A DNA stretch of 64,000 nt. Origin: Haloterrigena turkmenica DSM 5511. GTDB lineage: Archaea > Halobacteriota > Halobacteria > Halobacteriales > Natrialbaceae. Positions within the stretch are counted from its first letter, which is position 1; each line of letters starts with the position of its first letter. The stretch is from the NCBI RefSeq assembly GCF_000025325.1, contig NC_013743.1:2914001-2978000 (forward strand), read 5' to 3'. This document shows positions 1 to 64,000 of this stretch, one piece after another. The notes below the pieces were generated by a model. The model was not told the DNA's origin, made no database searches, and saw only the letters and a program-made list of their open reading frames with translations. The position numbers and the translations under genes are program-made.

Positions 1-1
1 G

Positions 2-208
2 CTGATCGTCGACCGAACCGATGACCGACCCGAGCCGATCAACAAACAGGAGGGTACCACGCTGGACGCCGATCCCCAGCGGCGTCGCATCGACGTCACC
101 GATCTCCACGCCGCCGGCATCGAGGAGTTCGTCGAATCGAGTGTCGACACCGACGACGTCTCGCTCGAGCACCGCCTCGATCGAACGTACCTCGTCATCG
201 AGGAGTAA
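2..208 (+). CDS. C-terminal fragment of an unidentified protein (5' end outside window)
   Basis: An open frame runs in from the left edge and stops at TAA 206-208, giving 68 residues. Its codons are GC-rich at the third position and its composition is acidic (many Asp and Glu, ending LVIEE), as expected for a haloarchaeal coding tail. No family is recognised. A perfect 11-bp hairpin begins 33 nt after the stop and may end the transcript. Only the tail is visible, so the function is unknown. Confidence 0.55.
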   Translation: MIVDRTDDRPEPINKQEGTTLDADPQRRRIDVTDLHAAGIEEFVESSVDTDDVSLEHRLDRTYLVIEE

Positions 209-593
209 CGTCGGTAGCTGAATTCGCACACGCACACGCTCCGTCGGCGTCCCTGTCAGACGCCGACGGTTCCCCTGTCACGCGCTCCGCCGGAACGCCT
301 GTCACGTTTCGGCGGAACCCGTCACACGCTACGAGAACTCGAGATTGGGATTGCGATCGGGATTGGGGCCGATAGACTAACGGGGCCGGATTCGGGACCC
401 ACGCGGCGAGGGTCTCGGGACGCGCGTCCGGCTCGCCGACGAACAGTTCCATATCCGGTCGGTTTTTCGCCGCATCAATACCGGCATCAATCGCGTCCGT
501 CTCGGCCGCCTCGAGACGAACTGCCGCCGCGACCGGTCGGCCGGCTGATCGGTCCCCCGTACCGTTTTTGTCCGGATCGTGGGAGAAGGTCGC
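209..593. other. Intergenic region with two hairpins sharing a CCTGTCA loop
   Basis: No gene is seen in these 385 bp. The first hairpin has a perfect 11-bp stem, 241-251 pairing with 259-269. The second has 286-296 pairing with about 305-316, with one G-T wobble. Both loops read CCTGTCA, and a third CCTGTCA lies between them at 274-280. The rest, up to the amidohydrolase start, shows no clear feature apart from a T-rich run near 563-569. Confidence 0.6.
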
Positions 594-1610
594 ATGACTC
601 GAGCGCGAGCGAGCGGACAGGAGCGATCGACGACGAGCGCGTCCCGGCGGTGCGTGCTCTCGAGGGCGGGCGCCGGACTCCTCGGCGCCGCCGGCGCGGG
701 GACGAGTGCGACGGCCGGGACGGAGCCGAGCGTGCAATCGAGCCAGGAGGGAGCCGTCACCGACCAGCCGCTGTTCGACGCGCACACCCACCTGATCCCC
801 GCGGAGACCCTCGACAGGGAGCCCCTGCACGCGGACGACCTGGTGTCGTGGATGGACGCGGTCGGGATCGACCGCGCGGTCGTGCTGGCGCTCGATTCGC
901 CCGAGAGCTATCCGGTTCAGGCGCCGAGCTGGTGGATCCTCGAGCAGGTCGCCGCCTACCCCGACCGGCTCGTCCCCTTCTGTACGGTCGATCCGCGGAC
1001 GCTGGTCTACGAGGAGGACTTCTCGGCCGTCACGAACCTGCTCGAGCGCTACGTCGAGCGGGGCGCGCGGGGCTTCGGCGAACTGAAGGCCGGGTTGCCG
1101 GTCGACGACGCCCGACACGAGCGGCTGTACGAACTGTGTGCCGACCACGGACTTCCGGTGGTCCTCCACCTCGACGACAAGGCGATGCTCGACGCGGTCG
1201 GCCTGCCGCGCTTCGAGGACGTGCTGGCGTCGTTCCCCGACGTCGATTTCGTCGGCCACGCCCACGGTTGGTGGGCCCACATCTCCGCGGACGTCGTGGA
1301 GTCGGACATGGGTCGGTATCCGGACCGGCCGGTCGAACCCGGCGGCCGAGTCCCGGAGCTCCTCGCCAGGTACGACAACGTTTACGGCGATATTTCGGGC
1401 CTCTCCGGCTGGACCGGGCTGACTCGGGATCCCGAATACGGGCAGGCGTTCCTCGAGACCCATCACGACCAGCTCCTCTTCGGGACGGACTACCTCTACC
1501 CGGGCCACGAGACCGCGCAGCTCGGACTGTTCGATCGGTTCGATCTCCCGGCCGAGGCGTGGGCGAACGTTCGCTACCGGAACCTCGAGGGACTGCTGGA
1601 CGAGGGATGA
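594..1610 (+). CDS. Tat-exported amidohydrolase family (amidohydrolase 2) protein
   Basis: Predicted metal-dependent hydrolase or decarboxylase of the amidohydrolase-2 (ACMSD/PIG-L-unrelated TIM barrel) type, 338 residues from the ATG at 594; a GTG at 579 is the alternative. The N-terminus has a Tat-like signal (SRRCVLS near residues 17-23, then an Ala/Gly-rich stretch), so it is probably exported. Metal-site motifs are visible: DAHTH at 62-66, a later His in VVLHLDD, GHAHGWW, and the GTDYLYP motif near the C-terminus. The substrate is unknown. It stands alone, with the PRC-barrel gene convergent downstream. Export is unusual for this family. Confidence 0.85.
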   Translation: MTRARASGQERSTTSASRRCVLSRAGAGLLGAAGAGTSATAGTEPSVQSSQEGAVTDQPLFDAHTHLIPAETLDREPLHADDLVSWMDAVGIDRAVVLALDSPESYPVQAPSWWILEQVAAYPDRLVPFCTVDPRTLVYEEDFSAVTNLLERYVERGARGFGELKAGLPVDDARHERLYELCADHGLPVVLHLDDKAMLDAVGLPRFEDVLASFPDVDFVGHAHGWWAHISADVVESDMGRYPDRPVEPGGRVPELLARYDNVYGDISGLSGWTGLTRDPEYGQAFLETHHDQLLFGTDYLYPGHETAQLGLFDRFDLPAEAWANVRYRNLEGLLDEG

Positions 1611-1648
1611 ACGCTCGAGCGCCCGGCGATCGTCCGGAAGTCGCTCAC

Positions 1649-1903
1649 TTAGAACCGCTGGAGCCGAACTTCGTTACCGGTAATATCGTCGATGTGGTCC
1701 TCGTCGAGTCGGAACCGCTCCATGCCGTCGGCGACGTCCCGGTCGCGGTGGAGGCGTGACTTGATCGAGTCGCTCATCTCCGCCCCGGGTTCGACGTACG
1801 CGACCCCCGCACCGACCTCGTCGATGACGCCGATCTCCTTGCCGTTCGTGTTGACGACTCGTTTCCCTTCCTCGTCGACGGTGAGGTTAGCGCACATATC
1901 CAT
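1649..1903 (-). CDS. PRC-barrel domain small protein
   Basis: An 84-residue acidic protein fitting a single PRC-barrel beta-domain: short beta-strand pattern with GKEIGVIDEV near residues 21-30, typical of the haloarchaeal standalone PRC-barrel proteins. Such domains bind RNA or protein partners, but the partner here is unknown. Met-1 (1903) and Met-3 (1897) are both possible starts. It is convergent with the upstream amidohydrolase and divergent from the FAH-family gene. Confidence 0.75.
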   Translation of the reverse strand: MDMCANLTVDEEGKRVVNTNGKEIGVIDEVGAGVAYVEPGAEMSDSIKSRLHRDRDVADGMERFRLDEDHIDDITGNEVRLQRF

Positions 1904-2074
1904 CCGTTTCCGAGGGATCGGGGTATACGTCGGCCCTCCATGTGCCTGTGTCCGGGCCTCGAGCGTCGTAGGGTGGTACCACCCCTCGAGTCAGTCCGTG
2001 AATCGCTCGTACGGTTCCGAACGGCGGACGACGGAATCGACACCACTACCCTTCCGGAACCGCGACGAGCGGTA

Positions 2075-2866
2075 ATGAAACTCGCGCGGATCGCGACCGA
2101 CGACGGACCGGTCGCCGGACGGTACGAAGACGGCGTTCTCCACGCCGACGACGGCGCTTACGACGTCGGCGTCGATCCCGATTTCCTGTCGCCCTGTGAC
2201 CCCTCGGCGCTGTACCGCATCGACGGCGACCTCGCGGCCACCGACGACCAGTCGACCCGGGAACGCGTAGACGCATTCGACTTCGTCGCCGAGCCCCCGG
2301 CACCGCTGGTCGGCCACCGGACGCCCGTTCCGGCTCCCGACGTCGCCGACGAACTCGTCGCCGGCAAACTCGTGGCCGTCGGCGAACTCGCGGCCGTCAT
2401 CGACGAGCGCTGTCGGAACGTCTCCGAAGACGAGGTTCCGGACGTCGTCCGCGGATACACGATCCGAAACGACCTCGTCGCGGTCGACTCGAACGGTCAC
2501 ACCGCCCGGGACGCGTTCGACGGCTCTGGCTCGCTTGGCCCGTGGATCGAAACCGCGGTCGACCCGATCGGCGTCGGCATGCGGTTCGACGTCTCCGGCG
2601 AGCGTCGCCGGGAGGCGACCGTCGAATCGCTGCCGTTCGCCCCCGCCGAGATCGTCTCGTCGCTCTCCCGCCGGGTCACCCTCCGTTCCGGCGACGTCGT
2701 CTCGCTCGGCAGCCCCGCGGCTCCCGGATCGGTCGAAGCCGGCGGCGCCGTCGAGACCACCTACGAGGGCGTCGGGACGCTCCGAAACGCGGTCGTCGAC
2801 GCGGACGGCGAGCGCGGACGCGAGCGAGCGAACGAGGGGAAGCGACGCGGCGTCGGGCTCCACTGA
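2075..2866 (+). CDS. Fumarylacetoacetate hydrolase (FAH) family protein, divergent
   Basis: 263 residues starting MKLARIATDDG, which is the usual N-terminus of archaeal FAH-domain proteins. The fold-specific blocks are present: GYTIRNDLVAVD, SLGPWI, RSGDVVSLGSP and the closing YEGVGTLRN. Family members hydrolyse C-C bonds or act as oxaloacetate decarboxylases or isomerases with a bound Mg2+. The usual Glu-x-Glu metal pair appears reduced to a single Glu (VAVGELAAV), so activity may differ. The C-terminus is rich in Arg and Glu. The longer upstream frame from 1940 is judged non-coding because it lacks family similarity. Confidence 0.82.
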   Translation: MKLARIATDDGPVAGRYEDGVLHADDGAYDVGVDPDFLSPCDPSALYRIDGDLAATDDQSTRERVDAFDFVAEPPAPLVGHRTPVPAPDVADELVAGKLVAVGELAAVIDERCRNVSEDEVPDVVRGYTIRNDLVAVDSNGHTARDAFDGSGSLGPWIETAVDPIGVGMRFDVSGERRREATVESLPFAPAEIVSSLSRRVTLRSGDVVSLGSPAAPGSVEAGGAVETTYEGVGTLRNAVVDADGERGRERANEGKRRGVGLH

Positions 2867-3106
2867 GGCGTTGGCTCGACGGCGGGGCCGACCGCGTTCG
2901 ATAACGGAGGTGTCGGAAGCGTCGAAAGGGACCGGCATCGAGTGACTGCCGCCGCGACCGCCGACCGTTTCGGTTGTCGGTCGTGTAACGACGGCGTCAG
3001 ACCGGCATTCCCTTTTTTGCTCCCCGAGCCCGTCTCTCCGGTAGCGAAGCGACGGTTCGAACCGGCGGAGACTCGCCGCTCGTTCGAGCCCCTTCAGTAC
3101 ATCAGT

Positions 3107-4432
3107 ATGGATTCGCCTGAAGACTCACTGACGCCGGACGGCGGCCGCCCGCGCTCGAGTCCTCCGAACCAGCGAGATCCGTTCGCCGAGGGGATCGACC
3201 GCCGACGGCTCATGCGGTCGTCGGCCGCCGCCGGTGCCGGTGCGACCGCCGCACTGGCCGGCTGTGTCGGCGGGAGCGACGGCGATGACCAGCGCGCCCC
3301 CACGGTCTACGCGTTCAACAACGGCGACCGAACGGTCACCGTCATCGACGCCGAGACCGACGAGGCGCTCGAGACCGCACACGTCGACACCACCGCGTCG
3401 TTCCCGGCCAACCAGTACGGGACCGGCGCGGATTCGACGTACGATACCCTCTGGCTCAATGTCAACGGCGGTGTGAAAGCCCTCGACGCCCACACGCTCG
3501 AGGCGGTCGCCCGCGTCGAGACCGGGTTCGAGCCGAGCTATCCGAATCTGACGCCGAACGAGGAGCACCTGCTGGTGGCCGCGGGCGGAACGACGACGCT
3601 CGATCCCGATCCCGACGACCCCGATGACCACGTGATCGTTCGGATCGACGCCGACCGCGACAGCGATACCTTCGGCGAGGTGACCGGCGAGATCCGGACC
3701 GGCCACACCGGCCCGTGTGACGTGACGCTCGAGCCGTCGGGCGAGTACGCGTACGTCCCCGAGATCGCCGACGAGACGCTCAGGGTCGTCGGCGTCGAGC
3801 CGTTCGAGACCGCGGCCGAGATCGACGTCGGCGATCCCGTCGGTGACGGGAACGTCCTGTCGTTCATGGCCACGGCCTCGTTCGCCGGCGACCTGCTGCT
3901 GGTCGAAAACGGCGAGGGGACGCTCGGCCCCGACCCGGCGGTGCCGCGAGAGGGATCCGAGAGCATTTGGGACATCTCGACGCCGGACGATCCCGCGGAA
4001 CTCGAGCGGATCACGCGGGACGACGGCCTCCCGGCGGCGCCGATCACCAGCGAGATCGATCCGGACGGCGAGGCGGGCTATCTCTTTACACCCGAAGCGG
4101 ACAGCGTGACCGTCCTCGCCCTCGAGGACGGGACGATCGACGGGGAGCTCGACGTCGGCGGGAGCGCAATCTCGGGCGCCTGGGGTCCGCGCCGAGAGAA
4201 GCTGTACGTTCCCGTTCAGACGGCCAACCACGTCGCCGTCATCGACCGCGCCGAGCGTGACGTCGTCGCGACGGTCGACACCGGCGAATCACCGACCGGA
4301 GCCGTCGGCGGCACGGTTCGGCCGGAGACGAGTACGAGCCGTCGACTGCGGGGCTCGCTCGCCGCGCTCGGCCTCGAGTTCGGCGAGCGGGAGGCGACGT
4401 ACTGCCCGGACGATAACTGTTACTGCGGCTGA
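3107..4432 (+). CDS. Tat lipoprotein with YVTN/YncE-like beta-propeller
   Basis: 441 residues. The start at 3107 places a Tat motif (RRRLMRS at 32-38) and a lipobox LAGC with Cys-53 correctly, so the protein is likely lipid-anchored outside the membrane. The body is a seven-bladed-propeller type repeat: recurring units such as VYAFNNGDRTVTVIDAETDE, YVPEIADETLRVVGVE and LYVPVQTANHVAVIDRAE. These resemble YVTN/YncE or 40-residue repeat proteins that bind metals, cofactors or surface ligands. The tail carries a Cys-rich end (YCPDDNCYCG). No enzymatic partner is adjacent. The frame could extend to 2942, but that part has no signal-like order. Confidence 0.85.
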   Translation: MDSPEDSLTPDGGRPRSSPPNQRDPFAEGIDRRRLMRSSAAAGAGATAALAGCVGGSDGDDQRAPTVYAFNNGDRTVTVIDAETDEALETAHVDTTASFPANQYGTGADSTYDTLWLNVNGGVKALDAHTLEAVARVETGFEPSYPNLTPNEEHLLVAAGGTTTLDPDPDDPDDHVIVRIDADRDSDTFGEVTGEIRTGHTGPCDVTLEPSGEYAYVPEIADETLRVVGVEPFETAAEIDVGDPVGDGNVLSFMATASFAGDLLLVENGEGTLGPDPAVPREGSESIWDISTPDDPAELERITRDDGLPAAPITSEIDPDGEAGYLFTPEADSVTVLALEDGTIDGELDVGGSAISGAWGPRREKLYVPVQTANHVAVIDRAERDVVATVDTGESPTGAVGGTVRPETSTSRRLRGSLAALGLEFGEREATYCPDDNCYCG

Positions 4433-4485
4433 CGTCCGACCGCCGAGGAGAAAGGCACTTCTGCCGGCGTCCCCTGCGCTCGGAC

Positions 4486-4998
4486 GTGAGTGCCGACGTC
4501 ACGCGACGCGTCGAGGTCTACCCCGACCGCGAGGTCGTCGTCGAGTTCGATCCGGAGCTTACCTTCGAGTGCGTCGAGGACTGCACCTGGTGTTGTCACC
4601 ACGGCGTGCTCCTCTACGACAAGGATCTCCTCGAGTTGGCCCAGCGGGCCAACCTCGCCGAGACGACGACGGACTTCCGCGGCGAGAAGTTCGTCACTCG
4701 CGAGGAGAAGGGTCGGGACGACCACGTCGACGACGACGGCTGCGCCTGCGCCTTCCTCCGGGACGACGGCCTCTGTACCCTCCACTTGGAGGAGGACTGG
4801 AAACCAACTCGGTGTTCGGTCTTCCCGCTGGCCGTCTTCCTCGAGGACGGCGACCTCCACGTCGACATCCGCGACTCGGCCCACGAGCACTGCGAGGGGC
4901 TGAACGTCAGCGAGCGGAAGGTCATCGAGAACCTCGAGGCGTTCCTTCCGGAACTGCTGTGGGAACTCGAGAACCCGGATTCGGATCGAGAACTGTAG
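4486..4998 (+). CDS. YkgJ-family cysteine cluster protein
   Basis: 170 residues from a GTG start. It carries the YkgJ/CxxCxxCC cluster (CVEDCTWCCHHG near 27-38), a central CACAFL...LCTLH block, then WKPTRCSVFPL and HEHCEG. In this family the cysteines are predicted to coordinate zinc or an iron-sulphur cluster, and the biochemical role is unknown. The GTG start lies 51 nt after the propeller lipoprotein stop. The ATG-less short N-terminus matches the beginning of the conserved domain. Confidence 0.87.
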   Translation: MSADVTRRVEVYPDREVVVEFDPELTFECVEDCTWCCHHGVLLYDKDLLELAQRANLAETTTDFRGEKFVTREEKGRDDHVDDDGCACAFLRDDGLCTLHLEEDWKPTRCSVFPLAVFLEDGDLHVDIRDSAHEHCEGLNVSERKVIENLEAFLPELLWELENPDSDREL

Positions 4999-5092
4999 CC
5001 CGCCGGTCGCCGAGCACGACTGTCGAACAGAGCGTATGTCGACTGCGCGTACTGTCAGTATCGAGCCAGGTGTTACCACGGCTCTCCAATCC

Positions 5093-5098
5093 TTTAAA
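5093..5098 (+). promoter_or_regulatory. TATA box of the eIF1A gene
   Basis: TTTAAA at 5093-5098 is centred about 27 nt upstream of the GTG at 5122, the distance expected for an archaeal TATA box driving a leaderless mRNA. Confidence 0.6.
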
Positions 5099-5121
5099 TG
5101 TCTCCCGCACGTAGTAGGGTT

Positions 5122-5406
5122 GTGACAGAAGAATCCGGGCGCCGGAACCTCCGTATGCCCAACAACGATGAAGTATTCGCCGTCGTGACTGAACATCTCG
5201 GTGGCAACCACGTGCAACTGCGCTGTGCCGACGGCGAGGAGCGCCTCGGCCGCATCCCCGGTCGGATGAAGTACCGCACGTGGATCGAACAAGACGACAT
5301 CGTCGTCGCCGAACCCTGGGACTGGCAGGACGAGAAGGCGACGATCGAATGGCGCTACACCAGCCAAGACGCAGATCAACTGCGTCGCGAAGGCCACATC
5401 GATTGA
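5122..5406 (+). CDS. eif1a: Translation initiation factor aIF1A (eIF-1A)
   Basis: 94 residues from GTG 5122 ([13 protein letters not shown]). The S1/OB-fold core is unmistakable: [39 protein letters not shown] and the C-terminal QLRREGHID. It binds the 30S A site during start-codon selection. The frame is open back to an ATG at 5098, but that ATG lies within the TATA region, so the GTG start is preferred. It is the last strongly conserved gene before the lower-GC patch that follows. Confidence 0.96.
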
Positions 5407-5602
5407 ACCTCGGTAACTCGAACTGACCGCATTTCTCGCCGACTGACATCGTCCTCGAGCGACGGCGTTCGCGTCGAGTACCTGTTACGGATAATAGTGA
5501 ACAACTCCTCCTCTCCATTTGATAGATTCGTGACCACTATATGAGATGCCATTGTCGCTGTTGAGTCGGTACTACTGACGGTGCGACTCACGCCGTGAAC
5601 CT

Positions 5603-6124
5603 ATGAGTGTGGCTCTCGGAGAAGCAGGTATGGTGGAACTGGATAACGTGGATAGAGGTATCCTGCATGAACTCCAGCTCGATGCGCGGAATCGGACGGC
5701 TCAAGAGATCGCCGATAAAGTCGATGTGTCTGCCAGTACTGTACGGAATCGAATCGCGGAACTCGAAGCAGACGGGATTATCGAAGGCTATCACCCGAAA
5801 CTCGACTACGAGAGGGCGAGTCTCCCACTCCAGGTCCTATTCGTCTGTTCAGCACCGCCGACGGAACGGTCAGAGATAGTCGAACAAATACTCGACATCC
5901 GTGGGGTTGTGGACGTTCGGGAAACATTGACCGGCCGTCGTAACCTGTACGTCGAGGCCGTCGGGACCGGTACCGCTGATACCGTCCGTATTACCGACGC
6001 AATGCACAACCTCGGCCTCTCGATCGAGAGTTCAGAAATCCTGCGCCAACGCCGGGTGCAGCCGTTCAACCATTTCTTCTTTACCGATCCGTACAGTGGG
6101 AAGGATAACGATCAGGATGAGTGA
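5603..6124 (+). CDS. Lrp/AsnC family transcriptional regulator
   Basis: 173 residues. An AsnC-type helix-turn-helix occupies about residues 12-70 (LDNVDRGILHELQLDARN, then ASTVRNRIAELEADGII), followed by an effector-binding RAM-like segment with a GRRNLYVEA strand. A second in-frame Met (residue 10) could be the start, since the HTH begins directly after it. Codon use has more A/T than surrounding genes. Its target is unknown; the stop codon sits in a 6-bp hairpin (6123-6139). Confidence 0.88.
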   Translation: MSVALGEAGMVELDNVDRGILHELQLDARNRTAQEIADKVDVSASTVRNRIAELEADGIIEGYHPKLDYERASLPLQVLFVCSAPPTERSEIVEQILDIRGVVDVRETLTGRRNLYVEAVGTGTADTVRITDAMHNLGLSIESSEILRQRRVQPFNHFFFTDPYSGKDNDQDE

Positions 6125-6139
6125 CCACTTATCGTGGTC
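6123..6139 (+). terminator. Hairpin at the end of the AsnC gene
   Basis: GACCAC (6123-6128) pairs perfectly with GTGGTC (6134-6139) across a TTATC loop, overlapping the TGA stop. There is no T tract after it, so a terminator role is only tentative. Confidence 0.3.
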
Positions 6140-6299
6140 GCCCAGGGGGTGTGAAATCCACAATTACACTGGCTGTAGTTGGGGGAGCCACACCGGACGC
6201 TGTGGCAACCGCAAATGACAGGGCGAGAATCACGGGATATCGCATAGATTATATATTTGTCAGGCAACACTTATCCCTGCCACTGCACTCTAGGTAGAC

Positions 6300-6665
6300 A
6301 TGGCAAATCGAGTCTCGGAAACAGACGTGTCGGAGTTCGACGCGGGCGGCGATCAGCAAGACAAGCTCTTTGACGTACTGTCCAATCAACGCCGCCGAGT
6401 TCTGCTCTACTCACTACAGGCCAGTCAAATGCCAGTTTCCGTTGGGGAATTGGCAACGAAACTCGCAACGTGGGAAGCCCAACAACCACTCTCTGACCGC
6501 TCAGGTGACGATCGAACTACTATCGAAATATCTCTTGTTCACAATCACCTTCCGAAGATGGCCGAAGCAGCACTCATCAAATACGACGATACGGAACGAA
6601 GCGTTGCACTTGCGAATCAGACTGACGAGTTGTGGGCACATCTTCAGACGATGAGGAGCAGCTAA
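6300..6665 (+). CDS. Haloarchaeal winged-helix protein (DUF7344-like)
   Basis: 121 residues. The segment KLFDVLSNQRRRVLLYSL near residues 22-38 is the hallmark of haloarchaeal winged-helix proteins of the DUF7344 kind, followed by a predicted recognition helix (VHNHLPKMAEAALIKYD) and a wing. It probably binds DNA; ligand and targets are unknown. A TATA-like ATTATATATT at about 6247-6257 lies upstream. It is followed after 6 nt by the small zinc-ribbon gene, so the two may be co-transcribed. Confidence 0.78.
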   Translation: MANRVSETDVSEFDAGGDQQDKLFDVLSNQRRRVLLYSLQASQMPVSVGELATKLATWEAQQPLSDRSGDDRTTIEISLVHNHLPKMAEAALIKYDDTERSVALANQTDELWAHLQTMRSS

Positions 6666-6671
6666 CGCTGG

Positions 6672-6911
6672 ATGCGATCAACTATGAACTCCATCGCCAA
6701 GTGGGCAGTGTCTGTTCGGAGGAAGTTCCAGCGACTCGAGGACGAAGGGGAACCGATAGACGATCCAGTGACAACGCAGCAATACGTTTCACGGTCGTCG
6801 TTGTTTCACTGCCCAGACTGTGAAACGGTCTACATCGCTATTGACAAAGGCAGTTGTTCGACCTGCGAGACAACCGTCAATCGAGTTCCAGCGCTGGCCG
6901 AGGCAGAATAG
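6672..6911 (+). CDS. Small zinc-ribbon-like protein
   Basis: 79 residues with two Cys pairs (FHCPDCETV and SCSTCETTV) separated by about 14 residues, forming a small zinc ribbon. The N-terminal half is basic and helical. A start at Met-5 (6684) is equally possible. It directly follows the winged-helix gene, suggesting a joint regulatory role. The family is not recognised beyond small haloarchaeal zinc-finger proteins. Confidence 0.6.
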   Translation: MRSTMNSIAKWAVSVRRKFQRLEDEGEPIDDPVTTQQYVSRSSLFHCPDCETVYIAIDKGSCSTCETTVNRVPALAEAE

Positions 6912-7160
6912 CGCTGTCCTGAACGGTACATCCACTCCCTCTACTGAACGCGGATTTTGAACCCTAACTGGGGTAATAAACCGTATCACCGACTACTGAG
7001 AGGAACCCACTCTCAGCTCTACTGATATGGATCTCGAGTCGGCGCTGGCCGATTCCGTATCGGTCGCGCTACCGAACGCACGGAGCGACGGCTCAGCACG
7101 TAACTCACGAAAAATCACAGCAACAGTCAGCGTCGCCCGCTGGCGACGAAGCCGTCGCGA

Positions 7161-7358
7161 TCAGTTGTTGCGGACGACGTTCGTCGCGCGGGGGCCCTTG
7201 GGGGCCTGTTCGATGTCGAATTCGATCTCCTCGCCTTCCTCCAGGTCCGGGCCGCCGACGTCTTCCATGTGGAAGAAAACGTCCTCGTCCGCGTCCTCAG
7301 TCGAGATGAAACCGTAGCCGCCTGTGTCGTTGAAGAAATCAACGTTACCGTTTGCCAT
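7161..7358 (-). CDS. cspA: Cold-shock protein (CspA family)
   Basis: 65 residues or fewer, starting MANGNVDFFND. The cold-shock OB fold is clear: GGYGFIS (RNP1-like), DVFFHMEDVGG (RNP2-like) and the KGPRATNVVRN end. It binds single-stranded nucleic acid as an RNA chaperone. A TTG three codons upstream (7367) is less likely as start. A CCTTAT TATA-like element lies about 30 nt upstream on the minus strand. Haloarchaea usually carry several copies. Confidence 0.95.
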   Translation of the reverse strand: MANGNVDFFNDTGGYGFISTEDADEDVFFHMEDVGGPDLEEGEEIEFDIEQAPKGPRATNVVRNN

Positions 7359-7448
7359 TACAAACAAATGTAGGGCCGATCCCCGGATAAGGGTTCCGAG
7401 AGTCGTGATACCACGACCGCCGTGACACTCATGGCACGCCGCTCTCGA

Positions 7449-8111
7449 TCAGTTGATCGTGACCTCGAGTTCCAGGATTCCGAGGTGGGGCGGCGCGCCG
7501 CCGCCGGTCTGGCGCAACTCGGTGGCGCTCGAGCCGATGTAGTCGTAGAACTCCGAGGGGTTCTGGGGGATCACCGGCGTGCCGTCGTCGCGTTTGAGGT
7601 AGGCGGGGGCGTCCGTGCCCTCGATCCGGGCGACGCGTTCGTCCCAGTCGCTGCCCGAGTAACAGAAGACGCCGAAGGAGAACCGCCCCGCGGCCAGCGC
7701 GTCGTGTTTCGTCTGAAAGTGCGTCGCCTCCTCGGTCTTGTACTCCTCGTCGCTGACCCAAGCCAGGGCCGACACGCCCTCGGTCCGGAGCAGGTAGAGG
7801 TCCCAGCCGAGTTGGGCGTCGAAGACGGCCCACGCGTTTCGCGGCCCGACCGTGTCCACCTCGAGGCTAAAGGCCGGCCGGCCTCGCGAGGGCTCGTGGA
7901 CGAACGTCGCGTCGTAGCCGGGGACGCGGATCCCCCGGTCGTGGTAGACGATCCCGTCGACGGGGATCTCTACGTCCAGATTGGCGATGATCTCCCGGAC
8001 CGAGAACGCCCCCTCGTTCTCGAGGTGGTCGACGAACGTGGGGAACCGAGAGACGTCGTCCCACGGCCGGTCGTCGGGGTCGGGGCTCGAGTCGGGGCCC
8101 GGCTGACTCAT
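7449..8111 (-). CDS. Conserved haloarchaeal hypothetical protein
   Basis: 220 residues from MSQPGPDSSPD. An acidic Pro/Asp-rich N-terminus is followed by a compact alpha/beta region (VDHLENEGAFSVREIIANL, AWAVFDAQLGWDLYLLRTEG, FGVFCYSGSDWDERVARIEG). No catalytic motif, signal or membrane segment is seen, and no family name can be assigned. Codon use is typical of the neighbouring core genes. It lies between the cold-shock gene and the decayed transposon, whose left hairpin starts about 160 nt upstream of this start. Confidence 0.75.
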   Translation of the reverse strand: MSQPGPDSSPDPDDRPWDDVSRFPTFVDHLENEGAFSVREIIANLDVEIPVDGIVYHDRGIRVPGYDATFVHEPSRGRPAFSLEVDTVGPRNAWAVFDAQLGWDLYLLRTEGVSALAWVSDEEYKTEEATHFQTKHDALAAGRFSFGVFCYSGSDWDERVARIEGTDAPAYLKRDDGTPVIPQNPSEFYDYIGSSATELRQTGGGAPPHLGILELEVTIN

Positions 8112-8417
8112 CGGCGACCTCCGGCGGCGGGCCGGCACCCGCCTGGTGTTCCGGGTCGGTCGTCGCTGCGGTGCCGAACGGCTGCGGCGGTCGGGCGTCG
8201 GCCCCGACGGCTCGTGTCGACGCTGTCGGACATACGCGTACGGTGGGCCTCGGCGCGGATTAGCGTTGTGTTAAGGGTGCCAAGCCCCCGTCCTCAAGGA
8301 TCAAACGGAGCGTAGCGGAGTGAGCGAGTAGGGCGGGGATACGGCACCCGCACGAATTATAAGCATCCTGACCACCAAAATTTAACATACCTCATAGAAA
8401 AACCAGCAGACACGCGT
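8112..8417. other. Intergenic region upstream of tnpB remnant
   Basis: 306 bp without a gene. It holds the nested hairpin at 8275-8349, then an A/T-rich stretch (about 8355-8400) with TTATAAG near 8357 that could be the promoter of the tnpB frame starting at 8418. Confidence 0.6.
8275..8349 (+). repeat. Left nested hairpin, related to the tnpB 3'-end structure
   Basis: Outer stem GGGTGCC (8275-8281) pairs with GGCACCC (8343-8349). An inner stem CCCCGTCCT (8286-8294) pairs with AGGGCGGGG (8330-8338) with one G-U wobble. The core CCTCAAGGA...GAGTAGG is shared with the right hairpin at 9652-9695. Confidence 0.7.
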
Positions 8418-9688
8418 ATGGACTACGGCGCACGGTTCCGGCTCTTACCCACCACCAGACAGCGAGAGTTACTGGGCTGGCAACGTAACACCGTGCGCCA
8501 AGTCTACAACCATGCACTCTACCGACTCGACCAACTCCCCTAACAAGACGACTAAACTGTCCGGCAACGCGTCTGGCAAGTCCGCGACGAACTCCCCGAC
8601 TGGAAGCAGAAATGGTCGGAGTGGAGCAAGGTGTATTCCACCGTGCTGCAAGCCGCTGTGGAACGGATCTATCACAGCATCACCGGCCTCGCCCAACTCC
8701 GCAACAACGGACACAAAATCGGGGGGTTGAACTGGAAGAAACCACGAGAATTTCAGAGTTTCACGTCCGCCAACGCGGCTTCGAACTCGACGAAAAGAGT
8801 GGTCGCGATGGCCGTGGACGACTGATTCTCAAGAAGGTGCGTGGTGAAACAATCGACATTCCGATCCGATTGCACCGCGATCTTCCAGACGACGCCGAGG
8901 TCAAGCACGTCTCCGTCAAACAGGAATCCACCGGTACGTGGTACGCCTCGTTCGATGTCGAACAAGAGGAACCCGAGAAACCGGACATTGAGGACATCGA
9001 TCCTGCGGACACAGTAGGCATTGATCTTGGTGTCCTAAACTTCATCTATGACTCGGACGGGCGGTCAGTTGACCGCCTCAACCTGACCGATGACCGTGAA
9101 CAACTCGAACGCGAGCAACGGTCATTGTCGCGCAAGGAGTACGAGTCGAACAACTGGGAGAAGCAACGCCAGCGCGTTGCAGAAGTCCATATGGACATGC
9201 GGAACAAGAAGCGCGACTTCAAACACAAGCTTGCGCGTTTCTACACCTCGGAGTACGACGCCGTCTTCGTTGAAGACCTCAACATCAAAGGGATGCTCGA
9301 GGCTGATGGGAACGCACGGAACAAGGCAGATGTTGGGTGGCGCGACTTCATCCGTGTTCTCAAGCACCACGGTCGGAAGCACGGGTGTCACGTGGTGGAG
9401 GTTGAACCAGCGGGAACGACGAAGGAGTGCAGTCGGTGTGGTGTAGAGACAGAGAAGCCGCTGTGGGTCAGGGAGCATTCGTGCCCGTCGTGTGGTTTGG
9501 AGTTGGATCGGGATTGGAACGCGGCGTTGAACATCTTTTCTCGCGGTCTGGAGGAGCTAGGAGTGGTTCACTCCGAAGAAATGCCTGTGGAGACTGCGAC
9601 CGCTGTGGACACTGTTTCTGTGTCTGCAAGTCGCGTCGTTGAAGCAGGAAGCCCCTGCCTCAAGGAAGCCGCGTCAGCGGCTGAGTAG
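8418..9688 (+). pseudogene. tnpB: RNA-guided endonuclease TnpB, disrupted
   Basis: The frame starts at ATG 8418 (MDYGARFRLLPTTRQRELLG) and is broken by two in-frame TAA codons, at 8541-8543 and 8553-8555. It continues in the same frame through VRDELPDWKQKW to QSFT near 8765, where one missing base shifts it into the frame ending at 9688. The C-terminal RuvC part looks intact: GIDLG (first Asp), VFVEDLN (Glu), DRDWNAALN (last Asp), with a zinc finger CSRCG...CPSCG. The N-terminal wedge/recognition part is lost, so full-length TnpB should not be made, although a C-terminal fragment from an internal start is possible. Confidence 0.88.
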
Positions 9689-9695
9689 GCAGGGG
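9652..9695 (+). ncRNA. Right-end hairpin, candidate omega-RNA 3' scaffold
   Basis: CCCCTGCCT (9652-9660) pairs with AGGCAGGGG (9687-9695), enclosing a perfect inner stem AGCCGC (9667-9672)/GCGGCT (9677-9682) with a GTCA loop. It overlaps the tnpB stop, the place where IS605-family elements encode sense-overlapping transcripts and omega-RNA. Expression is not shown by sequence alone. Confidence 0.55.
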
Positions 9696-9841
9696 TAGGT
9701 CACGCTTTCCGACCGTCCTCGAGGGACGCCGGCGACCGGCGATCGTCCGCTCGCGTCGCGGAGTAGTCCCGACCCAGCGAGGGCGCGAGCCGACCGCGCC
9801 GGAGCGACACGCCTTTTTGACAGCGCCGGGCAGTTTGGAGT

Positions 9842-12013
9842 ATGGATCCAAAGCGGGAGCTTACTAGCGTCGACCTCGCCGCCCTCGTTGGGGAACTCGG
9901 TGCCTACGAGGGAGCGAAGGTCGACAAGGCCTACCTCTACGGCGACGATCTCGTCCGGCTCAAGATGCGGGACTTCGATCGGGGCCGCGTCGAACTCCTC
10001 CTCGAGGTCGGCGAGACCAAGCGGGCCCACACGGTCGCCCCCGAGCGGGTGCCCGACGCGCCCGGCCGACCGCCGCAGTTCGCGATGATGCTCCGCAATC
10101 GACTCTCCGGGGCCGATTTCGCCGGCGTCGAACAGTACGAGTTCGACCGCATCCTCGAGTTCGTCTTCGAGCGCGAGGACGGCACCACGCGGATCATCGT
10201 CGAACTGTTCGGTCAGGGGAACGTCGCCGTCACCGACGGCGAGTACGAGGTGATCGACTGCCTCGAGACCGTCCGCCTCAAGTCCCGAACCGTCGTGCCG
10301 GGCTCGCGCTACGAGTTCCCCGACAGTCGGACGAACCCGCTGACGGTCTCCCGGGAGGCGTTCGACCGCGAGATGGAAGACTCCGACACGGACGTCGTCC
10401 GGACGCTGGCGACCCAGCTCAACTTCGGCGGCCTCTACGCCGAGGAGATCTGTACCCGCGCCGGCGTCGAGAAGGCGATGGACATCGCCGAGGCCGACGA
10501 GGACGTCTACGATCGGATCTACGGCGCCATCGAACGACTCGCGCTGGACCTGCGCAACGGGAACTTCGATCCGCGGCTGTACGTCGCGGACGACGACGGC
10601 GACGAAGACGAGAGCGAATCGGGCGACGAAAACGGCGACGACTCGAGTTCCGACCGGGTCGTCGACGCGACGCCGTTCCCGCTCGAAGAGCACGTCGAAC
10701 TGGCCTCGGAGCCGTACGACTCCTTCCTCGCGGCGCTGGACGACTACTTCTACCGGCTCGAACTCGCCGACGACGAGGAGGAAACCGATCCGACCACGCA
10801 ACGACCCGACTTCGAGGAGGAGATCGCCAAGTACGAGCGGATCATCGAGCAACAGCGGGGCGCGATCGAGGGGTTCGAGCAGGAGGCCGACGCCCTCCGC
10901 GAGCAGGCCGAACTGCTGTACGCCGAGTACGGGCTGGTCGACGACATCCTCTCGACGGTTCAGGAGGCCCGCGCCCAGGATCGACCCTGGGACGAGATCG
11001 AGGAGCGCTTCGCCGAAGGAGCAGACCGCGGCATCGCGGCCGCCGAAGCCGTCGTCAACGTCGACGGCAGCGAGGGGACCGTCACCGTCGAACTCGACGG
11101 CGAGCGCATCGACCTCGTGGCCAAGCAGGGCGTCGAACAGAACGCCGACCGCCTCTACACCGAGGCCAAGCGCGTCGGGGAGAAAAAGGAGGGCGCGCTG
11201 GCGGCCATCGAGGACACCCGCGAGGACCTCGGGGAAGCCAAGGCCCGCCGAGACCGGTGGGAGGAAGCGGACGCCGCCGACGAGGGCGAGGACGATGAGG
11301 ACGACGAGGGCGAGGAGCGCGACTGGCTGTCGGAACCCTCCGTTCCGATCCGCGAGAACGAGCCGTGGTTCGACCGCTTCCGCTGGTTCCACACCAGCGA
11401 CGGCTACCTCGTGATCGGGGGGCGCAACGCCGACCAGAACGAGGAGTTAGTGAAAAAGTACCTCGAGCCCGGCGACAAGGTCCTCCACACGCAGGCCCAC
11501 GGCGGCCCCGTCACCGTGCTCAAGGCGACTGACCCCAGCGAGGCCTCCTCGTCGGACATCGAGTTACCCGACTCGAGCATCGAGGAGGCCGCGCAGTTCG
11601 CGGTCTCCTACTCGTCGGTCTGGAAGGACGGCCGCTACGCCGGCGACGTCTACGCCGTCGACTCCGATCAGGTCACCAAGACCCCCGAGAGCGGCGAGTA
11701 CCTCGAGAAGGGCGGGTTCGCGATCCGCGGCGACCGCACCTACTACCGGGACACGCCGGTCGACGTCGCGGTCGGCATCCAGTGTGCGCCCTACACGCGC
11801 GTGATCGGCGGTCCGCCGTCGGCCATCGAGGGGCAGGCGGTGACGACGATCGAAATCGAGCCGGGACGGTACGCACAGGCCGACGCGGCCAAACGGCTCT
11901 ACCGCCGGTTCCGCGAGCGCTTCGAGGACGAGTCGTTCGTCCGGAAGATCGCCAGTCCGGACCGCATCCAACACTTCATGCCGCCGGGCGGGAGTCGAAT
12001 CAGCGAGGAGTGA
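9842..12013 (+). CDS. rqcH: Archaeal RqcH/NEMF-family ribosome quality control factor (NFACT)
   Basis: 723 residues. An NFACT-N domain spans about 1-210 and contains the conserved Asp-Arg pair (EFDRI, D102-R103) that in bacterial RqcH is needed for tRNA-dependent tailing. Acidic linkers (about 250-280 and 470-485) and a long coiled coil (about 310-470) follow. The NFACT-R domain comes next (FRWFHTSDGYLVIGGRNADQNE, about 510-650), and the tail ends in FMPPGGSRISEE. The family binds stalled 50S subunits and adds Ala tails. Pelota lies 6 kb downstream. Transcription appears independent of the upstream tnpB remnant. Confidence 0.93.
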   Translation: MDPKRELTSVDLAALVGELGAYEGAKVDKAYLYGDDLVRLKMRDFDRGRVELLLEVGETKRAHTVAPERVPDAPGRPPQFAMMLRNRLSGADFAGVEQYEFDRILEFVFEREDGTTRIIVELFGQGNVAVTDGEYEVIDCLETVRLKSRTVVPGSRYEFPDSRTNPLTVSREAFDREMEDSDTDVVRTLATQLNFGGLYAEEICTRAGVEKAMDIAEADEDVYDRIYGAIERLALDLRNGNFDPRLYVADDDGDEDESESGDENGDDSSSDRVVDATPFPLEEHVELASEPYDSFLAALDDYFYRLELADDEEETDPTTQRPDFEEEIAKYERIIEQQRGAIEGFEQEADALREQAELLYAEYGLVDDILSTVQEARAQDRPWDEIEERFAEGADRGIAAAEAVVNVDGSEGTVTVELDGERIDLVAKQGVEQNADRLYTEAKRVGEKKEGALAAIEDTREDLGEAKARRDRWEEADAADEGEDDEDDEGEERDWLSEPSVPIRENEPWFDRFRWFHTSDGYLVIGGRNADQNEELVKKYLEPGDKVLHTQAHGGPVTVLKATDPSEASSSDIELPDSSIEEAAQFAVSYSSVWKDGRYAGDVYAVDSDQVTKTPESGEYLEKGGFAIRGDRTYYRDTPVDVAVGIQCAPYTRVIGGPPSAIEGQAVTTIEIEPGRYAQADAAKRLYRRFRERFEDESFVRKIASPDRIQHFMPPGGSRISEE

Positions 12014-12020
12014 CTGTTCG

Positions 12021-12305
12021 CTATTCGTTGCTCGCGTCCTCGACGCGATCCGCGTGTTTCTCGAGGTCGGCTGCGAGCGTCCGCGCCTGATCGGGCGTCA
12101 ACTCGAGCTCTTCCATATGCGCGGGGAGGTGCTCTTCGGTCATGTTGTCGAGTTCGAACTGCAACCGGACGCAGTCTGGGTTCTCCGTGTCGGTGGTCGC
12201 GTTCGCGACGGCGAACGCCTCGTTCTCGAAGTCCTGACCCTTTGCGACGGCGTCGACGAGGTCGAGCGTCGTGTAGGCGTTGACTTTCATCAGTCGATCG
12301 GTCAT
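12021..12305 (-). CDS. Small haloarchaeal protein (DUF6360-like)
   Basis: 94 residues from MTDRLMKVNAYTTLDLV. Acidic, with a pattern of strands (VRLQFELDNM) and a C-terminal helix (LTPDQARTLAADLEKHADRV). It matches what I recall of DUF6360, a haloarchaeal family of unknown role. The frame is open upstream to 12428, but that part lacks similarity and the start at 12305 is preferred. It is convergent with rqcH, whose stop is 7 nt away, and follows the reductase gene on the same strand. Confidence 0.75.
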   Translation of the reverse strand: MTDRLMKVNAYTTLDLVDAVAKGQDFENEAFAVANATTDTENPDCVRLQFELDNMTEEHLPAHMEELELTPDQARTLAADLEKHADRVEDASNE

Positions 12306-12488
12306 GTCTCCGGAGAGCCGTCGAGCGTACTTAGGCGACTCGACAGTCGAATAGGCAGTGTCCGTCGTCTTCCAGTGAGCGACTCGAGAACACCATCTCC
12401 GGTGGCTCACGTTATCGCGGGTTGGCATCAGACGAAAAAACCGCGGAACAGAAGAACGGTTTCGAAATCGAGGATCCGGATCGCGCAG

Positions 12489-14267
12489 TTAGTCGTCCGA
12501 GGTGATCGGCGTGCCGTCGGCCCGCGCGGGAGCGGGACTCGAGTCGAGGTCGTCGTCCTCGGCGTAGGGGTACCAGGTGCGCTTCGTGTTGTGCATGTAC
12601 GGGTCGTCGTAGCTGGTCTCCTCGGGCTCGACGAGTTCGGCGAGCTCCTCGTCGTCGCGGTCGGCGACGAACTCCCGGAAGCTCTGTGCCTCGCTCTCGC
12701 GGGCCTCGGCGAAGTTCTCGAGCAGGTTCGCGATCGCGCCGGGGACCTCGTCGGCGGGGACGCGCTCGGTGACCCACGAGGCGAACTGGGGCTCCTCGCC
12801 GAGACCGCCCCCGAGGCCGATGTCGAGCGCCTCGACGGGTTCGCCGTTCTTGCGCGTCTTCATCCCGCGCAGGGAGACGTCGGCGATCTGGGGCTGGGCG
12901 CACGACGCGGTACAGCCGGAGAGGTGGATGTGGAAGTCCTCGACGCCCTCCGGAAGCTCGACGTTCGCTTTGAGCCAGCGGGCGAAGCGAACCTGCCGGT
13001 TCTTCGTCTCGACGATCGAGAGCGAACAGAACTCGGTGCCGGTACAGGCGATCGAACCGCGCTGGAACGGGTGGGGATTGGGACTGTACTCCTCGAGGAC
13101 GGGCTCGGCGCGCAGGTCGTCCACGTTTGCCTCGTCCACGTCGGTGAGGATGATGTTCTGACGCTGGGTGAGTCGTACCTCGCCCGAGCCGTGTTCCTCT
13201 GCCGCGTCGGCGATCGCGTAGCCGTCGTCGACGCCGATTCGACCGACGAGGACGTTCAGTCCGACGTAGTAGTCGCCGCCAACCTGCTCGTGAACGCCGA
13301 CGTGGTCGTGTTTGCCGTCGGCCTCGCCCGCGTTGTACGAGTACGACTCGCGGAGGTCCTCGCCCGCGGTCTCGAGCTCGAAGTCGACGTACTCCTCCTG
13401 CAGCGTTTCGCGGACCTTGTCGGGGCCCCACTCGTCGACGAGGAACTTGATGCGCGCGTTGTAGCGGTCCTCGCGGTCGCCGTGGTCGCGGAACAGCGCG
13501 GAGAGCCCGCCGGCGACCTCGACGGCCTGCTCGGGCGTTGCGAAGACGTCGATGTTGCGCGCGAAGCGCGGCTCGTTGCGCGAGAGACCGCCGCCGACGC
13601 GAACGTTGTAGCCCGTCACGCTCTCCCCGTCGATCTCCTTCTCGGCGGGCTCGAACGCGAGGTCGTTGATGTCGCCCTGTCCGCAGCCCTCGTCACAGCC
13701 GGTCACCGAGACCTTCCACTTCCGCGGCAGGTTCGAGTGCGCCTCGTTCTCTTTGAACGTGTCGTGAAGCTCGGTTGCGAGCCAGTCGGCGTCGACGTGC
13801 TCGTGTTTGTCCTTGCCGGCGACCGGACAGCCGACGATGTTTCGCCAGGAGTCACCACAGGCCTGGACCGTCGAGAGACCGACGTCCTCGAGTTGCTCGA
13901 AGATCTCGGGCACGTCCTCGAGGCGGATCCAGTGGAGCTGGATCGCTTGACGAGTCGTTACGTCGAGCCAGCCGTTGCCGAACTCGGGATTTTCGACGGG
14001 ACCGCGGGAGAACTCGTCCGCGATTTCGACGATGCGTCGAAACTGGCCCGGTTCGAGGACGCCCCCCGGTGGACCGATTCGCATCATGAAATACGATTCC
14101 TGGCCGGCTCGCTGGTGGTACAGGCCGTACCACTTGAACCGCTCGAACCAGGCGTCGTGTTCGTCGTCGGGGATGGACTCCCATCCCTCCTCGGCGAAGA
14201 ATTCGATCTGGTCGCGAATATCGGTTCCGTAGAGTTCGTCCTTCCACTGCTCGACATCACTTGCCAT
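12489..14267 (-). CDS. nirA: Ferredoxin-dependent nitrite/sulfite reductase (siroheme protein)
   Basis: 592 residues in the usual duplicated layout: two ferredoxin-like half-domains (about 50-125 and 300-390) and two siroheme/4Fe-4S domains. The cluster ligands are seen as CTGTEFC (about 405-411) and GCTASC (about 450-454). An earlier VTGCDEGCGQG motif (about 190) belongs to the first half. It reduces nitrite to ammonium or sulfite to sulfide for assimilation, in the cytoplasm. Sequence alone does not settle the choice; haloarchaeal proteins of this kind are usually called nitrite reductases. No nitrate reductase or transporter is in the window. A TATA box (14292-14296) lies about 27 nt upstream of the start. 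Confidence 0.92.
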   Translation of the reverse strand: MASDVEQWKDELYGTDIRDQIEFFAEEGWESIPDDEHDAWFERFKWYGLYHQRAGQESYFMMRIGPPGGVLEPGQFRRIVEIADEFSRGPVENPEFGNGWLDVTTRQAIQLHWIRLEDVPEIFEQLEDVGLSTVQACGDSWRNIVGCPVAGKDKHEHVDADWLATELHDTFKENEAHSNLPRKWKVSVTGCDEGCGQGDINDLAFEPAEKEIDGESVTGYNVRVGGGLSRNEPRFARNIDVFATPEQAVEVAGGLSALFRDHGDREDRYNARIKFLVDEWGPDKVRETLQEEYVDFELETAGEDLRESYSYNAGEADGKHDHVGVHEQVGGDYYVGLNVLVGRIGVDDGYAIADAAEEHGSGEVRLTQRQNIILTDVDEANVDDLRAEPVLEEYSPNPHPFQRGSIACTGTEFCSLSIVETKNRQVRFARWLKANVELPEGVEDFHIHLSGCTASCAQPQIADVSLRGMKTRKNGEPVEALDIGLGGGLGEEPQFASWVTERVPADEVPGAIANLLENFAEARESEAQSFREFVADRDDEELAELVEPEETSYDDPYMHNTKRTWYPYAEDDDLDSSPAPARADGTPITSDD

Positions 14268-14291
14268 TGAATCCGTTATATACCGGGAACG

Positions 14292-14296
14292 TATAA
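14292..14296 (-). promoter_or_regulatory. TATA box of nirA
   Basis: On the minus strand CTTATACG reads through this position, about 27 nt before the nirA ATG at 14267, fitting a leaderless transcript. A second TATA-like TATATAA at 14276-14282 is too close to serve that start. Confidence 0.5.
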
Positions 14297-14329
14297 GCCC
14301 CTCCGTCTGTCGTCAGTTCTCACCGGCGC

Positions 14330-14686
14330 TTATCGATCCCGGACATCTTTGTCGCTAGCGTCCGCTCCCGTCTCAGCGTCGGGCTCTACGAGCGACTGGA
14401 CGCTCTCGGGATCGTACGGTTCGAACTCGCCGTCGATGACACGACCGATGGATAACCGATCGATCGAGTCTCGGGTGCCGCATTCGAGACACTGTCCGAC
14501 GGCATCCGCGGTCACGATCGATCCGTCGACGCCGACGTCGGTGAACCCTTCTAAGAGGACGTATGCGGGTTCACAGTCACAAAATACGCCTCGAGAGAGG
14601 GTCCAGACGTCACTGACGCTCACCTGGCGGCTATCGTTGACGCTGATCCACGCGCCGTCGTCGAGCGTTCGCAGTGCGATCGTCAT
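14330..14686 (-). CDS. Conserved haloarchaeal hypothetical protein with Cys pairs
   Basis: 118 residues starting MTIALRTLDDGAWISV; a start 10 codons upstream (14716) is possible. It has CDCEP and CLECGTRDS motifs that could bind zinc, and an acidic C-terminal tail. The family is not recognised. It sits upstream of nirA on the same strand with a 62-nt gap, so it may share regulation but probably has its own promoter. Confidence 0.6.
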   Translation of the reverse strand: MTIALRTLDDGAWISVNDSRQVSVSDVWTLSRGVFCDCEPAYVLLEGFTDVGVDGSIVTADAVGQCLECGTRDSIDRLSIGRVIDGEFEPYDPESVQSLVEPDAETGADASDKDVRDR

Positions 14687-14935
14687 ACAATCGATCGGGT
14701 CGCAACGGGTCTTCATCCGTCGGCTAGGGCAATGCTTACCGATTCGACGACGCTGGGCTGGGCGAAAATCACACGACAGCGGCCGATCCGACGGCGATTG
14801 TGCGGTCCGAGATAGGAGCGATTCTTTCTGTTATGCGGGAGACGGGTAGCGAGACGAGGCGAACGGGTGGTTCCCGACGGTTAGGCTGCACCTGCCGGGT
14901 ACAGGCCTACACGGTCGACGATGGACGCCACGCCC

Positions 14936-15229
14936 ATGGCCGATATCGATACCGATACCGAGTCCGACCTCGAGTTAGGGAAAGCATCGATCGTCTACGA
15001 GACCGCGACCGGCGACCTCGAGCGGGCGACCGTCGACAACGACCGCATCGCCTACTTTCAGGACCACTGGCTGTTCGCGTACGGCACCGACGAGGACGGC
15101 AACAACGTCGTTCGCCGCGTCCCGAAAGAGCGCGTCCGCTACGTCGAACGCTCTGTCGAAGAGATCGAGGAGACCTTCGAGTCCGGCATCGAGAAGGCGA
15201 AAGGGAAACTCGAGGAGATTCGGGACTGA
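14936..15229 (+). CDS. Small conserved haloarchaeal protein, function unknown
   Basis: 97 residues starting MADIDTDTESDLELGKASIVYE; Met at 14921 is the alternative start. It contains beta-rich segments (YFQDHWLFAYGTDEDGNNVVRRVPKERVRYVE) and ends in a charged amphipathic helix (EIEETFESGIEKAKGKLEEIRD). No catalytic motif is visible. Composition and codon use support a real gene. Confidence 0.7.
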   Translation: MADIDTDTESDLELGKASIVYETATGDLERATVDNDRIAYFQDHWLFAYGTDEDGNNVVRRVPKERVRYVERSVEEIEETFESGIEKAKGKLEEIRD

Positions 15230-15325
15230 CGGCGGACGATCGCGGGCGTGACGGCGACGCCTGGAACGGCCCGTTAGTGACGACAGTGCGCAAGAGACAT
15301 GGGGGACGTTATCGTATGTGGTCAC

Positions 15326-15703
15326 ATGTCACCTACAAATGGTACCCGCGTCGACGACGTGATGTCGACGCCGCTCGAGACGATTTCGAAGAACGCGACG
15401 ATTCAGGAGGCCGCGACGACGATGCGCGACGAGGAGATCACCGCGTTAGTTGTCACGACCGATCCCCCGTCGATCATCACCAGCACCGATCTCGTCAACG
15501 CCGCCGCCGAGGGCCGCGATCCGACCGAGCTGCGGGTCAAAGACGTGATGACGGAGTCCGTCGAGACCGTGCCGCCGGACCTCTACCTCGAGGAGGTCGC
15601 CGCGATGATGACCGGACTCGGCATCGGTCACCTGCCGGTCGTGAAAAAAGACGATTACCTCGGCATGGTCTCCTCGACCGACGTCACCGCACAACTCTCC
15701 TGA
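15326..15703 (+). CDS. CBS-domain pair protein
   Basis: 125 residues from MSPTNGTRVDDVMSTPLE; an upstream ATG at 15299 is the alternative. It contains two CBS motifs (VDDVMSTPLETISKNATIQEA...ALVVT and VKDVMTESVETVPPDLYLEE...GHLPVV...GMVSSTDV), forming one Bateman module that binds adenosyl ligands such as AMP or SAM. No effector domain is fused, so it may regulate a partner in trans. Partner unknown. Confidence 0.9.
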   Translation: MSPTNGTRVDDVMSTPLETISKNATIQEAATTMRDEEITALVVTTDPPSIITSTDLVNAAAEGRDPTELRVKDVMTESVETVPPDLYLEEVAAMMTGLGIGHLPVVKKDDYLGMVSSTDVTAQLS

Positions 15704-15727
15704 GATCGGCGTTCGGCTCCGCCGGTG

Positions 15728-16258
15728 TCAGCCGTCGATCTCGCTGCCGTCCGCCGCTTCGTTCCGGTCGATTCGTTCGATCGTCTGCCGTTGACTCTCG
15801 TCGTAGGACGCCCCGAGGGCGACCAGGAACCCGATGATCGCGGTCACGACGGCGATACTGCCGACGGCGACGATCGCGATCGGGACGATGTCTCCCGGGA
15901 GGACCTGCGCCGAGGTCAACAGCGCGACGGCCGTCACGGCCGCGACTAGCGCGAGCAGTCGACCGAACCGACCCGTGTTCAGTCCGCGATCGGATTCGTC
16001 GGTACCGCCGTCGAACAGTTCGTTGAGGACGCCCGCGTACTCGCCGTCGCCCACCGCGTTTCCGAGCGAGTGGATCGAGTGAGCGACCCACAGTCCGGCC
16101 GTGAAGTTGAGCAGCGCGACGAACGAGACGAGTCCGACCTGACCGGCGAGGAACAGCCCCGCCAGTACCGCGTTGGCGAACGCGAGTACCATGAGCGCGT
16201 GGACCGCGACCGAGCGCGTACCGAAGTCTTCGAGGAGCGTGACGTGTGCGAGCTTCAT
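15728..16258 (-). CDS. Four-helix membrane protein, haloarchaeal, unknown function
   Basis: 176 residues from MKLAHVTLLEDFG (Met at 16273 possible). Four hydrophobic helices are seen near residues 18-40, 44-65, 98-120 and 123-148, with a hydrophilic loop at about 66-97 containing GDGEYAGVLNELFDGG and an acidic C-terminal tail. No transport motif is recognised. It is convergent with the CBS gene. Confidence 0.7.
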   Translation of the reverse strand: MKLAHVTLLEDFGTRSVAVHALMVLAFANAVLAGLFLAGQVGLVSFVALLNFTAGLWVAHSIHSLGNAVGDGEYAGVLNELFDGGTDESDRGLNTGRFGRLLALVAAVTAVALLTSAQVLPGDIVPIAIVAVGSIAVVTAIIGFLVALGASYDESQRQTIERIDRNEAADGSEIDG

Positions 16259-16379
16259 GGTACTTATTAGCACCCTATGGGGATACCGCTGCGCCCTAAC
16301 AGTGAAACACTGATCGCACCGATAGACGGACGATCGCCATTGCCGTTTTCGCGGCCGCTACGCCCGCCGTAGGCGGTTC

Positions 16380-17627
16380 TCAGTCGTCAGTTCTCGATCG
16401 ACCGTCGTCGGCACCCGAGTCGCGTCGGCCGTTCAGAAGCGGCTGGCGTTCCCCGTAGGTGAGCGCTCGCCAGAGCCACTCGAGCGGCCCGAACCGGAAG
16501 TACCGCAGCCAGAGGACCGACAGCGGAATCTGGATCGCCCAGATGGCCAGGACGACACCGAGGGCCTCGACTCGAGTCACCCGGCCGAACAGCCCGAGGC
16601 CGTGGCCGTAGAAGATCGACGTGGCGAGGACGGTCTGCAGGATGTAGTTGGTGAAGGCGGTCCGGCCGACGGCGGCCAGCGCCCGGGTCGCGAGTCCGGC
16701 GGGACGCCACCGGCAGAACAGCATCACGATCCCGATGTACGCGCCGGCGAGGGGGAGACTCCCCCAGTAGTTGAACTGCCGCCAGAACAGGGCCGCACCG
16801 GCCGCCCAGTCGTTGGCTTCGATGTACCAGACGCCAACGAGGATCGCGGGGAGTCCGCTCGCGGCCCCGACGAGGATCAGCCGGCGGTAGAACTGCGACG
16901 AGCGATCGTTCGTCAGAACGCCCCACTCGAACAGCGCCATTCCGAGCAGCATGGAGCCGGCGACCCGCCAGGCGCTGTAGCCGAAGAAGCCCGACGTCTG
17001 GCGCTGGAACGCGGTCGGAGCCCGGTGGTCGAACTGGGCGATCCAGCCGCTGCGGTAGGCCTCGATTTCGGACTGCAGAACCGATTCGGCCGGCCGCCAC
17101 GAGTCCGCGATCGCGGCCGGATCCATGGTGAGCGCCGAGGCCACTTCGATGAACGACGGGATCGCCAGCAGGACGACGCCGAAGGTCGCTAGATCCCGCG
17201 GCGCGTGGTCCCGGAAGATGACGACGGCGATCGCACAGATCCCGTAGGCGACGAGGATGTCACCGTACCAGAGCAGGTAGGCGTGTGCGAGGCCGGCGAC
17301 GACGAGCAACGCGGAGCGGCGGACGTGTAAGCCGACCGCGGATCGCCCGCGCCGCTCGGCGCTGCGGGTGAACAACACGACACCGCCACCGAACAGGAGC
17401 GTGAAGATCGTGAGGAACTTCTGCTGGGCGAAGACGTGGCCGGCGAGCCAGACCCAGTAGTTGGCCCCGGTCAGGTCGCCGTACGTCGTCGGATTCGTCA
17501 GCACCACCGACGGCATCGAGAACACCCGAACGTTGACCAGCAAGATCCCGAGGAGCGCGACTCCCCGCAGGACGTCGAGGCCGACGATACGATCCGACGG
17601 CGGCGTCGGCCCGGTCTCGGAGCTCAT
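16380..17627 (-). CDS. DUF418 family integral membrane protein
   Basis: 415 residues. The N-terminal block [20 protein letters not shown] is the DUF418/acyltransferase-3-like signature, followed by eight or more membrane helices. The DUF418 C-terminal block is [31 protein letters not shown] and a final [17 protein letters not shown]. Members are membrane proteins of unknown function, possibly acyl or group transferases. It is divergent from pelA, with 185 nt between them. Confidence 0.88.
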
Positions 17628-17812
17628 CGCTTACTCGTTCCGAGGCGTGGCGGATACAAAAGAGGTGGTACAGCGGTCCGAGACGACCTGCGCTACAGAC
17701 GCCGTCCGAGGATCCGCGCCGGACTCGAGTCCCCGTTCGACGGAGCGACCCGGTCGGAGACGGCGTTTCGAGGATCGCAGCCCACTTACCCACACCCCGC
17801 GAAGCCACGCCC

Positions 17813-18880
17813 ATGCAGATCAAAGACCGGGAGCAGGTCGAGGGCGGGCGCGAACGGGTGACGGTCGTCCCCGAGAGCGTCGACGACCTCTGGCATTTGC
17901 AGTACGTCCTCGAGCCCGGCGACCGCGTCGCGGGCGATACGACCCGACGGATCCAACGCAACGACGACCAGATGCGCGATACCGGCGGCGAGCGCGAACA
18001 CATGTGGGTCGCCATCGCCGTCGAGGACGTCGAGTTCCACAAGTTCGCCAACCGACTGCGGGTCGGCGGCGAGATCGTCGCCTGCTCGCGCGAGGACCAA
18101 CTCGGCTTTCACCACACGCTGAACGTCGAGGAACGCGACGAACTCTCGATCGAGAAGCGGTTCAAACCGGATCAGGAGGCCCGCCTCGAGGAGGCCGAAG
18201 AGGCCACCGAGAACCCGGACGTCGCCATCGCCACCGTCGAGGAGGGGCAGGCCCACGTCCACACGGTCGCCCAGTACGGCACCGAGGAGCGGGCGACGAT
18301 CACCGGCACGACGGGGAAAGGCGAGTACGCCCGCGGGCGCTCGGAGCTGTTCGACGAGCTCGCGACGGTCCTGAAGCGACAGGACGCGGACGCGATCATC
18401 CTCGCCGGGCCGGGCTTTACGAAACAGGACGCCTACAAGCACATCGAGCAGAACGAATCCGAACTCACCGAGAAGATCACGATGGTCGACACGGCCAGCG
18501 TCGGTGACCGGGGCGTACACGAAGTGCTCAAACGCGGCGCCGTCGCCGACGTCCAGCAGGAGACCCGCATCGAGAGCGAGGCCGAGTACATCGACGAACT
18601 CACTCGCCGCATGGCCGAGGGGGCGAAGGCGGCGTACGGTCCCGAACAGGTGAAAAAGGCCGCCGAGTTTGGCGCGATCGAGCGCCTGCTCGTCCTCGAC
18701 GACCGATTACAGAAAGAACGCGGTCCCGACGGCGAGTGGGCCATAAGCGTTGACGAGATCGTCCGTACGACCGAACAGAAAGGGGGCGACGTGACGGTCT
18801 TCTCGAGCGAGTTCCCGCCCGGTCAACAGCTATCGAATCTCGGCGGGATCGCGGCGTTGTTGCGGTATCGACTCGAGTAA
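17813..18880 (+). CDS. pelA: mRNA surveillance protein pelota
   Basis: 355 residues in the three-domain pelota/eRF1-like layout: an Sm-like N-domain (1-130, with [18 protein letters not shown]), a central domain (about 135-260, [16 protein letters not shown]...[19 protein letters not shown]) and a C-domain (about 265-355, ALLRYRLE end). The GGQ motif of eRF1 is absent, as expected. It recognises stalled ribosomes with aEF1A/ABCE1 for no-go rescue. Together with rqcH it places two ribosome-rescue factors within 8 kb. Confidence 0.96.
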
Positions 18881-19023
18881 GGCTCGGCGATACACGAGTT
18901 CGAAACCGTCCTCTCAGTCCTCGAGCAGCCACACCTCGCGCACCGAGCCGGCGAAACGATCGCGTCGGTTACGGGACGCCACCGGTGGCCAGCGCAGTCA
19001 ACTCCAGCTTTCGGATCCGACAC
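18823..19023 (-). CDS. Possible small zinc-finger protein overlapping the pelA 3' end
   Basis: A 66-codon frame from GTG 19023. It holds DCAGHRW...RCARCG, resembling the C-x2-GH-x-W...C-x2-C zinc knuckle of small phage or haloarchaeal proteins. It overlaps the last 58 nt of pelA in antisense and has no clear promoter. It may be a remnant or chance frame. Confidence 0.3.
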
Positions 19024-19299
19024 CAGTACCGCGCCGTGGTGGTGGTGGATTCTCGTCCGAAACGGTCGCTCGTGCCCGTGTTCTCCTCGGGTTTCTCACA
19101 ATCGAGTTGCATGATTCGGATCATCGATCGGGTAGTCCGTCGACGTTCGAAGCAACGGGCCGCGCGCCAATAAATATAATCTGAATTATATTTCAGTTAG
19201 CGGCGTTACTGAAATCCGTTTCACACGGAACGAAGCCGCCGCCCGGCCGATGGTAGTGGTCCCACGGGTCGTCGGTCGTTGCGGAACGGATAGCCGGCG
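18881..19299. other. Intergenic region between convergent genes, with AT-rich palindrome
   Basis: No confident gene, apart from the doubtful zinc-finger frame. An AT-rich perfect inverted repeat AAATATAAT (19172-19180)/ATTATATTT (19185-19193) with CTGA loop stands out from the GC-rich surroundings, and overlaps a second repeat, CTGAA (19181-19185)/TTCAG (19192-19196). It could be a bidirectional terminator between pelA and the next minus-strand gene. Confidence 0.5.
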
Positions 19300-20193
19300 T
19301 CACGTTTCGACCGCGTCTATCGACTCGACCGTTCCCGGATCGGCAAGCGTCAGGCGAATCGTGCTGTCGTCTGCGGTAATGGTAACCTGAATTCGCCACG
19401 GATCTATCGACCGGCGCTCGACGCGTCCCCCATCGACAACGAACGGGAGGGTCCAAACGGGTGCGTCACGGAGCGAGCGCCCGCGTTCGAAGAAGAAACT
19501 GACGACCGCGGGCTGGTCGAGGACCGCGCCGCCGACTGGGACGTAGCTAAAGAAACTACACCGTCGACAGTCGAGGTGGACGGTGACGGGATGATCCGCT
19601 GCGTAGTGGTCCTCCCGTGGCACGTCGGCCAGGAATCGACTTCGCACGTCACCCGCACAGACGGGACAGACCCCGGCCCCGGCGAGACGCCAGACGAAGC
19701 GAGTCCGCCGGTCGAACGCCGTTGCGACCTCCTCGACCGACCGCTCGACGACGCCACCGGGGTCGAACGGGTACTCGAGCCAGACCCGCTCGCAGTCCGA
19801 ACAGGAGACTCGAGCGACGTGGTCGCGGTAGACGAACGTGAGCGCGGTCCCACACTCGATGCAGTCCGTCTCGAGTTCGGCCGGGTCGATATCGAGACGT
19901 TCGTGGAAGACGCCGCTCTGAATCGCGTCGATCACTCGATGCCCAGCGTACAGCAATTCGTACGTGTCGTCGGCGTGGCGGACGAATCGACCCTCGAGTT
20001 TCGAGAGGTGATAGGTGAACTGACCGCTGTCGTCGACGTCGACGGCGTTGTACAGTTCCGCGAACCCGAGGGTATGATCGGATGCCCGCCAGAGCGCGAG
20101 CAGGATCTGTACCCTGATCTCGTGACCGAGGAGTTGGAACGCCTCCTCCGGACCGATCGCCGTCCGTTCGCGGGATGGTTCGGTCTCACCCAT
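19300..20193 (-). CDS. ArsR-type winged-helix regulator with zinc ribbons (DUF7351-like)
   Basis: 297 residues from MGETEPSRERTAIG. The winged helix is at about 15-90 (EEAFQLLGHEIRVQILLALW...SGQFTYHLSKLEGRFV). A zinc ribbon follows at about 120-155 (DCIECG...VSCSDCERV) and a second at about 185-220 (GVCPVCAGD...LDCRRCSF). The longer frame to 20313 overlaps the TrmB gene and is not preferred. It likely binds DNA, with redox or metal sensing by the ribbons. Targets unknown. Confidence 0.83.
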   Translation of the reverse strand: MGETEPSRERTAIGPEEAFQLLGHEIRVQILLALWRASDHTLGFAELYNAVDVDDSGQFTYHLSKLEGRFVRHADDTYELLYAGHRVIDAIQSGVFHERLDIDPAELETDCIECGTALTFVYRDHVARVSCSDCERVWLEYPFDPGGVVERSVEEVATAFDRRTRFVWRLAGAGVCPVCAGDVRSRFLADVPREDHYAADHPVTVHLDCRRCSFFSYVPVGGAVLDQPAVVSFFFERGRSLRDAPVWTLPFVVDGGRVERRSIDPWRIQVTITADDSTIRLTLADPGTVESIDAVET

Positions 20194-20309
20194 GGGTGCC
20201 GTACACCGGCAGCTACCAATAAGGCGGGGTCTCACCGGACGTCCTAGCGGTTCGATCTCGACTCGTACAGGACAACGGTCACTCCGTCGTTCAGTCGGCC
20301 GCGCCCGAC

Positions 20310-21077
20310 TCACTCCAGTCCCGAACCGGGGCGCAGTTCGTCGCTCGCTTCGATCAGCTGGATCAGCACGGAGGCGAACAGCGAGCCCGAACTCCAGATC
20401 GCCGTCTCGCTGCCGTCGTCGTCGATGACGCTCAACAGGATGCCGTCGTCGTCGACGATGACGATCCGTCCCGATCGCTGGTCCCCCTCGCGATAGGCGG
20501 GCGGCGTCTCGATCTCGACGCCGTCGATGGCGTCGATCCGCTCCCAGATTTCGTCGTTCCGGCTGATCGCGAGCACGGAGACGCCGGCCGCGGCCCGTTC
20601 CTCGAGCGTTCGTTCGATCGAGTCCGTGAGCAGTTCCGGGAGCCGCGTCCCGATGACGATCTTGTCCGTCGCCTGCGAGAGGAGATCGACGACGCGGTCG
20701 TCGACGCGCTCGCGGCTTCGGACGGTCCAGATGTCCTCTTGGGTCTCCTCGGTCGTCGCCTCCTTTCTGACCGAGTCCACGTAGTCGAACGCCCGTTCCC
20801 GTTCGCGGTCGAACCGTTCCTCGAGGGTCTGCTGAGCCTCCTCGATGCTCACCGGCCGATAGCGGATTGGGTTCGACTGCTGGACCTCGAGCAGCCCCCG
20901 GTTCTCCAGGCTCTCCGCGACGCTGTAGACCTGCGAGCGAGGAACGTCGGTCACGTCGGCGACGTCGCGCGCCGCGCCGGATCCCAGCCGATGTAAGGCG
21001 ATGAAGACCTTGGCCTCGTAGCTGGTGAGTCCAAGGCGTTCGAACGCGTCGACAGCCTCACTCTCGTCGGTTGTCAC
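20310..21077 (-). CDS. TrmB family transcriptional regulator
   Basis: 255 residues. TrmB-type winged helix at about 12-80 (GLTSYEAKVFIALHRLGSGAARDVADVTDVPRSQVYSV), a coiled linker (RFDRERERAFDYVDSV), then a C-terminal domain (about 125-250) of the phospholipase-D-like TrmB ligand-binding type (KIVIGTRLPELLTDSIERTLEE). Its start overlaps the stop of the RND exporter by 4 nt, so it is the second gene of an exporter-regulator operon and probably controls it, possibly at the palindromes upstream of the exporter. Confidence 0.9.
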   Translation of the reverse strand: MTTDESEAVDAFERLGLTSYEAKVFIALHRLGSGAARDVADVTDVPRSQVYSVAESLENRGLLEVQQSNPIRYRPVSIEEAQQTLEERFDRERERAFDYVDSVRKEATTEETQEDIWTVRSRERVDDRVVDLLSQATDKIVIGTRLPELLTDSIERTLEERAAAGVSVLAISRNDEIWERIDAIDGVEIETPPAYREGDQRSGRIVIVDDDGILLSVIDDDGSETAIWSSGSLFASVLIQLIEASDELRPGSGLE

Positions 21078-24000
21078 TCCTCATCCTCCGAATCGTCTCC
21101 GTCTCTCGCGTCGGTCGACATGGCCGTTTCGGTCTCGCGGCCGCCGTCGCTCGCTGTCGCCGTTCCGGCGGGCGATCCCGGCGCGTCGAAGGAGACGTCG
21201 GGACCGAAGTACCGCGTCCACAGCACCAGCAGCGACGGGAGGACGATCACGCTGGCGAGGAACGCGTAGGTGATCGTCAGCCCGGTGATGATCCCGAACT
21301 GGCGCAGCGCAGGGAGGATGGCGAAGGCGAGCGTCCCGAAGCCGCCGACGGTCGTCGCCGCGCTGCCCAGCAGCGCGCCGCCGGTGCCGGTGACGGTCGT
21401 CCGCAGCGCCGACCAGACGTTGCCCTGACGCTCGAGCTCGAGCGTGTAGCGGTCGCTGACGTGGATGCTGTAGGCGACGCCAAGCCCGATCGTGAGGCTC
21501 GTGATCATCCCCGTGAGCACGTTGAAGGGCATGCCGATGAGGTACATCGTCCCCAGGATCCAGCTGACGGTGAACGCGACCGGCAGCAGGGTCACGGCAC
21601 CCAGCGCCGCGCTGTCGCCGGTCAGGTAGTAGGCGAGCGACAGGAAGACGAACACCGCCACGAGCGTGATCAGCAGGCTCTCGAGGACGGTGTTCAGCAA
21701 GTCCTGCTCGACGATGTGGCTGACGATCGGATCGCCGGTCGCGATGGCGGTCCAGCGACCGTCGCTGCCGTCTTCGATGTCGTCGGCGAACGTACGCATC
21801 TCGCTGGTCGTGTCGGCGGCGCTGGCGCCGCCCTTGATCCCGATGACCATCCGTGCAGCGTCGTACTCGTCGTCGTCGGTCCGGTGGAGGACCTGGCTCG
21901 CGGCCTCCTCGTTGACCTCGAACAGCTGGTCGTACAGCGCCGAGACGTTCTCGTCGGGGACGCCGTCGCCGTCGGTGTCGGCCGCGCGGAACGACTCGTT
22001 GAACGACTCGTTTTGCGCGGCGACGGACTCCATCGTCGACAGCGGATCCCGCACGTCGGCGTCGCCGTTCGCCAACGGGTAGACGACGTCGCTCTGCGCG
22101 GCGTCGTCACGCGTCTCGTTGAGCTCCGCGAGCAGTTCGGGGTCGGCGACGCCGCCGCCGTCGGCTTCGACAAGGATCTGGGCCTGGCTGTCCTCGCGCT
22201 GGAAGTGCTGATTGACGAACTCCAGATCGTCCTTGGCCTGGTACTCGCCGGGGCTCATTCCGCCCGGCAGGTTGTCGGTCCACGCCGGCGGGCTCTCCGC
22301 GAGGAAGTCCTCCTCCTGGAAGCTGGTGTCGACTTGCGTCGCGCCGTAGACCCCGCCCACCGAGAGCAGGACGACGAGGACGAGAACGACTAGCGGCGCC
22401 TTCCGAGCGGCCGTCGAGCCGACCGTCAGCACCTCGCTGAAGCGGCCGCCGCCGGTCCCGAACGCCCGCTTGCGCCGGTCGAAGCCGCGCGACTCGAGGA
22501 ACTCGTCGAGTTCGACCTTCATCGCGGGGATCAGCGCGCCGAAGATGATCAGCGCGGCGACGATCCCGACGGAGCTGACGATCCCGAACTCCCGAATGGG
22601 GCCGATCGGACTGACGAGGTTCGAGAGGAAGCCGATGACGGTCGTCGCCGTTACCCAGAGGAGTGCGGCACCGACGCCGGCCAGCGCGACCTTCATCGAG
22701 CCGCGGACGGACCCGGTCCGTCCGTCTTCCTCGCGTTGCTCTCGGTGGCGCATGAAGACGTGGATCGCGTAGTCGATCGAGAGCCCGATCAACAGGACCG
22801 GCACCGCGACGAACATCTGGTTGAACGCGATATCGGCCCAGCCCATGAAGCCGAACGTCCAGACGAGCACCGCGATGATGCCGACGACGCCCAGCACGAT
22901 GTCGATCAGGTCCCGGTAGGCGATCAACAGGGCGACGACGACGAACAGCAGGGCGAATGGACCGACGATGGCGAGACTGTCGCCCATCGACCGGTCGATC
23001 TCGTCGGTGATGATTCCGCCGCCGAAGACGATGTAGTCCTCTTCTTGGGCGTTCGCGAGGTCACGGATCTCGAGTTGGCTGTCGACGATCCGGTCGCTGA
23101 TAGCGCCGCCGCCCATGCCGCCGCCCGCCGCGTCGCTTTCGGTCTTCTGCGTTACCGACGTCATCCGCGTCTCGGCTTCGGTGCTGCCCGGTTCGTAGGA
23201 CGAGGGCATCAGCGCGAGCGCGAAGTTCTCCCCATCGCTTCCGTCGGAGAGCGTCTGCTGGACGGTCCGTTCGTACGCCTCATCGTCGAGGCTCTCGAGA
23301 GCCTCGATCTGGTCCGCGAGCGGAACCGTCCCCTCCTGAAGCTGGGTGTACTCGGCTTCGAAGATACCAGTCGTCGCGCCGAGGCGAACCTGCTCGAGGG
23401 TCGCGGTCAGGTTCTGGTATTCCTCGTTCGCCTCGTAGGTATCGGTCTCCTGTTCGATTTCCCAGCGGCCGGACTCGATCTCTCGAGCCTGTTGGACCAG
23501 CTCTTCGTACTCGGCGGTCTGGTCGTCGTCGAGTTCCGCCGTCTCGGCCGTCTGCTCGATCGTGGCGTTGATCTCGGCTTCGGTCTCGGCCGCGGCCTCC
23601 TGCTCGCCGGCGGCGGTCTGGTTCAGGTACTCGCGTTGCAGTTCCAGCGTGTCGTTGAGTCCGGTCTCGAGCACCGCCTCGCGTTCGGCGAGATCGCCGC
23701 TGATCGCGGTGAACGCGACGAGGTTCTCGACGCCGGTGACCGACTGATTCTCCGCCAGCGTCTCGTTGATCGAGTCGTCGTTTCGGATCTCCTGTTGGAA
23801 CTCGAGCGAGGAGACCAGCGACTCCCGCGTGAGGACGTTGTCGCCGTCGCCGCGAACGATCACCTGGACGCTGGTGGTGTTTTCATCACCCTCGGTCGCG
23901 AAGTAGGGGTCGGTTCCCCCCTCGGAGTTGCCCTGGATGCGCTCGAGGGCCTTCGCCTCCTGGGACTCGCTCTCGAACTGATCGAGCGACGAGGATTGTT

Positions 24001-24109
24001 CGACCATCGGCATCCCGGCGCCGACGGCCGCCGTCAGGAGCAAGAGCACGACGATGACGATTCGAGAGCGATTCGTCACCACGTCCGCGATACGGTCCGG
24101 CGCGCTCAT
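21074..24109 (-). CDS. RND superfamily (MMPL/HpnN-like) exporter
   Basis: 1011 residues with the two-fold RND layout. TM1 lies at about 14-36, a large external loop at 37-375 rich in Gln/Glu coiled coil, and TMs 2-6 at about 380-540 with the GLSIDYAIHVFMRH motif. TM7 (about 575-595) and a second loop (600-815) follow. The second half, TMs 8-12 (about 825-985), carries the matching GLGVAYSIHVSDRYTLE. The tail is acidic. Members export lipids, hydrophobic compounds or drugs with the proton or sodium gradient. Co-transcribed with the TrmB gene. Confidence 0.92.
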   Translation of the reverse strand: MSAPDRIADVVTNRSRIVIVVLLLLTAAVGAGMPMVEQSSSLDQFESESQEAKALERIQGNSEGGTDPYFATEGDENTTSVQVIVRGDGDNVLTRESLVSSLEFQQEIRNDDSINETLAENQSVTGVENLVAFTAISGDLAEREAVLETGLNDTLELQREYLNQTAAGEQEAAAETEAEINATIEQTAETAELDDDQTAEYEELVQQAREIESGRWEIEQETDTYEANEEYQNLTATLEQVRLGATTGIFEAEYTQLQEGTVPLADQIEALESLDDEAYERTVQQTLSDGSDGENFALALMPSSYEPGSTEAETRMTSVTQKTESDAAGGGMGGGAISDRIVDSQLEIRDLANAQEEDYIVFGGGIITDEIDRSMGDSLAIVGPFALLFVVVALLIAYRDLIDIVLGVVGIIAVLVWTFGFMGWADIAFNQMFVAVPVLLIGLSIDYAIHVFMRHREQREEDGRTGSVRGSMKVALAGVGAALLWVTATTVIGFLSNLVSPIGPIREFGIVSSVGIVAALIIFGALIPAMKVELDEFLESRGFDRRKRAFGTGGGRFSEVLTVGSTAARKAPLVVLVLVVLLSVGGVYGATQVDTSFQEEDFLAESPPAWTDNLPGGMSPGEYQAKDDLEFVNQHFQREDSQAQILVEADGGGVADPELLAELNETRDDAAQSDVVYPLANGDADVRDPLSTMESVAAQNESFNESFRAADTDGDGVPDENVSALYDQLFEVNEEAASQVLHRTDDDEYDAARMVIGIKGGASAADTTSEMRTFADDIEDGSDGRWTAIATGDPIVSHIVEQDLLNTVLESLLITLVAVFVFLSLAYYLTGDSAALGAVTLLPVAFTVSWILGTMYLIGMPFNVLTGMITSLTIGLGVAYSIHVSDRYTLELERQGNVWSALRTTVTGTGGALLGSAATTVGGFGTLAFAILPALRQFGIITGLTITYAFLASVIVLPSLLVLWTRYFGPDVSFDAPGSPAGTATASDGGRETETAMSTDARDGDDSEDEE

Positions 24110-24182
24110 CCGTTCTTCCCCCCGAGATCATTCGACGAGCGTCTGGAAGACATTCTGTTGTTATGATCCTACAAACTCGGGG

Positions 24183-24226
24183 TATAAACGTATTCGGATA
24201 CGCACATCTGCGTGTTGATAACACGC
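24183..24226 (-). promoter_or_regulatory. Promoter with two palindromic operator candidates upstream of the RND exporter
   Basis: On the minus strand TTTATA (about 24184-24190) is a TATA box. Directly upstream lies CGTAT-n4-ATACG (24189-24202), covering the B-recognition position, then the perfect repeat GCGTGTT (24210-24216)-GAT-AACACGC (24220-24226). The placement suits a repressor or activator, most simply the TrmB protein of the operon. Confidence 0.55.
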
Positions 24227-24371
24227 AATCAAGGTCCCACACAAACAGGAAACGAGGTTCGCCGGGTGTGCTGTACGACCTCTTCTGGACACTATTGAAA
24301 AACATTCGTCCAGATCAGGCAGTGTAGATCGGACTGCTCGGTGGCCGATACCTGTCGGGAACGGAGCCCGA

Positions 24372-25106
24372 CTACTCGATAGTGATCGTCTTCAGGTCCT
24401 CGGCGAACCGGACGTCGCCGTCGTAGTGAGCGCCGATCGACTCGAGCATCTCGTCGTGGCGACCGTCCGTGTGCGGGTAGAGGTGGGTCAGATAGACGCG
24501 GCCGATCTCGGTGCCGGCCAGCGCCTCGCCGAGCGTCTTCGGAGTGGGGTGGTTCGAGACGTCGACGTCGTCGGGAAACGAGCAGTCGTGGGCCAGGATG
24601 GCCGACCCGTCGGCGAAGTTCGCCAGCCCCGCGAAGGCCTCGCTGTCGCCGCTGTAGGTGAACAGGTCGCCGAACCGGTAGGCGAGACAGGGCAACGAGT
24701 GGCGGGTCTCGTAGGCCGAGACGTCGAACCCCGCGACGGAGAACTCGCCGGCGACGACCTCGCGGACCCGCAGGTCGAGTTTGTCCTGCATGTACTCGTG
24801 GACGTCGAGGAGGTCGTCGAGCAGCGACTTCGTGCCCTGCGGCCCGACGACCTCGAGGTGGTCCTCGCCGGCGAGCCAGCGGGCCTTCATGAGTGGAAGC
24901 AGGTCGGCGACGTGGTCGAGGTGGTGGTGGGTCAGCAGGACCGTCGAGACGTTCTCGTAGCCGACGCCGGACTGCTGGAGCCGGTGGAGCACCCCCGACC
25001 CGCAGTCGACCAGCAGGGTTCGGCCGTCCTCCTGGACCAGAATACCGGTCTGGAACCGCTCGCCGGTCGGCATCGCGCTGCCGCTTCCGAGAAAGGTGAC
25101 GCGCAT
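24372..25106 (-). CDS. MBL-fold metallohydrolase (RNase Z-like)
   Basis: 244 residues from MRVTFLGSGSAMPTGERFQTG. Metallo-beta-lactamase motifs: THHHLDHVADL (about 60-70), the Asp/His pairs YSGDSEAF and LAHDCSF, and VYLTHLYPH near the C-terminus. The layout is of the RNase Z/AtsA/PqsE-like group, so a phosphodiesterase or thioesterase is likely, but the substrate is unknown. The start at 25106 is preferred to 25121 because the fold begins at MRVTFLG. Confidence 0.88.
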   Translation of the reverse strand: MRVTFLGSGSAMPTGERFQTGILVQEDGRTLLVDCGSGVLHRLQQSGVGYENVSTVLLTHHHLDHVADLLPLMKARWLAGEDHLEVVGPQGTKSLLDDLLDVHEYMQDKLDLRVREVVAGEFSVAGFDVSAYETRHSLPCLAYRFGDLFTYSGDSEAFAGLANFADGSAILAHDCSFPDDVDVSNHPTPKTLGEALAGTEIGRVYLTHLYPHTDGRHDEMLESIGAHYDGDVRFAEDLKTITIE

Positions 25107-25271
25107 ACGACCCTCTCGCACGGCCTGTCCGATAAGACTAGCCTCTTTGGGCCGCTATCGCGGCCGAACGATGGCCCGGTGCGCCGTCGACTCGAGCGCC
25201 GTCGGCCATCGGTTATCGGCCGTCGAAGGCGTGTCGGAGGTGTTACTTCACCGGCACTCGTCGCCGTCGAT

Positions 25272-26357
25272 ATGCGCGCTGCTGTACTCGAGGCCTACGG
25301 CGAACCGCTGTCGATCGAGTCGGTCGAACCGCCCGAACTCGCGCCTCACGGCGTCATCGTCGACGTCGAGGCCTGCGGTATCTGCCGAAGCGACTGGCAC
25401 GCCTGGCAGGGCCACGGCGAGTGGGCCGACGATCAGGTACCGCTCGGACAGATCCTCGGCCACGAACCCGCGGGCCGAGTCGCGCGGGTCGGCGACGACG
25501 TCGAGACGCTCGCGGTCGGCGACCGCGTCGCCGTCCCGTTCAACCTCGGCGAGGGGTCGTGCTATCAGTGTCGCAACGGCCACGGCAACGTCTGCGAGGA
25601 CGGCTACGCGCTCGGCTTCGAATCGAGCGTTCCCGGCGCGTTCGCCGAGCAGGTTCACGTGCCCCACGCCGAGTTCAACGTCACGACGCTGCCCGACGGC
25701 GTCTCCCCGGAAGCGGTCGCCGCGCTCGGCTGTCGGTACGTCACGGCGTTTCACGCGCTCGCACACCGGGCCGATATCGACGCGGGCGACTGGGTCGCCG
25801 TTCACGGCTGTGGCGGCCTCGGTCTCGCGGCCGTCCAGATCGCGACCGCGCTGGGAGGACGGGTGATCGCGGTCGACGTCCGCGAGGAGCCCCTCGAGAT
25901 GGCCGCCGATCTGGGCGCCGAGGAGACGATCGACGCCTCAGCGCTCGAGGACGGCGAGAACGTCCCGGACGCTATCGACGCGATCACCGACAGGGGAGCC
26001 CACGTCTCCGTCGACGCGCTCGGGCGCGCCGAAACCTGCCGCAACAGCGTCGACTGCCTCCGCATCCGCGGCACGCACGTCCAGATCGGGCTGACGACCA
26101 GCGCCGAGAAGGGAGAAGTCGCACTGCCCATCGACGAGATGACCCGCTGGGACGTCACCGTCGTCGGCTCCCGCGGGATGCCGCCCTCCCGGTACGACGA
26201 ACTGCTCAGGATGATCGAGGGCGGCCGACTCGAGCCGGAGCAACTGGTCACGCGACGCGTCGGACTCGAGGACGTCTCGGATCGACTCGCGGCGATGAGC
26301 GACTACGAGACCAGTGGCGTCGAGGTCGTCACGGCGTTTTCGTCCTCGAGCGAGTGA
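25272..26357 (+). CDS. Zinc-dependent alcohol dehydrogenase family protein
   Basis: 361 residues from MRAAVLEAYGEPLS. Catalytic zinc ligands are visible: Cys in ACGICRSDWH, the GHEPAGRV motif, and later GSCYQCRNGHGNVCEDG, which holds a reduced structural-zinc loop. The Rossmann segment VAVHGCGGLGLAAVQIAT binds NAD(P). Family members oxidise alcohols or reduce aldehydes. It is monocistronic, divergent from the MBL-fold gene. A homologous fragment of its last 24 codons recurs at 27619-27690. Confidence 0.92.
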   Translation: MRAAVLEAYGEPLSIESVEPPELAPHGVIVDVEACGICRSDWHAWQGHGEWADDQVPLGQILGHEPAGRVARVGDDVETLAVGDRVAVPFNLGEGSCYQCRNGHGNVCEDGYALGFESSVPGAFAEQVHVPHAEFNVTTLPDGVSPEAVAALGCRYVTAFHALAHRADIDAGDWVAVHGCGGLGLAAVQIATALGGRVIAVDVREEPLEMAADLGAEETIDASALEDGENVPDAIDAITDRGAHVSVDALGRAETCRNSVDCLRIRGTHVQIGLTTSAEKGEVALPIDEMTRWDVTVVGSRGMPPSRYDELLRMIEGGRLEPEQLVTRRVGLEDVSDRLAAMSDYETSGVEVVTAFSSSSE

Positions 26358-26405
26358 CCGACCGGCATCGGACTCCGGGTCGCGAATCGACGGTTCGACG
26401 GGCGG

Positions 26406-27422
26406 TCAGTCGAGATAGCCGAGTTCGGTCAGCGCATCCTGCAGCGTGACGATGCGAAGGTCGTGATCGAGTGCGGTCTCGATGGTAAATTCGATCCGCT
26501 CGGCGGGGAGCGTATCGTACTCACTGTGGCCGCCGACGATTCCGAGGACGTCCTCGGACGCGACGGTCGCCATGAACTCCTCGATCTCTTCGGGCGTCGA
26601 TCGATCCGTTTCGATGTACCGACGGTGCAATCGCGTCGGCTCGAGATCGTCGATAGGATTGAGCCCACCGACGCCGGTCCGGTAGTTCGGGACGGCGTCG
26701 TAGTACTCCGGGACGAGGGATTCGGCGAGTCCGTCGGTACGCCCGTACGGGTAGACGAACCCGGTCACGTCGACCCCCCAGTCCTCGATTCGGCGCTTCG
26801 AATCGGCGAGGATCGTCCGCAGGAACGATTCGGTGTAGCGGACGTACGCGGAGTTGGTCGCATCGAGCGGTTGATCGATCGGCTCCTCGAGGCGGATGTA
26901 CTGGCCTTCGTCGTCGGAGCCCTTACCGGCGACCGTCGCCTCGACCGTACGTTCGCCGTCGAACAGTACGAGCGGATCGCCCACGTGATCGCCGTGGCGA
27001 TTCGCCTGAACGTAGATTCGGTCGTGGCCGACCTCCGCGTCGGACTCGAGGAGAATCCGTCCGACCGATCGATGTCTATTCGTGTGCGACATCACTTCCC
27101 ACCCGGCGTCGTGCAGTTCTCCGACGTGGTTCGGATCCAAAAAGTCTTCTGACGACTGCACGAGATCGGGACAGGCGGCGATACACGCGGGGACGTCGTA
27201 TCGCTCGTGAACGGGGTACGTCGTCGTGTAGTCTTCGATCGTCGCATCGTCGTATGCGAAGACAACCATCCCCGCGTCGTCGGTCCGTTCGAGAGCGTTT
27301 CGTTCGTCTCTCGGTTCCCGTTCAGGGCCGTCATCATCGTTGCTGGACCCTGACGGGCGGAAGCATCCCGCCATCCCCAGTATCGCCGCCGTTCCCGCGG
27401 CGAGAGCGCTTCGTCGATTCAC
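26406..27422 (-). CDS. Polysaccharide deacetylase-like lipoprotein
   Basis: 338 residues. A lipobox GMAGC with Cys-20 after a short hydrophobic run (MNRRSALAAGTAAILG) marks it as membrane-anchored. The NodB-like metal site is visible: FAYDDA (D58-D59) and SHTNRHRS (H113, H117), then a YPYGRTD motif. A spacer (about 125-195) interrupts the barrel. It probably deacetylates or otherwise trims a surface glycan. It lies between the alcohol dehydrogenase and a remnant of a related gene, hinting at insertion. Confidence 0.8.
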   Translation of the reverse strand: MNRRSALAAGTAAILGMAGCFRPSGSSNDDDGPEREPRDERNALERTDDAGMVVFAYDDATIEDYTTTYPVHERYDVPACIAACPDLVQSSEDFLDPNHVGELHDAGWEVMSHTNRHRSVGRILLESDAEVGHDRIYVQANRHGDHVGDPLVLFDGERTVEATVAGKGSDDEGQYIRLEEPIDQPLDATNSAYVRYTESFLRTILADSKRRIEDWGVDVTGFVYPYGRTDGLAESLVPEYYDAVPNYRTGVGGLNPIDDLEPTRLHRRYIETDRSTPEEIEEFMATVASEDVLGIVGGHSEYDTLPAERIEFTIETALDHDLRIVTLQDALTELGYLD

Positions 27423-27722
27423 AGAGTGAATGTCAGACCCGTATCATATAAATGATTGCTTTCTCACAATTAGAATGCGGAATATCTCCCTCATACGTGC
27501 ATAATTGATAATGTTTGTTAGACGTGCAACTACTCTAATCGAGGTACTAAATCGGGCGCTCGAGGTCCCTTGAGCTCGAAACGAGAGACGCGGGCTGGTA
27601 ACGTAACTCACGAAACGTCGTCTCTCCGATCGACCCGCCGCGATGAGCGACTACGAGACCCACGGCGTGGAAGTCGTGACGGAGCTGTAAGCGACGGAGT
27701 CCCGAACGCGATCCGATCGGCG
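27423..27722. other. Intergenic region with AT-rich promoter and adh remnant
   Basis: The first about 120 bp (27440-27555) are AT-rich and probably hold the promoter of the minus-strand lipoprotein gene. The rest holds the alcohol dehydrogenase fragment listed separately. Confidence 0.5.
27619..27690 (+). pseudogene. C-terminal remnant of a second alcohol dehydrogenase
   Basis: The translated stretch LSDRPAAMSDYETHGVEVV, followed by TEL and TAA (27688-27690), matches the end of the intact dehydrogenase (VSDRLAAMSDYETSGVEVV at about 26276-26340). No upstream part of the gene is found. It is a direct, diverged copy about 1.3 kb from the intact end, on the far side of the deacetylase-like gene. 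Confidence 0.7.
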
Positions 27723-28652
27723 CTATCGACTCCGTTCCGATCTGTCCGCTCTGGCCTGCTCGTTCGTGACTCGGTCCTCGCGAGTGAACAGGAACCGATC
27801 GTACTCCTCCGCGAACGAGCCTAGCAGCGGCTCGCCGGCGGTCGTGTTAATCCCGATGGCCCGCGACGTCGCGGCCGCCGCGTACTCGTCCGCGGCGATG
27901 TTCGGATCGTAGGCGGCGAACGTCACGTCGGTATCGCCCTCGTCGTACTCGTAGAGGAGCACGTAGTGGCCCTCGACGACGTTTTCACCGGTGATGGTCA
28001 CCCCCGCTGATCCGTACTCGTCGATCGCGGCGCGGAGCTCGCGCGCCTGCGACCGGTAGTCGATCCGTTCCGGACGGAGGAGCGGCCACCGCTGCACCCA
28101 CGAGTCGACGTCGGTGAACTGGCTTCGGTGAAACCGTTCGATATCGTTCCGCACGGGCGTCGCGGATCGGTCGGCCGGCACGTCGATCCGAGTTATCTCG
28201 CTGGTCGAATCCCGGTCGACCGGAACGGCGGTCGGTACTTCGGCGTACCACTGCGCGACCGCGGCCATGCCGTAGCAGTACCCCTTCGTCCCGAACAACC
28301 AGTCGGCGTTCGAGAGGAGCCGATCGACGATCGCGCCGATCCCCGACCGCAGCGCTCCGTCCGGCGAGAGCCCGCCCAAGTCGAGAAGCGACGGGCTCAT
28401 GACCGACGTCAGGCGGTCCCGGAGATCGCTCCGGGAGACGAACTCGGTCGGCGACGGCGACTCGGGGGGCGTCGCGTAGTTATCGAACCCGAACCCGTCG
28501 ACAGCCGGATCGAACGCGACCGCGTCGGCGTCCGAATCGGACTCGGAATCCGACGCGAACGGACCGAACTCTCGCGTTGCGATCGACAGCGCGCCCGCGC
28601 CGGTCGAAAGCGAGAGCGCACCGAGCAGTCGACGACGGGTCAGTCGAGGCAT
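27723..28652 (-). CDS. Tat-exported cysteine-peptidase-like protein
   Basis: 309 residues. A Tat motif (TRRRLLGA at 5-12) and hydrophobic stretch open the protein, without a lipobox. A papain/C39-like arrangement can be seen: GYCYGMAAVAQWY (Cys-126 on a helix), EGHYVLLYEY (His-229) and AYDPN (Asp-249), the order of a Cys-His-Asp/Asn triad. This suggests an exported cysteine peptidase or transglutaminase-like fold. The family is not firmly named. It neighbours the deacetylase-like lipoprotein on the same strand, so both may act on the cell surface. Confidence 0.72.
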   Translation of the reverse strand: MPRLTRRRLLGALSLSTGAGALSIATREFGPFASDSESDSDADAVAFDPAVDGFGFDNYATPPESPSPTEFVSRSDLRDRLTSVMSPSLLDLGGLSPDGALRSGIGAIVDRLLSNADWLFGTKGYCYGMAAVAQWYAEVPTAVPVDRDSTSEITRIDVPADRSATPVRNDIERFHRSQFTDVDSWVQRWPLLRPERIDYRSQARELRAAIDEYGSAGVTITGENVVEGHYVLLYEYDEGDTDVTFAAYDPNIAADEYAAAATSRAIGINTTAGEPLLGSFAEEYDRFLFTREDRVTNEQARADRSERSR

Positions 28653-28910
28653 GGATATGGGTTGAGTACGGGATGTCCGCAGTGGCGACTACACGGCTCG
28701 AGCGGCGGGATCCGGCGGCTAATCGACGCGTCCAACTCCGCAGTTCCGTAAGGACGGTCGCACTTCCTCCGGTTCGGTCTGTCGCCGATCGACGATATAT
28801 TCACAGGGCTTGCAACTGCCACGCCGTCGCCGGCTTCGCCCCGTTCGAACGCGTTCACTTTCACCCCGCTGTCCAAACCCTCTTACATACCGGCCCCGGA
28901 GACGACGGTA

Positions 28911-31679
28911 ATGAGCGGGAACGACGGCCTCAAGTTGCCGGTCGACGACGACGCCCTCCCCTTCGATCCCGACGCCGTCGCGATCGAGGACCGCGACGTC
29001 TTCGACCTCCTCGAGCCGGCGGTCCAGGAGTGGTGGCTCGAGGAGTTCGGCGAGTACGTTCCCGAGAACGAGGGCTTCTTCACGCCGCCACAGCAGGGGG
29101 CGATCCCGAAGATTCACGAGGGGACGAATACGCTGGTCTGTGCGCCGACGGGGTCAGGCAAGACGTTAAGTTCTTTTTGTGCGATTATCGACGAACTCTA
29201 CCGGCGTGATCGGGACGCCGACGACGGCCTCGAGAACTCCGTCTACTGTCTCTACGTCTCGCCGCTGAAATCCCTGGCCAACGACATCCACCGCAATCTC
29301 GAGGTGCCCCTCGAGGGGATCGAATCCGTCGTCGCGGAACGGGACGACGGGGCGGAGATGGGCGAGATCCGCCACGCGATCCGCCACGGCGACACCTCCT
29401 CGAGCGACCGCCAGAAGATGCTCGAGGAAACACCCCACATCCTCAACACGACCCCCGAGACGCTCGCGATACTGCTCAACTCGCCCAAATTCCGCGAGAA
29501 ACTGCGGACCGTCGAGTACGTCATCGTCGACGAGATTCACTCGCTGGCCGCGGGCAAGCGCGGGACCCACCTGTCGGTGAGCCTCGAGCGACTCGAGGCG
29601 ATGGTTGATCACGAGATCACCAGGATCGGCTGCTCGGCGACGATCGAGCCGCTCGAGGGGGTCGCGGAGTTTCTGGTCGGCCGAGACGAGCCCGGCGGCG
29701 ACTCCCGTCCGTACGAGATCGTCGACGCCCGCTTCGCCCGCGAGTTCGACATCGAACTCGAGTGCCCGACCGACGACCTGATCCACACGCCCCGCGAGGT
29801 CGTCCAGGAGCGGTTCTACCGGATGCTCCACGAGCACATTCAGGAGCACACGAACACGCTCGTCTTCACCAACACCCGATCCGGCGCCGAACGGGTGTTG
29901 CACAACCTGCGCGAGGAGTTCGACGCTTACGACGAGGAGAACTCGGGCTGTCACCACGGCAGCCTCTCGAAGGACGTCCGCCACGATATCGAGGCGCGGC
30001 TGAAGGAGGGGAGCCTCGACGTGGTGACCTCCTCGACCTCACTGGAGCTGGGGATCGACATGCCCCACGTCGATCTCGTCGTACAGGTCGGCTCGCCCAA
30101 GTCCGTCGCCGCCCTGCTCCAGCGGGTCGGCCGCGCGGGCCACCGCGTCGGCCAGACGGTGACGGGACGGGTCATCGCTCTGGACCGAGACGAACTCCTC
30201 GAGTGCGCCGTGATGCTCAAGAAGGCCGATGACGGGTTCGTCGACTCCGTCTCGATCCCCGAGAACGCCCAGGACGTCGCCGCCCAGCACATCTACGGGA
30301 TGGCCATTGCGGAGATCCGTCCCGAGAGCGAGGTGGTCGGCATTCTCCGGCGAGCCTACCCATACCGCAACTACAGCGACGTGGAGTGGGAATCGCTCGC
30401 GCGATACCTCACCGCGGACTACGCGGGGCTCGAGGACAAGAACGTCTACGCGAAGATCTGGCGCGACGAGAACGATCCGCCGAGCGGCGAGCACCACCAC
30501 GAGGAGTACCCCGTCGGCCAGCCGCTGATCGGCAAGCGCGGCCGGCTGGCTCGTGTCATCTACATGACCAACATCGGGACGATCCCCGACTCCTTCACCT
30601 GCGACGTCAAGACCCGCGCCGGCGACGAGTGGGTCGGACAGTTAGACGAGAACTACCTCGACACGCTCGAGAAGGGGGACGTCTTCGTCCTCGGCGGCGA
30701 CCACTTCGAGTACCGGTACCGACGAGGCTCGAAGGTTTACGTCGACCGCACGAGCGCGCGGCCGACCGTCCCCTCGTGGTACTCCGAGCGGCTGCCGCTC
30801 TCCTCCGACCTCGGGCGAGAGATCCTCGCGTTCCAGGGGGAACTCCTCGAGCGCTACGACGCGGGCGGTCCGCCACGGGTCCGCGCGTGGCTTCGGGAGT
30901 TCCCGCTGGACGACGACAGCGTGCGCGCGATCGCGCGCCTGTTCGAACACCAGCTCCGCTATGCGGGGAGCGAGAGCGTCAGCACGACCGACCGCCTCGC
31001 GATCGAGGTGGTCCGGGACCGCGACGAGTACGAGCGCCACTACTACGTCCACTCCGCCTACGGCCGGAAGGTAAACGACGGCTTCTCCCGGCTGCTGGCC
31101 TACCGGTGCGCCCAGGAGGCCACCGCCAACGTTCGCGTCGCCGTCGCCGACAACGGGTTCGTCCTCTCGATGCCGCTGAATCGGAAGGTCGACGTCGAAG
31201 GGATCCTCGAGGACCTCGAGGCCGACGACGTGCGCGAGGATCTCCGGAGCGCGCTCTCGGGCACCGACCTCCTCCAGCGATACTTCCGGATCAACGCGAC
31301 CCGGTCGCTGATGATCTTGAAGCGCTACAAGGGCTACGAGAAGTCCGCCAGCGAACAGCAGGTCTCGAGCGAGATGCTGCTGGGCTTCGCCGAGGACCTC
31401 GAGGACTTTGCGGTCATCGAAGAGACCTACCGCGAAATCCTCGAAGACAAGCTCAACGTCGCGGAACTCGAGGAAATCGTCGGCGACATCGCGGCCTGCG
31501 AGATCGCGGTCGAGCGCACGCTGCTCGACTCGCCGACGCCGCGAGCGTTCGGGCTGGCGACGCTGTCGGCCAGCGACGTCGTTCTCGCCGAAGACGAAAG
31601 CGCCGCCCTGCAGGCGTTTCACGAGCACGTCCTCGAGGAGATCGGCGAGGAGGCGCTTCGCGGACTCTCCACGGACTAG
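28911..31679 (+). CDS. lhr: ATP-dependent helicase of the Lhr (Lhr-core) family
   Basis: 922 residues. Superfamily 2 motifs: Walker A APTGSGKT (78-85), VSPLKSLAND (Ia), DEIH (207-210), GCSATI (III), FTNTRSGAE (IV), TSSTSLELGIDMPHVD (V) and QRVGRAGHR (VI). The C-terminal half carries the winged-helix and Lhr-core domains (about 450-900). Lhr-core proteins of about 900 residues unwind 3'-tailed DNA or RNA-DNA duplexes and act in DNA repair. Length is normal. Single gene with its own short upstream region. Confidence 0.93.
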   Translation: MSGNDGLKLPVDDDALPFDPDAVAIEDRDVFDLLEPAVQEWWLEEFGEYVPENEGFFTPPQQGAIPKIHEGTNTLVCAPTGSGKTLSSFCAIIDELYRRDRDADDGLENSVYCLYVSPLKSLANDIHRNLEVPLEGIESVVAERDDGAEMGEIRHAIRHGDTSSSDRQKMLEETPHILNTTPETLAILLNSPKFREKLRTVEYVIVDEIHSLAAGKRGTHLSVSLERLEAMVDHEITRIGCSATIEPLEGVAEFLVGRDEPGGDSRPYEIVDARFAREFDIELECPTDDLIHTPREVVQERFYRMLHEHIQEHTNTLVFTNTRSGAERVLHNLREEFDAYDEENSGCHHGSLSKDVRHDIEARLKEGSLDVVTSSTSLELGIDMPHVDLVVQVGSPKSVAALLQRVGRAGHRVGQTVTGRVIALDRDELLECAVMLKKADDGFVDSVSIPENAQDVAAQHIYGMAIAEIRPESEVVGILRRAYPYRNYSDVEWESLARYLTADYAGLEDKNVYAKIWRDENDPPSGEHHHEEYPVGQPLIGKRGRLARVIYMTNIGTIPDSFTCDVKTRAGDEWVGQLDENYLDTLEKGDVFVLGGDHFEYRYRRGSKVYVDRTSARPTVPSWYSERLPLSSDLGREILAFQGELLERYDAGGPPRVRAWLREFPLDDDSVRAIARLFEHQLRYAGSESVSTTDRLAIEVVRDRDEYERHYYVHSAYGRKVNDGFSRLLAYRCAQEATANVRVAVADNGFVLSMPLNRKVDVEGILEDLEADDVREDLRSALSGTDLLQRYFRINATRSLMILKRYKGYEKSASEQQVSSEMLLGFAEDLEDFAVIEETYREILEDKLNVAELEEIVGDIAACEIAVERTLLDSPTPRAFGLATLSASDVVLAEDESAALQAFHEHVLEEIGEEALRGLSTD

Positions 31680-32195
31680 ACGCTCGAGCGCGTCAGTTGT
31701 TTCGCACTCTATCGGAATCGTCGACTCTCGTCACGTATCCGGAGCGATATGCTCGGTCGAACTGATCGTCTATCGGTCGTCTCCCTTTGATATGAGTGTC
31801 CATCAACACACACCCTATGACAACCATCAAATACTCATCTATAGCTTAATACAAACATGTAATAATAGTTCCACTTTGGACATATATAGTGAATCCCACA
31901 ATAGAGAGCACGTAAGCTCCGATAATTCCAGATTAGGAGGTTTATCCAACGTCGTCTTCCCCAGAAGTGGTCGGAGGGAATAAGTGCCCTAAAACAGCCC
32001 AAATGCCACTCTAGCGCCGCTATGAGAATTGAGGGAAAATATGCCCAGAAATACCAGGAATGTGATCGTAGCGACCTATCATAATATCTTCGATAATTAT
32101 ATCTGGCGAGTAGATCGTCGATAGCCGGTACCGGTGTTCGATCGAATTCGTCTTTCGTGGGAAAATACATATGTTGTCCTCACGTCGCTTGTGGT
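31680..32195. other. AT-rich intergenic region
   Basis: 516 bp, clearly AT-richer than its surroundings between about 31780 and 32170. No convincing gene: the 111-codon minus-strand frame (31835-32170) has a Tyr/Trp/Arg-rich composition unlike haloarchaeal proteins. The end holds AAATACATA (32163-32171), a TATA box suited to the amidohydrolase start at 32196. Confidence 0.55.
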
Positions 32196-33065
32196 ATGGG
32201 TTCTCCCACCGTACTCGAGGAGTCGCTTGCGATCGACACGCACGCTCACCAGCCGACCAGCGAGTTCCTCCACGACGCGGGGGGACAGATGATGCGGGAC
32301 GCAGCCGATCGGTTCGGCGCCGACCTCGAGCCGGACACGTACGAAAACATGATCGAGGAGTATCGAGAGGCCGGGGTCGGCCGGGCCGTGTTGCTCGGCT
32401 GGGACGCGGAAACGAACACGGGCAATCCGCCCGTGCCGAACGACTACGTCGCCGAGGTCCGCGACGAGTATTCCGACTTCTTCATCGGATTCGGCTCCGT
32501 CGATCCGCTCAAAGACGATTGCGTCGAGGAGGCGATCCGCTGCGTCGAGGATCTGGATCTCTCCGGGTTCAAGTTTCAGCAGATCGCCCAGGGGTTCGAC
32601 CCGTCCGACCCCGAGCACGAGGAGCTGTGGGCGACCATCGAGGATCTCGGGGTTCCCGTCGTCTTTCACGGGGGGAACTCCACCCTCGGCGCGTGTTCTC
32701 CGGGCGGTCGCGGCCTGAAGATCAAGTACGGCAACCCGATGTTGATCGACGACGTGGCGGCCGACCACCCGGATCTCCAGATTCTCATCGCGCATCCCGC
32801 CTACCCGTGGGAGAAAGAACAGCTCGCGATCTGCCAGCAGAAGGGCAACGTCTACATGGATCTCTCGGGGTGGATGCCGAGATACATCGACGAGCAGGTG
32901 CTGCAGTACGCCGAGTCCCTCCTCGCGGACAAGGTCATGTTCGGGACCGACTACCCGATGCTCGAGCCGGGACCGTGGCTCGAGCAGTTCGCCGCCCTCG
33001 ACTTCGACGAGGAAATCCAGCGGAAAATCCTCTGGGAGAACGCCGAGGAGTTCCTCGACCTGTAG
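32196..33065 (+). CDS. Amidohydrolase 2 family protein (ACMSD-like)
   Basis: 289 residues from MGSPTVLEESLAIDTHAH. Metal-site motifs: DTHAH (about 14-18), VVFHGGNS, LIAHPAYPW and the C-terminal MFGTDYPMLEPGPWLEQ. The family includes aminocarboxymuconate-semialdehyde and related decarboxylases and lactone hydrolases acting in aromatic breakdown. Cytoplasmic, no signal. It is the first gene of the catabolic region and about 500 nt from the IclR regulator. Confidence 0.87.
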   Translation: MGSPTVLEESLAIDTHAHQPTSEFLHDAGGQMMRDAADRFGADLEPDTYENMIEEYREAGVGRAVLLGWDAETNTGNPPVPNDYVAEVRDEYSDFFIGFGSVDPLKDDCVEEAIRCVEDLDLSGFKFQQIAQGFDPSDPEHEELWATIEDLGVPVVFHGGNSTLGACSPGGRGLKIKYGNPMLIDDVAADHPDLQILIAHPAYPWEKEQLAICQQKGNVYMDLSGWMPRYIDEQVLQYAESLLADKVMFGTDYPMLEPGPWLEQFAALDFDEEIQRKILWENAEEFLDL

Positions 33066-33578
33066 TCCGTCGGCCGTCCGCGGGCCGTCAGTCCGCGCCG
33101 TCCGATCGCCTTGCCTCGGATTGCTACCTATCGACTAGTGTCTACCGAGCGAGTCGCTCGGGTCTCGTGGAACCGACTTCTCCGCTCCCGTTCGAATTAC
33201 GGAAACAACCGTCGTCGCGAACGCGGCCAATTGGATTACAGCAGTACTTCTGTAATTCGACGGCCCTCACAGCAATATATTACACCGGTGCTGCTGTAAG
33301 TACAGATCAATCGAATCGTGGGACCAACAGTGGAATCCCGAAACTAGCACTCGAGACGCCGAATATGAGAAGTGTCTGACATCTAAGATCGGTGCACGCT
33401 GAATGCCGTTCGAAAGGTTCGAACGCGATAGCGGTGAGTCGGCGTCGAACCGGCGGGAGAGAGCGCGAGTTCGGCGGAGACGAGTCGGTGAGTTCAGTGA
33501 CGGGAGATCGGACCGAGTTCGGTGACGAGACGATCGGGTGAGGGTGAGCGCTGCAACGAGCGAGCGACGACGGGGCCG
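33066..33578. other. Intergenic region with repeated TTACAG-type half-sites
   Basis: 513 bp without a convincing gene. ATTACAG (33235-33241) and CTGTAAT (33250-33256) form an inverted repeat. TTACAGCAG (33236-33244) also pairs with CTGCTGTAA (33291-33299). The stretch between is AT-rich. The right part (33380-33578) is downstream of the IclR gene and looks unremarkable. Confidence 0.5.
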
Positions 33579-34346
33579 CTACGAGTGGGCGAGGTTGATC
33601 TCCACTTCGTTGGTCGCACCGAGCAGGAGGGATGGAAGTTCCTCGGTCATCAGGTCGTCGCGGAGTCGGTTCGCGGGGCCGGCGACGCTGATCGCGCCGA
33701 TGGCCGTCCCCGACTCGTTTCTGATCGGGGCGCCGACGGCGTGGACGCCGATGACCGATTCCTCGCGGTTGAACGCGTATCCTCTGTCGCGGATCGTCGC
33801 GAGCTGGTCGTAGAGCGTGTCGCGCTCGGTGATCGTCTGGTCGGTCTGTGCGGCGAGGCCGTAGTCCTCGAGGATCGACTCGATGCGGTCGTCGGGCAGG
33901 TGCGCGAGGATGGCTTTGCCGGCGGCGAACTGGTGGAGATACGTCCGCTGTCCGATCCGCGCGTGGGTCTTGACGGAGTGTCGTCCTTCGGCGCCGTAGA
34001 TGTGGACGCCCATTCCGTGCTCTTCGATCACGCACCAGACCTTCTCGTTGGTTTCCGCGGCGAGTTCGTCGACTTTGGGTCTGGCGACGTCGTACAACCG
34101 GTGGCGGTTGCGCACGTGAATGCCGTAGTCGAGGAACCACGTACTGATGCGGTAGACGTCGCCCTCCCGGACGAGTAGCCCCCGCGACTCGAGCGTTTTC
34201 ACGTGCCGGTGAACCGTACTCTTCGCGAGGCCGAGTTCGTCGGCGATGTCGGTGATCCCGGCACCGTCGTCGCGTTTGAGCACGTCGACGATGTCGAAGG
34301 CCGTCTCGACGGTTTCGACCGGCCTGTGTTGGGATTCGCTTGCCAT
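33579..34346 (-). CDS. IclR family transcriptional regulator
   Basis: 255 residues from MASESQHRPVETVETAFDIV. Winged helix at about 10-75 (ITDIADELGLAKSTVHRHVKTLESRGLL) and an effector-binding domain at about 80-250 (GQRTYLHQFAAGKAILAHLP, GVHAVGAPIRNESGTAIGAISVAGP). IclR proteins typically control aromatic or carboxylic acid catabolism, so it probably regulates the genes around it. A TTGCCA-n5-TGGCAA repeat overlaps its start codon, which suggests autoregulation. Confidence 0.92.
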   Translation of the reverse strand: MASESQHRPVETVETAFDIVDVLKRDDGAGITDIADELGLAKSTVHRHVKTLESRGLLVREGDVYRISTWFLDYGIHVRNRHRLYDVARPKVDELAAETNEKVWCVIEEHGMGVHIYGAEGRHSVKTHARIGQRTYLHQFAAGKAILAHLPDDRIESILEDYGLAAQTDQTITERDTLYDQLATIRDRGYAFNREESVIGVHAVGAPIRNESGTAIGAISVAGPANRLRDDLMTEELPSLLLGATNEVEINLAHS

Positions 34347-34356
34347 GCGTTGGCAA
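34340..34356 (-). promoter_or_regulatory. Inverted repeat over the iclR start codon
   Basis: TTGCCA (34340-34345)-TGCGT-TGGCAA (34351-34356) is a perfect 6-bp repeat spanning the ATG at 34346-34344. With leaderless transcripts this position would block initiation, as an autoregulatory operator would. Confidence 0.45.
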
Positions 34357-34485
34357 TCGTGACGAATCGGCAAAAAGCTGTTCCCACTATTCGAACGTCT
34401 CCCGGTTTCGTTCGTGGAGTTCGAACGTGGGTTCCCCGGTCTCCCGGTTCGACTCCGACGAAATCGTGTCGGGACGTTCGAACGA

Positions 34486-35085
34486 CTACGAGGTCTGGGA
34501 GTACTCCTCGACCCACTCCTGGAGCGTGATCCCCATCGTCGCCTGCGTGATGGCGTTCGACGACGCGGAGTTCGCGCTCTTGACGAGTTCGGCCTCGAGC
34601 GTGCGCGTGGGGACCTCGCCGAGGAAGTGCGGGATCGCGCGTTGCACGGCGAGCGGACAGCCGACCTCGTGGGCGAGGGCGTACCCCGAGATGGAGTGGG
34701 GAATCTCCTCGCTGACGTATCGCGGATCGGGGTCAGCGAGCAGTTCGTCGTCCACAAAGTCGGGATACTCGTAGCACTTGCCGACGTCGTGGAGGAGACA
34801 CGCGGCGACGATCACGTCGACGTCGGGATCGGCGCCGTGGAACTCCCGCTGTTCGCGGGCGGTCTCGAGCGCGATGCGCGCGACGCCGCGAACGTGTTCG
34901 ACGTTCGTGATCTCGTGGATGTTCCAGGCGTAGGGGATGTCCTCGACGTCTCGCCAGCCGCCCCGCTCTAACCCGAGCGCCCACGCTTCGACGACCCGTT
35001 CGCGCAGGTCGTCGTCGTCGATCCGCTCGAGTTCAGGAAACGCGTCGCGGACCTGACTCTCGAAGTCGCGGTCGGTGTTAGACAT
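34486..35085 (-). CDS. HD-domain protein
   Basis: 199 residues from MSNTDRDFESQVRDAF. HD-superfamily phosphohydrolase motif: an upstream NVEHVRGVARIALETAREQ (His), AACLLHDVGKCYEY (HD pair near 106-107) and further helix residues (HSISGYALAHEVG). It likely hydrolyses a phosphoester or nucleotide, substrate unknown. Its start is 5 nt from the stop of the tandem EthD gene, so the two are co-transcribed. Its presence in a catabolic set is unusual. Confidence 0.85.
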   Translation of the reverse strand: MSNTDRDFESQVRDAFPELERIDDDDLRERVVEAWALGLERGGWRDVEDIPYAWNIHEITNVEHVRGVARIALETAREQREFHGADPDVDVIVAACLLHDVGKCYEYPDFVDDELLADPDPRYVSEEIPHSISGYALAHEVGCPLAVQRAIPHFLGEVPTRTLEAELVKSANSASSNAITQATMGITLQEWVEEYSQTS

Positions 35086-35089
35086 GCGA

Positions 35090-35851
35090 TCACTCCTCGG
35101 CCTTGACGAGGCGCTCGCGGCCGATGAACCGAGGCCGCTCGTCGATTGCGAGGAAGTTGTCCACGTCATCACGGGCTTCCTTCGCCTTCCCTTTCTCGGG
35201 GTCGTAGTCGCGCGAGCCCTCGCTTCCCAGCGCGTCGTACAGTTTCTCGAGGTCCTCGAAGTAGAGTTCGGCGACGCCGTCGAACTCGGCGTTCTCGGGA
35301 TCGGTCGGAATCACCGTGTTGTACTTCACGACGCCCTCAATCTCGCGGGCGATCGGCGTGTGGTTGTTCTGCCAGTAGTCGACGAACTCCTCGTGGCTCA
35401 TTCCCTCTTGTCGGACGAGAAACGCGGAGTGCTTGTAGAGTCCGTCGGTGTCGCTGGACTTCGTCCGGTTGCTCGTGGAGCTACGCTCCACGCTGTCGCC
35501 GTCAACCTCGTCCTTCTGGACGATTTCCTCGCCGATGAACCTGGGTCGCTCCTCGACCGCGAGGAAGTTGTCGACGTCCTCGCGAGCCTCCTTCGCTTTC
35601 CCCTTCTCGGGGTCGTAGTCGCGCGACCCCTCGCTGCCCAGTGCGTCGTGGAGCGCCTCGAGGTCCTCGAAGTACAGTTCCGCCAGGCCGTCGAACTCGG
35701 CGTGGTCCGGTTTCGTCGGCAACACCTGCTGATAGCGCACGACGCCCTCGATCTCGCGGGCGATCGGCGTGTGGTTGTTCTGCCAGTAGTCGGCGAACTC
35801 CTCGTGGGACATCCCGTCCTTACGGACCAGTAACGCGACGTGTTTGTACAT
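35090..35851 (-). CDS. Tandem EthD-domain protein
   Basis: 253 residues made of two almost identical EthD/ferredoxin-like domains, about 1-110 and 138-250. Each runs from YKHxAxLVR through GMSHEEFxDYWQNNHTPIA to ERPRFIG. A 27-residue Ser/Thr/Asp linker joins them. EthD/DABB folds act as small dimeric barrels; the tandem form would make an internal dimer. The function may be monooxygenase, cyclase or degradation accessory. Co-transcribed with the HD-domain gene. The start at 35851 is preferred to 35926, which lies outside the domain. Confidence 0.86.
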   Translation of the reverse strand: MYKHVALLVRKDGMSHEEFADYWQNNHTPIAREIEGVVRYQQVLPTKPDHAEFDGLAELYFEDLEALHDALGSEGSRDYDPEKGKAKEAREDVDNFLAVEERPRFIGEEIVQKDEVDGDSVERSSTSNRTKSSDTDGLYKHSAFLVRQEGMSHEEFVDYWQNNHTPIAREIEGVVKYNTVIPTDPENAEFDGVAELYFEDLEKLYDALGSEGSRDYDPEKGKAKEARDDVDNFLAIDERPRFIGRERLVKAEE

Positions 35852-35956
35852 CACGACTGTGTTTTCCGCACAGTACAATAAATGGTGAGGCCTGTGACCG
35901 CGCCGCACGCCGTCGCGTTCCGACACCCCCGACGTAGACCGTCCGAAGCGGCGGTG

Positions 35957-36424
35957 TCAGAGCGACTCGCCACGGACGAACAGCTGCCGTCCCGCCTCGC
36001 GGGTCTCCGCGTACCCGTCGTAGTACTCCATGAGCTGGAGCAACGCACCGGTCGGGTTCGACGGCGCCACGAACGCTTCGCCCCAGTGTTCGAATTCGGC
36101 GTAATCGGCGACCGGGACGTCGTGTGCGTCGAGGACGTCGACCGCTCGCTCCAAGTCGGCGACCTCGAGCGTGACGTGGTGGAGGCCGGGGCCGCGTCGC
36201 TCGAGGAACTCGGTCAGGAACGATTCCGAGCCGTCCTCGGGAGCGATGAGCTCGAGCCGGGAAGCGTCGCCGAGGACGTACGTCGCCCAGGTGAACGCAC
36301 CGTACTCGCTCGCCTCCTCGTGGATCTTCTCGCAGCCGAGGACGAATAGCAGTTCTTCGGCGTCGTCGATCGATTCGACGGCGATCCCGACGTGATCGAC
36401 GCGCATCGCTGGCATCTCGGGCAT
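35957..36424 (-). CDS. VOC/glyoxalase family protein (methylmalonyl-CoA epimerase-like)
   Basis: 155 residues from MPEMPAMRVDHVGIAVESI (Met at 36415 or 36406 possible). Two beta-alpha-beta-beta-beta VOC units: RVDHVGIAVESIDDAEELL...RLELIAPED and GPGLHHVTLEVADLERAVDVL...LLQLMEYYDG. Metal ligands His near the start of each unit and a Glu (QLMEYY) fit epimerase or dioxygenase-type chemistry. The pattern is closest to methylmalonyl-CoA epimerases but substrate is not certain. Divergent from the second EthD gene. Confidence 0.82.
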   Translation of the reverse strand: MPEMPAMRVDHVGIAVESIDDAEELLFVLGCEKIHEEASEYGAFTWATYVLGDASRLELIAPEDGSESFLTEFLERRGPGLHHVTLEVADLERAVDVLDAHDVPVADYAEFEHWGEAFVAPSNPTGALLQLMEYYDGYAETREAGRQLFVRGESL

Positions 36425-36542
36425 ACGGTGGAAACGACGGCCGACGCACATAGTTGTTTGGTGCATGTGAACAGTCACCGCGACCAACGGAATCACATCG
36501 CACCGATAGAACAAAGTCGGCGGACGGCAACCGTATAGATGC

Positions 36543-36866
36543 ATGATAACATTGGTCGAGTTTCTCGTCCGGGACGACGAGTACAGCCACGAGGAATTCG
36601 TCGAACGGTGGCAGGGTGACCACGCCGAGCTGGCTCGCGAACTCCCCGGTCTGAAACGGTACAGCACGTCCGTTCCGACGGACCCCGACGACGCGGAGTA
36701 CGACGGCATCCTCGAGCTCGCGTTCGAGGACGGACGGGCCATGAACGAGGCGTTCGAGTCGGACGTCGGTCAGGAGGTCATGGACGACGCCGCGGAGTTC
36801 ACCGTTCCCGGCGCGGGACCGCGAATGGTCGTCGAAGAGACCGTACACGTGGACGCCGACGAATGA
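36543..36866 (+). CDS. Single EthD-domain protein
   Basis: 107 residues starting MITLVEFLVRDDEYSHEEFVERWQGDHAELA, the EthD/DABB pattern, then LPGLKRYSTSVPTDPDDAEYDGILELAFED. Ends acidic. The stop overlaps the start of the ThDP-dependent enzyme by 4 nt, so they are translationally coupled and probably act together. It is more diverged than the tandem EthD copies. Confidence 0.86.
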   Translation: MITLVEFLVRDDEYSHEEFVERWQGDHAELARELPGLKRYSTSVPTDPDDAEYDGILELAFEDGRAMNEAFESDVGQEVMDDAAEFTVPGAGPRMVVEETVHVDADE

Positions 36867-38560
36867 CGACGACCGCGTCCGCACTCGTCGAGACGCTCGA
36901 AGAACTCGGCGTCGAGTACGTCTTCGGCTATCCGGGCGGCCGAGTCATCGAACTGCTCGACCACCTCCCCGAATCTGACGTGGACCTCGTCAGACCGCGC
37001 GACGAGCGCGAGGCGAGCGTCATGGCGGAGACCTACGGCCGTCTCACGGGGCGGCCGGGCGTTCTCGCCGGGCAGGGGCCGTGGATCGGCAGCCTCGGGA
37101 TGATCGGTCAGATGGAGGCGCGGCTGTCCTCGTCGCCGATGGTCGTGCTCACCGAGGCCTCCGAGCGCGGCGAGTACTCGACGCTGGCACCGTACCAGCA
37201 AGCCCGCGGGGATTACGGCGGGTTCAGCCTCCCCTCGATCCTCGACGGGGTATCCAAGGAGTGGTGGTTTCCACGCACGCCGGTCGAAACCCTGCGCTCG
37301 ACGCAGCTAGCGTTCAAACACGCCGTCGCCGCCCGTCCCGGTCCGACCGCGATCATCCTGGACGGCGACGCGATCACCGACGACGTCCCCGACGATCCCA
37401 CGCCGACCGCGTGGGACGCCGTTTCCCAGACCCGGACATGGGACGCCGCGCCGTCCGCGTCGGACGTCGCCGACGCCGTCGACGCGCTCGAGGGAGCGGA
37501 GCGGCCGGTGATCGTCGCGGGCAACGGCGTCCACGCCGCGCAGGCCTACGACGAACTCGCGGCGGTCGCCGAGGCGTACGACTGCGTCGTCGTCACCTCG
37601 TATCTCGGCAAATCGACCTATCCCGAGACCGACGACCGCGCCGCCGGCGTCATGGGGTCGTTCGGGCACGAAGGTGCGAATCAGGTCGTCAGCGAGGCCG
37701 ATACGTTGCTCGTCGCCGGCTGTCGGCTGAACCCGATGGACACGAACTGGCAGGCGCCTGAGTTCATCCGGCCGGACGAACAGATGATCGTCCACGCGGA
37801 CGTCGACGCGCGCAACGCGGGCTGGGTTTACCCCGCCGACGTCGGCCTCATCGGCGACGCGAAGGAGAGCCTCGCCGCGCTCGCCGACGCCGGCGACGCG
37901 TCGAACGACTGGGCGATGGAACGCGCGGCGGCGGCCGAAGAGTGGTTTACCGCGCCCGAGTGCGAGGACGACTCGACGCCGATCAAACCCCAGCGCGCCG
38001 TCAAGGAGATCGAAGCGGTCGTCGACGAGGAGACAATCGTCACCGCCGACTCCGGCAACAACCGGTTCTGGCTGTTGTACTACCTGCAGACCCCGGCCGT
38101 CCGCACCTACTTCGGGAGCGGCGGCGTCGGGGGGATGGGATGGGCGAATCCGGCCGCGGTGTCGGCGGCGCTGACGACGGACAAGGACGTCGTCGCGGTC
38201 GCCGGAGACGGCGGCTTCTCGATGACGATGAACAGCGTCGAGACCGCCGTCGAATACGGCGTCGCGCCCACGTTCGTCGTCCTCAACGATACCAGCCTCG
38301 GGATGGTCCGACAGATGCAGGGCGAGGACGGCGACATCGCCGGCGTCGAGTTTCACGATACGGACTTCGCGAAAGCCGCCGAAGCCTTCGGCGCCGTCGG
38401 GACGCGCGCGACCGACCCCGAGGCGTTCGCCGCGGCGCTCGAGGACGGCAAGGCGGCCGACGTTCCCCACGTCATCGACGTGCGAATCGACCGCGAGGAA
38501 GACATGGCCGACACGCTGGCCTCCTCGTTCTACGAGTCGGTCGGGGGGCTGCACGAGTGA
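36863..38560 (+). CDS. Thiamine diphosphate-dependent enzyme (acetolactate synthase/decarboxylase type)
   Basis: 565 residues in the three-domain ThDP layout: PYR domain (1-175) with the catalytic Glu-48 (RPRDEREASVMAETYGRLTG), a central domain (about 190-330), and PP domain (about 370-550) with the Mg-ThDP motif GDGGFSMTMNSVETAVEYG ending in VVLND. It lacks the typical acetolactate synthase FAD-binding signature clearly, so a 2-oxoacid decarboxylase or carboligase is as likely. It sits in the middle of the catabolic set after an EthD gene, suggesting a C-C cleavage step. Confidence 0.88.
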   Translation: MTTTASALVETLEELGVEYVFGYPGGRVIELLDHLPESDVDLVRPRDEREASVMAETYGRLTGRPGVLAGQGPWIGSLGMIGQMEARLSSSPMVVLTEASERGEYSTLAPYQQARGDYGGFSLPSILDGVSKEWWFPRTPVETLRSTQLAFKHAVAARPGPTAIILDGDAITDDVPDDPTPTAWDAVSQTRTWDAAPSASDVADAVDALEGAERPVIVAGNGVHAAQAYDELAAVAEAYDCVVVTSYLGKSTYPETDDRAAGVMGSFGHEGANQVVSEADTLLVAGCRLNPMDTNWQAPEFIRPDEQMIVHADVDARNAGWVYPADVGLIGDAKESLAALADAGDASNDWAMERAAAAEEWFTAPECEDDSTPIKPQRAVKEIEAVVDEETIVTADSGNNRFWLLYYLQTPAVRTYFGSGGVGGMGWANPAAVSAALTTDKDVVAVAGDGGFSMTMNSVETAVEYGVAPTFVVLNDTSLGMVRQMQGEDGDIAGVEFHDTDFAKAAEAFGAVGTRATDPEAFAAALEDGKAADVPHVIDVRIDREEDMADTLASSFYESVGGLHE

Positions 38561-38626
38561 CGATGCCTGACGGCCGACCCGAACGATCACCAACCTATAC
38601 GTGAACCATCGACATATTACGGACAC

Positions 38627-39595
38627 ATGAACGACACCGACGCTACCGTACTGGTAACCGGCGGAACCGGCTTCATCGGTTCCTACGTGGTACAGGACCT
38701 GCTCGAACACGGCCACGACGTCGTCGCGTACGACCTCTCGACGGACACGGAGATCCTCGAGAAACTCGGCGTCGCCGACGACGTGGACGTTCGACGCGGC
38801 GACGTCTCCGAGCCGACCGACGTGATCCGCGCGGTCAAGGAGACGGGAACGACCCACATCGTCCACCTCGCAGCGCTGCTGACGACGACGGCGCGCGAGA
38901 ACCCCCGAAGCGCGGCCGACGTGAACGTCATGGGGACGAACAACGTCTTCGAGGCGGCGCGCACGCTCGACGATCAGATCGAGCGCGTCGCGTGGGCGTC
39001 CTCGGCGGCGGTCTACGCCCCGCCGCACAACTACGACGCGGAGTGGATCGACGAGGACGAACTCGTCTATCCGGACACGCTCTACGGCGCGACCAAGGAG
39101 TACAACGAACACCAGGCCCGGGTCTACCACGAGGACTACGGCCTCGACCACGTCGCGCTCCGGCCGACGGTCGCCTACGGCCCCTACCGCGAGACCGGCG
39201 GCTCGGCGTTTCTCGCAAACATCATCGAGAAACCCGCCCTCGGAGAGTCCTACAGCGTCGAGTACGGCGATCAGGCGATCGACTGGCAGCACGTCGAGGA
39301 CATCGCCCAGGCGTTTCGGAAGGCGGCGTTTACGCCCGAAGACGAGCTGTCGCAGCGAGTCTACAACGTCCGCGGCGTGCTCGCGACGGTCCGCGAAGCC
39401 GCCGAGACCGTCGAGTCGATCCTGCCCGACGCCGACGTCGACGTCTCGGACGACGGCGAACTCCCCTGGACGCAGAACCTCGACATGACGAAGGCCCAAG
39501 AGGATCTCGGGTACGAGGTCCAGTACGACCTCGAGTCGGGCTTCCGGAAGTACGTCGACGTCTTGCGCGACGAAGCGGGTCTTGATCCGATCTGA
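38627..39595 (+). CDS. NAD-dependent epimerase/dehydratase (extended SDR)
   Basis: 322 residues. Rossmann motif TGGTGFIGSYVV (about 11-22), WASSAAVY, catalytic YGATK (Tyr-x3-Lys, near 150), and RPTVAYGPY. The family acts on nucleotide sugars or related alcohols. In this neighbourhood it could serve as a dehydrogenase of a ring-derived intermediate. A CTATACG TATA-like element is about 30 nt upstream. Confidence 0.88.
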   Translation: MNDTDATVLVTGGTGFIGSYVVQDLLEHGHDVVAYDLSTDTEILEKLGVADDVDVRRGDVSEPTDVIRAVKETGTTHIVHLAALLTTTARENPRSAADVNVMGTNNVFEAARTLDDQIERVAWASSAAVYAPPHNYDAEWIDEDELVYPDTLYGATKEYNEHQARVYHEDYGLDHVALRPTVAYGPYRETGGSAFLANIIEKPALGESYSVEYGDQAIDWQHVEDIAQAFRKAAFTPEDELSQRVYNVRGVLATVREAAETVESILPDADVDVSDDGELPWTQNLDMTKAQEDLGYEVQYDLESGFRKYVDVLRDEAGLDPI

Positions 39596-39619
39596 CCCGC
39601 CGTAGTCGGCGGTTTCGAC

Positions 39620-39811
39620 TCAGTTCGAGCCGTCTCCACGCTCGCGGACTCGCTCGATTTCCTCCTCGTCGAGGAGGTCCATCAGGTTCTCGTCGCCGGC
39701 TCGGTAGCGCTCGAGTTCCGATTCGGTCAGCTTGCGCTCGATCTCGTCGTCTCCGAGGCGCGACTCGAGCATCTCGTCGATGTCTTCCGGATCGTAGCCG
39801 GGTATTGGCAT
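39620..39811 (-). CDS. Small acidic hypothetical protein
   Basis: 63 residues starting MPIPGYDPEDIDEMLESRL. Almost entirely charged helix (EIERKLTESELERYRAGDENLMDLLDEEEIERVRERG). Codon use and acidity favour a real gene, although it is short. No family known to me. Lies convergently between the epimerase and M24 genes. Confidence 0.5.
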   Translation of the reverse strand: MPIPGYDPEDIDEMLESRLGDDEIERKLTESELERYRAGDENLMDLLDEEEIERVRERGDGSN

Positions 39812-39907
39812 GTACGGACATAGCACGCCGACGACCTTATAGGCGGGTGTCCCTCGCCGATCGCCGCCAGCGGTACGGTTTAGTGGATTCCCGTGATACG
39901 CCGCGAC

Positions 39908-41182
39908 ATGACGTTCTACGAGCGGGACTTCATGGAAGGAACGCGCGGCACGCAGGCCGTCGACTGGGAGCAGCGAATCGACACGCAGCGGCTTCGCGAG
40001 GAACGCAAGGAGAAAGCGCTCGAGCGCCTCCGGGAGACGGATCTCGGCGCGATGCTGCTCGTTTCGGACCCCAACATCCGGTACGTCACCGGACTGGCGA
40101 TGACCGGCGGCAGCGGCGCGGACCACTACACGCTCCTGACCGAGAACGGCGACATCGTCCACTGGGACACCGCCGACCACGCGAGCAATCAGCGGTTCAA
40201 CTGCCCCTGGCTGCACGACATCCGCTACGCCTGTCCGGGACTCGGGAACGTTCCGCGGGCCTCGGGCAGCCCGTCGGCTCGGCAGTTCCTGCGCTCGACG
40301 ATGGCCGAGACGGTCCACGAGGCCATGGAGGAGTACGGCGTCGCCGACGAGAAACTCGGCGTCGACGTCGGCAACCGAGGACTGCTCGAGGCCCTCGAGG
40401 ATCGCGGCCTCGAAACCGATCCGGGAACGGCGCAGTCGGTGATGGAGGACGCCCGAAAGGTCAAGACCGAAGACGAGATCGAGTGCCTGCGTCAGGTCGC
40501 GGCGATCTGCGAGGCCGGCTTCCAGCGGATCGCGGACACGGCGAAGCCGGGCAAGCGCGAGAACGAGGTCTGGGGAGAGGCGGTCGAGGAACTGTGGCGT
40601 CACGGCGCGTTCGTCGGCGGCGGCTACCTCACCTCCGGGCCGAACACGTGGCCGAAACACCAGGCGAACACGACCGACCGGGCGATCCGCCCCGGCGATC
40701 TCGTCTACGCCGACTTCTATAACATCGGCTACCTCGGCTACCGATCGTGTTATTACCGCACCTTCTCGATGGGCGAGCCGACCGACGAGCAGCGAGAGGC
40801 CTACGAAACGGCTCGAGACAACCTCTACGACGTCCTCGAGCGAATCGAACCCGGCGCGACGACCGACGAGATCGCCGAGGGGTTCCCGAACATGGAGGGC
40901 GAGCACGCCGACTACTACGACGCCGACGAGCACTGGCAGCTGACCACGAACCACTGGGCCCACGGGCTCGGACTCCAGCTGTACGAGGTGCCGCTGATCT
41001 GGCGCGGCCTCTCGCCCGACCATCCCATCGAGATCGAGGAGGGGATGGCGATGGCCGTCGAGACCCAGGAGCCGGCCGGCCGGCAGGGCGTTCGCGTCGA
41101 GGAGATGGTCGTCGTCCGCGAGAGCGGCGTCGAAATCCTGAGCCAGTGGCCGGTCGAGGAGATCACCGTCATCGATTACTAG
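39908..41182 (+). CDS. M24-fold (creatinase/prolidase-like) enzyme with altered metal ligand
   Basis: 424 residues from MTFYERDFMEG. N-terminal creatinase-like domain (about 20-185, SDPNIRYVTGLAMTGG) and C-terminal pita-bread domain (190-424). Metal positions: Asp-269 (YADFYN), a Cys-281 where prolidases have the second Asp (GYRSCYYRTF), His-352 (AHGLG), Glu-385 and Glu-398/399. The changed ligand makes an ordinary aminopeptidase P or prolidase unlikely; creatinase or DddP-type lyases are M24-fold alternatives. A start at 39893 is possible. Confidence 0.85.
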   Translation: MTFYERDFMEGTRGTQAVDWEQRIDTQRLREERKEKALERLRETDLGAMLLVSDPNIRYVTGLAMTGGSGADHYTLLTENGDIVHWDTADHASNQRFNCPWLHDIRYACPGLGNVPRASGSPSARQFLRSTMAETVHEAMEEYGVADEKLGVDVGNRGLLEALEDRGLETDPGTAQSVMEDARKVKTEDEIECLRQVAAICEAGFQRIADTAKPGKRENEVWGEAVEELWRHGAFVGGGYLTSGPNTWPKHQANTTDRAIRPGDLVYADFYNIGYLGYRSCYYRTFSMGEPTDEQREAYETARDNLYDVLERIEPGATTDEIAEGFPNMEGEHADYYDADEHWQLTTNHWAHGLGLQLYEVPLIWRGLSPDHPIEIEEGMAMAVETQEPAGRQGVRVEEMVVVRESGVEILSQWPVEEITVIDY

Positions 41183-41442
41183 TCGCACCGAAACGGGTGT
41201 TTTCGTCGAGGTTTCGTGAGCGTGGTGTGAGCTGTTTCGACGACGAACCGCTCGAGAACACCACGAAAGCCCCACCCACGGTGGTCTGTCCGGCCAGCCG
41301 ATAGGAGTGGGACTGAAAGGGGCTGGTGCGGTCGATCCCACCCAGACGCGGTAAGGACCGAAGCGACGGTCGAATCCAAACCGGTACACAACCAGGAGCC
41401 GGCTCACCAACAATTAAGCCAATTCCGCGTGATATCGGGCAT
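41183..41442. repeat. Intergenic region with a possible dispersed haloarchaeal repeat
   Basis: 260 bp without a gene. GTGGGACTGAAAGGGGCTGG at about 41307-41326 and GCCCCACCCACGG about 40 nt before it face each other and resemble motifs scattered in haloarchaeal intergenic DNA. Status as a family repeat is only a recollection. Confidence 0.3.
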
Positions 41443-42447
41443 ATGAAACTCGGGACGGGCCTGTTCACCGCCCAGCAGCGGCCGGACGACGACCGCGAGG
41501 CGAGCGACCTGTACGACGAGATACGCACGCTGACCCGCGAAATCGAGGCCGCGGGCCTCGACAGCGCCTGGGTATCGGAACACCACTTCGCCGACGACGG
41601 CTACCTCTCGGCGACGATGCCGACCCTGGGTGCGATGGCCGCCGAGACGGACGACCTCGAGATCGGGAGCTGCGTCGCGCTCGGACCGCTGTACGACCCG
41701 ATCAGGCTCGCGGAGGACGCCGCCACCGTCGATCTGCTCGCCGACGGCCGACTGACGCTGGGGCTCGCGATCGGCTCGAACCCGCGGGAGTTCGACGTCT
41801 TCGGCGTCCCGCGGGACGAGCGGGCAGAGCGGCTCGTCGACCTCGTGCCGTTCCTCCGGAGCGCCTGGAGCGGGGGCGACCTCGAGTACGATTCCGCGTT
41901 CCACGACGTGCCGACGGACGTTTCGATCACGCCGAAACCAACCGACGAATCGGTCCCGATCATGCTCGGCGGCGGCGCGAAGCCGGCCGTCCGTCGGGCG
42001 GCTCGGATCGGCGACGCGTGGTGTGCCCCCTCAGCGCTCTCGGTCGAGGGCGTTCGCAAGCGCGTCGAGGACATCCGCCGCGTCCGGGAGGAGGGCCTCG
42101 AGGACGACTTCACGATCTACGTCCTCCAGCATGGCTGGGTCGGCGACTCCCGCGAAGACGCCTGGGAGACGATGCGGGACGGCTACTTCTACCTCCAGCG
42201 GCGGTACGCGGAGATCTTCTCCGGCGAGTCCGTCGACGAACTCGAGGCCGAGCGCAAGCGAGAACTGAAAGAGCAGGCCGTCTTCGGCACGCCGGAGCAA
42301 GTAGTCGACGAACTCGAGCGGTATCGCGAGGCGCTCGGCGACGACGTCCACTTCATCCTCCGGACGTACTACCCGGGCACCGGCACGGAAGAGATGATCG
42401 ACTGCGTCCATCGGCTCGGAAGCGAGGTAGCGCCGGAACTCGAGTAG
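41443..42447 (+). CDS. LLM-class flavin-dependent oxidoreductase
   Basis: 334 residues from MKLGTGLFTAQQRPDD. Luciferase-like TIM barrel: GLDSAWVSEHHFADDGYLSATMPTLGAMA, LTLGLAIGSNPREFDVFGV and VPIMLGGGAKPAVRRAARIGDAWC. It uses FMNH2 or F420 as a monooxygenase or dehydrogenase. In this set it may attack a ring or a side chain. Last gene of the first catabolic block; monocistronic. Confidence 0.9.
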   Translation: MKLGTGLFTAQQRPDDDREASDLYDEIRTLTREIEAAGLDSAWVSEHHFADDGYLSATMPTLGAMAAETDDLEIGSCVALGPLYDPIRLAEDAATVDLLADGRLTLGLAIGSNPREFDVFGVPRDERAERLVDLVPFLRSAWSGGDLEYDSAFHDVPTDVSITPKPTDESVPIMLGGGAKPAVRRAARIGDAWCAPSALSVEGVRKRVEDIRRVREEGLEDDFTIYVLQHGWVGDSREDAWETMRDGYFYLQRRYAEIFSGESVDELEAERKRELKEQAVFGTPEQVVDELERYREALGDDVHFILRTYYPGTGTEEMIDCVHRLGSEVAPELE

Positions 42448-42513
42448 AGCGGACGGCCGGCCGGGTCGATAGCCGGACGTAACGAAACGGAACACGTAGG
42501 AAATGAGTCTCGA

Positions 42514-42930
42514 TCAGCCAGTCTTGTAGACCCCGCGCGCGTCGGCGATGTGCGTCCCGACGGCGTCGGCGTCTTCGGGAGACTCCCCGCCGTTTTCGGC
42601 GTAGACGTCCACGTCGACGACGCCGACGTCGCTCCCGCAGCGCACGACGTCGGCTTCCGCGTAGAGGTCGCCGGTGCCGGCGTTGAGGTAGTCGATCCGC
42701 ATGTCGATCGTCGGGACGGGTTGCTCGACCAGCGAGACCAGCGCCGCGCCGCCGACGGTGTCCGCGAGGGTGAACGTGACGCCGCCGTGGGCCATCAGCC
42801 GGTCCTCGTTCCACGAGAGGTCCTCGCTCATCTCGAGGCGGCCCTCGGCGTGCCCGTCCTCGCAGTCGGTGACGTCGATCCCGAGCAGGGAGGCGAACGG
42901 CATGCCCTCGAAGAAGGCTTCGATGTCCAT
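42514..42930 (-). CDS. PaaI family hotdog thioesterase (1 of 3)
   Basis: 138 residues from MDIEAFFEGMPFASLLGI. Hotdog fold with RLMAHGGVTFTLADTVGGAALV, the PaaI-type active-site block (His-Gly-Gly). It probably hydrolyses hydroxyphenylacetyl-CoA type thioesters that clog the phenylacetate pathway. Directly after paaK on the same strand in the reverse order, probably co-transcribed with it. Confidence 0.88.
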   Translation of the reverse strand: MDIEAFFEGMPFASLLGIDVTDCEDGHAEGRLEMSEDLSWNEDRLMAHGGVTFTLADTVGGAALVSLVEQPVPTIDMRIDYLNAGTGDLYAEADVVRCGSDVGVVDVDVYAENGGESPEDADAVGTHIADARGVYKTG

Positions 42931-43022
42931 GCAAGATACTGTCTCGCGGACCGTATTAAAAGTGGGAGTCGGCGCCGTCCGACGGGACGCGTCCGACGCC
43001 ACTCGAGGGACCACGATCTGGT

Positions 43023-44306
43023 TCAGCGATGGTCGTAGACACGTTTGACCTTCCCGACCTCCGTTCGCTCGAGCGTCCCGGACTCGACCAACTCGAGTTC
43101 GTCGGGCGTGAACGACAGCGCGTTCTGTAGTCGCTCGAGGATCTCGCTCCGGAGTCGGTCGCGGTCGCCGTCGAACGCCTCCTGCAGTTCGATCGTGAGT
43201 TCGAGGGTGTCGAGGTTGTCCTCGCGCTCGAGGTCGATGCGGTAGTAGGGCGCGACCGCCTCGAACTCGAGGACGACGGCCTCGATCTCGCTGGGATAGA
43301 GGTTGACGCCGCGCACGATGATGAGATCATCGGCGCGGCCGGTGACGCCGTCCATTCGGACCATCGTGCGGCCGCACGCACACTCGTCGGTCGTGAGCGT
43401 GGTGAGGTCGCCGGTGCGGTAGCGGAGCACTGGTAACGCCTCCTTCGTAAGCGACGTGAGCACGAGTTCGCCCTCCTCGCCCTCCGGGAGGACCTCGCCG
43501 GTTCGGGGATCGACGACCTCGGGGTAGAAGTGATCCTCCCAGATGTGCATCCCGTCCTGGGCCTCGTGACACTCGACGGCGACGCCCGGACCGATCAGTT
43601 CGGAGAGCCCGTAGTTCTCGATACCGGTCGCGTCGAGGCGCTCTTCGATCTCCTCGCGCATCGGTTCCGTACAGGGTTCGGCGCCGTAGAGCACCGTCGA
43701 GAGCGGCAGTTCGCGCGGATCGACGTCCATCTCCTCGGCCGTCTCGGCGAAGTACAGCGCGTACGACGGCGTACAGCCGATCGCGTCGCTCTCGAGGTCG
43801 CGTGCGAGTTCGACCTGGCGCTGGGTGTTCCCGCCGCTCGCGGGGATCACCGTCGCCCCGAACGCTTCGGCGCCGCCGTGGAAGCCGAGCCCGCCGGTAA
43901 AGAGCCCGTAGCCGTAGGCGTTCTGAAACGTCTCGCCCGGATCGAGGCCCGCGGCGTCCATCGATCGCGCCATCACCTCGTCCCACAGCTCGAGGTCGTC
44001 CTCGGTGTAGGCGACGATCTTGGGTTTGCCCGTCGTACCCGAGGAGGCGTGGATCCGCCGGATGTCGGCGTCGTCGACGGCGAAGAGGCCGTCGGGATAC
44101 TCGTCGCGGAAGTCCTCTTTCGTCGTGAACGGAAGCGTTCGGACGTCGTCGATCTGCTCGATGTCCGACGGCGCGACGCCGGCCTCGTCCAGGGCCTCCC
44201 GGTAAAAGGGGACGTTCTCGTAGGCGTACGCGACGGTTTCGCGGAGTCGTTCGGATTGCAGTTCCCGCAGCTCCTCCCGACGAGTGTGCTGGATAGTCTC
44301 TGACAT
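43023..44306 (-). CDS. paaK: Phenylacetate-CoA ligase (copy 1)
   Basis: 427 residues from MSETIQHTRREELREL. AMP-binding adenylate-forming motifs: IHASSGTTGKPKIVAYT (about 92-108), YGLSELIGPGVAVECHEAQ, YRTGDLTTL and the C-terminal RVKRVYDHR-like end (VGKVKRVYDHR). It makes phenylacetyl-CoA (or a substituted acyl-CoA), the substrate of PaaABC(D). It is immediately downstream of the paa epoxidase genes (gap 69 nt), with a close paralogue at 54661. The longer start at 44405 is not supported. Confidence 0.94.
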   Translation of the reverse strand: MSETIQHTRREELRELQSERLRETVAYAYENVPFYREALDEAGVAPSDIEQIDDVRTLPFTTKEDFRDEYPDGLFAVDDADIRRIHASSGTTGKPKIVAYTEDDLELWDEVMARSMDAAGLDPGETFQNAYGYGLFTGGLGFHGGAEAFGATVIPASGGNTQRQVELARDLESDAIGCTPSYALYFAETAEEMDVDPRELPLSTVLYGAEPCTEPMREEIEERLDATGIENYGLSELIGPGVAVECHEAQDGMHIWEDHFYPEVVDPRTGEVLPEGEEGELVLTSLTKEALPVLRYRTGDLTTLTTDECACGRTMVRMDGVTGRADDLIIVRGVNLYPSEIEAVVLEFEAVAPYYRIDLEREDNLDTLELTIELQEAFDGDRDRLRSEILERLQNALSFTPDELELVESGTLERTEVGKVKRVYDHR

Positions 44307-44374
44307 GGGGTCTTGCAGTAGATCACGGTATCGAATACCAAAATTCTTCGCTCGCCAACGCTCTCGAGGACCGA

Positions 44375-44545
44375 TTACTCGAACTTCTCGAACGGTTGCT
44401 CGCAACTGTTACAGTAGTGCATCGACCGGCAGAGCGACGGTCCTTTCGGGTGTTCGCGGACGGTATCCGTCGACTCGCAGTAGGGACACTCGGCGCCCTC
44501 CGCCGCTCCGCTGGTCGTCACGCTCGGATCGAGATCCCGTCTCAT
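44375..44545 (-). CDS. Stand-alone zinc ribbon of PaaD
   Basis: 56 residues. Zinc motif CPYCESTDTV...SMHYCNSCEQPFEKFE (two Cys pairs) matches the C-terminal zinc beta-ribbon that in bacteria is fused to the DUF59 domain of PaaD. Its ATG overlaps the PaaD stop by 4 nt, so the two halves of the bacterial protein are made from adjacent genes. It is expected to complete PaaD for Fe-S or metallocentre assembly of the epoxidase. Confidence 0.8.
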   Translation of the reverse strand: MRRDLDPSVTTSGAAEGAECPYCESTDTVREHPKGPSLCRSMHYCNSCEQPFEKFE

Positions 44546-44958
44546 ATGCTGAGTCCGAACTCCCTGAGGTCGTCTTTGCCCTGGTCGGTCACCATCTCGA
44601 CGGTCCACTCCGGACTCCAGACGAGCCGCAACTCGACGTCCTCGACGCCGTCGACGGCGGCGACCGCGGCTTCGACCTCCTCCGTGAGCATGTCTCGAGC
44701 GGGACAGCCCGAGTACGTCAGCGTCATGTCGACGGTCGCGACCCCGTCGGCGACGTCGACGCCGTAGATCAGTCCGAGATCGACGATGCTGATCGGCATC
44801 TCGGGGTCTTCGATCCCGTAGAGGACGTCCCACACGTCGGCCGCGAGGCCGGTCGCGTCGTCGCCGGTCGCGGGGAGGTCGGCCGTCGACTCCCCTTCGC
44901 GGTAGTCGGTGTAGGCACAGGGCGTGGCGTCGGTGTCGTCCGGAATATTGCTACTCAT
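44542..44958 (-). CDS. paaD: Phenylacetyl-CoA epoxidase subunit PaaD (DUF59/MIP18-like)
   Basis: 138 residues from ATG 44958, overlapping the PaaC stop (TGATG). DUF59 core: DVLYGIEDPEMPISIVDLGLIYGVDV...VDMTLTYSGCPARDMLTEEVEAA. The conserved Cys of SGCPARD is the assembly-type cysteine. PaaD supports assembly of the di-iron epoxidase. It lacks the zinc ribbon, which follows as a separate gene. An upstream GTG at 44961 is the alternative start. Confidence 0.92.
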   Translation of the reverse strand: MSSNIPDDTDATPCAYTDYREGESTADLPATGDDATGLAADVWDVLYGIEDPEMPISIVDLGLIYGVDVADGVATVDMTLTYSGCPARDMLTEEVEAAVAAVDGVEDVELRLVWSPEWTVEMVTDQGKDDLREFGLSI

Positions 44959-45830
44959 CACTCTGGTTTGTCCATGATTCTGGTCGTCTCGGTGCGCCCG
45001 AGTTCGCGGTAGGTGTGGGTGAATTCATCGTAGAGGTCGAACCACGCGTCGGTGTGGGTTCCGTCGCGACCGCGCTCCTCGGGGAGCATGTCCCCGGTCA
45101 CTTCGAACTCGAACTCGTCGGTATCGCCGCCCGTGCGCCCGTCCACCGGCAGCTCGAGGTCGAGCGACTCGAGGTACGGGACGACGATCGACAGCCACTC
45201 CTCGCCGAGTTCCTCGAGGGTCGCGTCGCGAAGCCCGAGGTCGACGATATCGTCTTCGACGTCGGGGTCGACGGGTTCGAAGAGCGTGAACGCGTACGGG
45301 AACAGCCGATCGAGCGCGTCCTGCAGGCGTTCGCGACCCTCGCCGTCGTCGGCGAGCCGCTCCAGCCAGTTCTGGGCGTGCTCGAGGTGGTACTCCTCCT
45401 CGCTTCGGATCTTGCCGACGCGGTCGGCGATCTTCGGGTGCGCGGAGTCGACGAGCGCCTCGAGCCGGAGGTCCTCGGCGACGTCGTAGAGGTACGATCG
45501 GAGGACGGCGTCGGCCCAGTCGCCCTCCTCGAAGGGGAGTTCGACCAGCGTGCTGTGCCGGAAGTCGCCGGGATCGCGCTCGTAGACGAGGTCTCGCTCC
45601 TCGAGGCCGACGTCGCCGAGGACGTCGTACCACAGGCGGGCGTGGCCGAGTTCGTCCTGGGCGTTGTTCGCCAGCGCGAGGTCCGACTCGAGGCTGGGCG
45701 CGCGGACCTGCCACTCGGTGTAGCGCTCGGCCAGCACGAACTCGTCGTCGGCCAGCCGCTTCAGGAGCGTCTCGAGGGCCGTCCGCTCGCGCTCGTCGAG
45801 TTCGTCGGGGTTCTCGAGGTTCGCCGCCAT
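44958..45830 (-). CDS. paaC: Phenylacetyl-CoA epoxidase subunit PaaC
   Basis: 290 residues. Ferritin-like four-helix protein with NNAQDELGHARLWYDVLG, DVAEDLRLEALVD and EEYHLEHAQNWLERLADD, the degenerate ligand set of the structural partner of PaaA. The ATG overlaps the PaaB stop by one base (TGATG). It forms the PaaAC core complex in the cytoplasm. Confidence 0.93.
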   Translation of the reverse strand: MAANLENPDELDERERTALETLLKRLADDEFVLAERYTEWQVRAPSLESDLALANNAQDELGHARLWYDVLGDVGLEERDLVYERDPGDFRHSTLVELPFEEGDWADAVLRSYLYDVAEDLRLEALVDSAHPKIADRVGKIRSEEEYHLEHAQNWLERLADDGEGRERLQDALDRLFPYAFTLFEPVDPDVEDDIVDLGLRDATLEELGEEWLSIVVPYLESLDLELPVDGRTGGDTDEFEFEVTGDMLPEERGRDGTHTDAWFDLYDEFTHTYRELGRTETTRIMDKPE

Positions 45831-46147
45831 CAGTCGTCACCCCGCTGTCGTTCGGCGGTCGCCTGTTCGTCTTCGGACTCGACGACCTCGCTCGCGTCCG
45901 TGCCGGTCGTGTTGTACGCGGTCGCCCACCGGTAGCTCTTGTCGGTCGTCCCGCCGAACGCGACGTCTTCGGAGTCGATCTCGCCGATCTCCTCCCGCGG
46001 AACGACCCAGAGGCTGTTGGTCGGCTTGCGCCGACCGTGCTGGATGGCCGCGAACTGCCTGGCCATCTCGCGGTCCGACGCGTGGACGTTACCGCAGTGC
46101 GTGTGATACTGGCCGGTTTTCTCCTGGCGGAATACTTCCCAGATCAT
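45830..46147 (-). CDS. paaB: Phenylacetyl-CoA epoxidase subunit PaaB
   Basis: 105 residues starting MIWEVFRQEKTGQYHTHCGNVHAS, the typical PaaB fold, then NSLWVVPREEIGEI and DKSYRWATAY. It bridges PaaAC dimers. Follows paaA after 2 nt. An acidic tail extends the usual 95-residue family length slightly. Confidence 0.94.
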   Translation of the reverse strand: MIWEVFRQEKTGQYHTHCGNVHASDREMARQFAAIQHGRRKPTNSLWVVPREEIGEIDSEDVAFGGTTDKSYRWATAYNTTGTDASEVVESEDEQATAERQRGDD

Positions 46148-46149
46148 GG

Positions 46150-47091
46150 TCAGTCGGCCGCCTGCGGCGCGTGGCCGCCGGCGGCGGAAGCGTCTCCTTC
46201 GATCGTGTCACGGACCCACTGAACGGCCTCCTGTGCGGCCTTGCGGCCGTTGATCTGATCCAGACCGGGTTCGTAGTCGTTCTTCGCGATTGTGAAGAAC
46301 TCGTCCCAGTCGAGGTCGTCCTCCTCGACCTCGTAGGTGCCGTCGTCCCGCTCGCGAATCCGGGGCTCGTCGGGGATCTCGAGGCCGTACTTTCGGGCCT
46401 TGGGGATGTACTGATCGAGGAACGCGTTGCGCAGTTGGTCGTTGGACTGCTGTTTGAGCCCCACCGAGGTCGCGAAGTCGTGGTGGGTGCTCTTGTCGTC
46501 GGTCGGACCGAAGAACTGGATGATGCGGGGCCACCACCCCTCGAAGGCCTCCTGAGTCATCCGCTGTTCCTTCTTCGACCCCGACATGAGTTCCGCGAGG
46601 ATGTCCTCGCCGTGTTTGACGTGGAACCCCTCCTCGAAACACACCTTGTCCATCGCGTGGGCGTACGGCTCCCAGCTGGTCCGTCGGAGCGTCGCCTGAC
46701 GACGCATCGCCGCGCCATCGACGAAGAAGGCGATCATCGGCGTCTCGACCCAGCTCTCCATCGGATAGTGGAAGCAGTTTAAGAACTTCCCGTCGCCGTT
46801 GGCGAGGTCGTCCAGCATCTCCTCGCGCGTCTTGACTCCCAGCGACTCGGCGGCGCGGTAGAGCAGCTGTCCGTGACCGATCTCGTCTTGCACCTTCGCG
46901 GAGAACGCCAGCTTGCGGTCGATGCTCGGCGCCTGGCGGATGAACGGGCGCTCGAGGTACGCGCCCATGATCTCGCTGTTCGCGTGGAACTCGATCATCC
47001 GCGTGGCCGCTTTCCGGTACTCCTCGGGGAGGTCGTCGGCGGGGCTGAACTCCCGCGGCCCCGCGCGTTCTTTCGCTGTTTCCAGGTCCAT
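46150..47091 (-). CDS. paaA: Phenylacetyl-CoA epoxidase catalytic subunit PaaA
   Basis: 313 residues. Di-iron ligands in the ferritin-like order: Glu in EFHANSE, then QDEIGHGQ (E-x2-H) and CFEEGFHVKHGE (E and E-x2-H). Catalyses epoxidation of the CoA-activated ring with O2. First gene of the operon paaABCD plus zinc ribbon, divergent from a Bat-type regulator. The C-terminus is Ala/Gly-rich. No PaaE reductase is in the window, so electrons must come from elsewhere. Confidence 0.95.
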   Translation of the reverse strand: MDLETAKERAGPREFSPADDLPEEYRKAATRMIEFHANSEIMGAYLERPFIRQAPSIDRKLAFSAKVQDEIGHGQLLYRAAESLGVKTREEMLDDLANGDGKFLNCFHYPMESWVETPMIAFFVDGAAMRRQATLRRTSWEPYAHAMDKVCFEEGFHVKHGEDILAELMSGSKKEQRMTQEAFEGWWPRIIQFFGPTDDKSTHHDFATSVGLKQQSNDQLRNAFLDQYIPKARKYGLEIPDEPRIRERDDGTYEVEEDDLDWDEFFTIAKNDYEPGLDQINGRKAAQEAVQWVRDTIEGDASAAGGHAPQAAD

Positions 47092-47190
47092 CGTTTCATC
47101 CGAATGAACGCTGGATAGACCCTTATGGGTTGACCGCCGTATAACGCGGTTTTAAATACTGGTGGGTGGTAACGGGGGACATATCTCGTT

Positions 47191-47829
47191 ATGATCGACG
47201 AATGTCTCGCGGTCGAATTCCGCGTTCAGAACGACGATTGTCCGCTTTCGGAGGCGACGCGGGAAGTCGACGTCGAGATCGGTGCGCAGCCGCCACAGCA
47301 CCGCAGCGACGGCTACGATCTCCTCAAGTTCAGTTCGCCCAAGAGCGACCGGCTCACTCGATTACTCGACGACGACGACCGGATCTCGTACCTGCACGTC
47401 TCGCGGACAGACGGGCGCTATCGGTACCGCTGCCTGTCGAAAGAGCCCTGTGTCGTCCACCGACTGATCGACGGCGGACTCATCGTCGAGACGCTGCGAT
47501 ACCGCGACGGCGCGGCGATGATCTTCGGCGCGGTCGTCGGCCGCGACGTCCTCAAGGGCGTCATGGAGGCCGCCGGCGAGACCGTCGGGGTCACGCTCGA
47601 GCGCGTCTATCCCCTGCAGGCCGAAGCGAAGGAATCCCCCGGCCACCGATGGGACCTCACGCCGGCCCAGGAGGAGTGCCTTCGGACGGCCCTCGAGATG
47701 GGGTACTTCACCATCCCCCGGAACGCCTCGTCGGAGGCGGTCGCCGACGAGCTCGGGATCAGTAAATCGGCGTTTCTCGAGCGGCTCCGACGTGGCGAGG
47801 CGGCGCTGTTTCGCCAGATCTTCAGCTGA
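47191..47829 (+). CDS. Bat-type HTH-10 transcriptional regulator
   Basis: 212 residues. The C-terminal HTH-10 region is clear (WDLTPAQEECLRTALEMGYFTIPRNASSEAVADELGISKSAFLERLRRGE, about 155-205). The N-terminal part lacks an obvious GAF/PAS motif and resembles the Bat sensor-less group. It is divergent from paaA with 99 nt between, and a TTTTAAATA TATA box (about 47150-47158) serves it. It is the obvious candidate activator of the paa operon. Confidence 0.88.
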   Translation: MIDECLAVEFRVQNDDCPLSEATREVDVEIGAQPPQHRSDGYDLLKFSSPKSDRLTRLLDDDDRISYLHVSRTDGRYRYRCLSKEPCVVHRLIDGGLIVETLRYRDGAAMIFGAVVGRDVLKGVMEAAGETVGVTLERVYPLQAEAKESPGHRWDLTPAQEECLRTALEMGYFTIPRNASSEAVADELGISKSAFLERLRRGEAALFRQIFS

Positions 47830-47875
47830 GATTCCGCCGCTAGATACTTTTACCTCCGTATCGGTGTGATACCGT

Positions 47876-48268
47876 ATGGCAGACATCGAAACGGTTCGTC
47901 GGCGCATCGAGAGCGACGCCTACTGCGAGACCCTCGGAATCGAACTCGTCCACCTCGAGCCGGGGACCGCGAGCACCCGCCTCGAAGTGAGCGAGGAGCT
48001 GACGAACTTCCACGGCACGCCCCACGGCGGGGCGATCTACTCGCTGGCCGACGCGGCCTTCGCCGCGGCGTCGAACTCCTACGGGGAGACCGCGGTCGCA
48101 CTGGAGACGAACGTCTCGTACCTCGAAGCCGTCGAGGTCGGCGCCGTCCTCACCGCGACCGCGGCGGAGACCCACGGCGGCGGTCGGACGGCCGAGTACG
48201 AGGTCGTCGTCACGGACGAGGCCGACGATCGAATCGCGACGTTTCGAGGACGCGTCTACAAACCGTGA
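47876..48268 (+). CDS. paaI: PaaI family hotdog thioesterase (2 of 3)
   Basis: 130 residues. Catalytic block LTNFHGTPHGGAIYSLADAAFAAASN with the usual Asn/His-x3-HGG arrangement. Typical PaaI length. Follows the Bat-type regulator after 46 nt and may share its transcript. Acts on stalled acyl-CoA in the phenylacetate pathway. Confidence 0.9.
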   Translation: MADIETVRRRIESDAYCETLGIELVHLEPGTASTRLEVSEELTNFHGTPHGGAIYSLADAAFAAASNSYGETAVALETNVSYLEAVEVGAVLTATAAETHGGGRTAEYEVVVTDEADDRIATFRGRVYKP

Positions 48269-48345
48269 CCGGCCGTCGATTCGAGGCCGACGAGACGAAA
48301 TCGCTGTGAACGTATCGCTCCGCCGAAAGCGCGTCCGAGCGTCGA

Positions 48346-49068
48346 TTACGCGGTGACGCCCAGATACCGATCGAGGATCTCGTCGTTCGCCTCGAGATCC
48401 TCGGCGGTCCCCTCGTAGACGATCTCGCCCTGGTTGATGACGTAGTTCCGGTCCGCGAGCTCGAGGCAGACGTGGACGTTCTGCTCGACGAGCAAGACGG
48501 TGATGCCCCGGTCGTTGAGTTCGCGAACGATGTCCATCACGTCCTGAACGATGTACGGCGCGAGCCCCTCGGTCGGCTCGTCGAGCAGGATGAGATCGGC
48601 GCCGCCGACGAGCGCGCGGGCGATCGCTAACATCTGCTGTTCGCCGCCAGACAGGGACGAGCCGGCGTTCTCCGTCCGCGCGTTCAGGTTCTCGAACATC
48701 TCGAGGGCTTCCTCGATCGACAGCGAATCGACGTCCGACGCGCCGCCGTGGTCGGCGATCTGCAGGTTCTCCCGAACGGTCAGTTCGGGGAAGATCTGGC
48801 GCTCCTCGGGGACGAGCGCGAGCCCGCGCGTGACCGTCTCCGTCGCGTCGAGCATCGAAATATCCTCGCCTCGATAGCGGACGGTGCCGCTCGTCGGATT
48901 GAGAATGCCCATGATCGTCCGCAGCGTCGTCGTCTTGCCGGCGCCGTTGCGGCCCACCAGCGAGACGATCTCGCCTTCGTCGATCGAGAGCGATAGCTCG
49001 CGAAGCACCTGCGTGTCCCCGTATCCCGAATCGACCGCGTCGACCGAGAGCAGCGGTTCGGCGCTCAT
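48346..49068 (-). CDS. livF: Branched-chain amino acid-type ABC transporter ATP-binding protein LivF
   Basis: 240 residues. Walker A GRNGAGKTT (about 38-46), LSGGEQQML signature (about 140-148), Walker B LILLDEPTEGLAP. The LivF-type NVHVCLELADRNYVINQGEIVYEG is present. Overlaps livG by 4 nt, ending a livK-HM-G-F operon. Confidence 0.93.
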   Translation of the reverse strand: MSAEPLLSVDAVDSGYGDTQVLRELSLSIDEGEIVSLVGRNGAGKTTTLRTIMGILNPTSGTVRYRGEDISMLDATETVTRGLALVPEERQIFPELTVRENLQIADHGGASDVDSLSIEEALEMFENLNARTENAGSSLSGGEQQMLAIARALVGGADLILLDEPTEGLAPYIVQDVMDIVRELNDRGITVLLVEQNVHVCLELADRNYVINQGEIVYEGTAEDLEANDEILDRYLGVTA

Positions 49069-49865
49069 TCCATCATCCCCCCGAGATAGGCGTCCTGGAC
49101 GTCCCGATTCGCGGCGATTTCGTCGGGCGTCCCCTCCGCGAGGATCTGCCCGCGATTCAACACGGTGATGCGGTCAGAGAGTTCCATGACGAGTTCGATG
49201 TCGTGTTCGATGAGCAGCAACGTCTGGTCGACCAGCACGTCTTCGATCAGTTCGATCGTCTCCTGGGTCTCCTCGACGCTCATGCCGGCGGTCGGCTCGT
49301 CGAACAGCACCAGGTCGGGCTCGGTCGCGAGGACGACGCCGATCTCGAGGCGTCGCTTGTCGCCGTACGCGAGCGCGTTCGCCTCCTCGTCGGCGACGTC
49401 GCTCAGTCCGATGCGCTCGAGGATCCGGTCGGTCCGGTCGTTCATCCCCTTGTACCGGTCGGTCGGTTTGAACAGCGATTCGACGAACCCGTACCGATCG
49501 CGGTCGATCGACTGGGCCGCCAACCTGACGTTCTCGCGGACGCTGAGTCCGCCGAAGATATTCGAGATCTGGAACGAGCGGCCGATGCCGCGGCGGACGC
49601 GTTCCGCTGGCGAGAGCGTCGTGATGTCCTCGCCGTCGAAGTAGATCCGCCCGTCGGTGACTGGCAGTGCGCCGGTGACGAGGTTGAACAGCGTGGTCTT
49701 TCCCGCGCCGTTCGGGCCGATGATACTGCGGAACTCGCCGCGTTCGACCGTCAGATCGACGCGATCGGTCGCGGTGAACTGCCCGAATTTCTTGACCAAC
49801 TCGTCCGTTCGGAGGATCGTCTCGTCCGTGACTCGCTCGTCCGTTTCGATCGGTTCCGTAGCCAT
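49065..49865 (-). CDS. livG: Branched-chain amino acid-type ABC transporter ATP-binding protein LivG
   Basis: 266 residues. Walker A GPNGAGKTT (about 54-62), GIGRSFQISNIFGGLSVREN Q-loop segment, LAYGDKRRLEIGVVLATEPDLVLFDEPTAGMSVEE (signature and Walker B). LivG-type C-terminus (LAEGTPDEIAANRDVQDAYLGG). Its start overlaps the stop of the permease gene. Confidence 0.94.
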   Translation of the reverse strand: MATEPIETDERVTDETILRTDELVKKFGQFTATDRVDLTVERGEFRSIIGPNGAGKTTLFNLVTGALPVTDGRIYFDGEDITTLSPAERVRRGIGRSFQISNIFGGLSVRENVRLAAQSIDRDRYGFVESLFKPTDRYKGMNDRTDRILERIGLSDVADEEANALAYGDKRRLEIGVVLATEPDLVLFDEPTAGMSVEETQETIELIEDVLVDQTLLLIEHDIELVMELSDRITVLNRGQILAEGTPDEIAANRDVQDAYLGGMME

Positions 49866-51823
49866 CAGTCGTCACCTCTCATGTGCGAATCGTCCGGCGT
49901 CGGTTCCGCACCCGGACCGGAGTCCCTCGTCACGAGGGGTTTGAGCCGCGCCGGAAGCGAGACCAGTCCGCGCGGGAGGAAGATCACGAACAGGAGGAAA
50001 AGCGTCCCGAGCACCAGTCGCCACCGCGGCGTGAAGTCGGTGAGGATCTCCTCGAGGCCGAAGAACACGGTCGATCCGACGATCGGTCCGTAGAGCGTCC
50101 CCATCCCGCCGAGGATGACCATCACGATCACCTCGCCGGAGTGGAGCCAGTAGGCGAACGAGGGCGCCGCGTACCCCGAGTTGAGCGTGAAGAGCCCGCC
50201 GGCCAGACCGGCCAGCGCCCCGCTGACAACGAACGCGCGGCGTTTGTACCGCGTCGTCTCGTAGCCGAGGAACGTCGCTCGCTGTTCGTTCTCGCGGATC
50301 GACTTGAGGACCGACCCGAACGGCGAGTTGAGCATTCGTCGGGTGAGGAGGAACGACCCGATCAGGGCCGCCAGCGCGATGTAGTAGAACAGCGACTGCC
50401 CGGTCAGGGCGACCGGACCGAGGAAGAGTCCGATCTCGTCGAGCGCGATTCCCACCCCGGCGATCCCGTAGTACGTCGAGATGCCGAACAGCCCCTCGGA
50501 GCCGCCGGTGATCTCGAGTCGATACAGCATGTTGTAGAACAGTTCGGCGAAGCCGAGGGTGATCATCGCGAAGTAGACGCCGGAGACGCGGATCGAGAGG
50601 TAGCCGACGACCCACGCGATGGCTGCGGAAATGACGATCGCGAGGCCGATCGCGACGAACGCCGACTGACTCACGTGTAGTAACACGATCGCGACGGCGT
50701 ACGCGCCGAGCCCGTAGAACAGCGCGTGACCGAGCGAGACCAGTCCGGTGTACCCCATCACGAAGTCCAGACTGAGCGCGAACAGCGCCCAGACGAGGAT
50801 CTCGATCGCGAGCGTGACCGTATACGTCGAATAGAACGTCCCCGCCCCGAGCGGGAGCAGGGCGAGTAGCCCGACCGCCGCGAGTCCGACCCACTTGCGG
50901 GTCCGATCGTCGAGGACGCCGCCGGACCCGGTCAGCAGTTCGCCGCCCTCTTCTTCCATCTCGACGCCGAACAGTCCGCGGGGCCGGACGAGGAGAATAC
51001 TGATCATCAGCAGGAAGATCACCATTCCCTCGAGGATCGGCGCGTACGTCCGCAGGAGCGTCTGAATGATGCCGACGAGGAGCCCGCCGGCGACGGCCCC
51101 TTTGAAGCTGCCCAGGCCGCCGAGGACGACGATGACGAACGCCGGAATGATGACCGACATCCCCATCTCGGGGCTGACCGTTTGGTAGCCGCCGAGGATG
51201 ATCCCGGCGACCGCGGCGAGCGCCGCCCCCATTCCGAAAACCAGCGAGTAGTACCGGTCGATATCGATGCCGAGGTTCCGGACCATCTGCCGGTCCTGGG
51301 AACCCGCACGAATGATCAGACCGTACTTCGTGTACTCGAGCATCGCCCAGACGGAGAGCGCCATCGCGGCGCCGAAGACGATGACGAACACGTTGTACAC
51401 GCTGGCGTTGAGTCCGATGACGTCGATCGTTCCCGAGAGGATCGCCGGGGTCGGGAGGTTGACGTTGCCGGGCTCCCAGATCAGGTAAATCAGGTCGTTG
51501 ATGACCAGTACCAGCCCGAACGTCAACAGAATGTGGTACAGCGGGTTCCGTCCGTACAACGGTCGCACCGTGAACCGTTCGATCGCGACGCCGAGGATAC
51601 CGACGAGCAGCGGTGCGACGAACAACGCGGCGAAAAACGCCGTTCCGCCGAACGGCGTGATCAGCGCCAGGGCGAAGTACGCTCCCAGCGCGAACAGCTC
51701 GCCGTGAGCGAAGTTGATGACGTGCATGACGCCGAAGATGACCGACAGGCCGGCGGCTAAGAGGACGTACACCACGCCGATCGTCAACCCGTCTACCAGT
51801 TGTTGTAAGATTCCACCAATCAT
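49865..51823 (-). CDS. livHM: Fused permease LivH-LivM of a branched-chain amino acid-type ABC importer
   Basis: 652 residues made of LivH (about 1-290; QLVDGLTIGVVYVLLAAGLSVIFGVMHVINFAHGE) joined to LivM (about 315-640; ALSLDFVMGYTGLVSLGHALFYGLGAYAVA). The linker has GVEMEEEGGELLTGSGG. Normally separate genes, here one polypeptide giving both membrane subunits. Around sixteen membrane helices. In this setting the importer may take up an aromatic acid rather than branched-chain amino acids. Confidence 0.9.
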   Translation of the reverse strand: MIGGILQQLVDGLTIGVVYVLLAAGLSVIFGVMHVINFAHGELFALGAYFALALITPFGGTAFFAALFVAPLLVGILGVAIERFTVRPLYGRNPLYHILLTFGLVLVINDLIYLIWEPGNVNLPTPAILSGTIDVIGLNASVYNVFVIVFGAAMALSVWAMLEYTKYGLIIRAGSQDRQMVRNLGIDIDRYYSLVFGMGAALAAVAGIILGGYQTVSPEMGMSVIIPAFVIVVLGGLGSFKGAVAGGLLVGIIQTLLRTYAPILEGMVIFLLMISILLVRPRGLFGVEMEEEGGELLTGSGGVLDDRTRKWVGLAAVGLLALLPLGAGTFYSTYTVTLAIEILVWALFALSLDFVMGYTGLVSLGHALFYGLGAYAVAIVLLHVSQSAFVAIGLAIVISAAIAWVVGYLSIRVSGVYFAMITLGFAELFYNMLYRLEITGGSEGLFGISTYYGIAGVGIALDEIGLFLGPVALTGQSLFYYIALAALIGSFLLTRRMLNSPFGSVLKSIRENEQRATFLGYETTRYKRRAFVVSGALAGLAGGLFTLNSGYAAPSFAYWLHSGEVIVMVILGGMGTLYGPIVGSTVFFGLEEILTDFTPRWRLVLGTLFLLFVIFLPRGLVSLPARLKPLVTRDSGPGAEPTPDDSHMRGDD

Positions 51824-51854
51824 TGGTTATCGAACGGCGTTTTCCATGAGCGTG

Positions 51855-53120
51855 TTACAGTTCACAGCCGGTTTCCTCGCAGTCGGGTGCGGCCTCTTCG
51901 CCGGAGAGTTGGGTCAGGAGTTCGACGTCGGCGAGCTCCCCGGAGTCCGGTTCGACGCACTCGCCCATCCAGACCGGATTCATCGCCTGCTGGTCGCACT
52001 TCCGGAACCGGTTGGGACCGAAGATCGTGTCGTGTTCCATGCCCGAGAGCGACTCCCTGACCGTCGTGGGATCGCGCGACCCCGCCTCGCGGATGCCGTT
52101 GGCGACCATGCGGATCGATTCGTAGCCGACGCGCGAGAAGTTGTCCGGCGGGGCGTCGTACTCGCTTTCGTAGGCCTGGACGAACTCCTGGTTGTCTCCG
52201 GTTTCGATCTCCGGAACGTATCGAACACCGCTGTAGGTGTTGTACACACCCTCTCCGCCGCCCGCCCGTACGGCTCGGAACGAACCGGTCGTCGTCACGA
52301 TGGGGATCTCGTCCGGCAGGCCGCGCGAACTGGCCTGCGAGAGGAAAATCGCGAGGTCGGCACCGGTCATCCCCACGACGAGCGCGTCGGCCTCGTCACT
52401 GACGTCCGAAATCTGACTGATGAACGCCTCGAAGTTCGTCGAGCCCTGATCCGACCTGGTTACGTTGACCCGCTCGTAGGAGTCGCTAGTGGACTCCATT
52501 CGCGTCTCGACCTCGTTCAGTACCGACTCGCCGTACGCGTAGTCCGCGATGTGATAGACGATCTGATCGCCGAGTTCGTCGGCGGTCCACTGGGCCATCA
52601 CCTCCGCGATCTGTGCGGTGCTCGTCTCGAACCGAAACACGTACTCGTTGCAGTTCTCGCCGGTGATCGAGATATCCGCCGCTCCCGGCGTGTAGACGAC
52701 TTCGTTATCGGCGACGAAACTGTTGATCGCGAGCGCGGCCGAACTCGAGATACAGCCGCTGATGAACTGTGCGCCGTCGGATTGGACCGCCTGCTGGGCC
52801 TGCTGGGTCGCCGTCGCCGGGTCGAGTTGCGTATCGTACTCCTCGTGTTCGATCGTGAAGTCGTACTCATCGCTGTCGTTGATCTGCTGGATCGCCAGTT
52901 CGGTTCCCTGATAGTGTTCCTTCGCGAGAGCGCTAAACTCGCCTGTCCTCGGCTCGAGAACGCCGAACTGGACCGTGTCGAAGTTCTCGTCGTCTCCGCC
53001 ACCCAACTCGTCCGGATCGCCGACGCAGCCGGCCAATCCGGATATCCCGATCGTACCGCCAGCGGTAATTGCCTTTAGTAAATCACGCCTCCGGCCACGC
53101 GGCCTGTTATCTCGAGCCAT
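51855..53120 (-). CDS. livK: Periplasmic-type substrate-binding lipoprotein LivK
   Basis: 421 residues. Tat signal RRRDLLK (about 10-16) and lipobox GLAGC (Cys-32), so it is exported folded and lipid-anchored. The type I periplasmic-binding fold follows (VQFGVLEPRTGEFSALAKEHYQGTELAIQQIND, YTPGAADISITG, VVGMTGADLAIFLSQASSRG). C-terminal Cys-rich tail (CEETGCEL). First gene of the importer operon. Ligand not known; aromatic-acid binding is a plausible inference from context. Confidence 0.92.
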   Translation of the reverse strand: MARDNRPRGRRRDLLKAITAGGTIGISGLAGCVGDPDELGGGDDENFDTVQFGVLEPRTGEFSALAKEHYQGTELAIQQINDSDEYDFTIEHEEYDTQLDPATATQQAQQAVQSDGAQFISGCISSSAALAINSFVADNEVVYTPGAADISITGENCNEYVFRFETSTAQIAEVMAQWTADELGDQIVYHIADYAYGESVLNEVETRMESTSDSYERVNVTRSDQGSTNFEAFISQISDVSDEADALVVGMTGADLAIFLSQASSRGLPDEIPIVTTTGSFRAVRAGGGEGVYNTYSGVRYVPEIETGDNQEFVQAYESEYDAPPDNFSRVGYESIRMVANGIREAGSRDPTTVRESLSGMEHDTIFGPNRFRKCDQQAMNPVWMGECVEPDSGELADVELLTQLSGEEAAPDCEETGCEL

Positions 53121-53332
53121 ACCTTCAGTAGATTACATCATCCTATAAAAATCGACCCCGTTTTATGGCGGTTTTATACACGCCGTCCCCGATGTCCGGA
53201 GACTATCCTCGACGCCCGGCGGTTCCGTTCTCGGTCACAACCGGAGAACGGACGACTGAGGTGTCCGCTCGGACGACTCGATGCGCGGGAACGAACCGGA
53301 AGATTATGTGTATTGGTATCTATTCTCAAGAT

Positions 53333-53728
53333 ATGTTTCGGATACTGGTGGGACTCGATACCGACGAAAATCGCGCGCGAGCGCAGGCGTCGATGATCGA
53401 ATCGCTCCCCGGTTCGACCGACGAGATCACGGCCGTTCTCGCGCACGTGTTCCAGGAGAACCCCGAGGGGCGATCGGTCCAGCAACTCGCCGGCGTCCGC
53501 CAGGTCGCTACGGCCTTCGACGAGAGCGGCGTCGACTACGAGTACTACGAGACGAGCGGTGACCCGGTGTCGGAGCTCATCGCGGCGGCCGACGAGATGG
53601 ACGTCGACATGATCTGTCTCGCCGGCCGGAAACGGACGCCGACGGGGAAGGTGCTCTTCGGGAGCGTGACCCAGTCGGTCATCCTCGGAACCGACAGGCC
53701 CGTCGTCACCGTCAGCCCCGAGGAGTGA
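53333..53728 (+). CDS. Universal stress protein (UspA)
   Basis: 131 residues from ATG 53333 (MFRILVGLDTDENRARAQ). USP fold with the ATP-type motif near the end: GRKRTPTGKVLFGSVTQSVI, a G-x2-G-x9-S/T pattern. Divergent from livK. Frames upstream of 53333 are not conserved in character. Role in stress is general. Confidence 0.88.
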   Translation: MFRILVGLDTDENRARAQASMIESLPGSTDEITAVLAHVFQENPEGRSVQQLAGVRQVATAFDESGVDYEYYETSGDPVSELIAAADEMDVDMICLAGRKRTPTGKVLFGSVTQSVILGTDRPVVTVSPEE

Positions 53729-53874
53729 CCCGCCGATCGTCGTCCGACCCGCAACGGCGAACGGGAATGGTGGCTCGAGGAGATCCCCCACTCTCCCGGC
53801 GCGGGATAACTACCGCAAATATACGGGGTGTGGTATTGTGGGTCTAGGGTGCCTCGGTTTCGGACGCGAACGTC

Positions 53875-54471
53875 ATGTCGACCAACGCCTGCTCCGCCTG
53901 GAACCCCGAACGCTGTACCGGGACGACCGACTGCCCGCCGCGCTGCCCGCGGTTTATCGACGGGCACGGCGACCCCGTCCTCGTCGTTCCGTATTCGGCG
54001 TCTCGATTCAGCGACCTCGTCTCGATGTACGTCGACTACCCCGATCGCCACCGGTCGATGGGACTCCCGCCGGCGACCCGCGATCGGATCGAAGGCTGTC
54101 TCGAGGAACTGATCGAGCGCGGAGCCAACGTCATCGCCGCGTCGGAGGGACGAATTGTCGGTCACGCGGCGTACGCGCCGCGCTCGAGCCGGGAGCCGCA
54201 GTTCGTCGTGTTCGTCGATCCGAGTTATCACGACCGCGGCATCGGGAGCGAACTCTGTCGACACGTCGTCGCCCGCGCCGCCGACGCCGGCCACGAGGCG
54301 CTCGTACTCGACGTCGATGCGGCGAACGAACGCGCCGTCCACGTCTACCGCCGGATGGGGTTCGAGACGGTCGATCGGAACGGGAACGAGCTCCGAATGC
54401 GACTGTCGTTCGACGAGCCCATCGTCGAGACGGTCCGGTTGCCGCCCGCGGAGCGTCCGGTGCGTCCGTAG
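53875..54471 (+). CDS. GNAT acetyltransferase with Cys-rich N-terminus
   Basis: 198 residues. GNAT domain at about 30-180 with acetyl-CoA motif A (VFVDPSYHDRGIGSELCRHVV) and motif B (VDAANERAVHVYRRMGFET). Before it a short Cys cluster at residues 6, 14, 20 and 24 (CSAWNPERC, CPPRC) could bind zinc. Substrate unknown. Sits alone between the USP gene and the second paaK. Confidence 0.85.
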   Translation: MSTNACSAWNPERCTGTTDCPPRCPRFIDGHGDPVLVVPYSASRFSDLVSMYVDYPDRHRSMGLPPATRDRIEGCLEELIERGANVIAASEGRIVGHAAYAPRSSREPQFVVFVDPSYHDRGIGSELCRHVVARAADAGHEALVLDVDAANERAVHVYRRMGFETVDRNGNELRMRLSFDEPIVETVRLPPAERPVRP

Positions 54472-54660
54472 CGGCGCGGTTCGGTCTGGTGGCAATGTGC
54501 GGTGGGTTCGACGAGCGTCGCGACGGGGATCGAGCGACTGACCCGTTCGCCGCCCGAGGTGGGTCTCGGTCGACCCCGTCCTGTCAATTCTGTTGTCTCT
54601 CAGTGGCATGTGTACTCACCACATGATTTTTATCGGGGGACTCCGGATTGTTGAGTGAGG

Positions 54661-55947
54661 ATGAGTTATAAGCAGATAGAGACAGCGCCTCGGTCGGAGA
54701 TCCGGGCGCTGCAAAACGAACGGCTCCGCGAAACGGTTCGCCACGCCTACGAGAACGTCGACTACTACCGCCGGGAACTCGACGCCGCGGGCATCGCGCC
54801 GGAGGACGTACGGACGGTCGACGATATCCAGAAGCTTCCGTTCACGACGAAAGAGGACTTCCGCGACGAGTATCCCGACGGTCTCTTCGCCGTCGACGAC
54901 GCCGATATCCGACGCATCCACGCCTCCTCGGGCACGACGGGCAAACCGAAGATCGTCTCCTATACCGAGGACGATCTGGACGTGTGGAGCGAAGTCGTCG
55001 CCCGGTGTCTCGCCGCCTCCGGCGTCGAACCGGGGGAGACGGTCCAGAACGGCTACGGCTACGGCCTGTTCACGGGAGGGCTCGGCCTCCACTACGGGAT
55101 CGAAGAACTCGGCGCGACGGTCATCCCGATCGGCGGCGGGCAGACCCAGCGACAGGTGGAGCTGTTACAGGACTTAGAGAGCGACGTCCTCACCTGCACC
55201 CCGTCGTACTCGCTGTACCTCGCGGAGACGGCCGAGGAGATGGGCGTCGACGTCAGCGAGCTGCCGGTGTCGACGGTGGTCTTCGGGGCGGAACCCTGTA
55301 CGGATCCGATGCGCGAGGAGATCGAAGAGCGCCTCGACGTCACGGGGATCGACATCTACGGACTGTCCGAGATCATCGGTCCCGGCGTCTCCAACGAGTG
55401 TCACGAAGCGCAGGAGGGGCTGCACATCTGGGAGGACCACTTCTATCCCGAAGTGGTCGACCCGGACACGGGAGAACCCCTGCCGGAGGGCGAGGAGGGC
55501 GAACTCGTGTTGACGACGCTCACGAAGGAGGCCCTGCCCGTGCTCCGCTACCGTACCGGCGACCTCACTACGCTCACGACCGAGAAGTGTGCGTGCGGCC
55601 GCACGATGGTCCGAATGGACAACGTCACCGGTCGCGCCGACGACCTCATCATCGTTCGCGGCGTCAACCTCTATCCCAGCGAGATCGAGGGCGTCGTCCT
55701 CGAGTTCGACGCAGTTGCGCCCTACTACCGCATCGACCTCGATCGCGAGGACAACCTCGACACCCTCGAGCTCACGATCGAACTGGCCGACGACTTCGAC
55801 GGCGACGTCGCGGAGCTTCGAGACCGAATCCTCACCCGGTTATCGAACGTCCTCTCGTTTACGCCGGACGAACTGAACGTCGTCGAACCGGGTAGCATTG
55901 AGCGCACGAAGGTCGGCAAAGTGAAACGCGTCTACGACCACCGATAG
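54661..55947 (+). CDS. paaK: Phenylacetate-CoA ligase (copy 2)
   Basis: 428 residues from ATG 54661; a GTG six nt upstream is less likely. Same motif set as copy 1 (IHASSGTTGKPKIVSYT, YGLSEIIGPGVSNECHEAQ, YRTGDLTTL, VGKVKRVYDHR), and much of the protein is identical to it. Several blocks differ, such as the N-terminus and the CLAASGVEPGE region, suggesting a shifted acyl specificity. TTTTTATCG about 30 nt upstream is a TATA candidate. Followed by the MaoC gene after about 250 nt. Confidence 0.94.
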   Translation: MSYKQIETAPRSEIRALQNERLRETVRHAYENVDYYRRELDAAGIAPEDVRTVDDIQKLPFTTKEDFRDEYPDGLFAVDDADIRRIHASSGTTGKPKIVSYTEDDLDVWSEVVARCLAASGVEPGETVQNGYGYGLFTGGLGLHYGIEELGATVIPIGGGQTQRQVELLQDLESDVLTCTPSYSLYLAETAEEMGVDVSELPVSTVVFGAEPCTDPMREEIEERLDVTGIDIYGLSEIIGPGVSNECHEAQEGLHIWEDHFYPEVVDPDTGEPLPEGEEGELVLTTLTKEALPVLRYRTGDLTTLTTEKCACGRTMVRMDNVTGRADDLIIVRGVNLYPSEIEGVVLEFDAVAPYYRIDLDREDNLDTLELTIELADDFDGDVAELRDRILTRLSNVLSFTPDELNVVEPGSIERTKVGKVKRVYDHR

Positions 55948-56160
55948 CCCCTTCGGGACGTCGCGTCGAGTCGCACCGTCGATCGGACACAGGTGGAAGT
56001 CGACCGGCCCGCGTCGGACCCGACGCCGACAGCGTCGACCGACTGTAGTGATATCTCCGCGGCGTACAGGCGCTCCGGCAGCGGAGTCGTCGATTCGAGC
56101 AGCGTCGACCGCGGGCTCGCATCGATTCTCGGTCGCGTCTCCGGTTCCCGTCACTGAGGT

Positions 56161-56169
56161 AAATTATTT
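56161..56169 (+). promoter_or_regulatory. TATA-like element of the MaoC gene
   Basis: AAATTATTT lies about 25-33 nt before the ATG at 56194, the usual distance for a leaderless archaeal transcript. Confidence 0.45.
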
Positions 56170-56193
56170 GTGTCATGAGAGGGATGGTCACGT

Positions 56194-56652
56194 ATGGCAT
56201 ACAGCTACGAGCCGCATCACTTCGAAGACTTCGAACCTGGCCAGGAGTTCGAGAGCGTCGGCCGGACCGTCACGGAATCCGATTTCGTCATGCACTCGGC
56301 GCTGGCCGGTGACTGGACCGAACTGCACACGAACAAGGAGTACGCGGAGGACGGACCCTTCGACGGCCGGATCGCCCACGGGCCGATGACGTTCGTCCAG
56401 GCGACGGGCTTCGTCTACCGCACCGGGATCGTCGAGCGCACGGCGTACGCTTTCCTCGGTATGAACTACATGGATCTCCCGAACCCGGTCTACATCGGAG
56501 ACACGCTCTCGCTCGAGATAGAGGTCAGCGAGAAGAAGGACATCGAACACGACGACGCCGGAATCGTCGTCCTCGACACCGAGATGACGAACCAGGACGA
56601 CACCGTCGTGTTTCAGGGCGACATGAAGTTCCTCATCAAACGGAAGGAATAG
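56194..56652 (+). CDS. MaoC-like hydratase (hotdog fold)
   Basis: 152 residues. MaoC motif: FVMHSALAGDWTELHTNKEYAEDGPFDGRIAHGPMTF holds the Asp...His hydratase pair (D about 41, H about 46). It hydrates enoyl-CoA. In the phenylacetate pathway a MaoC-type domain forms the hydrolase part of PaaZ, so it could take that role here, since no PaaZ is seen. It follows paaK copy 2 on the same strand. Confidence 0.88.
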   Translation: MAYSYEPHHFEDFEPGQEFESVGRTVTESDFVMHSALAGDWTELHTNKEYAEDGPFDGRIAHGPMTFVQATGFVYRTGIVERTAYAFLGMNYMDLPNPVYIGDTLSLEIEVSEKKDIEHDDAGIVVLDTEMTNQDDTVVFQGDMKFLIKRKE

Positions 56653-57540
56653 CGCGCAGAACGCGGCGTCGCTGACGGAGGCCGTCGGTGCGGACCCGTT
56701 CGTCGGAGTCACATCCGTATCGATCCGGCCATCGGAACTGCCCGCTCACAGTCGGCGTCGCCTCGGTCCGATACTCGGCGGCGACCGGGCGATGCGAGAG
56801 CGATAGCTACCGACCGCAGCGCTCGAGGGCTGGTCCCGAACCGTCCGGCGCTCGCTTTCCAGTGATTCGTCGCCGACGTTCCGTCGTTACCGGCGTCCGA
56901 TCGCGTCTCCGAAACCGCACGCGACCACCGTCTCGACTCCGACACGAGCACGGTCATTCGGCAGCAGTTGTATCATATATAGAATATAGCGATCTATCTA
57001 GTATTTAGTTCGGAATGAACTCGAGAGAACCGACCTTACTTCGCCGTACACACCGAGCAGCGATCCGCGATAAGAGACTTCGATCGCGTGCTCGTATACC
57101 GGTGGTAAACGGGGTAGAAGTGCCGGTATCGTAGTGGTCGCGCCTTCGAGACCATAACCGTATTGCAGTCGGCGATCCGTCTCTCTATCTCCGCCTATTT
57201 CGCCTTATACGCCGCGTAGTGCGCCTGAATACCCAAACTATCGATCCTAGCTCTTACGAGTGGAGATCTGCTATCGTTCCGTCGAGTTCAATTCGACCAT
57301 TACCCGACACCAGATATGATATAATTACGATGGTTACTCTGTCTTACCATCTATAATACTATTCTTGTGGCCACGATGGACAGTAGTTCTCATACGTTCG
57401 CCGGTCGGCGGTCCGAAGCTGGGGTCCCAAACTAACTTTACAATGGAAACCAAATCGAGTGTATGGCACGATCGGAGGTACGAACGATTTCGGACGGCCA
57501 GCCCGCGTCGACGCTCGCAACCGAGGGCGGAGGTGGCTAG
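56653..57540. other. Long intergenic region with AT-rich core
   Basis: 888 bp. No confident gene in the first 800 bp. AT-rich stretches (about 56965-57015 and 57290-57365) resemble neither coding nor typical intergenic DNA here. The end holds a 25-codon frame (57463-57540) listed separately. Confidence 0.55.
57463..57540 (+). CDS. Candidate 25-codon upstream ORF in frame with the hydrolase
   Basis: ATG 57463 opens 25 codons (MARSEVRTISDGQPASTLAT, then EGGGG) ending in TAG 57538-57540. The next codon is the ATG of the hydrolase, in the same frame. CTTTACA (about 57436-57442) sits near -26 of this ATG, so a leaderless transcript would begin here. It could be a regulatory leader peptide, or the hydrolase N-terminus cut by an amber codon. 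Confidence 0.4.
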   Translation: MARSEVRTISDGQPASTLATEGGGG

Positions 57541-58392
57541 ATGGTCGACCACGAGACCTGGGGCGACGAACAGGCGACGACCACCGTCACGGTCGATGGC
57601 CACGACCTCGAGGTCGCCTACCACGAGGACGGCCCGAGCGCGGGCGGTGCGGGCGACGAGCCGCCGGTCGTCTTCCTCCACGGAATCCCGACCTGGTCGT
57701 TCCTCTGGCGCGATATCGTTCCGGCGGTCGCCAAGGAGCGCCGGACGATCGCGCCGGATCTGGTCGGCTACGGGAACTCCGCGATGCAAGACGGCTTCGA
57801 CCGCTCGATCCGCGCTCAGGAGGTGATGCTCGAGGGACTGCTCGAGGACCTCGATATCGACCGAGTCGTCCTCGTCGCCCACGATATCGGCGGCGGGGTC
57901 GCCCTGCGCTTTGCCGCGCACAACCCGGACGCCGTCGAGCAGCTCGTGCTCTCGAACGCCGTCTGTTACGACTCCTGGCCCGTCGAGTTCGTCTCGGAGC
58001 TCGGACTGCCGTCGACTGCCGACAGAGAGCGCGAGGAACTCGAGGCCCGCCTCGAGTCGGCGTTCGTCGACGGTGCCTACGGCGAGGCCGATCCCGAGTT
58101 CGTCGAGGGAATGAAGACGCCGTGGCTGACCGACGAGGGCCACCTGTCGCTGGTTCGCGACGCCGTCGCGACGAACACGAACCACACGACCGAGATCGAC
58201 TACGGCGCGATCGAGGCCGAGACGCTGTTGCTGTGGGGCGAAGACGACGTCATGCAGCCCTACGACTACGCCGAGCGGTTGGCCGAAGATATCGACGACG
58301 CCGCGCTCGCACCGGTGTCGGACGCCTATCACTGGGTTCCCGAGGACCGGTCGGACGCCTACGGCGACCGCCTGCTCGACTTTCTGAAATGA
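57541..58392 (+). CDS. Alpha/beta hydrolase with Asp nucleophile (dehalogenase/epoxide hydrolase type)
   Basis: 283 residues. HGIPTWSFLWR (about 47-57; oxyanion HGxP plus halide-type Trp), nucleophile elbow VAHDIGGG with Asp-115, acid Asp near 236 (WGEDDVMQPYD) and His-264 (DAYHWVPED). An Asp nucleophile is typical of haloalkane/fluoroacetate dehalogenases and epoxide hydrolases, not of esterases. Substrate unknown. In a phenylacetate region it might open or detoxify an epoxide. The stop is followed after 39 nt by the HTH gene. Confidence 0.9.
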   Translation: MVDHETWGDEQATTTVTVDGHDLEVAYHEDGPSAGGAGDEPPVVFLHGIPTWSFLWRDIVPAVAKERRTIAPDLVGYGNSAMQDGFDRSIRAQEVMLEGLLEDLDIDRVVLVAHDIGGGVALRFAAHNPDAVEQLVLSNAVCYDSWPVEFVSELGLPSTADREREELEARLESAFVDGAYGEADPEFVEGMKTPWLTDEGHLSLVRDAVATNTNHTTEIDYGAIEAETLLLWGEDDVMQPYDYAERLAEDIDDAALAPVSDAYHWVPEDRSDAYGDRLLDFLK

Positions 58393-58403
58393 ATGGACAC
58401 ATA

Positions 58404-58413
58404 ACGCTAGCGT
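58404..58413 (+). promoter_or_regulatory. Perfect palindrome ACGCTAGCGT before an HTH gene
   Basis: ACGCTAGCGT (58404-58413) is self-complementary and directly adjoins TATAAAA (58413-58419). It lies 19-28 nt before the HTH regulator ATG, a place suited to autoregulation. The TATA is closer to the ATG than usual. Confidence 0.4.
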
Positions 58414-58431
58414 ATAAAACAGACCAACTAT

Positions 58432-58956
58432 ATGACTGACGACGACCAACCGAACTGGGATTTCAAGGACCGCGACATCGCGATCCTCTGTGAGCTCTCG
58501 AAGGACCCGCAGCTCTCCTCGCGGGAACTGACGAGCGTGCTCAAGGCCGAGTACGACATCGACGTCTCGCACGTCACCGTCAGCGAGTCGATCCGACGGA
58601 TGCGCGACGAGGGCGTGTTCAGGGAGGCGATCATCCCCAACGAGGAGTACTACACCTTCGCGCTGTTCGAGTTCAAGTTCAACACCGAGCACTTCGAGGA
58701 TGGCTGGCGCGACGCGATGGAGTACATTCAGGACAGCAAGCACACGCTGTTTTACTTCCTCTCCGACGGGGAATACCAGTGGAAGACCGTCATGATGTTC
58801 CGAAGCTCAGAGCAGATCTCGAAGTGGATCCACAACTGCTACAAGGAACACGGCGACGTCATCGCGAACATCCGGAACTCCTCGGTCCACAACGTGCTCA
58901 AGTTCCGGACCGATCCGCAGATCTACGAGGACTTGCGCAGCGATCAGACCGAGTAA
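58432..58956 (+). CDS. Winged-helix transcriptional regulator
   Basis: 174 residues. N-terminal winged helix (about 10-68): DRDIAILCELSKDPQLSSRELTSVLKAEYDIDVSHVTVSESIRRMRDEGVF. The rest (FALFEFKFNTEHFEDGWRDAM...YFLSDGEYQWKTVMMFRS) forms a ferredoxin-like effector domain, like Lrp-type regulators. It may control the hydrolase and the neighbouring acyl-CoA genes. Directly downstream of the hydrolase. Confidence 0.86.
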   Translation: MTDDDQPNWDFKDRDIAILCELSKDPQLSSRELTSVLKAEYDIDVSHVTVSESIRRMRDEGVFREAIIPNEEYYTFALFEFKFNTEHFEDGWRDAMEYIQDSKHTLFYFLSDGEYQWKTVMMFRSSEQISKWIHNCYKEHGDVIANIRNSSVHNVLKFRTDPQIYEDLRSDQTE

Positions 58957-59063
58957 AACGGTTCTGGTCCCGTCTTTCGTCGACTATACATCGATTAGCG
59001 GACGCCGAGCCGGTCGCACGCCAGTCGGTGACCACCGGAGGCCAACAGCCGCCGGCCGATCGG

Positions 59064-59104
59064 CGACCGCCGCGGATCAGCGACCGCCGCGGATCAGCGA
59101 CCGC
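59064..59104. repeat. 17-bp tandem repeat at the end of a thioesterase gene
   Basis: CGACCGCCGCGGATCAG occurs at 59064-59080 and again at 59081-59097, with a partial third copy. The second copy includes the stop codon region of the thioesterase (59094-59096). Confidence 0.65.
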
Positions 59105-59639
59105 CCGCGCTATCGGCGCCGCCGCTCCGGAACAGTCGGTAAGTCGTCCGGCCGACGGCCGCCTCGCCGTCGGCGCCGGTGACCGAGACCTGCGTGACGC
59201 CGGAGGTCTTGCCCGCGCGAACGACCTCCGCCTCGGCCCGGAGGTCGCCCGTCGCCGGCCGGAGGTAGGAGACGTTGAGGTCGGTCGTCGTCAGCCCGGC
59301 CCCGCTCGGGTCGTCGAACGTCGAGCGAAGCGCGAACGCGCTGGCGGTGTCGATCAGCGTGGCGACGATGCCGCCGTGGATCGGGTCGTAGCCGTCCGAA
59401 CCGACCGGGTTCTCGAACTCCTCGTCGTGGTCGATGGCGAGGACTGCACGACCCTCCTCGAGGGATTCGACGCGGACGTCGAGCCACGAGAGGTAGCCGT
59501 GGCTGTCGACGAACGACTGCCACTCGGGCCAGCCGGTGGCGTCGTCCGTATCGGGGACATCGGCAGTGACGGTCGTCTCCCCTGTCTCGGGCGCATCGGT
59601 GGCGTCGTCCGCGTCCGTCAGGTCCTCGGAGTCCTGCAT
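59094..59639 (-). CDS. PaaI family hotdog thioesterase (3 of 3)
   Basis: 181 residues. A long acidic N-terminal extension (about 1-35, Asp/Thr-rich) precedes the hotdog fold (GYLSWLDVRVESLEEGRAVLAIDHDEEFENP, DPIHGGIVATLIDTASAFALRS). The HGG active-site block is present. Adjacent to the HAD/ECH fusion gene, on the same strand (4 nt gap), so co-transcribed with acyl-CoA oxidation. The ending is Gly/Arg-rich. Confidence 0.87.
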   Translation of the reverse strand: MQDSEDLTDADDATDAPETGETTVTADVPDTDDATGWPEWQSFVDSHGYLSWLDVRVESLEEGRAVLAIDHDEEFENPVGSDGYDPIHGGIVATLIDTASAFALRSTFDDPSGAGLTTTDLNVSYLRPATGDLRAEAEVVRAGKTSGVTQVSVTGADGEAAVGRTTYRLFRSGGADSAGGR

Positions 59640-59643
59640 CTCG

Positions 59644-61596
59644 TTACTCGCCCTCGAATTCGGGTTCGCGGTCCTCGGCGAAGGCCGTCGTGCCCTCGAG
59701 CACGTCGTCGGTGCTGGACAGCAGGCCGAAGCCCTGGCTCTCCATCGTGAGGGCGGCCTCCATGCTCGCGTCCTGGCCTTCGTTCATGACCTTCTTGGCG
59801 ACCTCGAGGCCGATCGGCGGCCCGTTGCGGAGGTCGTCGACGAACTCCGCGACGGTGTCGTCGAAGTCGTCGCGCTCGACCGAGCGGTTGATCAGTCCCC
59901 ACTCCTCGGCGCGGTCGGCGTCGATGTGGTTGCCGCGGAAGACCAGTTCCTTCGCGCGGGTCTCGCCGAGCACGCGGAGGAGCCGTTGGGTGCCGCCGCC
60001 GCCGGGGATCAGCCCGAGGGTGATTTCGGGGGCGCCGAACGCGGAGCGCTCGGTCGCGACGCGCAGATCGCAGGCGAGCGCGAGTTCGAGGCCGGCGCCG
60101 AGACAGAAGCCGTCGATCTTCGCGAGGACGGGACGGGGGAAATCGTTGACCGTCTCGAACGCGGGAGTGACGTCCATCAGGTCCGTCGGCTCGGCGTCGC
60201 TGAATTCGGAGATGTCGGCGCCGGCACTGAACGCGCGGTCGCCCGCGCCTTCGATGGTCGCACACCGAACCTCGTCGGCGTCGATCGACGAGAACAGGTC
60301 GTCGATCTCCGCGAGCAGGTCACCCGAGAGGGCGTTCATCCGCGAGGGGCGGTCGAGTTCCACCTGCAGGACGCCGTCCTCGAGTTCGTAATTCAGGTCG
60401 TGGTAGGGACCGAGTTCGTCGTCGCCGTAGTCGTAGAAGCCCGCGCCAGCGTCCTCGCCGGTCTTCCCCTCCGTGACCAGTTCCTCGAGGTACGGGTGGG
60501 GCTCGAACCGGTCCGAGCCGGTCTCCTCGTAGAGGGTCCCGAGTTTCTCGAGGACCGTATCGAGGCCGAGCTTGTCGGCGCGCCGGCAGATACCCTCGGG
60601 GAAGCCCAGCCCGAGCTGGACGCCGGTGTCGACCTCCTCGGGAGTGGCGACGTCCTCGCCGACGAGGAAGGCGGCGCGGTTGATCATCCGGGCCTCGACG
60701 CGGAGCCAGTCGAAGTCGTCCGCGTCTTCGGGCTCGTAGTCGGCGCCGTCGCCCTCCTCGTAGTCGTAGTAGCCCGTCCCGGTCTTCTGGCCGAGGTCTC
60801 CGGCCTCGACCTTCTCCTCCGTGATCGGCGGAATCGGGCTGCCACCCTCCTTGCGGACGTGGTAGCCGACGTCGATGCCGGTCAGGTCGGCGAGTTCGAA
60901 CGGCCCCATCGGGTAGCCCCGCTCGTGGACCATCGTCGCGTCAGCCTGCCGAATCGTCGCCTCGCCGTTCGAGACCATGAACGCGGGCTCGCCGCCGAAG
61001 GGGCCGACGATGGTGTTGACGACGAAGCCGCGGACGTCCTTACGGACGTAGATCGGCGTCTTGCCGATCGACTCGACCCACTCGTAGCCCGCTTCGGCCG
61101 TCTCGTCGCTGGTGTCCTGCCCGTAGATGACCTCCACGAGGTCCATCTTCACCGGCGGGTTGAAGAAGTGCAGCCCGAGCACGCGTTCGGGCGTGTCGAC
61201 GGCCTCCGCGATATCTGTGATCGGCAGACTCGAGGTGTTCGTCGCCAGCAGGGTGTCCTCGCTGGTATACGCCTCGAGGTCGGAGAAGATGTCGTGTTTC
61301 AGTTCGAGGTCCTCCGGCGCGGCCTCGATGACGAGGTCGGCGTCCGCGACGGCGGCTTCGAGATCCGTCGTCGTGTCGATCCGCTCGAGGACCGCCTCGG
61401 CCGACTCGTCGATCAGCTCCTTCTCCTCGAGTTTCTGCAGACTCCACTCGATGGACTCGTAGCCGTCCTCAACGAACTCGTCTTTGATGTCCCGCATCGT
61501 GACGTCGTAGCCGGCCATCGCGGTCACTTCGGTGATTCCGTGTCCCATGTTCCCCGCGCCCAGCACAGCGACGCGGTCGATGCTGTCGAGTGACAT
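59644..61596 (-). CDS. fadB: 3-hydroxyacyl-CoA dehydrogenase/enoyl-CoA hydratase fusion
   Basis: 650 residues with the dehydrogenase first. Rossmann motif VLGAGNMGHGI (about 10-20), the catalytic LGLHFFNPPVKMDLVEVI (about 135-155) and a C-terminal dehydrogenase domain (about 180-375). The enoyl-CoA hydratase/isomerase part is at about 390-650 (FSAGADISEF; PGGGGTQRLLRVLG). This archaeal order is the reverse of E. coli FadB. It carries out two steps of beta-oxidation, and here may do the PaaF/PaaH steps after ring opening. Promoter TTGC-n3-GCAA repeat upstream. Confidence 0.93.
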   Translation of the reverse strand: MSLDSIDRVAVLGAGNMGHGITEVTAMAGYDVTMRDIKDEFVEDGYESIEWSLQKLEEKELIDESAEAVLERIDTTTDLEAAVADADLVIEAAPEDLELKHDIFSDLEAYTSEDTLLATNTSSLPITDIAEAVDTPERVLGLHFFNPPVKMDLVEVIYGQDTSDETAEAGYEWVESIGKTPIYVRKDVRGFVVNTIVGPFGGEPAFMVSNGEATIRQADATMVHERGYPMGPFELADLTGIDVGYHVRKEGGSPIPPITEEKVEAGDLGQKTGTGYYDYEEGDGADYEPEDADDFDWLRVEARMINRAAFLVGEDVATPEEVDTGVQLGLGFPEGICRRADKLGLDTVLEKLGTLYEETGSDRFEPHPYLEELVTEGKTGEDAGAGFYDYGDDELGPYHDLNYELEDGVLQVELDRPSRMNALSGDLLAEIDDLFSSIDADEVRCATIEGAGDRAFSAGADISEFSDAEPTDLMDVTPAFETVNDFPRPVLAKIDGFCLGAGLELALACDLRVATERSAFGAPEITLGLIPGGGGTQRLLRVLGETRAKELVFRGNHIDADRAEEWGLINRSVERDDFDDTVAEFVDDLRNGPPIGLEVAKKVMNEGQDASMEAALTMESQGFGLLSSTDDVLEGTTAFAEDREPEFEGE

Positions 61597-61637
61597 GGTC
61601 GTCCTGTCGCTCGGAATCGTCTTAATACCACCGACAC

Positions 61638-61648
61638 TTGCTTAGCAA
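61638..61648 (-). promoter_or_regulatory. TTGC-n3-GCAA palindrome upstream of fadB
   Basis: TTGC (61638-61641)-TTA-GCAA (61645-61648) is located about 15-25 nt upstream of a GGTATTAAG TATA-like element (about 61620-61629) on the minus strand. It looks like a small operator for the fatty-acyl operon. Confidence 0.4.
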
Positions 61649-62125
61649 TGTTAACTGCGTTGTCTACGGTTGTAAAGCGCGTTCGTCGATTCCGGTTTTC
61701 GGTGAACTTCGGTAACGTTGACTCGAGTTTTGTTCTGCGAAACGTGACTGCGCGGTACGGTGGTCGAGTGAGTCGGTACCGGTAGACGGCGCTCGGTTCT
61801 CGAGCCTCGAGTTCTGCGACACGCTTCGAAACTAAACCACGCGGACGGACTCCGTCGCACTCCGGACTGCCGAACTCACGTGCGGCGGCGCGCGCTGTCG
61901 TGTGCTCGAATGATAGTGAGAACACATCGACGATATCGTGCGAGGGATGAGCGGGTAAACGCAGTGCGCGAGCGAATCGGCTGGGGAGGGCGTGGCGATT
62001 CCCTGTTGCCAGCGTGTGCAGAACACTCGAATGCCGTCTGCTACGAACCGAATCCGGCGGTTCCTTCCACCTCGCTGTACTCTGGCAACGGGGGCTTCCA
62101 CGTCCTCCCTAGCCGACTTCTGCTC

Positions 62126-62314
62126 GCGGGCCGTGCGCGGCGCGCAGCGCCGCGAACTCGAGGCGGTGAAACCGCCTCGTACGGCCCGCTCGCACGGTTC
62201 GCGGAACCTCCGGTTCCGCGCTAACGCTCACTCACGCTGTTCGTTCGCACATCCCTCGCGATATTCGAACCGCGACTCCGTCGCGGTTCAGCGCGCCAGC
62301 AGCGTTCACTGCTG
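62126..62314. repeat. Cluster of six perfect inverted repeats with trinucleotide loops
   Basis: An outer stem 62126-62134/62181-62189 (9 bp) encloses CGCGGCGC (62136-62143)-GCA-GCGCCGCG (62147-62154) and CGAGGCGGT (62159-62167)-GAA-ACCGCCTCG (62171-62179). After it come CGCGGAACC (62200-62208)-TCC-GGTTCCGCG (62212-62220), GAACCGCGAC (62267-62276)-TCC-GTCGCGGTTC (62280-62289) and CAGCAG (62297-62302)-n6-CTGCTG (62309-62314). Not coding; role unknown. Confidence 0.8.
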
Positions 62315-62360
62315 CGGCTGACCAACTCTCCACTGTAATCCAGCGGGAAGCGATCGCCGA

Positions 62361-63422
62361 TTACAGCGGTTCGTCGCCCTCGAGGATCCGCTTTGCGCGC
62401 GCGGCCAGTGCCGGGACGCGGTCTTCCATCTTCGGGTACAGCGGGTTGTCCGCGTTGCCCTCGAGATGCCGGCGGAAGAACATCTCGCCGAGGCCGGCCA
62501 GTTTATAGACCGCCAACGTCCGGTAGAACCGCTCGTGTTCGAACTCGAGGCCGGTGAGTTCCTCCCAGCGGTCGACGAGTTCGATGCGGGTCGGGTAGCC
62601 CTCGCGTTCCATAAACCGCGTGACCAGTTCCGGAATCTCGGGGGCGGGATCCTTCGGATCGCGCCAGTAGGAGAGCATCCAGCCCAGATCGGCCCGCGGG
62701 TCGCCCAGCGTCGCCATCTCCCAGTCGAAGACGGCGTTGAGTTCCGGCGGCGTGCCGGGGGCGAACATCACGTTATCGAGCTTGTAATCGCCGTGGACCA
62801 GCGAGTGCGGGTGGTCCTCGGGGACGTTTGACTCGAGCCAGTCGCCGACCTCGTAGAGGACGGGCACCTCGCGCTCGTCCTCGGTGACCTCGAACGCCCA
62901 CGAGAGCTGTTTGCCCCAGCGGTCGACCTGCCGTTGGGTGTAGCCCGTGGGACGGCCGAACTCGCCGAGGCCGAGTTCCTCGTAGTCCAGCCGGTGGATC
63001 TTCGCCAGCGTGTCGACGAGTTCCTCGCCGGTCCGCCGGCGGTGGGCGGGGTCGGCGAACCGCTCCGGTTCGTCCTCCCGGAGGACGTCGCCCTCGAGGC
63101 GTTCCATCACGTAGAAGTCGCTGCCGATGACGGCGTGGTCGTCGCAGGCCACCTTCGTCTCGGGGACAGGGACGTCGGTGTCCGTCAGGGCCGACGTCAC
63201 CCGATGCTCCCGGAGAACGTCGTGGGCGGTGTCGGCGGTCTCGCCCGGCGGCGGTCGCCGGATGACCAACTCCTCGCCGCCCCAAGTGACGAACAGCGTC
63301 TCGTTGGAGTGGCCCTCCTGGTGGCGCTCGATCTCGTAGCCGTCGACCTCGCCGAGGTGCTCCTCGAGGTAGGCGACTAGCGCGTCCTCGTCGACCAGCC
63401 GCTCGTAGTACTCGTCGCTCAT
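62361..63422 (-). CDS. Phosphotransferase family protein (ACAD10-like aminoglycoside phosphotransferase fold)
   Basis: 353 residues. Kinase-like fold: N-lobe EGHSNETLFVTWGGEELVIRRPP, catalytic HGDYKLDNVMF (about 209-219) and DFG-like VFDWEMATLGDPRADLGW (about 232-249). Such proteins occur with acyl-CoA dehydrogenases and phosphorylate hydroxy-acyl compounds, so the substrate is probably a 4-hydroxy acid or acyl derivative. Stands near the beta-oxidation fusion gene. The end is just left of a large intergenic region. Confidence 0.87.
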   Translation of the reverse strand: MSDEYYERLVDEDALVAYLEEHLGEVDGYEIERHQEGHSNETLFVTWGGEELVIRRPPPGETADTAHDVLREHRVTSALTDTDVPVPETKVACDDHAVIGSDFYVMERLEGDVLREDEPERFADPAHRRRTGEELVDTLAKIHRLDYEELGLGEFGRPTGYTQRQVDRWGKQLSWAFEVTEDEREVPVLYEVGDWLESNVPEDHPHSLVHGDYKLDNVMFAPGTPPELNAVFDWEMATLGDPRADLGWMLSYWRDPKDPAPEIPELVTRFMEREGYPTRIELVDRWEELTGLEFEHERFYRTLAVYKLAGLGEMFFRRHLEGNADNPLYPKMEDRVPALAARAKRILEGDEPL

Positions 63423-63652
63423 GGCGTACTGAGGGGAGCCGATACGGTGAATTCCGTCGGATCGCGATGCGCGCTCGACATTTGTGGACAGTACTAACGC
63501 GACTCTCCTTTACGAAAATAGTTTCGCTGGAAATTCTTTCTTACAATGTTCATACGATACGAGTTATCAATCCACGTGGCTACGACGGTCAGAAGTGATT
63601 CAGTCGCCGTCGCGGTTCCCAAATTTATGGCCGATGCCGAGTCGGCCCGCGT

Positions 63653-64000
63653 TCACGTCCCATCGACGATCTCGAGCACCTCCGCGGGCGATTCGATCCG
63701 GTAGGAGACGGCCGGGCCGTCCTCGGCGCCGAAGGCGACACCGCGGATTCCCATCTCGTCAGCGCCCTTCACGTCGTGGTCGTACCGGTCGCCGATCATC
63801 AGCGATCGTTCGGGGGCGACGCCGGCCTTCGCGAGCGCCGTCTCGAAGATTTCGGGATCGGGCTTGGTCCGGCCGACCTCCTCCGACGTGGTGATCGAAT
63901 CGAACCGTTCGCGGACGCCAAACTGCTCGAGCATCTCCTTTCCCGCCTCGTCGTCGACGTCGCTGATGACGCCGACGTGGATCTCGCGGTCGGCGAGTTT
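63653..64000 (-). CDS. HAD-superfamily hydrolase, 5' part outside window
   Basis: Partial: the last about 115 residues are seen, running off the right edge. Motif II-like VISDVDDEAGKEM region at the edge, then RTKPDPEIFETALAKAGV (Lys motif) and MIGDRYDHDVKGADEMGIRGVAF (GD...D motif IV). This is the C-terminal half of a phosphoglycolate phosphatase- or 2-haloacid dehalogenase-like HAD protein. The catalytic nucleophile motif lies outside the window. Confidence 0.85.
   Translation of the reverse strand, partial: KLADREIHVGVISDVDDEAGKEMLEQFGVRERFDSITTSEEVGRTKPDPEIFETALAKAGVAPERSLMIGDRYDHDVKGADEMGIRGVAFGAEDGPAVSYRIESPAEVLEIVDGT

Follow-up and report, generated by a model that had tools for sequence, protein, structure and literature searches.

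The window analyzed here is a 64-kb stretch of the 3,889,038-bp chromosome of Haloterrigena turkmenica, whose whole genome comprises 5,440,782 bp in 7 contigs; strain 4kT has been described as carrying one chromosome and six plasmids (PMC3035258). The region of interest is a dense cluster of hairpins flanked by two minus-strand genes, one for a dehydrogenase/hydratase and one for an APH-type phosphotransferase (Table 1). The neighboring gene has its closest named relative in H. salina (95%), and the two ORFs that overlap the hairpins gave no Pfam match. In congeners G001-G005, a short ORF (MADDKKGRNKQADDEERQRER...) lies between the phosphotransferase and dehydrogenase genes. This ORF is missing from the window (61597-62360), and in its place H. 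turkmenica has a pair of copies of a dispersed repeat, designated U. For all comparisons, genomes were read as stretches around the matches.

The original prediction, made from the letters of this region, listed four perfect hairpins with 3-nt loops, a 9-bp outer stem, and a last 6-bp stem, and every one of these was present where it had been placed. The perfect hairpins have stems of 8, 9, 9, and 10 bp and loops of GCA, GAA, TCC, and TCC, respectively. Their density also exceeded chance: under a Markov-1 control, 2.7 perfect stems (8 bp or more, 3-nt loop) would be expected in the 64-kb window, which contains 15. Four of these fall within 154 bp, at the array. Folding of 62110-62330 as RNA gave -114.7 kcal/mol against -88.1 ± 4.6 for shuffled sequences (z = -5.8; 0 of 200 shuffles as good), and the reverse strand gave z = -4.7. 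An accumulation of ordinary intrinsic terminators between genes, which had already been judged inadequate, would suit the location at gene 3′ ends. It was rejected as exceedingly improbable given at least four stems within 190 bp that are not followed by T-runs, and given the exact repeat ends, copies inside genes, and empty sites described below.

Table 1. Coordinates of the flanking genes, U copies, and H element in the window
Feature	Position	Strand	Evidence
3-hydroxyacyl-CoA dehydrogenase/enoyl-CoA hydratase gene	59644-61596	-	
U, left copy, canonical, without H (HP1, box C′, spacer, box B′, HP2, box A′ from right to left)	61878-62020	-	R1 132 bits, E 2e-32
Box A′ (outer end) of left U	61880-61897	-	box scan, 1 mismatch
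U, right copy, interrupted by H	62074-62307	+	R1 34.8 bits, E 6e-7; uninterrupted orthologue in L159, L158
Box C′ of right U (CCACGTCCTCCCTAGCCGA)	62098-62116	+	inverted repeat with 61977-61995 of left copy, 89%; alignment consensus
H element, mobile palindromic insert, multibranched	62119-62224	+	R2 115.8 bits, E 8e-18 (62119-62223); 106-bp gap against orthologues; junctions
H outer stem, 9 bp, 5′/3′ sides	62126-62134/62181-62189	+	read from sequence; helix 1, 97% of cells paired; encloses inner hairpins 1 and 2
H inner hairpin 1 (CGCGGCGC gca GCGCCGCG), 8 bp	62136-62154	+	helix 2; both bases changed in 2 pairs
H inner hairpin 2 (CGAGGCGGT gaa ACCGCCTCG), 9 bp	62159-62179	+	helix 3; both bases changed in 1 pair
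H terminal hairpin (CGCGGAACC tcc GGTTCCGCG), 9 bp	62200-62220	+	helix 4; both bases changed in 5 pairs
Box B′ of right U (CGCACATCCCTCGCG)	62246-62260	+	box scan, 2 mismatches
HP2 of right U (GAACCGCGAC tcc GTCGCGGTTC), 10 bp	62267-62289	+	stem shared with the Natrinema and Natronorubrum orthologues
Degenerate box A′ (end) of right U	62290-62307	+	R1 match ends at 62307
Last 6-bp stem (CAGCAG/CTGCTG), overlaps U end	62297-62302/62309-62314	+	read from sequence
APH-type phosphotransferase gene	62361-63422	-	

The limits of the array had to be redrawn. Together with the outer stem, hairpins one to three make up a single element (H). The fourth hairpin, of 10 bp, is part of the host repeat, which reaches left to 61878 and whose end is overlapped by the last 6-bp stem. 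The array is two nested repeat families rather than a single designed RNA. Of the roles first considered for it, that of a recombination or repeat element was borne out, the region lying within a repeat family and its core being a mobile element. A "designed" RNA or a chromatin mark found no support: Rfam searches of the window and of ten loci with H at TnpB genes returned no matches, and the array is a chance nesting, with no such array in the orthologues.

Aligning the copies of the host repeat defined U as a dispersed intergenic unit of ~140 bp that occurs singly or in head-to-head pairs. Its components are, in order, hairpin 1 (GTGGCAAC..GTTGCCAC-like), box C′ (CCCTCCCCARCCGATTCGCTC), a spacer, box B′ (CGCTCATCCCTCGC), a variable hairpin (HP2), and box A′ (CAGCGCGCGCCACCGCAC); the pair in the window is head-to-head and spans 61878-62307. 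In the search for homologues proposed with the original prediction, the array matched 25 dispersed places in the own genome and had counterparts in 25 of 61 relatives; the sequence left of the array gave 57 matches in the own genome. The covariance model of U (R1) matched in 38 of the 61 relatives and found at least 53 copies in most congeners; U exceeds 50 copies per chromosome in the genus, and many copies occur in other haloarchaeal families too.

The 17-base core of box C (CGAATCGGYTGGGGAGG) was found at 64 places in the own genome, all chromosomal, with none on the other contigs (1.55 Mb). Under even density this distribution has a probability of 5e-10, a value that ignores shared ancestry and differences in replicon age. 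All 42 places in G004 were on contig 1 (4.29 of about 4.6 Mb), and those listed for G005 were all on contig 1. The U family of H. turkmenica is thus a chromosomal one, absent from the six plasmids. The HP2 stem is private to each copy and compensated: duplexes of a copy's own arms averaged -15.7 kcal/mol compared with -8.5 for swapped arms, and 0 of 20,000 permutations were as low. Some U units carry additional hairpins in the C′-B′ spacer that share the core of H. At one locus (L019, 1936-2141), a single U spacer holds about six consecutive 3-nt-loop hairpins with conserved linkers, which suggests that H was inserted there repeatedly or that the array grew.

H itself spans 106 bp at this locus and supplies the outer stem and three of the four perfect hairpins. 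Orthologous U units were found about 65 bp past the APH stop in Natrinema salsiterrestre (L159) and Natronorubrum texcoconense (L158, same contig as G009). In both, the HP2 stem (GAACCGCGAC/GTCGCGGTTC) is identical, the 106 bp are absent, and the joint bears no duplication; the gap is placed unambiguously against Natrinema, and in Natronorubrum another small deletion adjoins it. By parsimony, H was probably inserted here, deletion in two genera being less likely. Further along the same intergenic region, G001, G002, G004, and G005 carry a U in the opposite orientation, which holds H at the same internal site in G005 and is without H in G001 and G004.

The core of H consists of TCTGCTCACGGG, one simple or two-armed stem, CCCGTTCGCATGG, a terminal hairpin, and GCTA. 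The multi-branched fold suspected at the outset was recovered exactly when RNAalifold was run on 17 H elements: 98% of cells in the alignment were paired and 10 of 33 pairs were changed on both sides. The covariation score exceeded all 500 shuffles, and no slide came near it either, in a comparison that is favored by deriving the structure from the alignment under test and in which related sequences can beat shuffles. Contrary to the outcome that would have refuted the original prediction, homologues with compensatory changes exist and the stems are related across species; the fold of H is kept by such changes.

If the repeat were transcribed into a functional structured RNA, or into a 3′ UTR regulator, that is conserved for its fold, a strong fold with compensatory changes would be expected as well. 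The surroundings of U are in keeping with such a role: of 38 U loci with genes callable on both sides, 19 were convergent, 5 divergent, and none inside a gene, compared with 10 convergent among 52 adjacent gene pairs in the window under the same gene-call heuristic, which is based on acidic composition. This explanation is nevertheless quite improbable, as the window and the ten TnpB loci with H gave no Rfam match, and H is missing from orthologous loci and present inside protein genes and at transposon ends. Compensation is also expected if mobility requires the fold, or if palindromes are corrected by template switching.

The covariance model of H (R2) gave 44 matches in the own genome and matched in 32 of 61 genomes. 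Copies range from 55 to 106 bp, the short ones being 55-60 bp, and differ in their inner hairpins, so that what looks like one element is a family; identity to relatives is 75-95%. Across several unrelated settings, H has fixed ends (TCTG...GCTA) and no target duplication. One genome (G039) contains 12 H and no U matches, which means that H is not merely a part of U. Homologous recombination (gene conversion) between the boxes, with H as an old internal variant of U, would by itself account for tandem H copies, which do occur, and for three H copies on two replicons of Halopiger (G027) that share ~30 bp of left-flanking and 17 bp of right-flanking U sequence. As the sole explanation it is unlikely, since it leaves unexplained both the H copies with the same ends in genes and at TnpB ends and the 12 copies in G039. 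The shared flanks in Halopiger do suggest that units recombine with one another, a second route by which some H copies may have spread.

The TnpB genes provide a second setting in which empty and filled sites can be compared. The empty right end (L031) reads AAAGCCCCA|CCCTCAAC, the right flank starting with CCCTCAA, and the filled one (L245, L274) reads AAAGCCCCA[TCTG...GCTA]CCCTCAAG, with a right flank again beginning with CCCTCAA. A near-identical filled end was found in L259 and two further genomes; H has entered TnpB right ends at one site in several genomes. This right-end region of TnpB makes an omega RNA in Halobacterium (PMC12558985). Multibranched H elements also occur 5′ of two TnpB genes in two families (L031 and L038). 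In the own genome, a TnpB gene (L115, 269-1614) adjoins a 38-residue remnant of a Y1 transposase and represents a decayed IS605-type element; within the window, 8849-9559 gave a weak TnpB-like match (27% identity, 1.5e-9).

Repeated association with TnpB genes raises the question of whether H belongs to the terminal-only derivatives (PATEs) of IS200/IS605, moved by the Y1 transposase TnpA. Like such derivatives, H has palindromes near both ends, makes no target duplication, and is too short for a transposase, and PATEs and 52-bp terminal-only forms have been described in Haloquadratum (PMC3119063). We consider this origin unlikely, however, because H interrupts the right end of TnpB and is not that end itself, as the existence of an empty version shows, and because several H-rich genomes are without Y1. 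Of 30 Y1 loci, 1 had H nearby, in what looks like an insertion of the TnpB type; the other 29 are without H. As a helper for H, a Y1 transposase was rejected, copy numbers being uncorrelated (rho 0.13 for H and 0.03 for U). A MITE was likewise rejected, H being without terminal inverted repeats and without target duplication.

H was also found within protein-coding genes. The CrtI-type protein of G030 (L041) contains 33 extra residues. In more than 25 other genomes, including H. turkmenica, the CrtI matches abut, running up to residue 133-134 and resuming at 166-167 (residues 133 and 167 in the H. turkmenica alignment). The CrtI of G027 has an insert that begins similarly but is otherwise different and shorter. 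TrpC of G146 aligned to solved structures in two pieces with about 37 residues between them, and the same two-piece pattern was seen for MenB of G118 and an AMP-binding enzyme of G023. Similar stretches occur in two GNAT proteins, a zinc-ribbon protein, an unidentified cysteine-rich protein, and a SufD protein. R2 matched seven in-gene copies, each over 99 bp, matched the AMP-binding enzyme over 54 bp only, and did not match SufD. Five of the seven in-gene cases were found with the peptide itself as query, and their shared frame is therefore no independent evidence. A SufBD-domain gene from another haloarchaeal family (L045, 813-2069) contains an in-frame palindrome-encoded stretch (EARSASDASGETASD).

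Taken together, the array is very probably a composite of two transposase-free families, in which a head-to-head U pair hosts H, in the spacer of its right-hand unit, as a separate, non-autonomous mobile palindrome. As to how H moves, we propose that it would do so as single-stranded DNA folded into hairpins, with an enzyme supplied in trans cutting at the feet of the terminal hairpins. The chemistry of IS200/IS605 Y1 transposases suits movement of a folded single strand. Our search found no mobilizing enzyme, the own genome having just the 38-residue Y1 remnant. H might additionally spread among U units by recombination between the conserved boxes on both sides. Within genes, copies of 99 bp with an open frame would survive, the loop of about 33 residues that they add being hydrophilic and harmless. 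A bolder reading, which we advance only tentatively and think doubtful, is that H forms a class of its own among mobile palindromes of archaea, that an activity acting in trans on its hairpins moves it, and that selection keeps one of its frames open, which would let it enter essential protein genes as a benign loop. It would then be an archaeal counterpart of the Rickettsia palindromic elements.

Discussion of in-frame palindromes in conserved enzymes has so far centered on Rickettsia and certain bacterial REPs. A haloarchaeal family with empty sites in relatives makes both the movement of such elements and the tolerance of proteins toward them testable in culturable archaea. H also accounts for the inserts seen at TnpB right ends, and its model gives annotators a means of recognizing hairpin clusters that gene finders and RNA databases now miss.

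In the open-access literature on haloarchaeal intergenic palindromes and on the motif letters, a scope that makes for weak evidence of novelty, related elements appeared only in a genome comparison of Haloquadratum walsbyi, which described SMR-A and PATEs (PMC3119063). SMR-A resembles H in its length of about 110 bp and its lack of a transposase and of target duplication. SMR-A targets near-terminal regions of IS605-type elements, related repeats, and PATEs (PMC3119063); H may share this habit, having entered TnpB right ends at one site in several genomes as well as U, a putative PATE-like unit. In contrast to H, SMR-A has prominent terminal inverted repeats; the ends of H (TCTGCTC and CGCGCTA) are not complementary, and its hairpins are separate and internal. 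SMR-A copies are more than 95% identical within a type, whereas H copies are 75-95% identical to relatives and vary in length and inner hairpins, and H, unlike SMR-A, is also found in protein genes. PATEs share with H the absence of terminal inverted repeats, palindromes near the termini, no target duplication, and a size too short for a transposase (PMC3119063). Their palindromes, however, resemble IS605 ends, to which those of H could not be tied (at none of the 30 Y1 loci could H be shown to form the ends). Lacking the terminal repeats of SMR-A and having palindromes untied to IS605 ends, H is filed outside both families.

By analogy, U may be likened to a REP/BIME- or PATE-like palindromic unit. 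With REP/BIME (PMC3733652) it shares many copies, occurrence singly or in opposite pairs, a location at convergent or tandem gene ends, and compensated stems; it differs in its length of 140 bp compared with 20-40 bp and in that its own genome contains no RAYT, only the 38-residue remnant. Bacterial REPs have been reported inside genes as well (PMC3733652). Compared with GTAG-type REPs (20-40 bp, GTAG/CGTC tag), H is longer, and its reverse strand begins with TAGC and has no fixed GTAG. The Rickettsia palindromic elements (PMC10969869, PMC3733652) are like H in being palindromes of about 100-150 bp that lie in frame in unrelated genes and encode a similar peptide. This likeness is one of description; the two belong to different domains of life, and most of the H copies found are intergenic. 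H fits the full definition of none of these families and is best set beside the small transposase-free palindromic elements.
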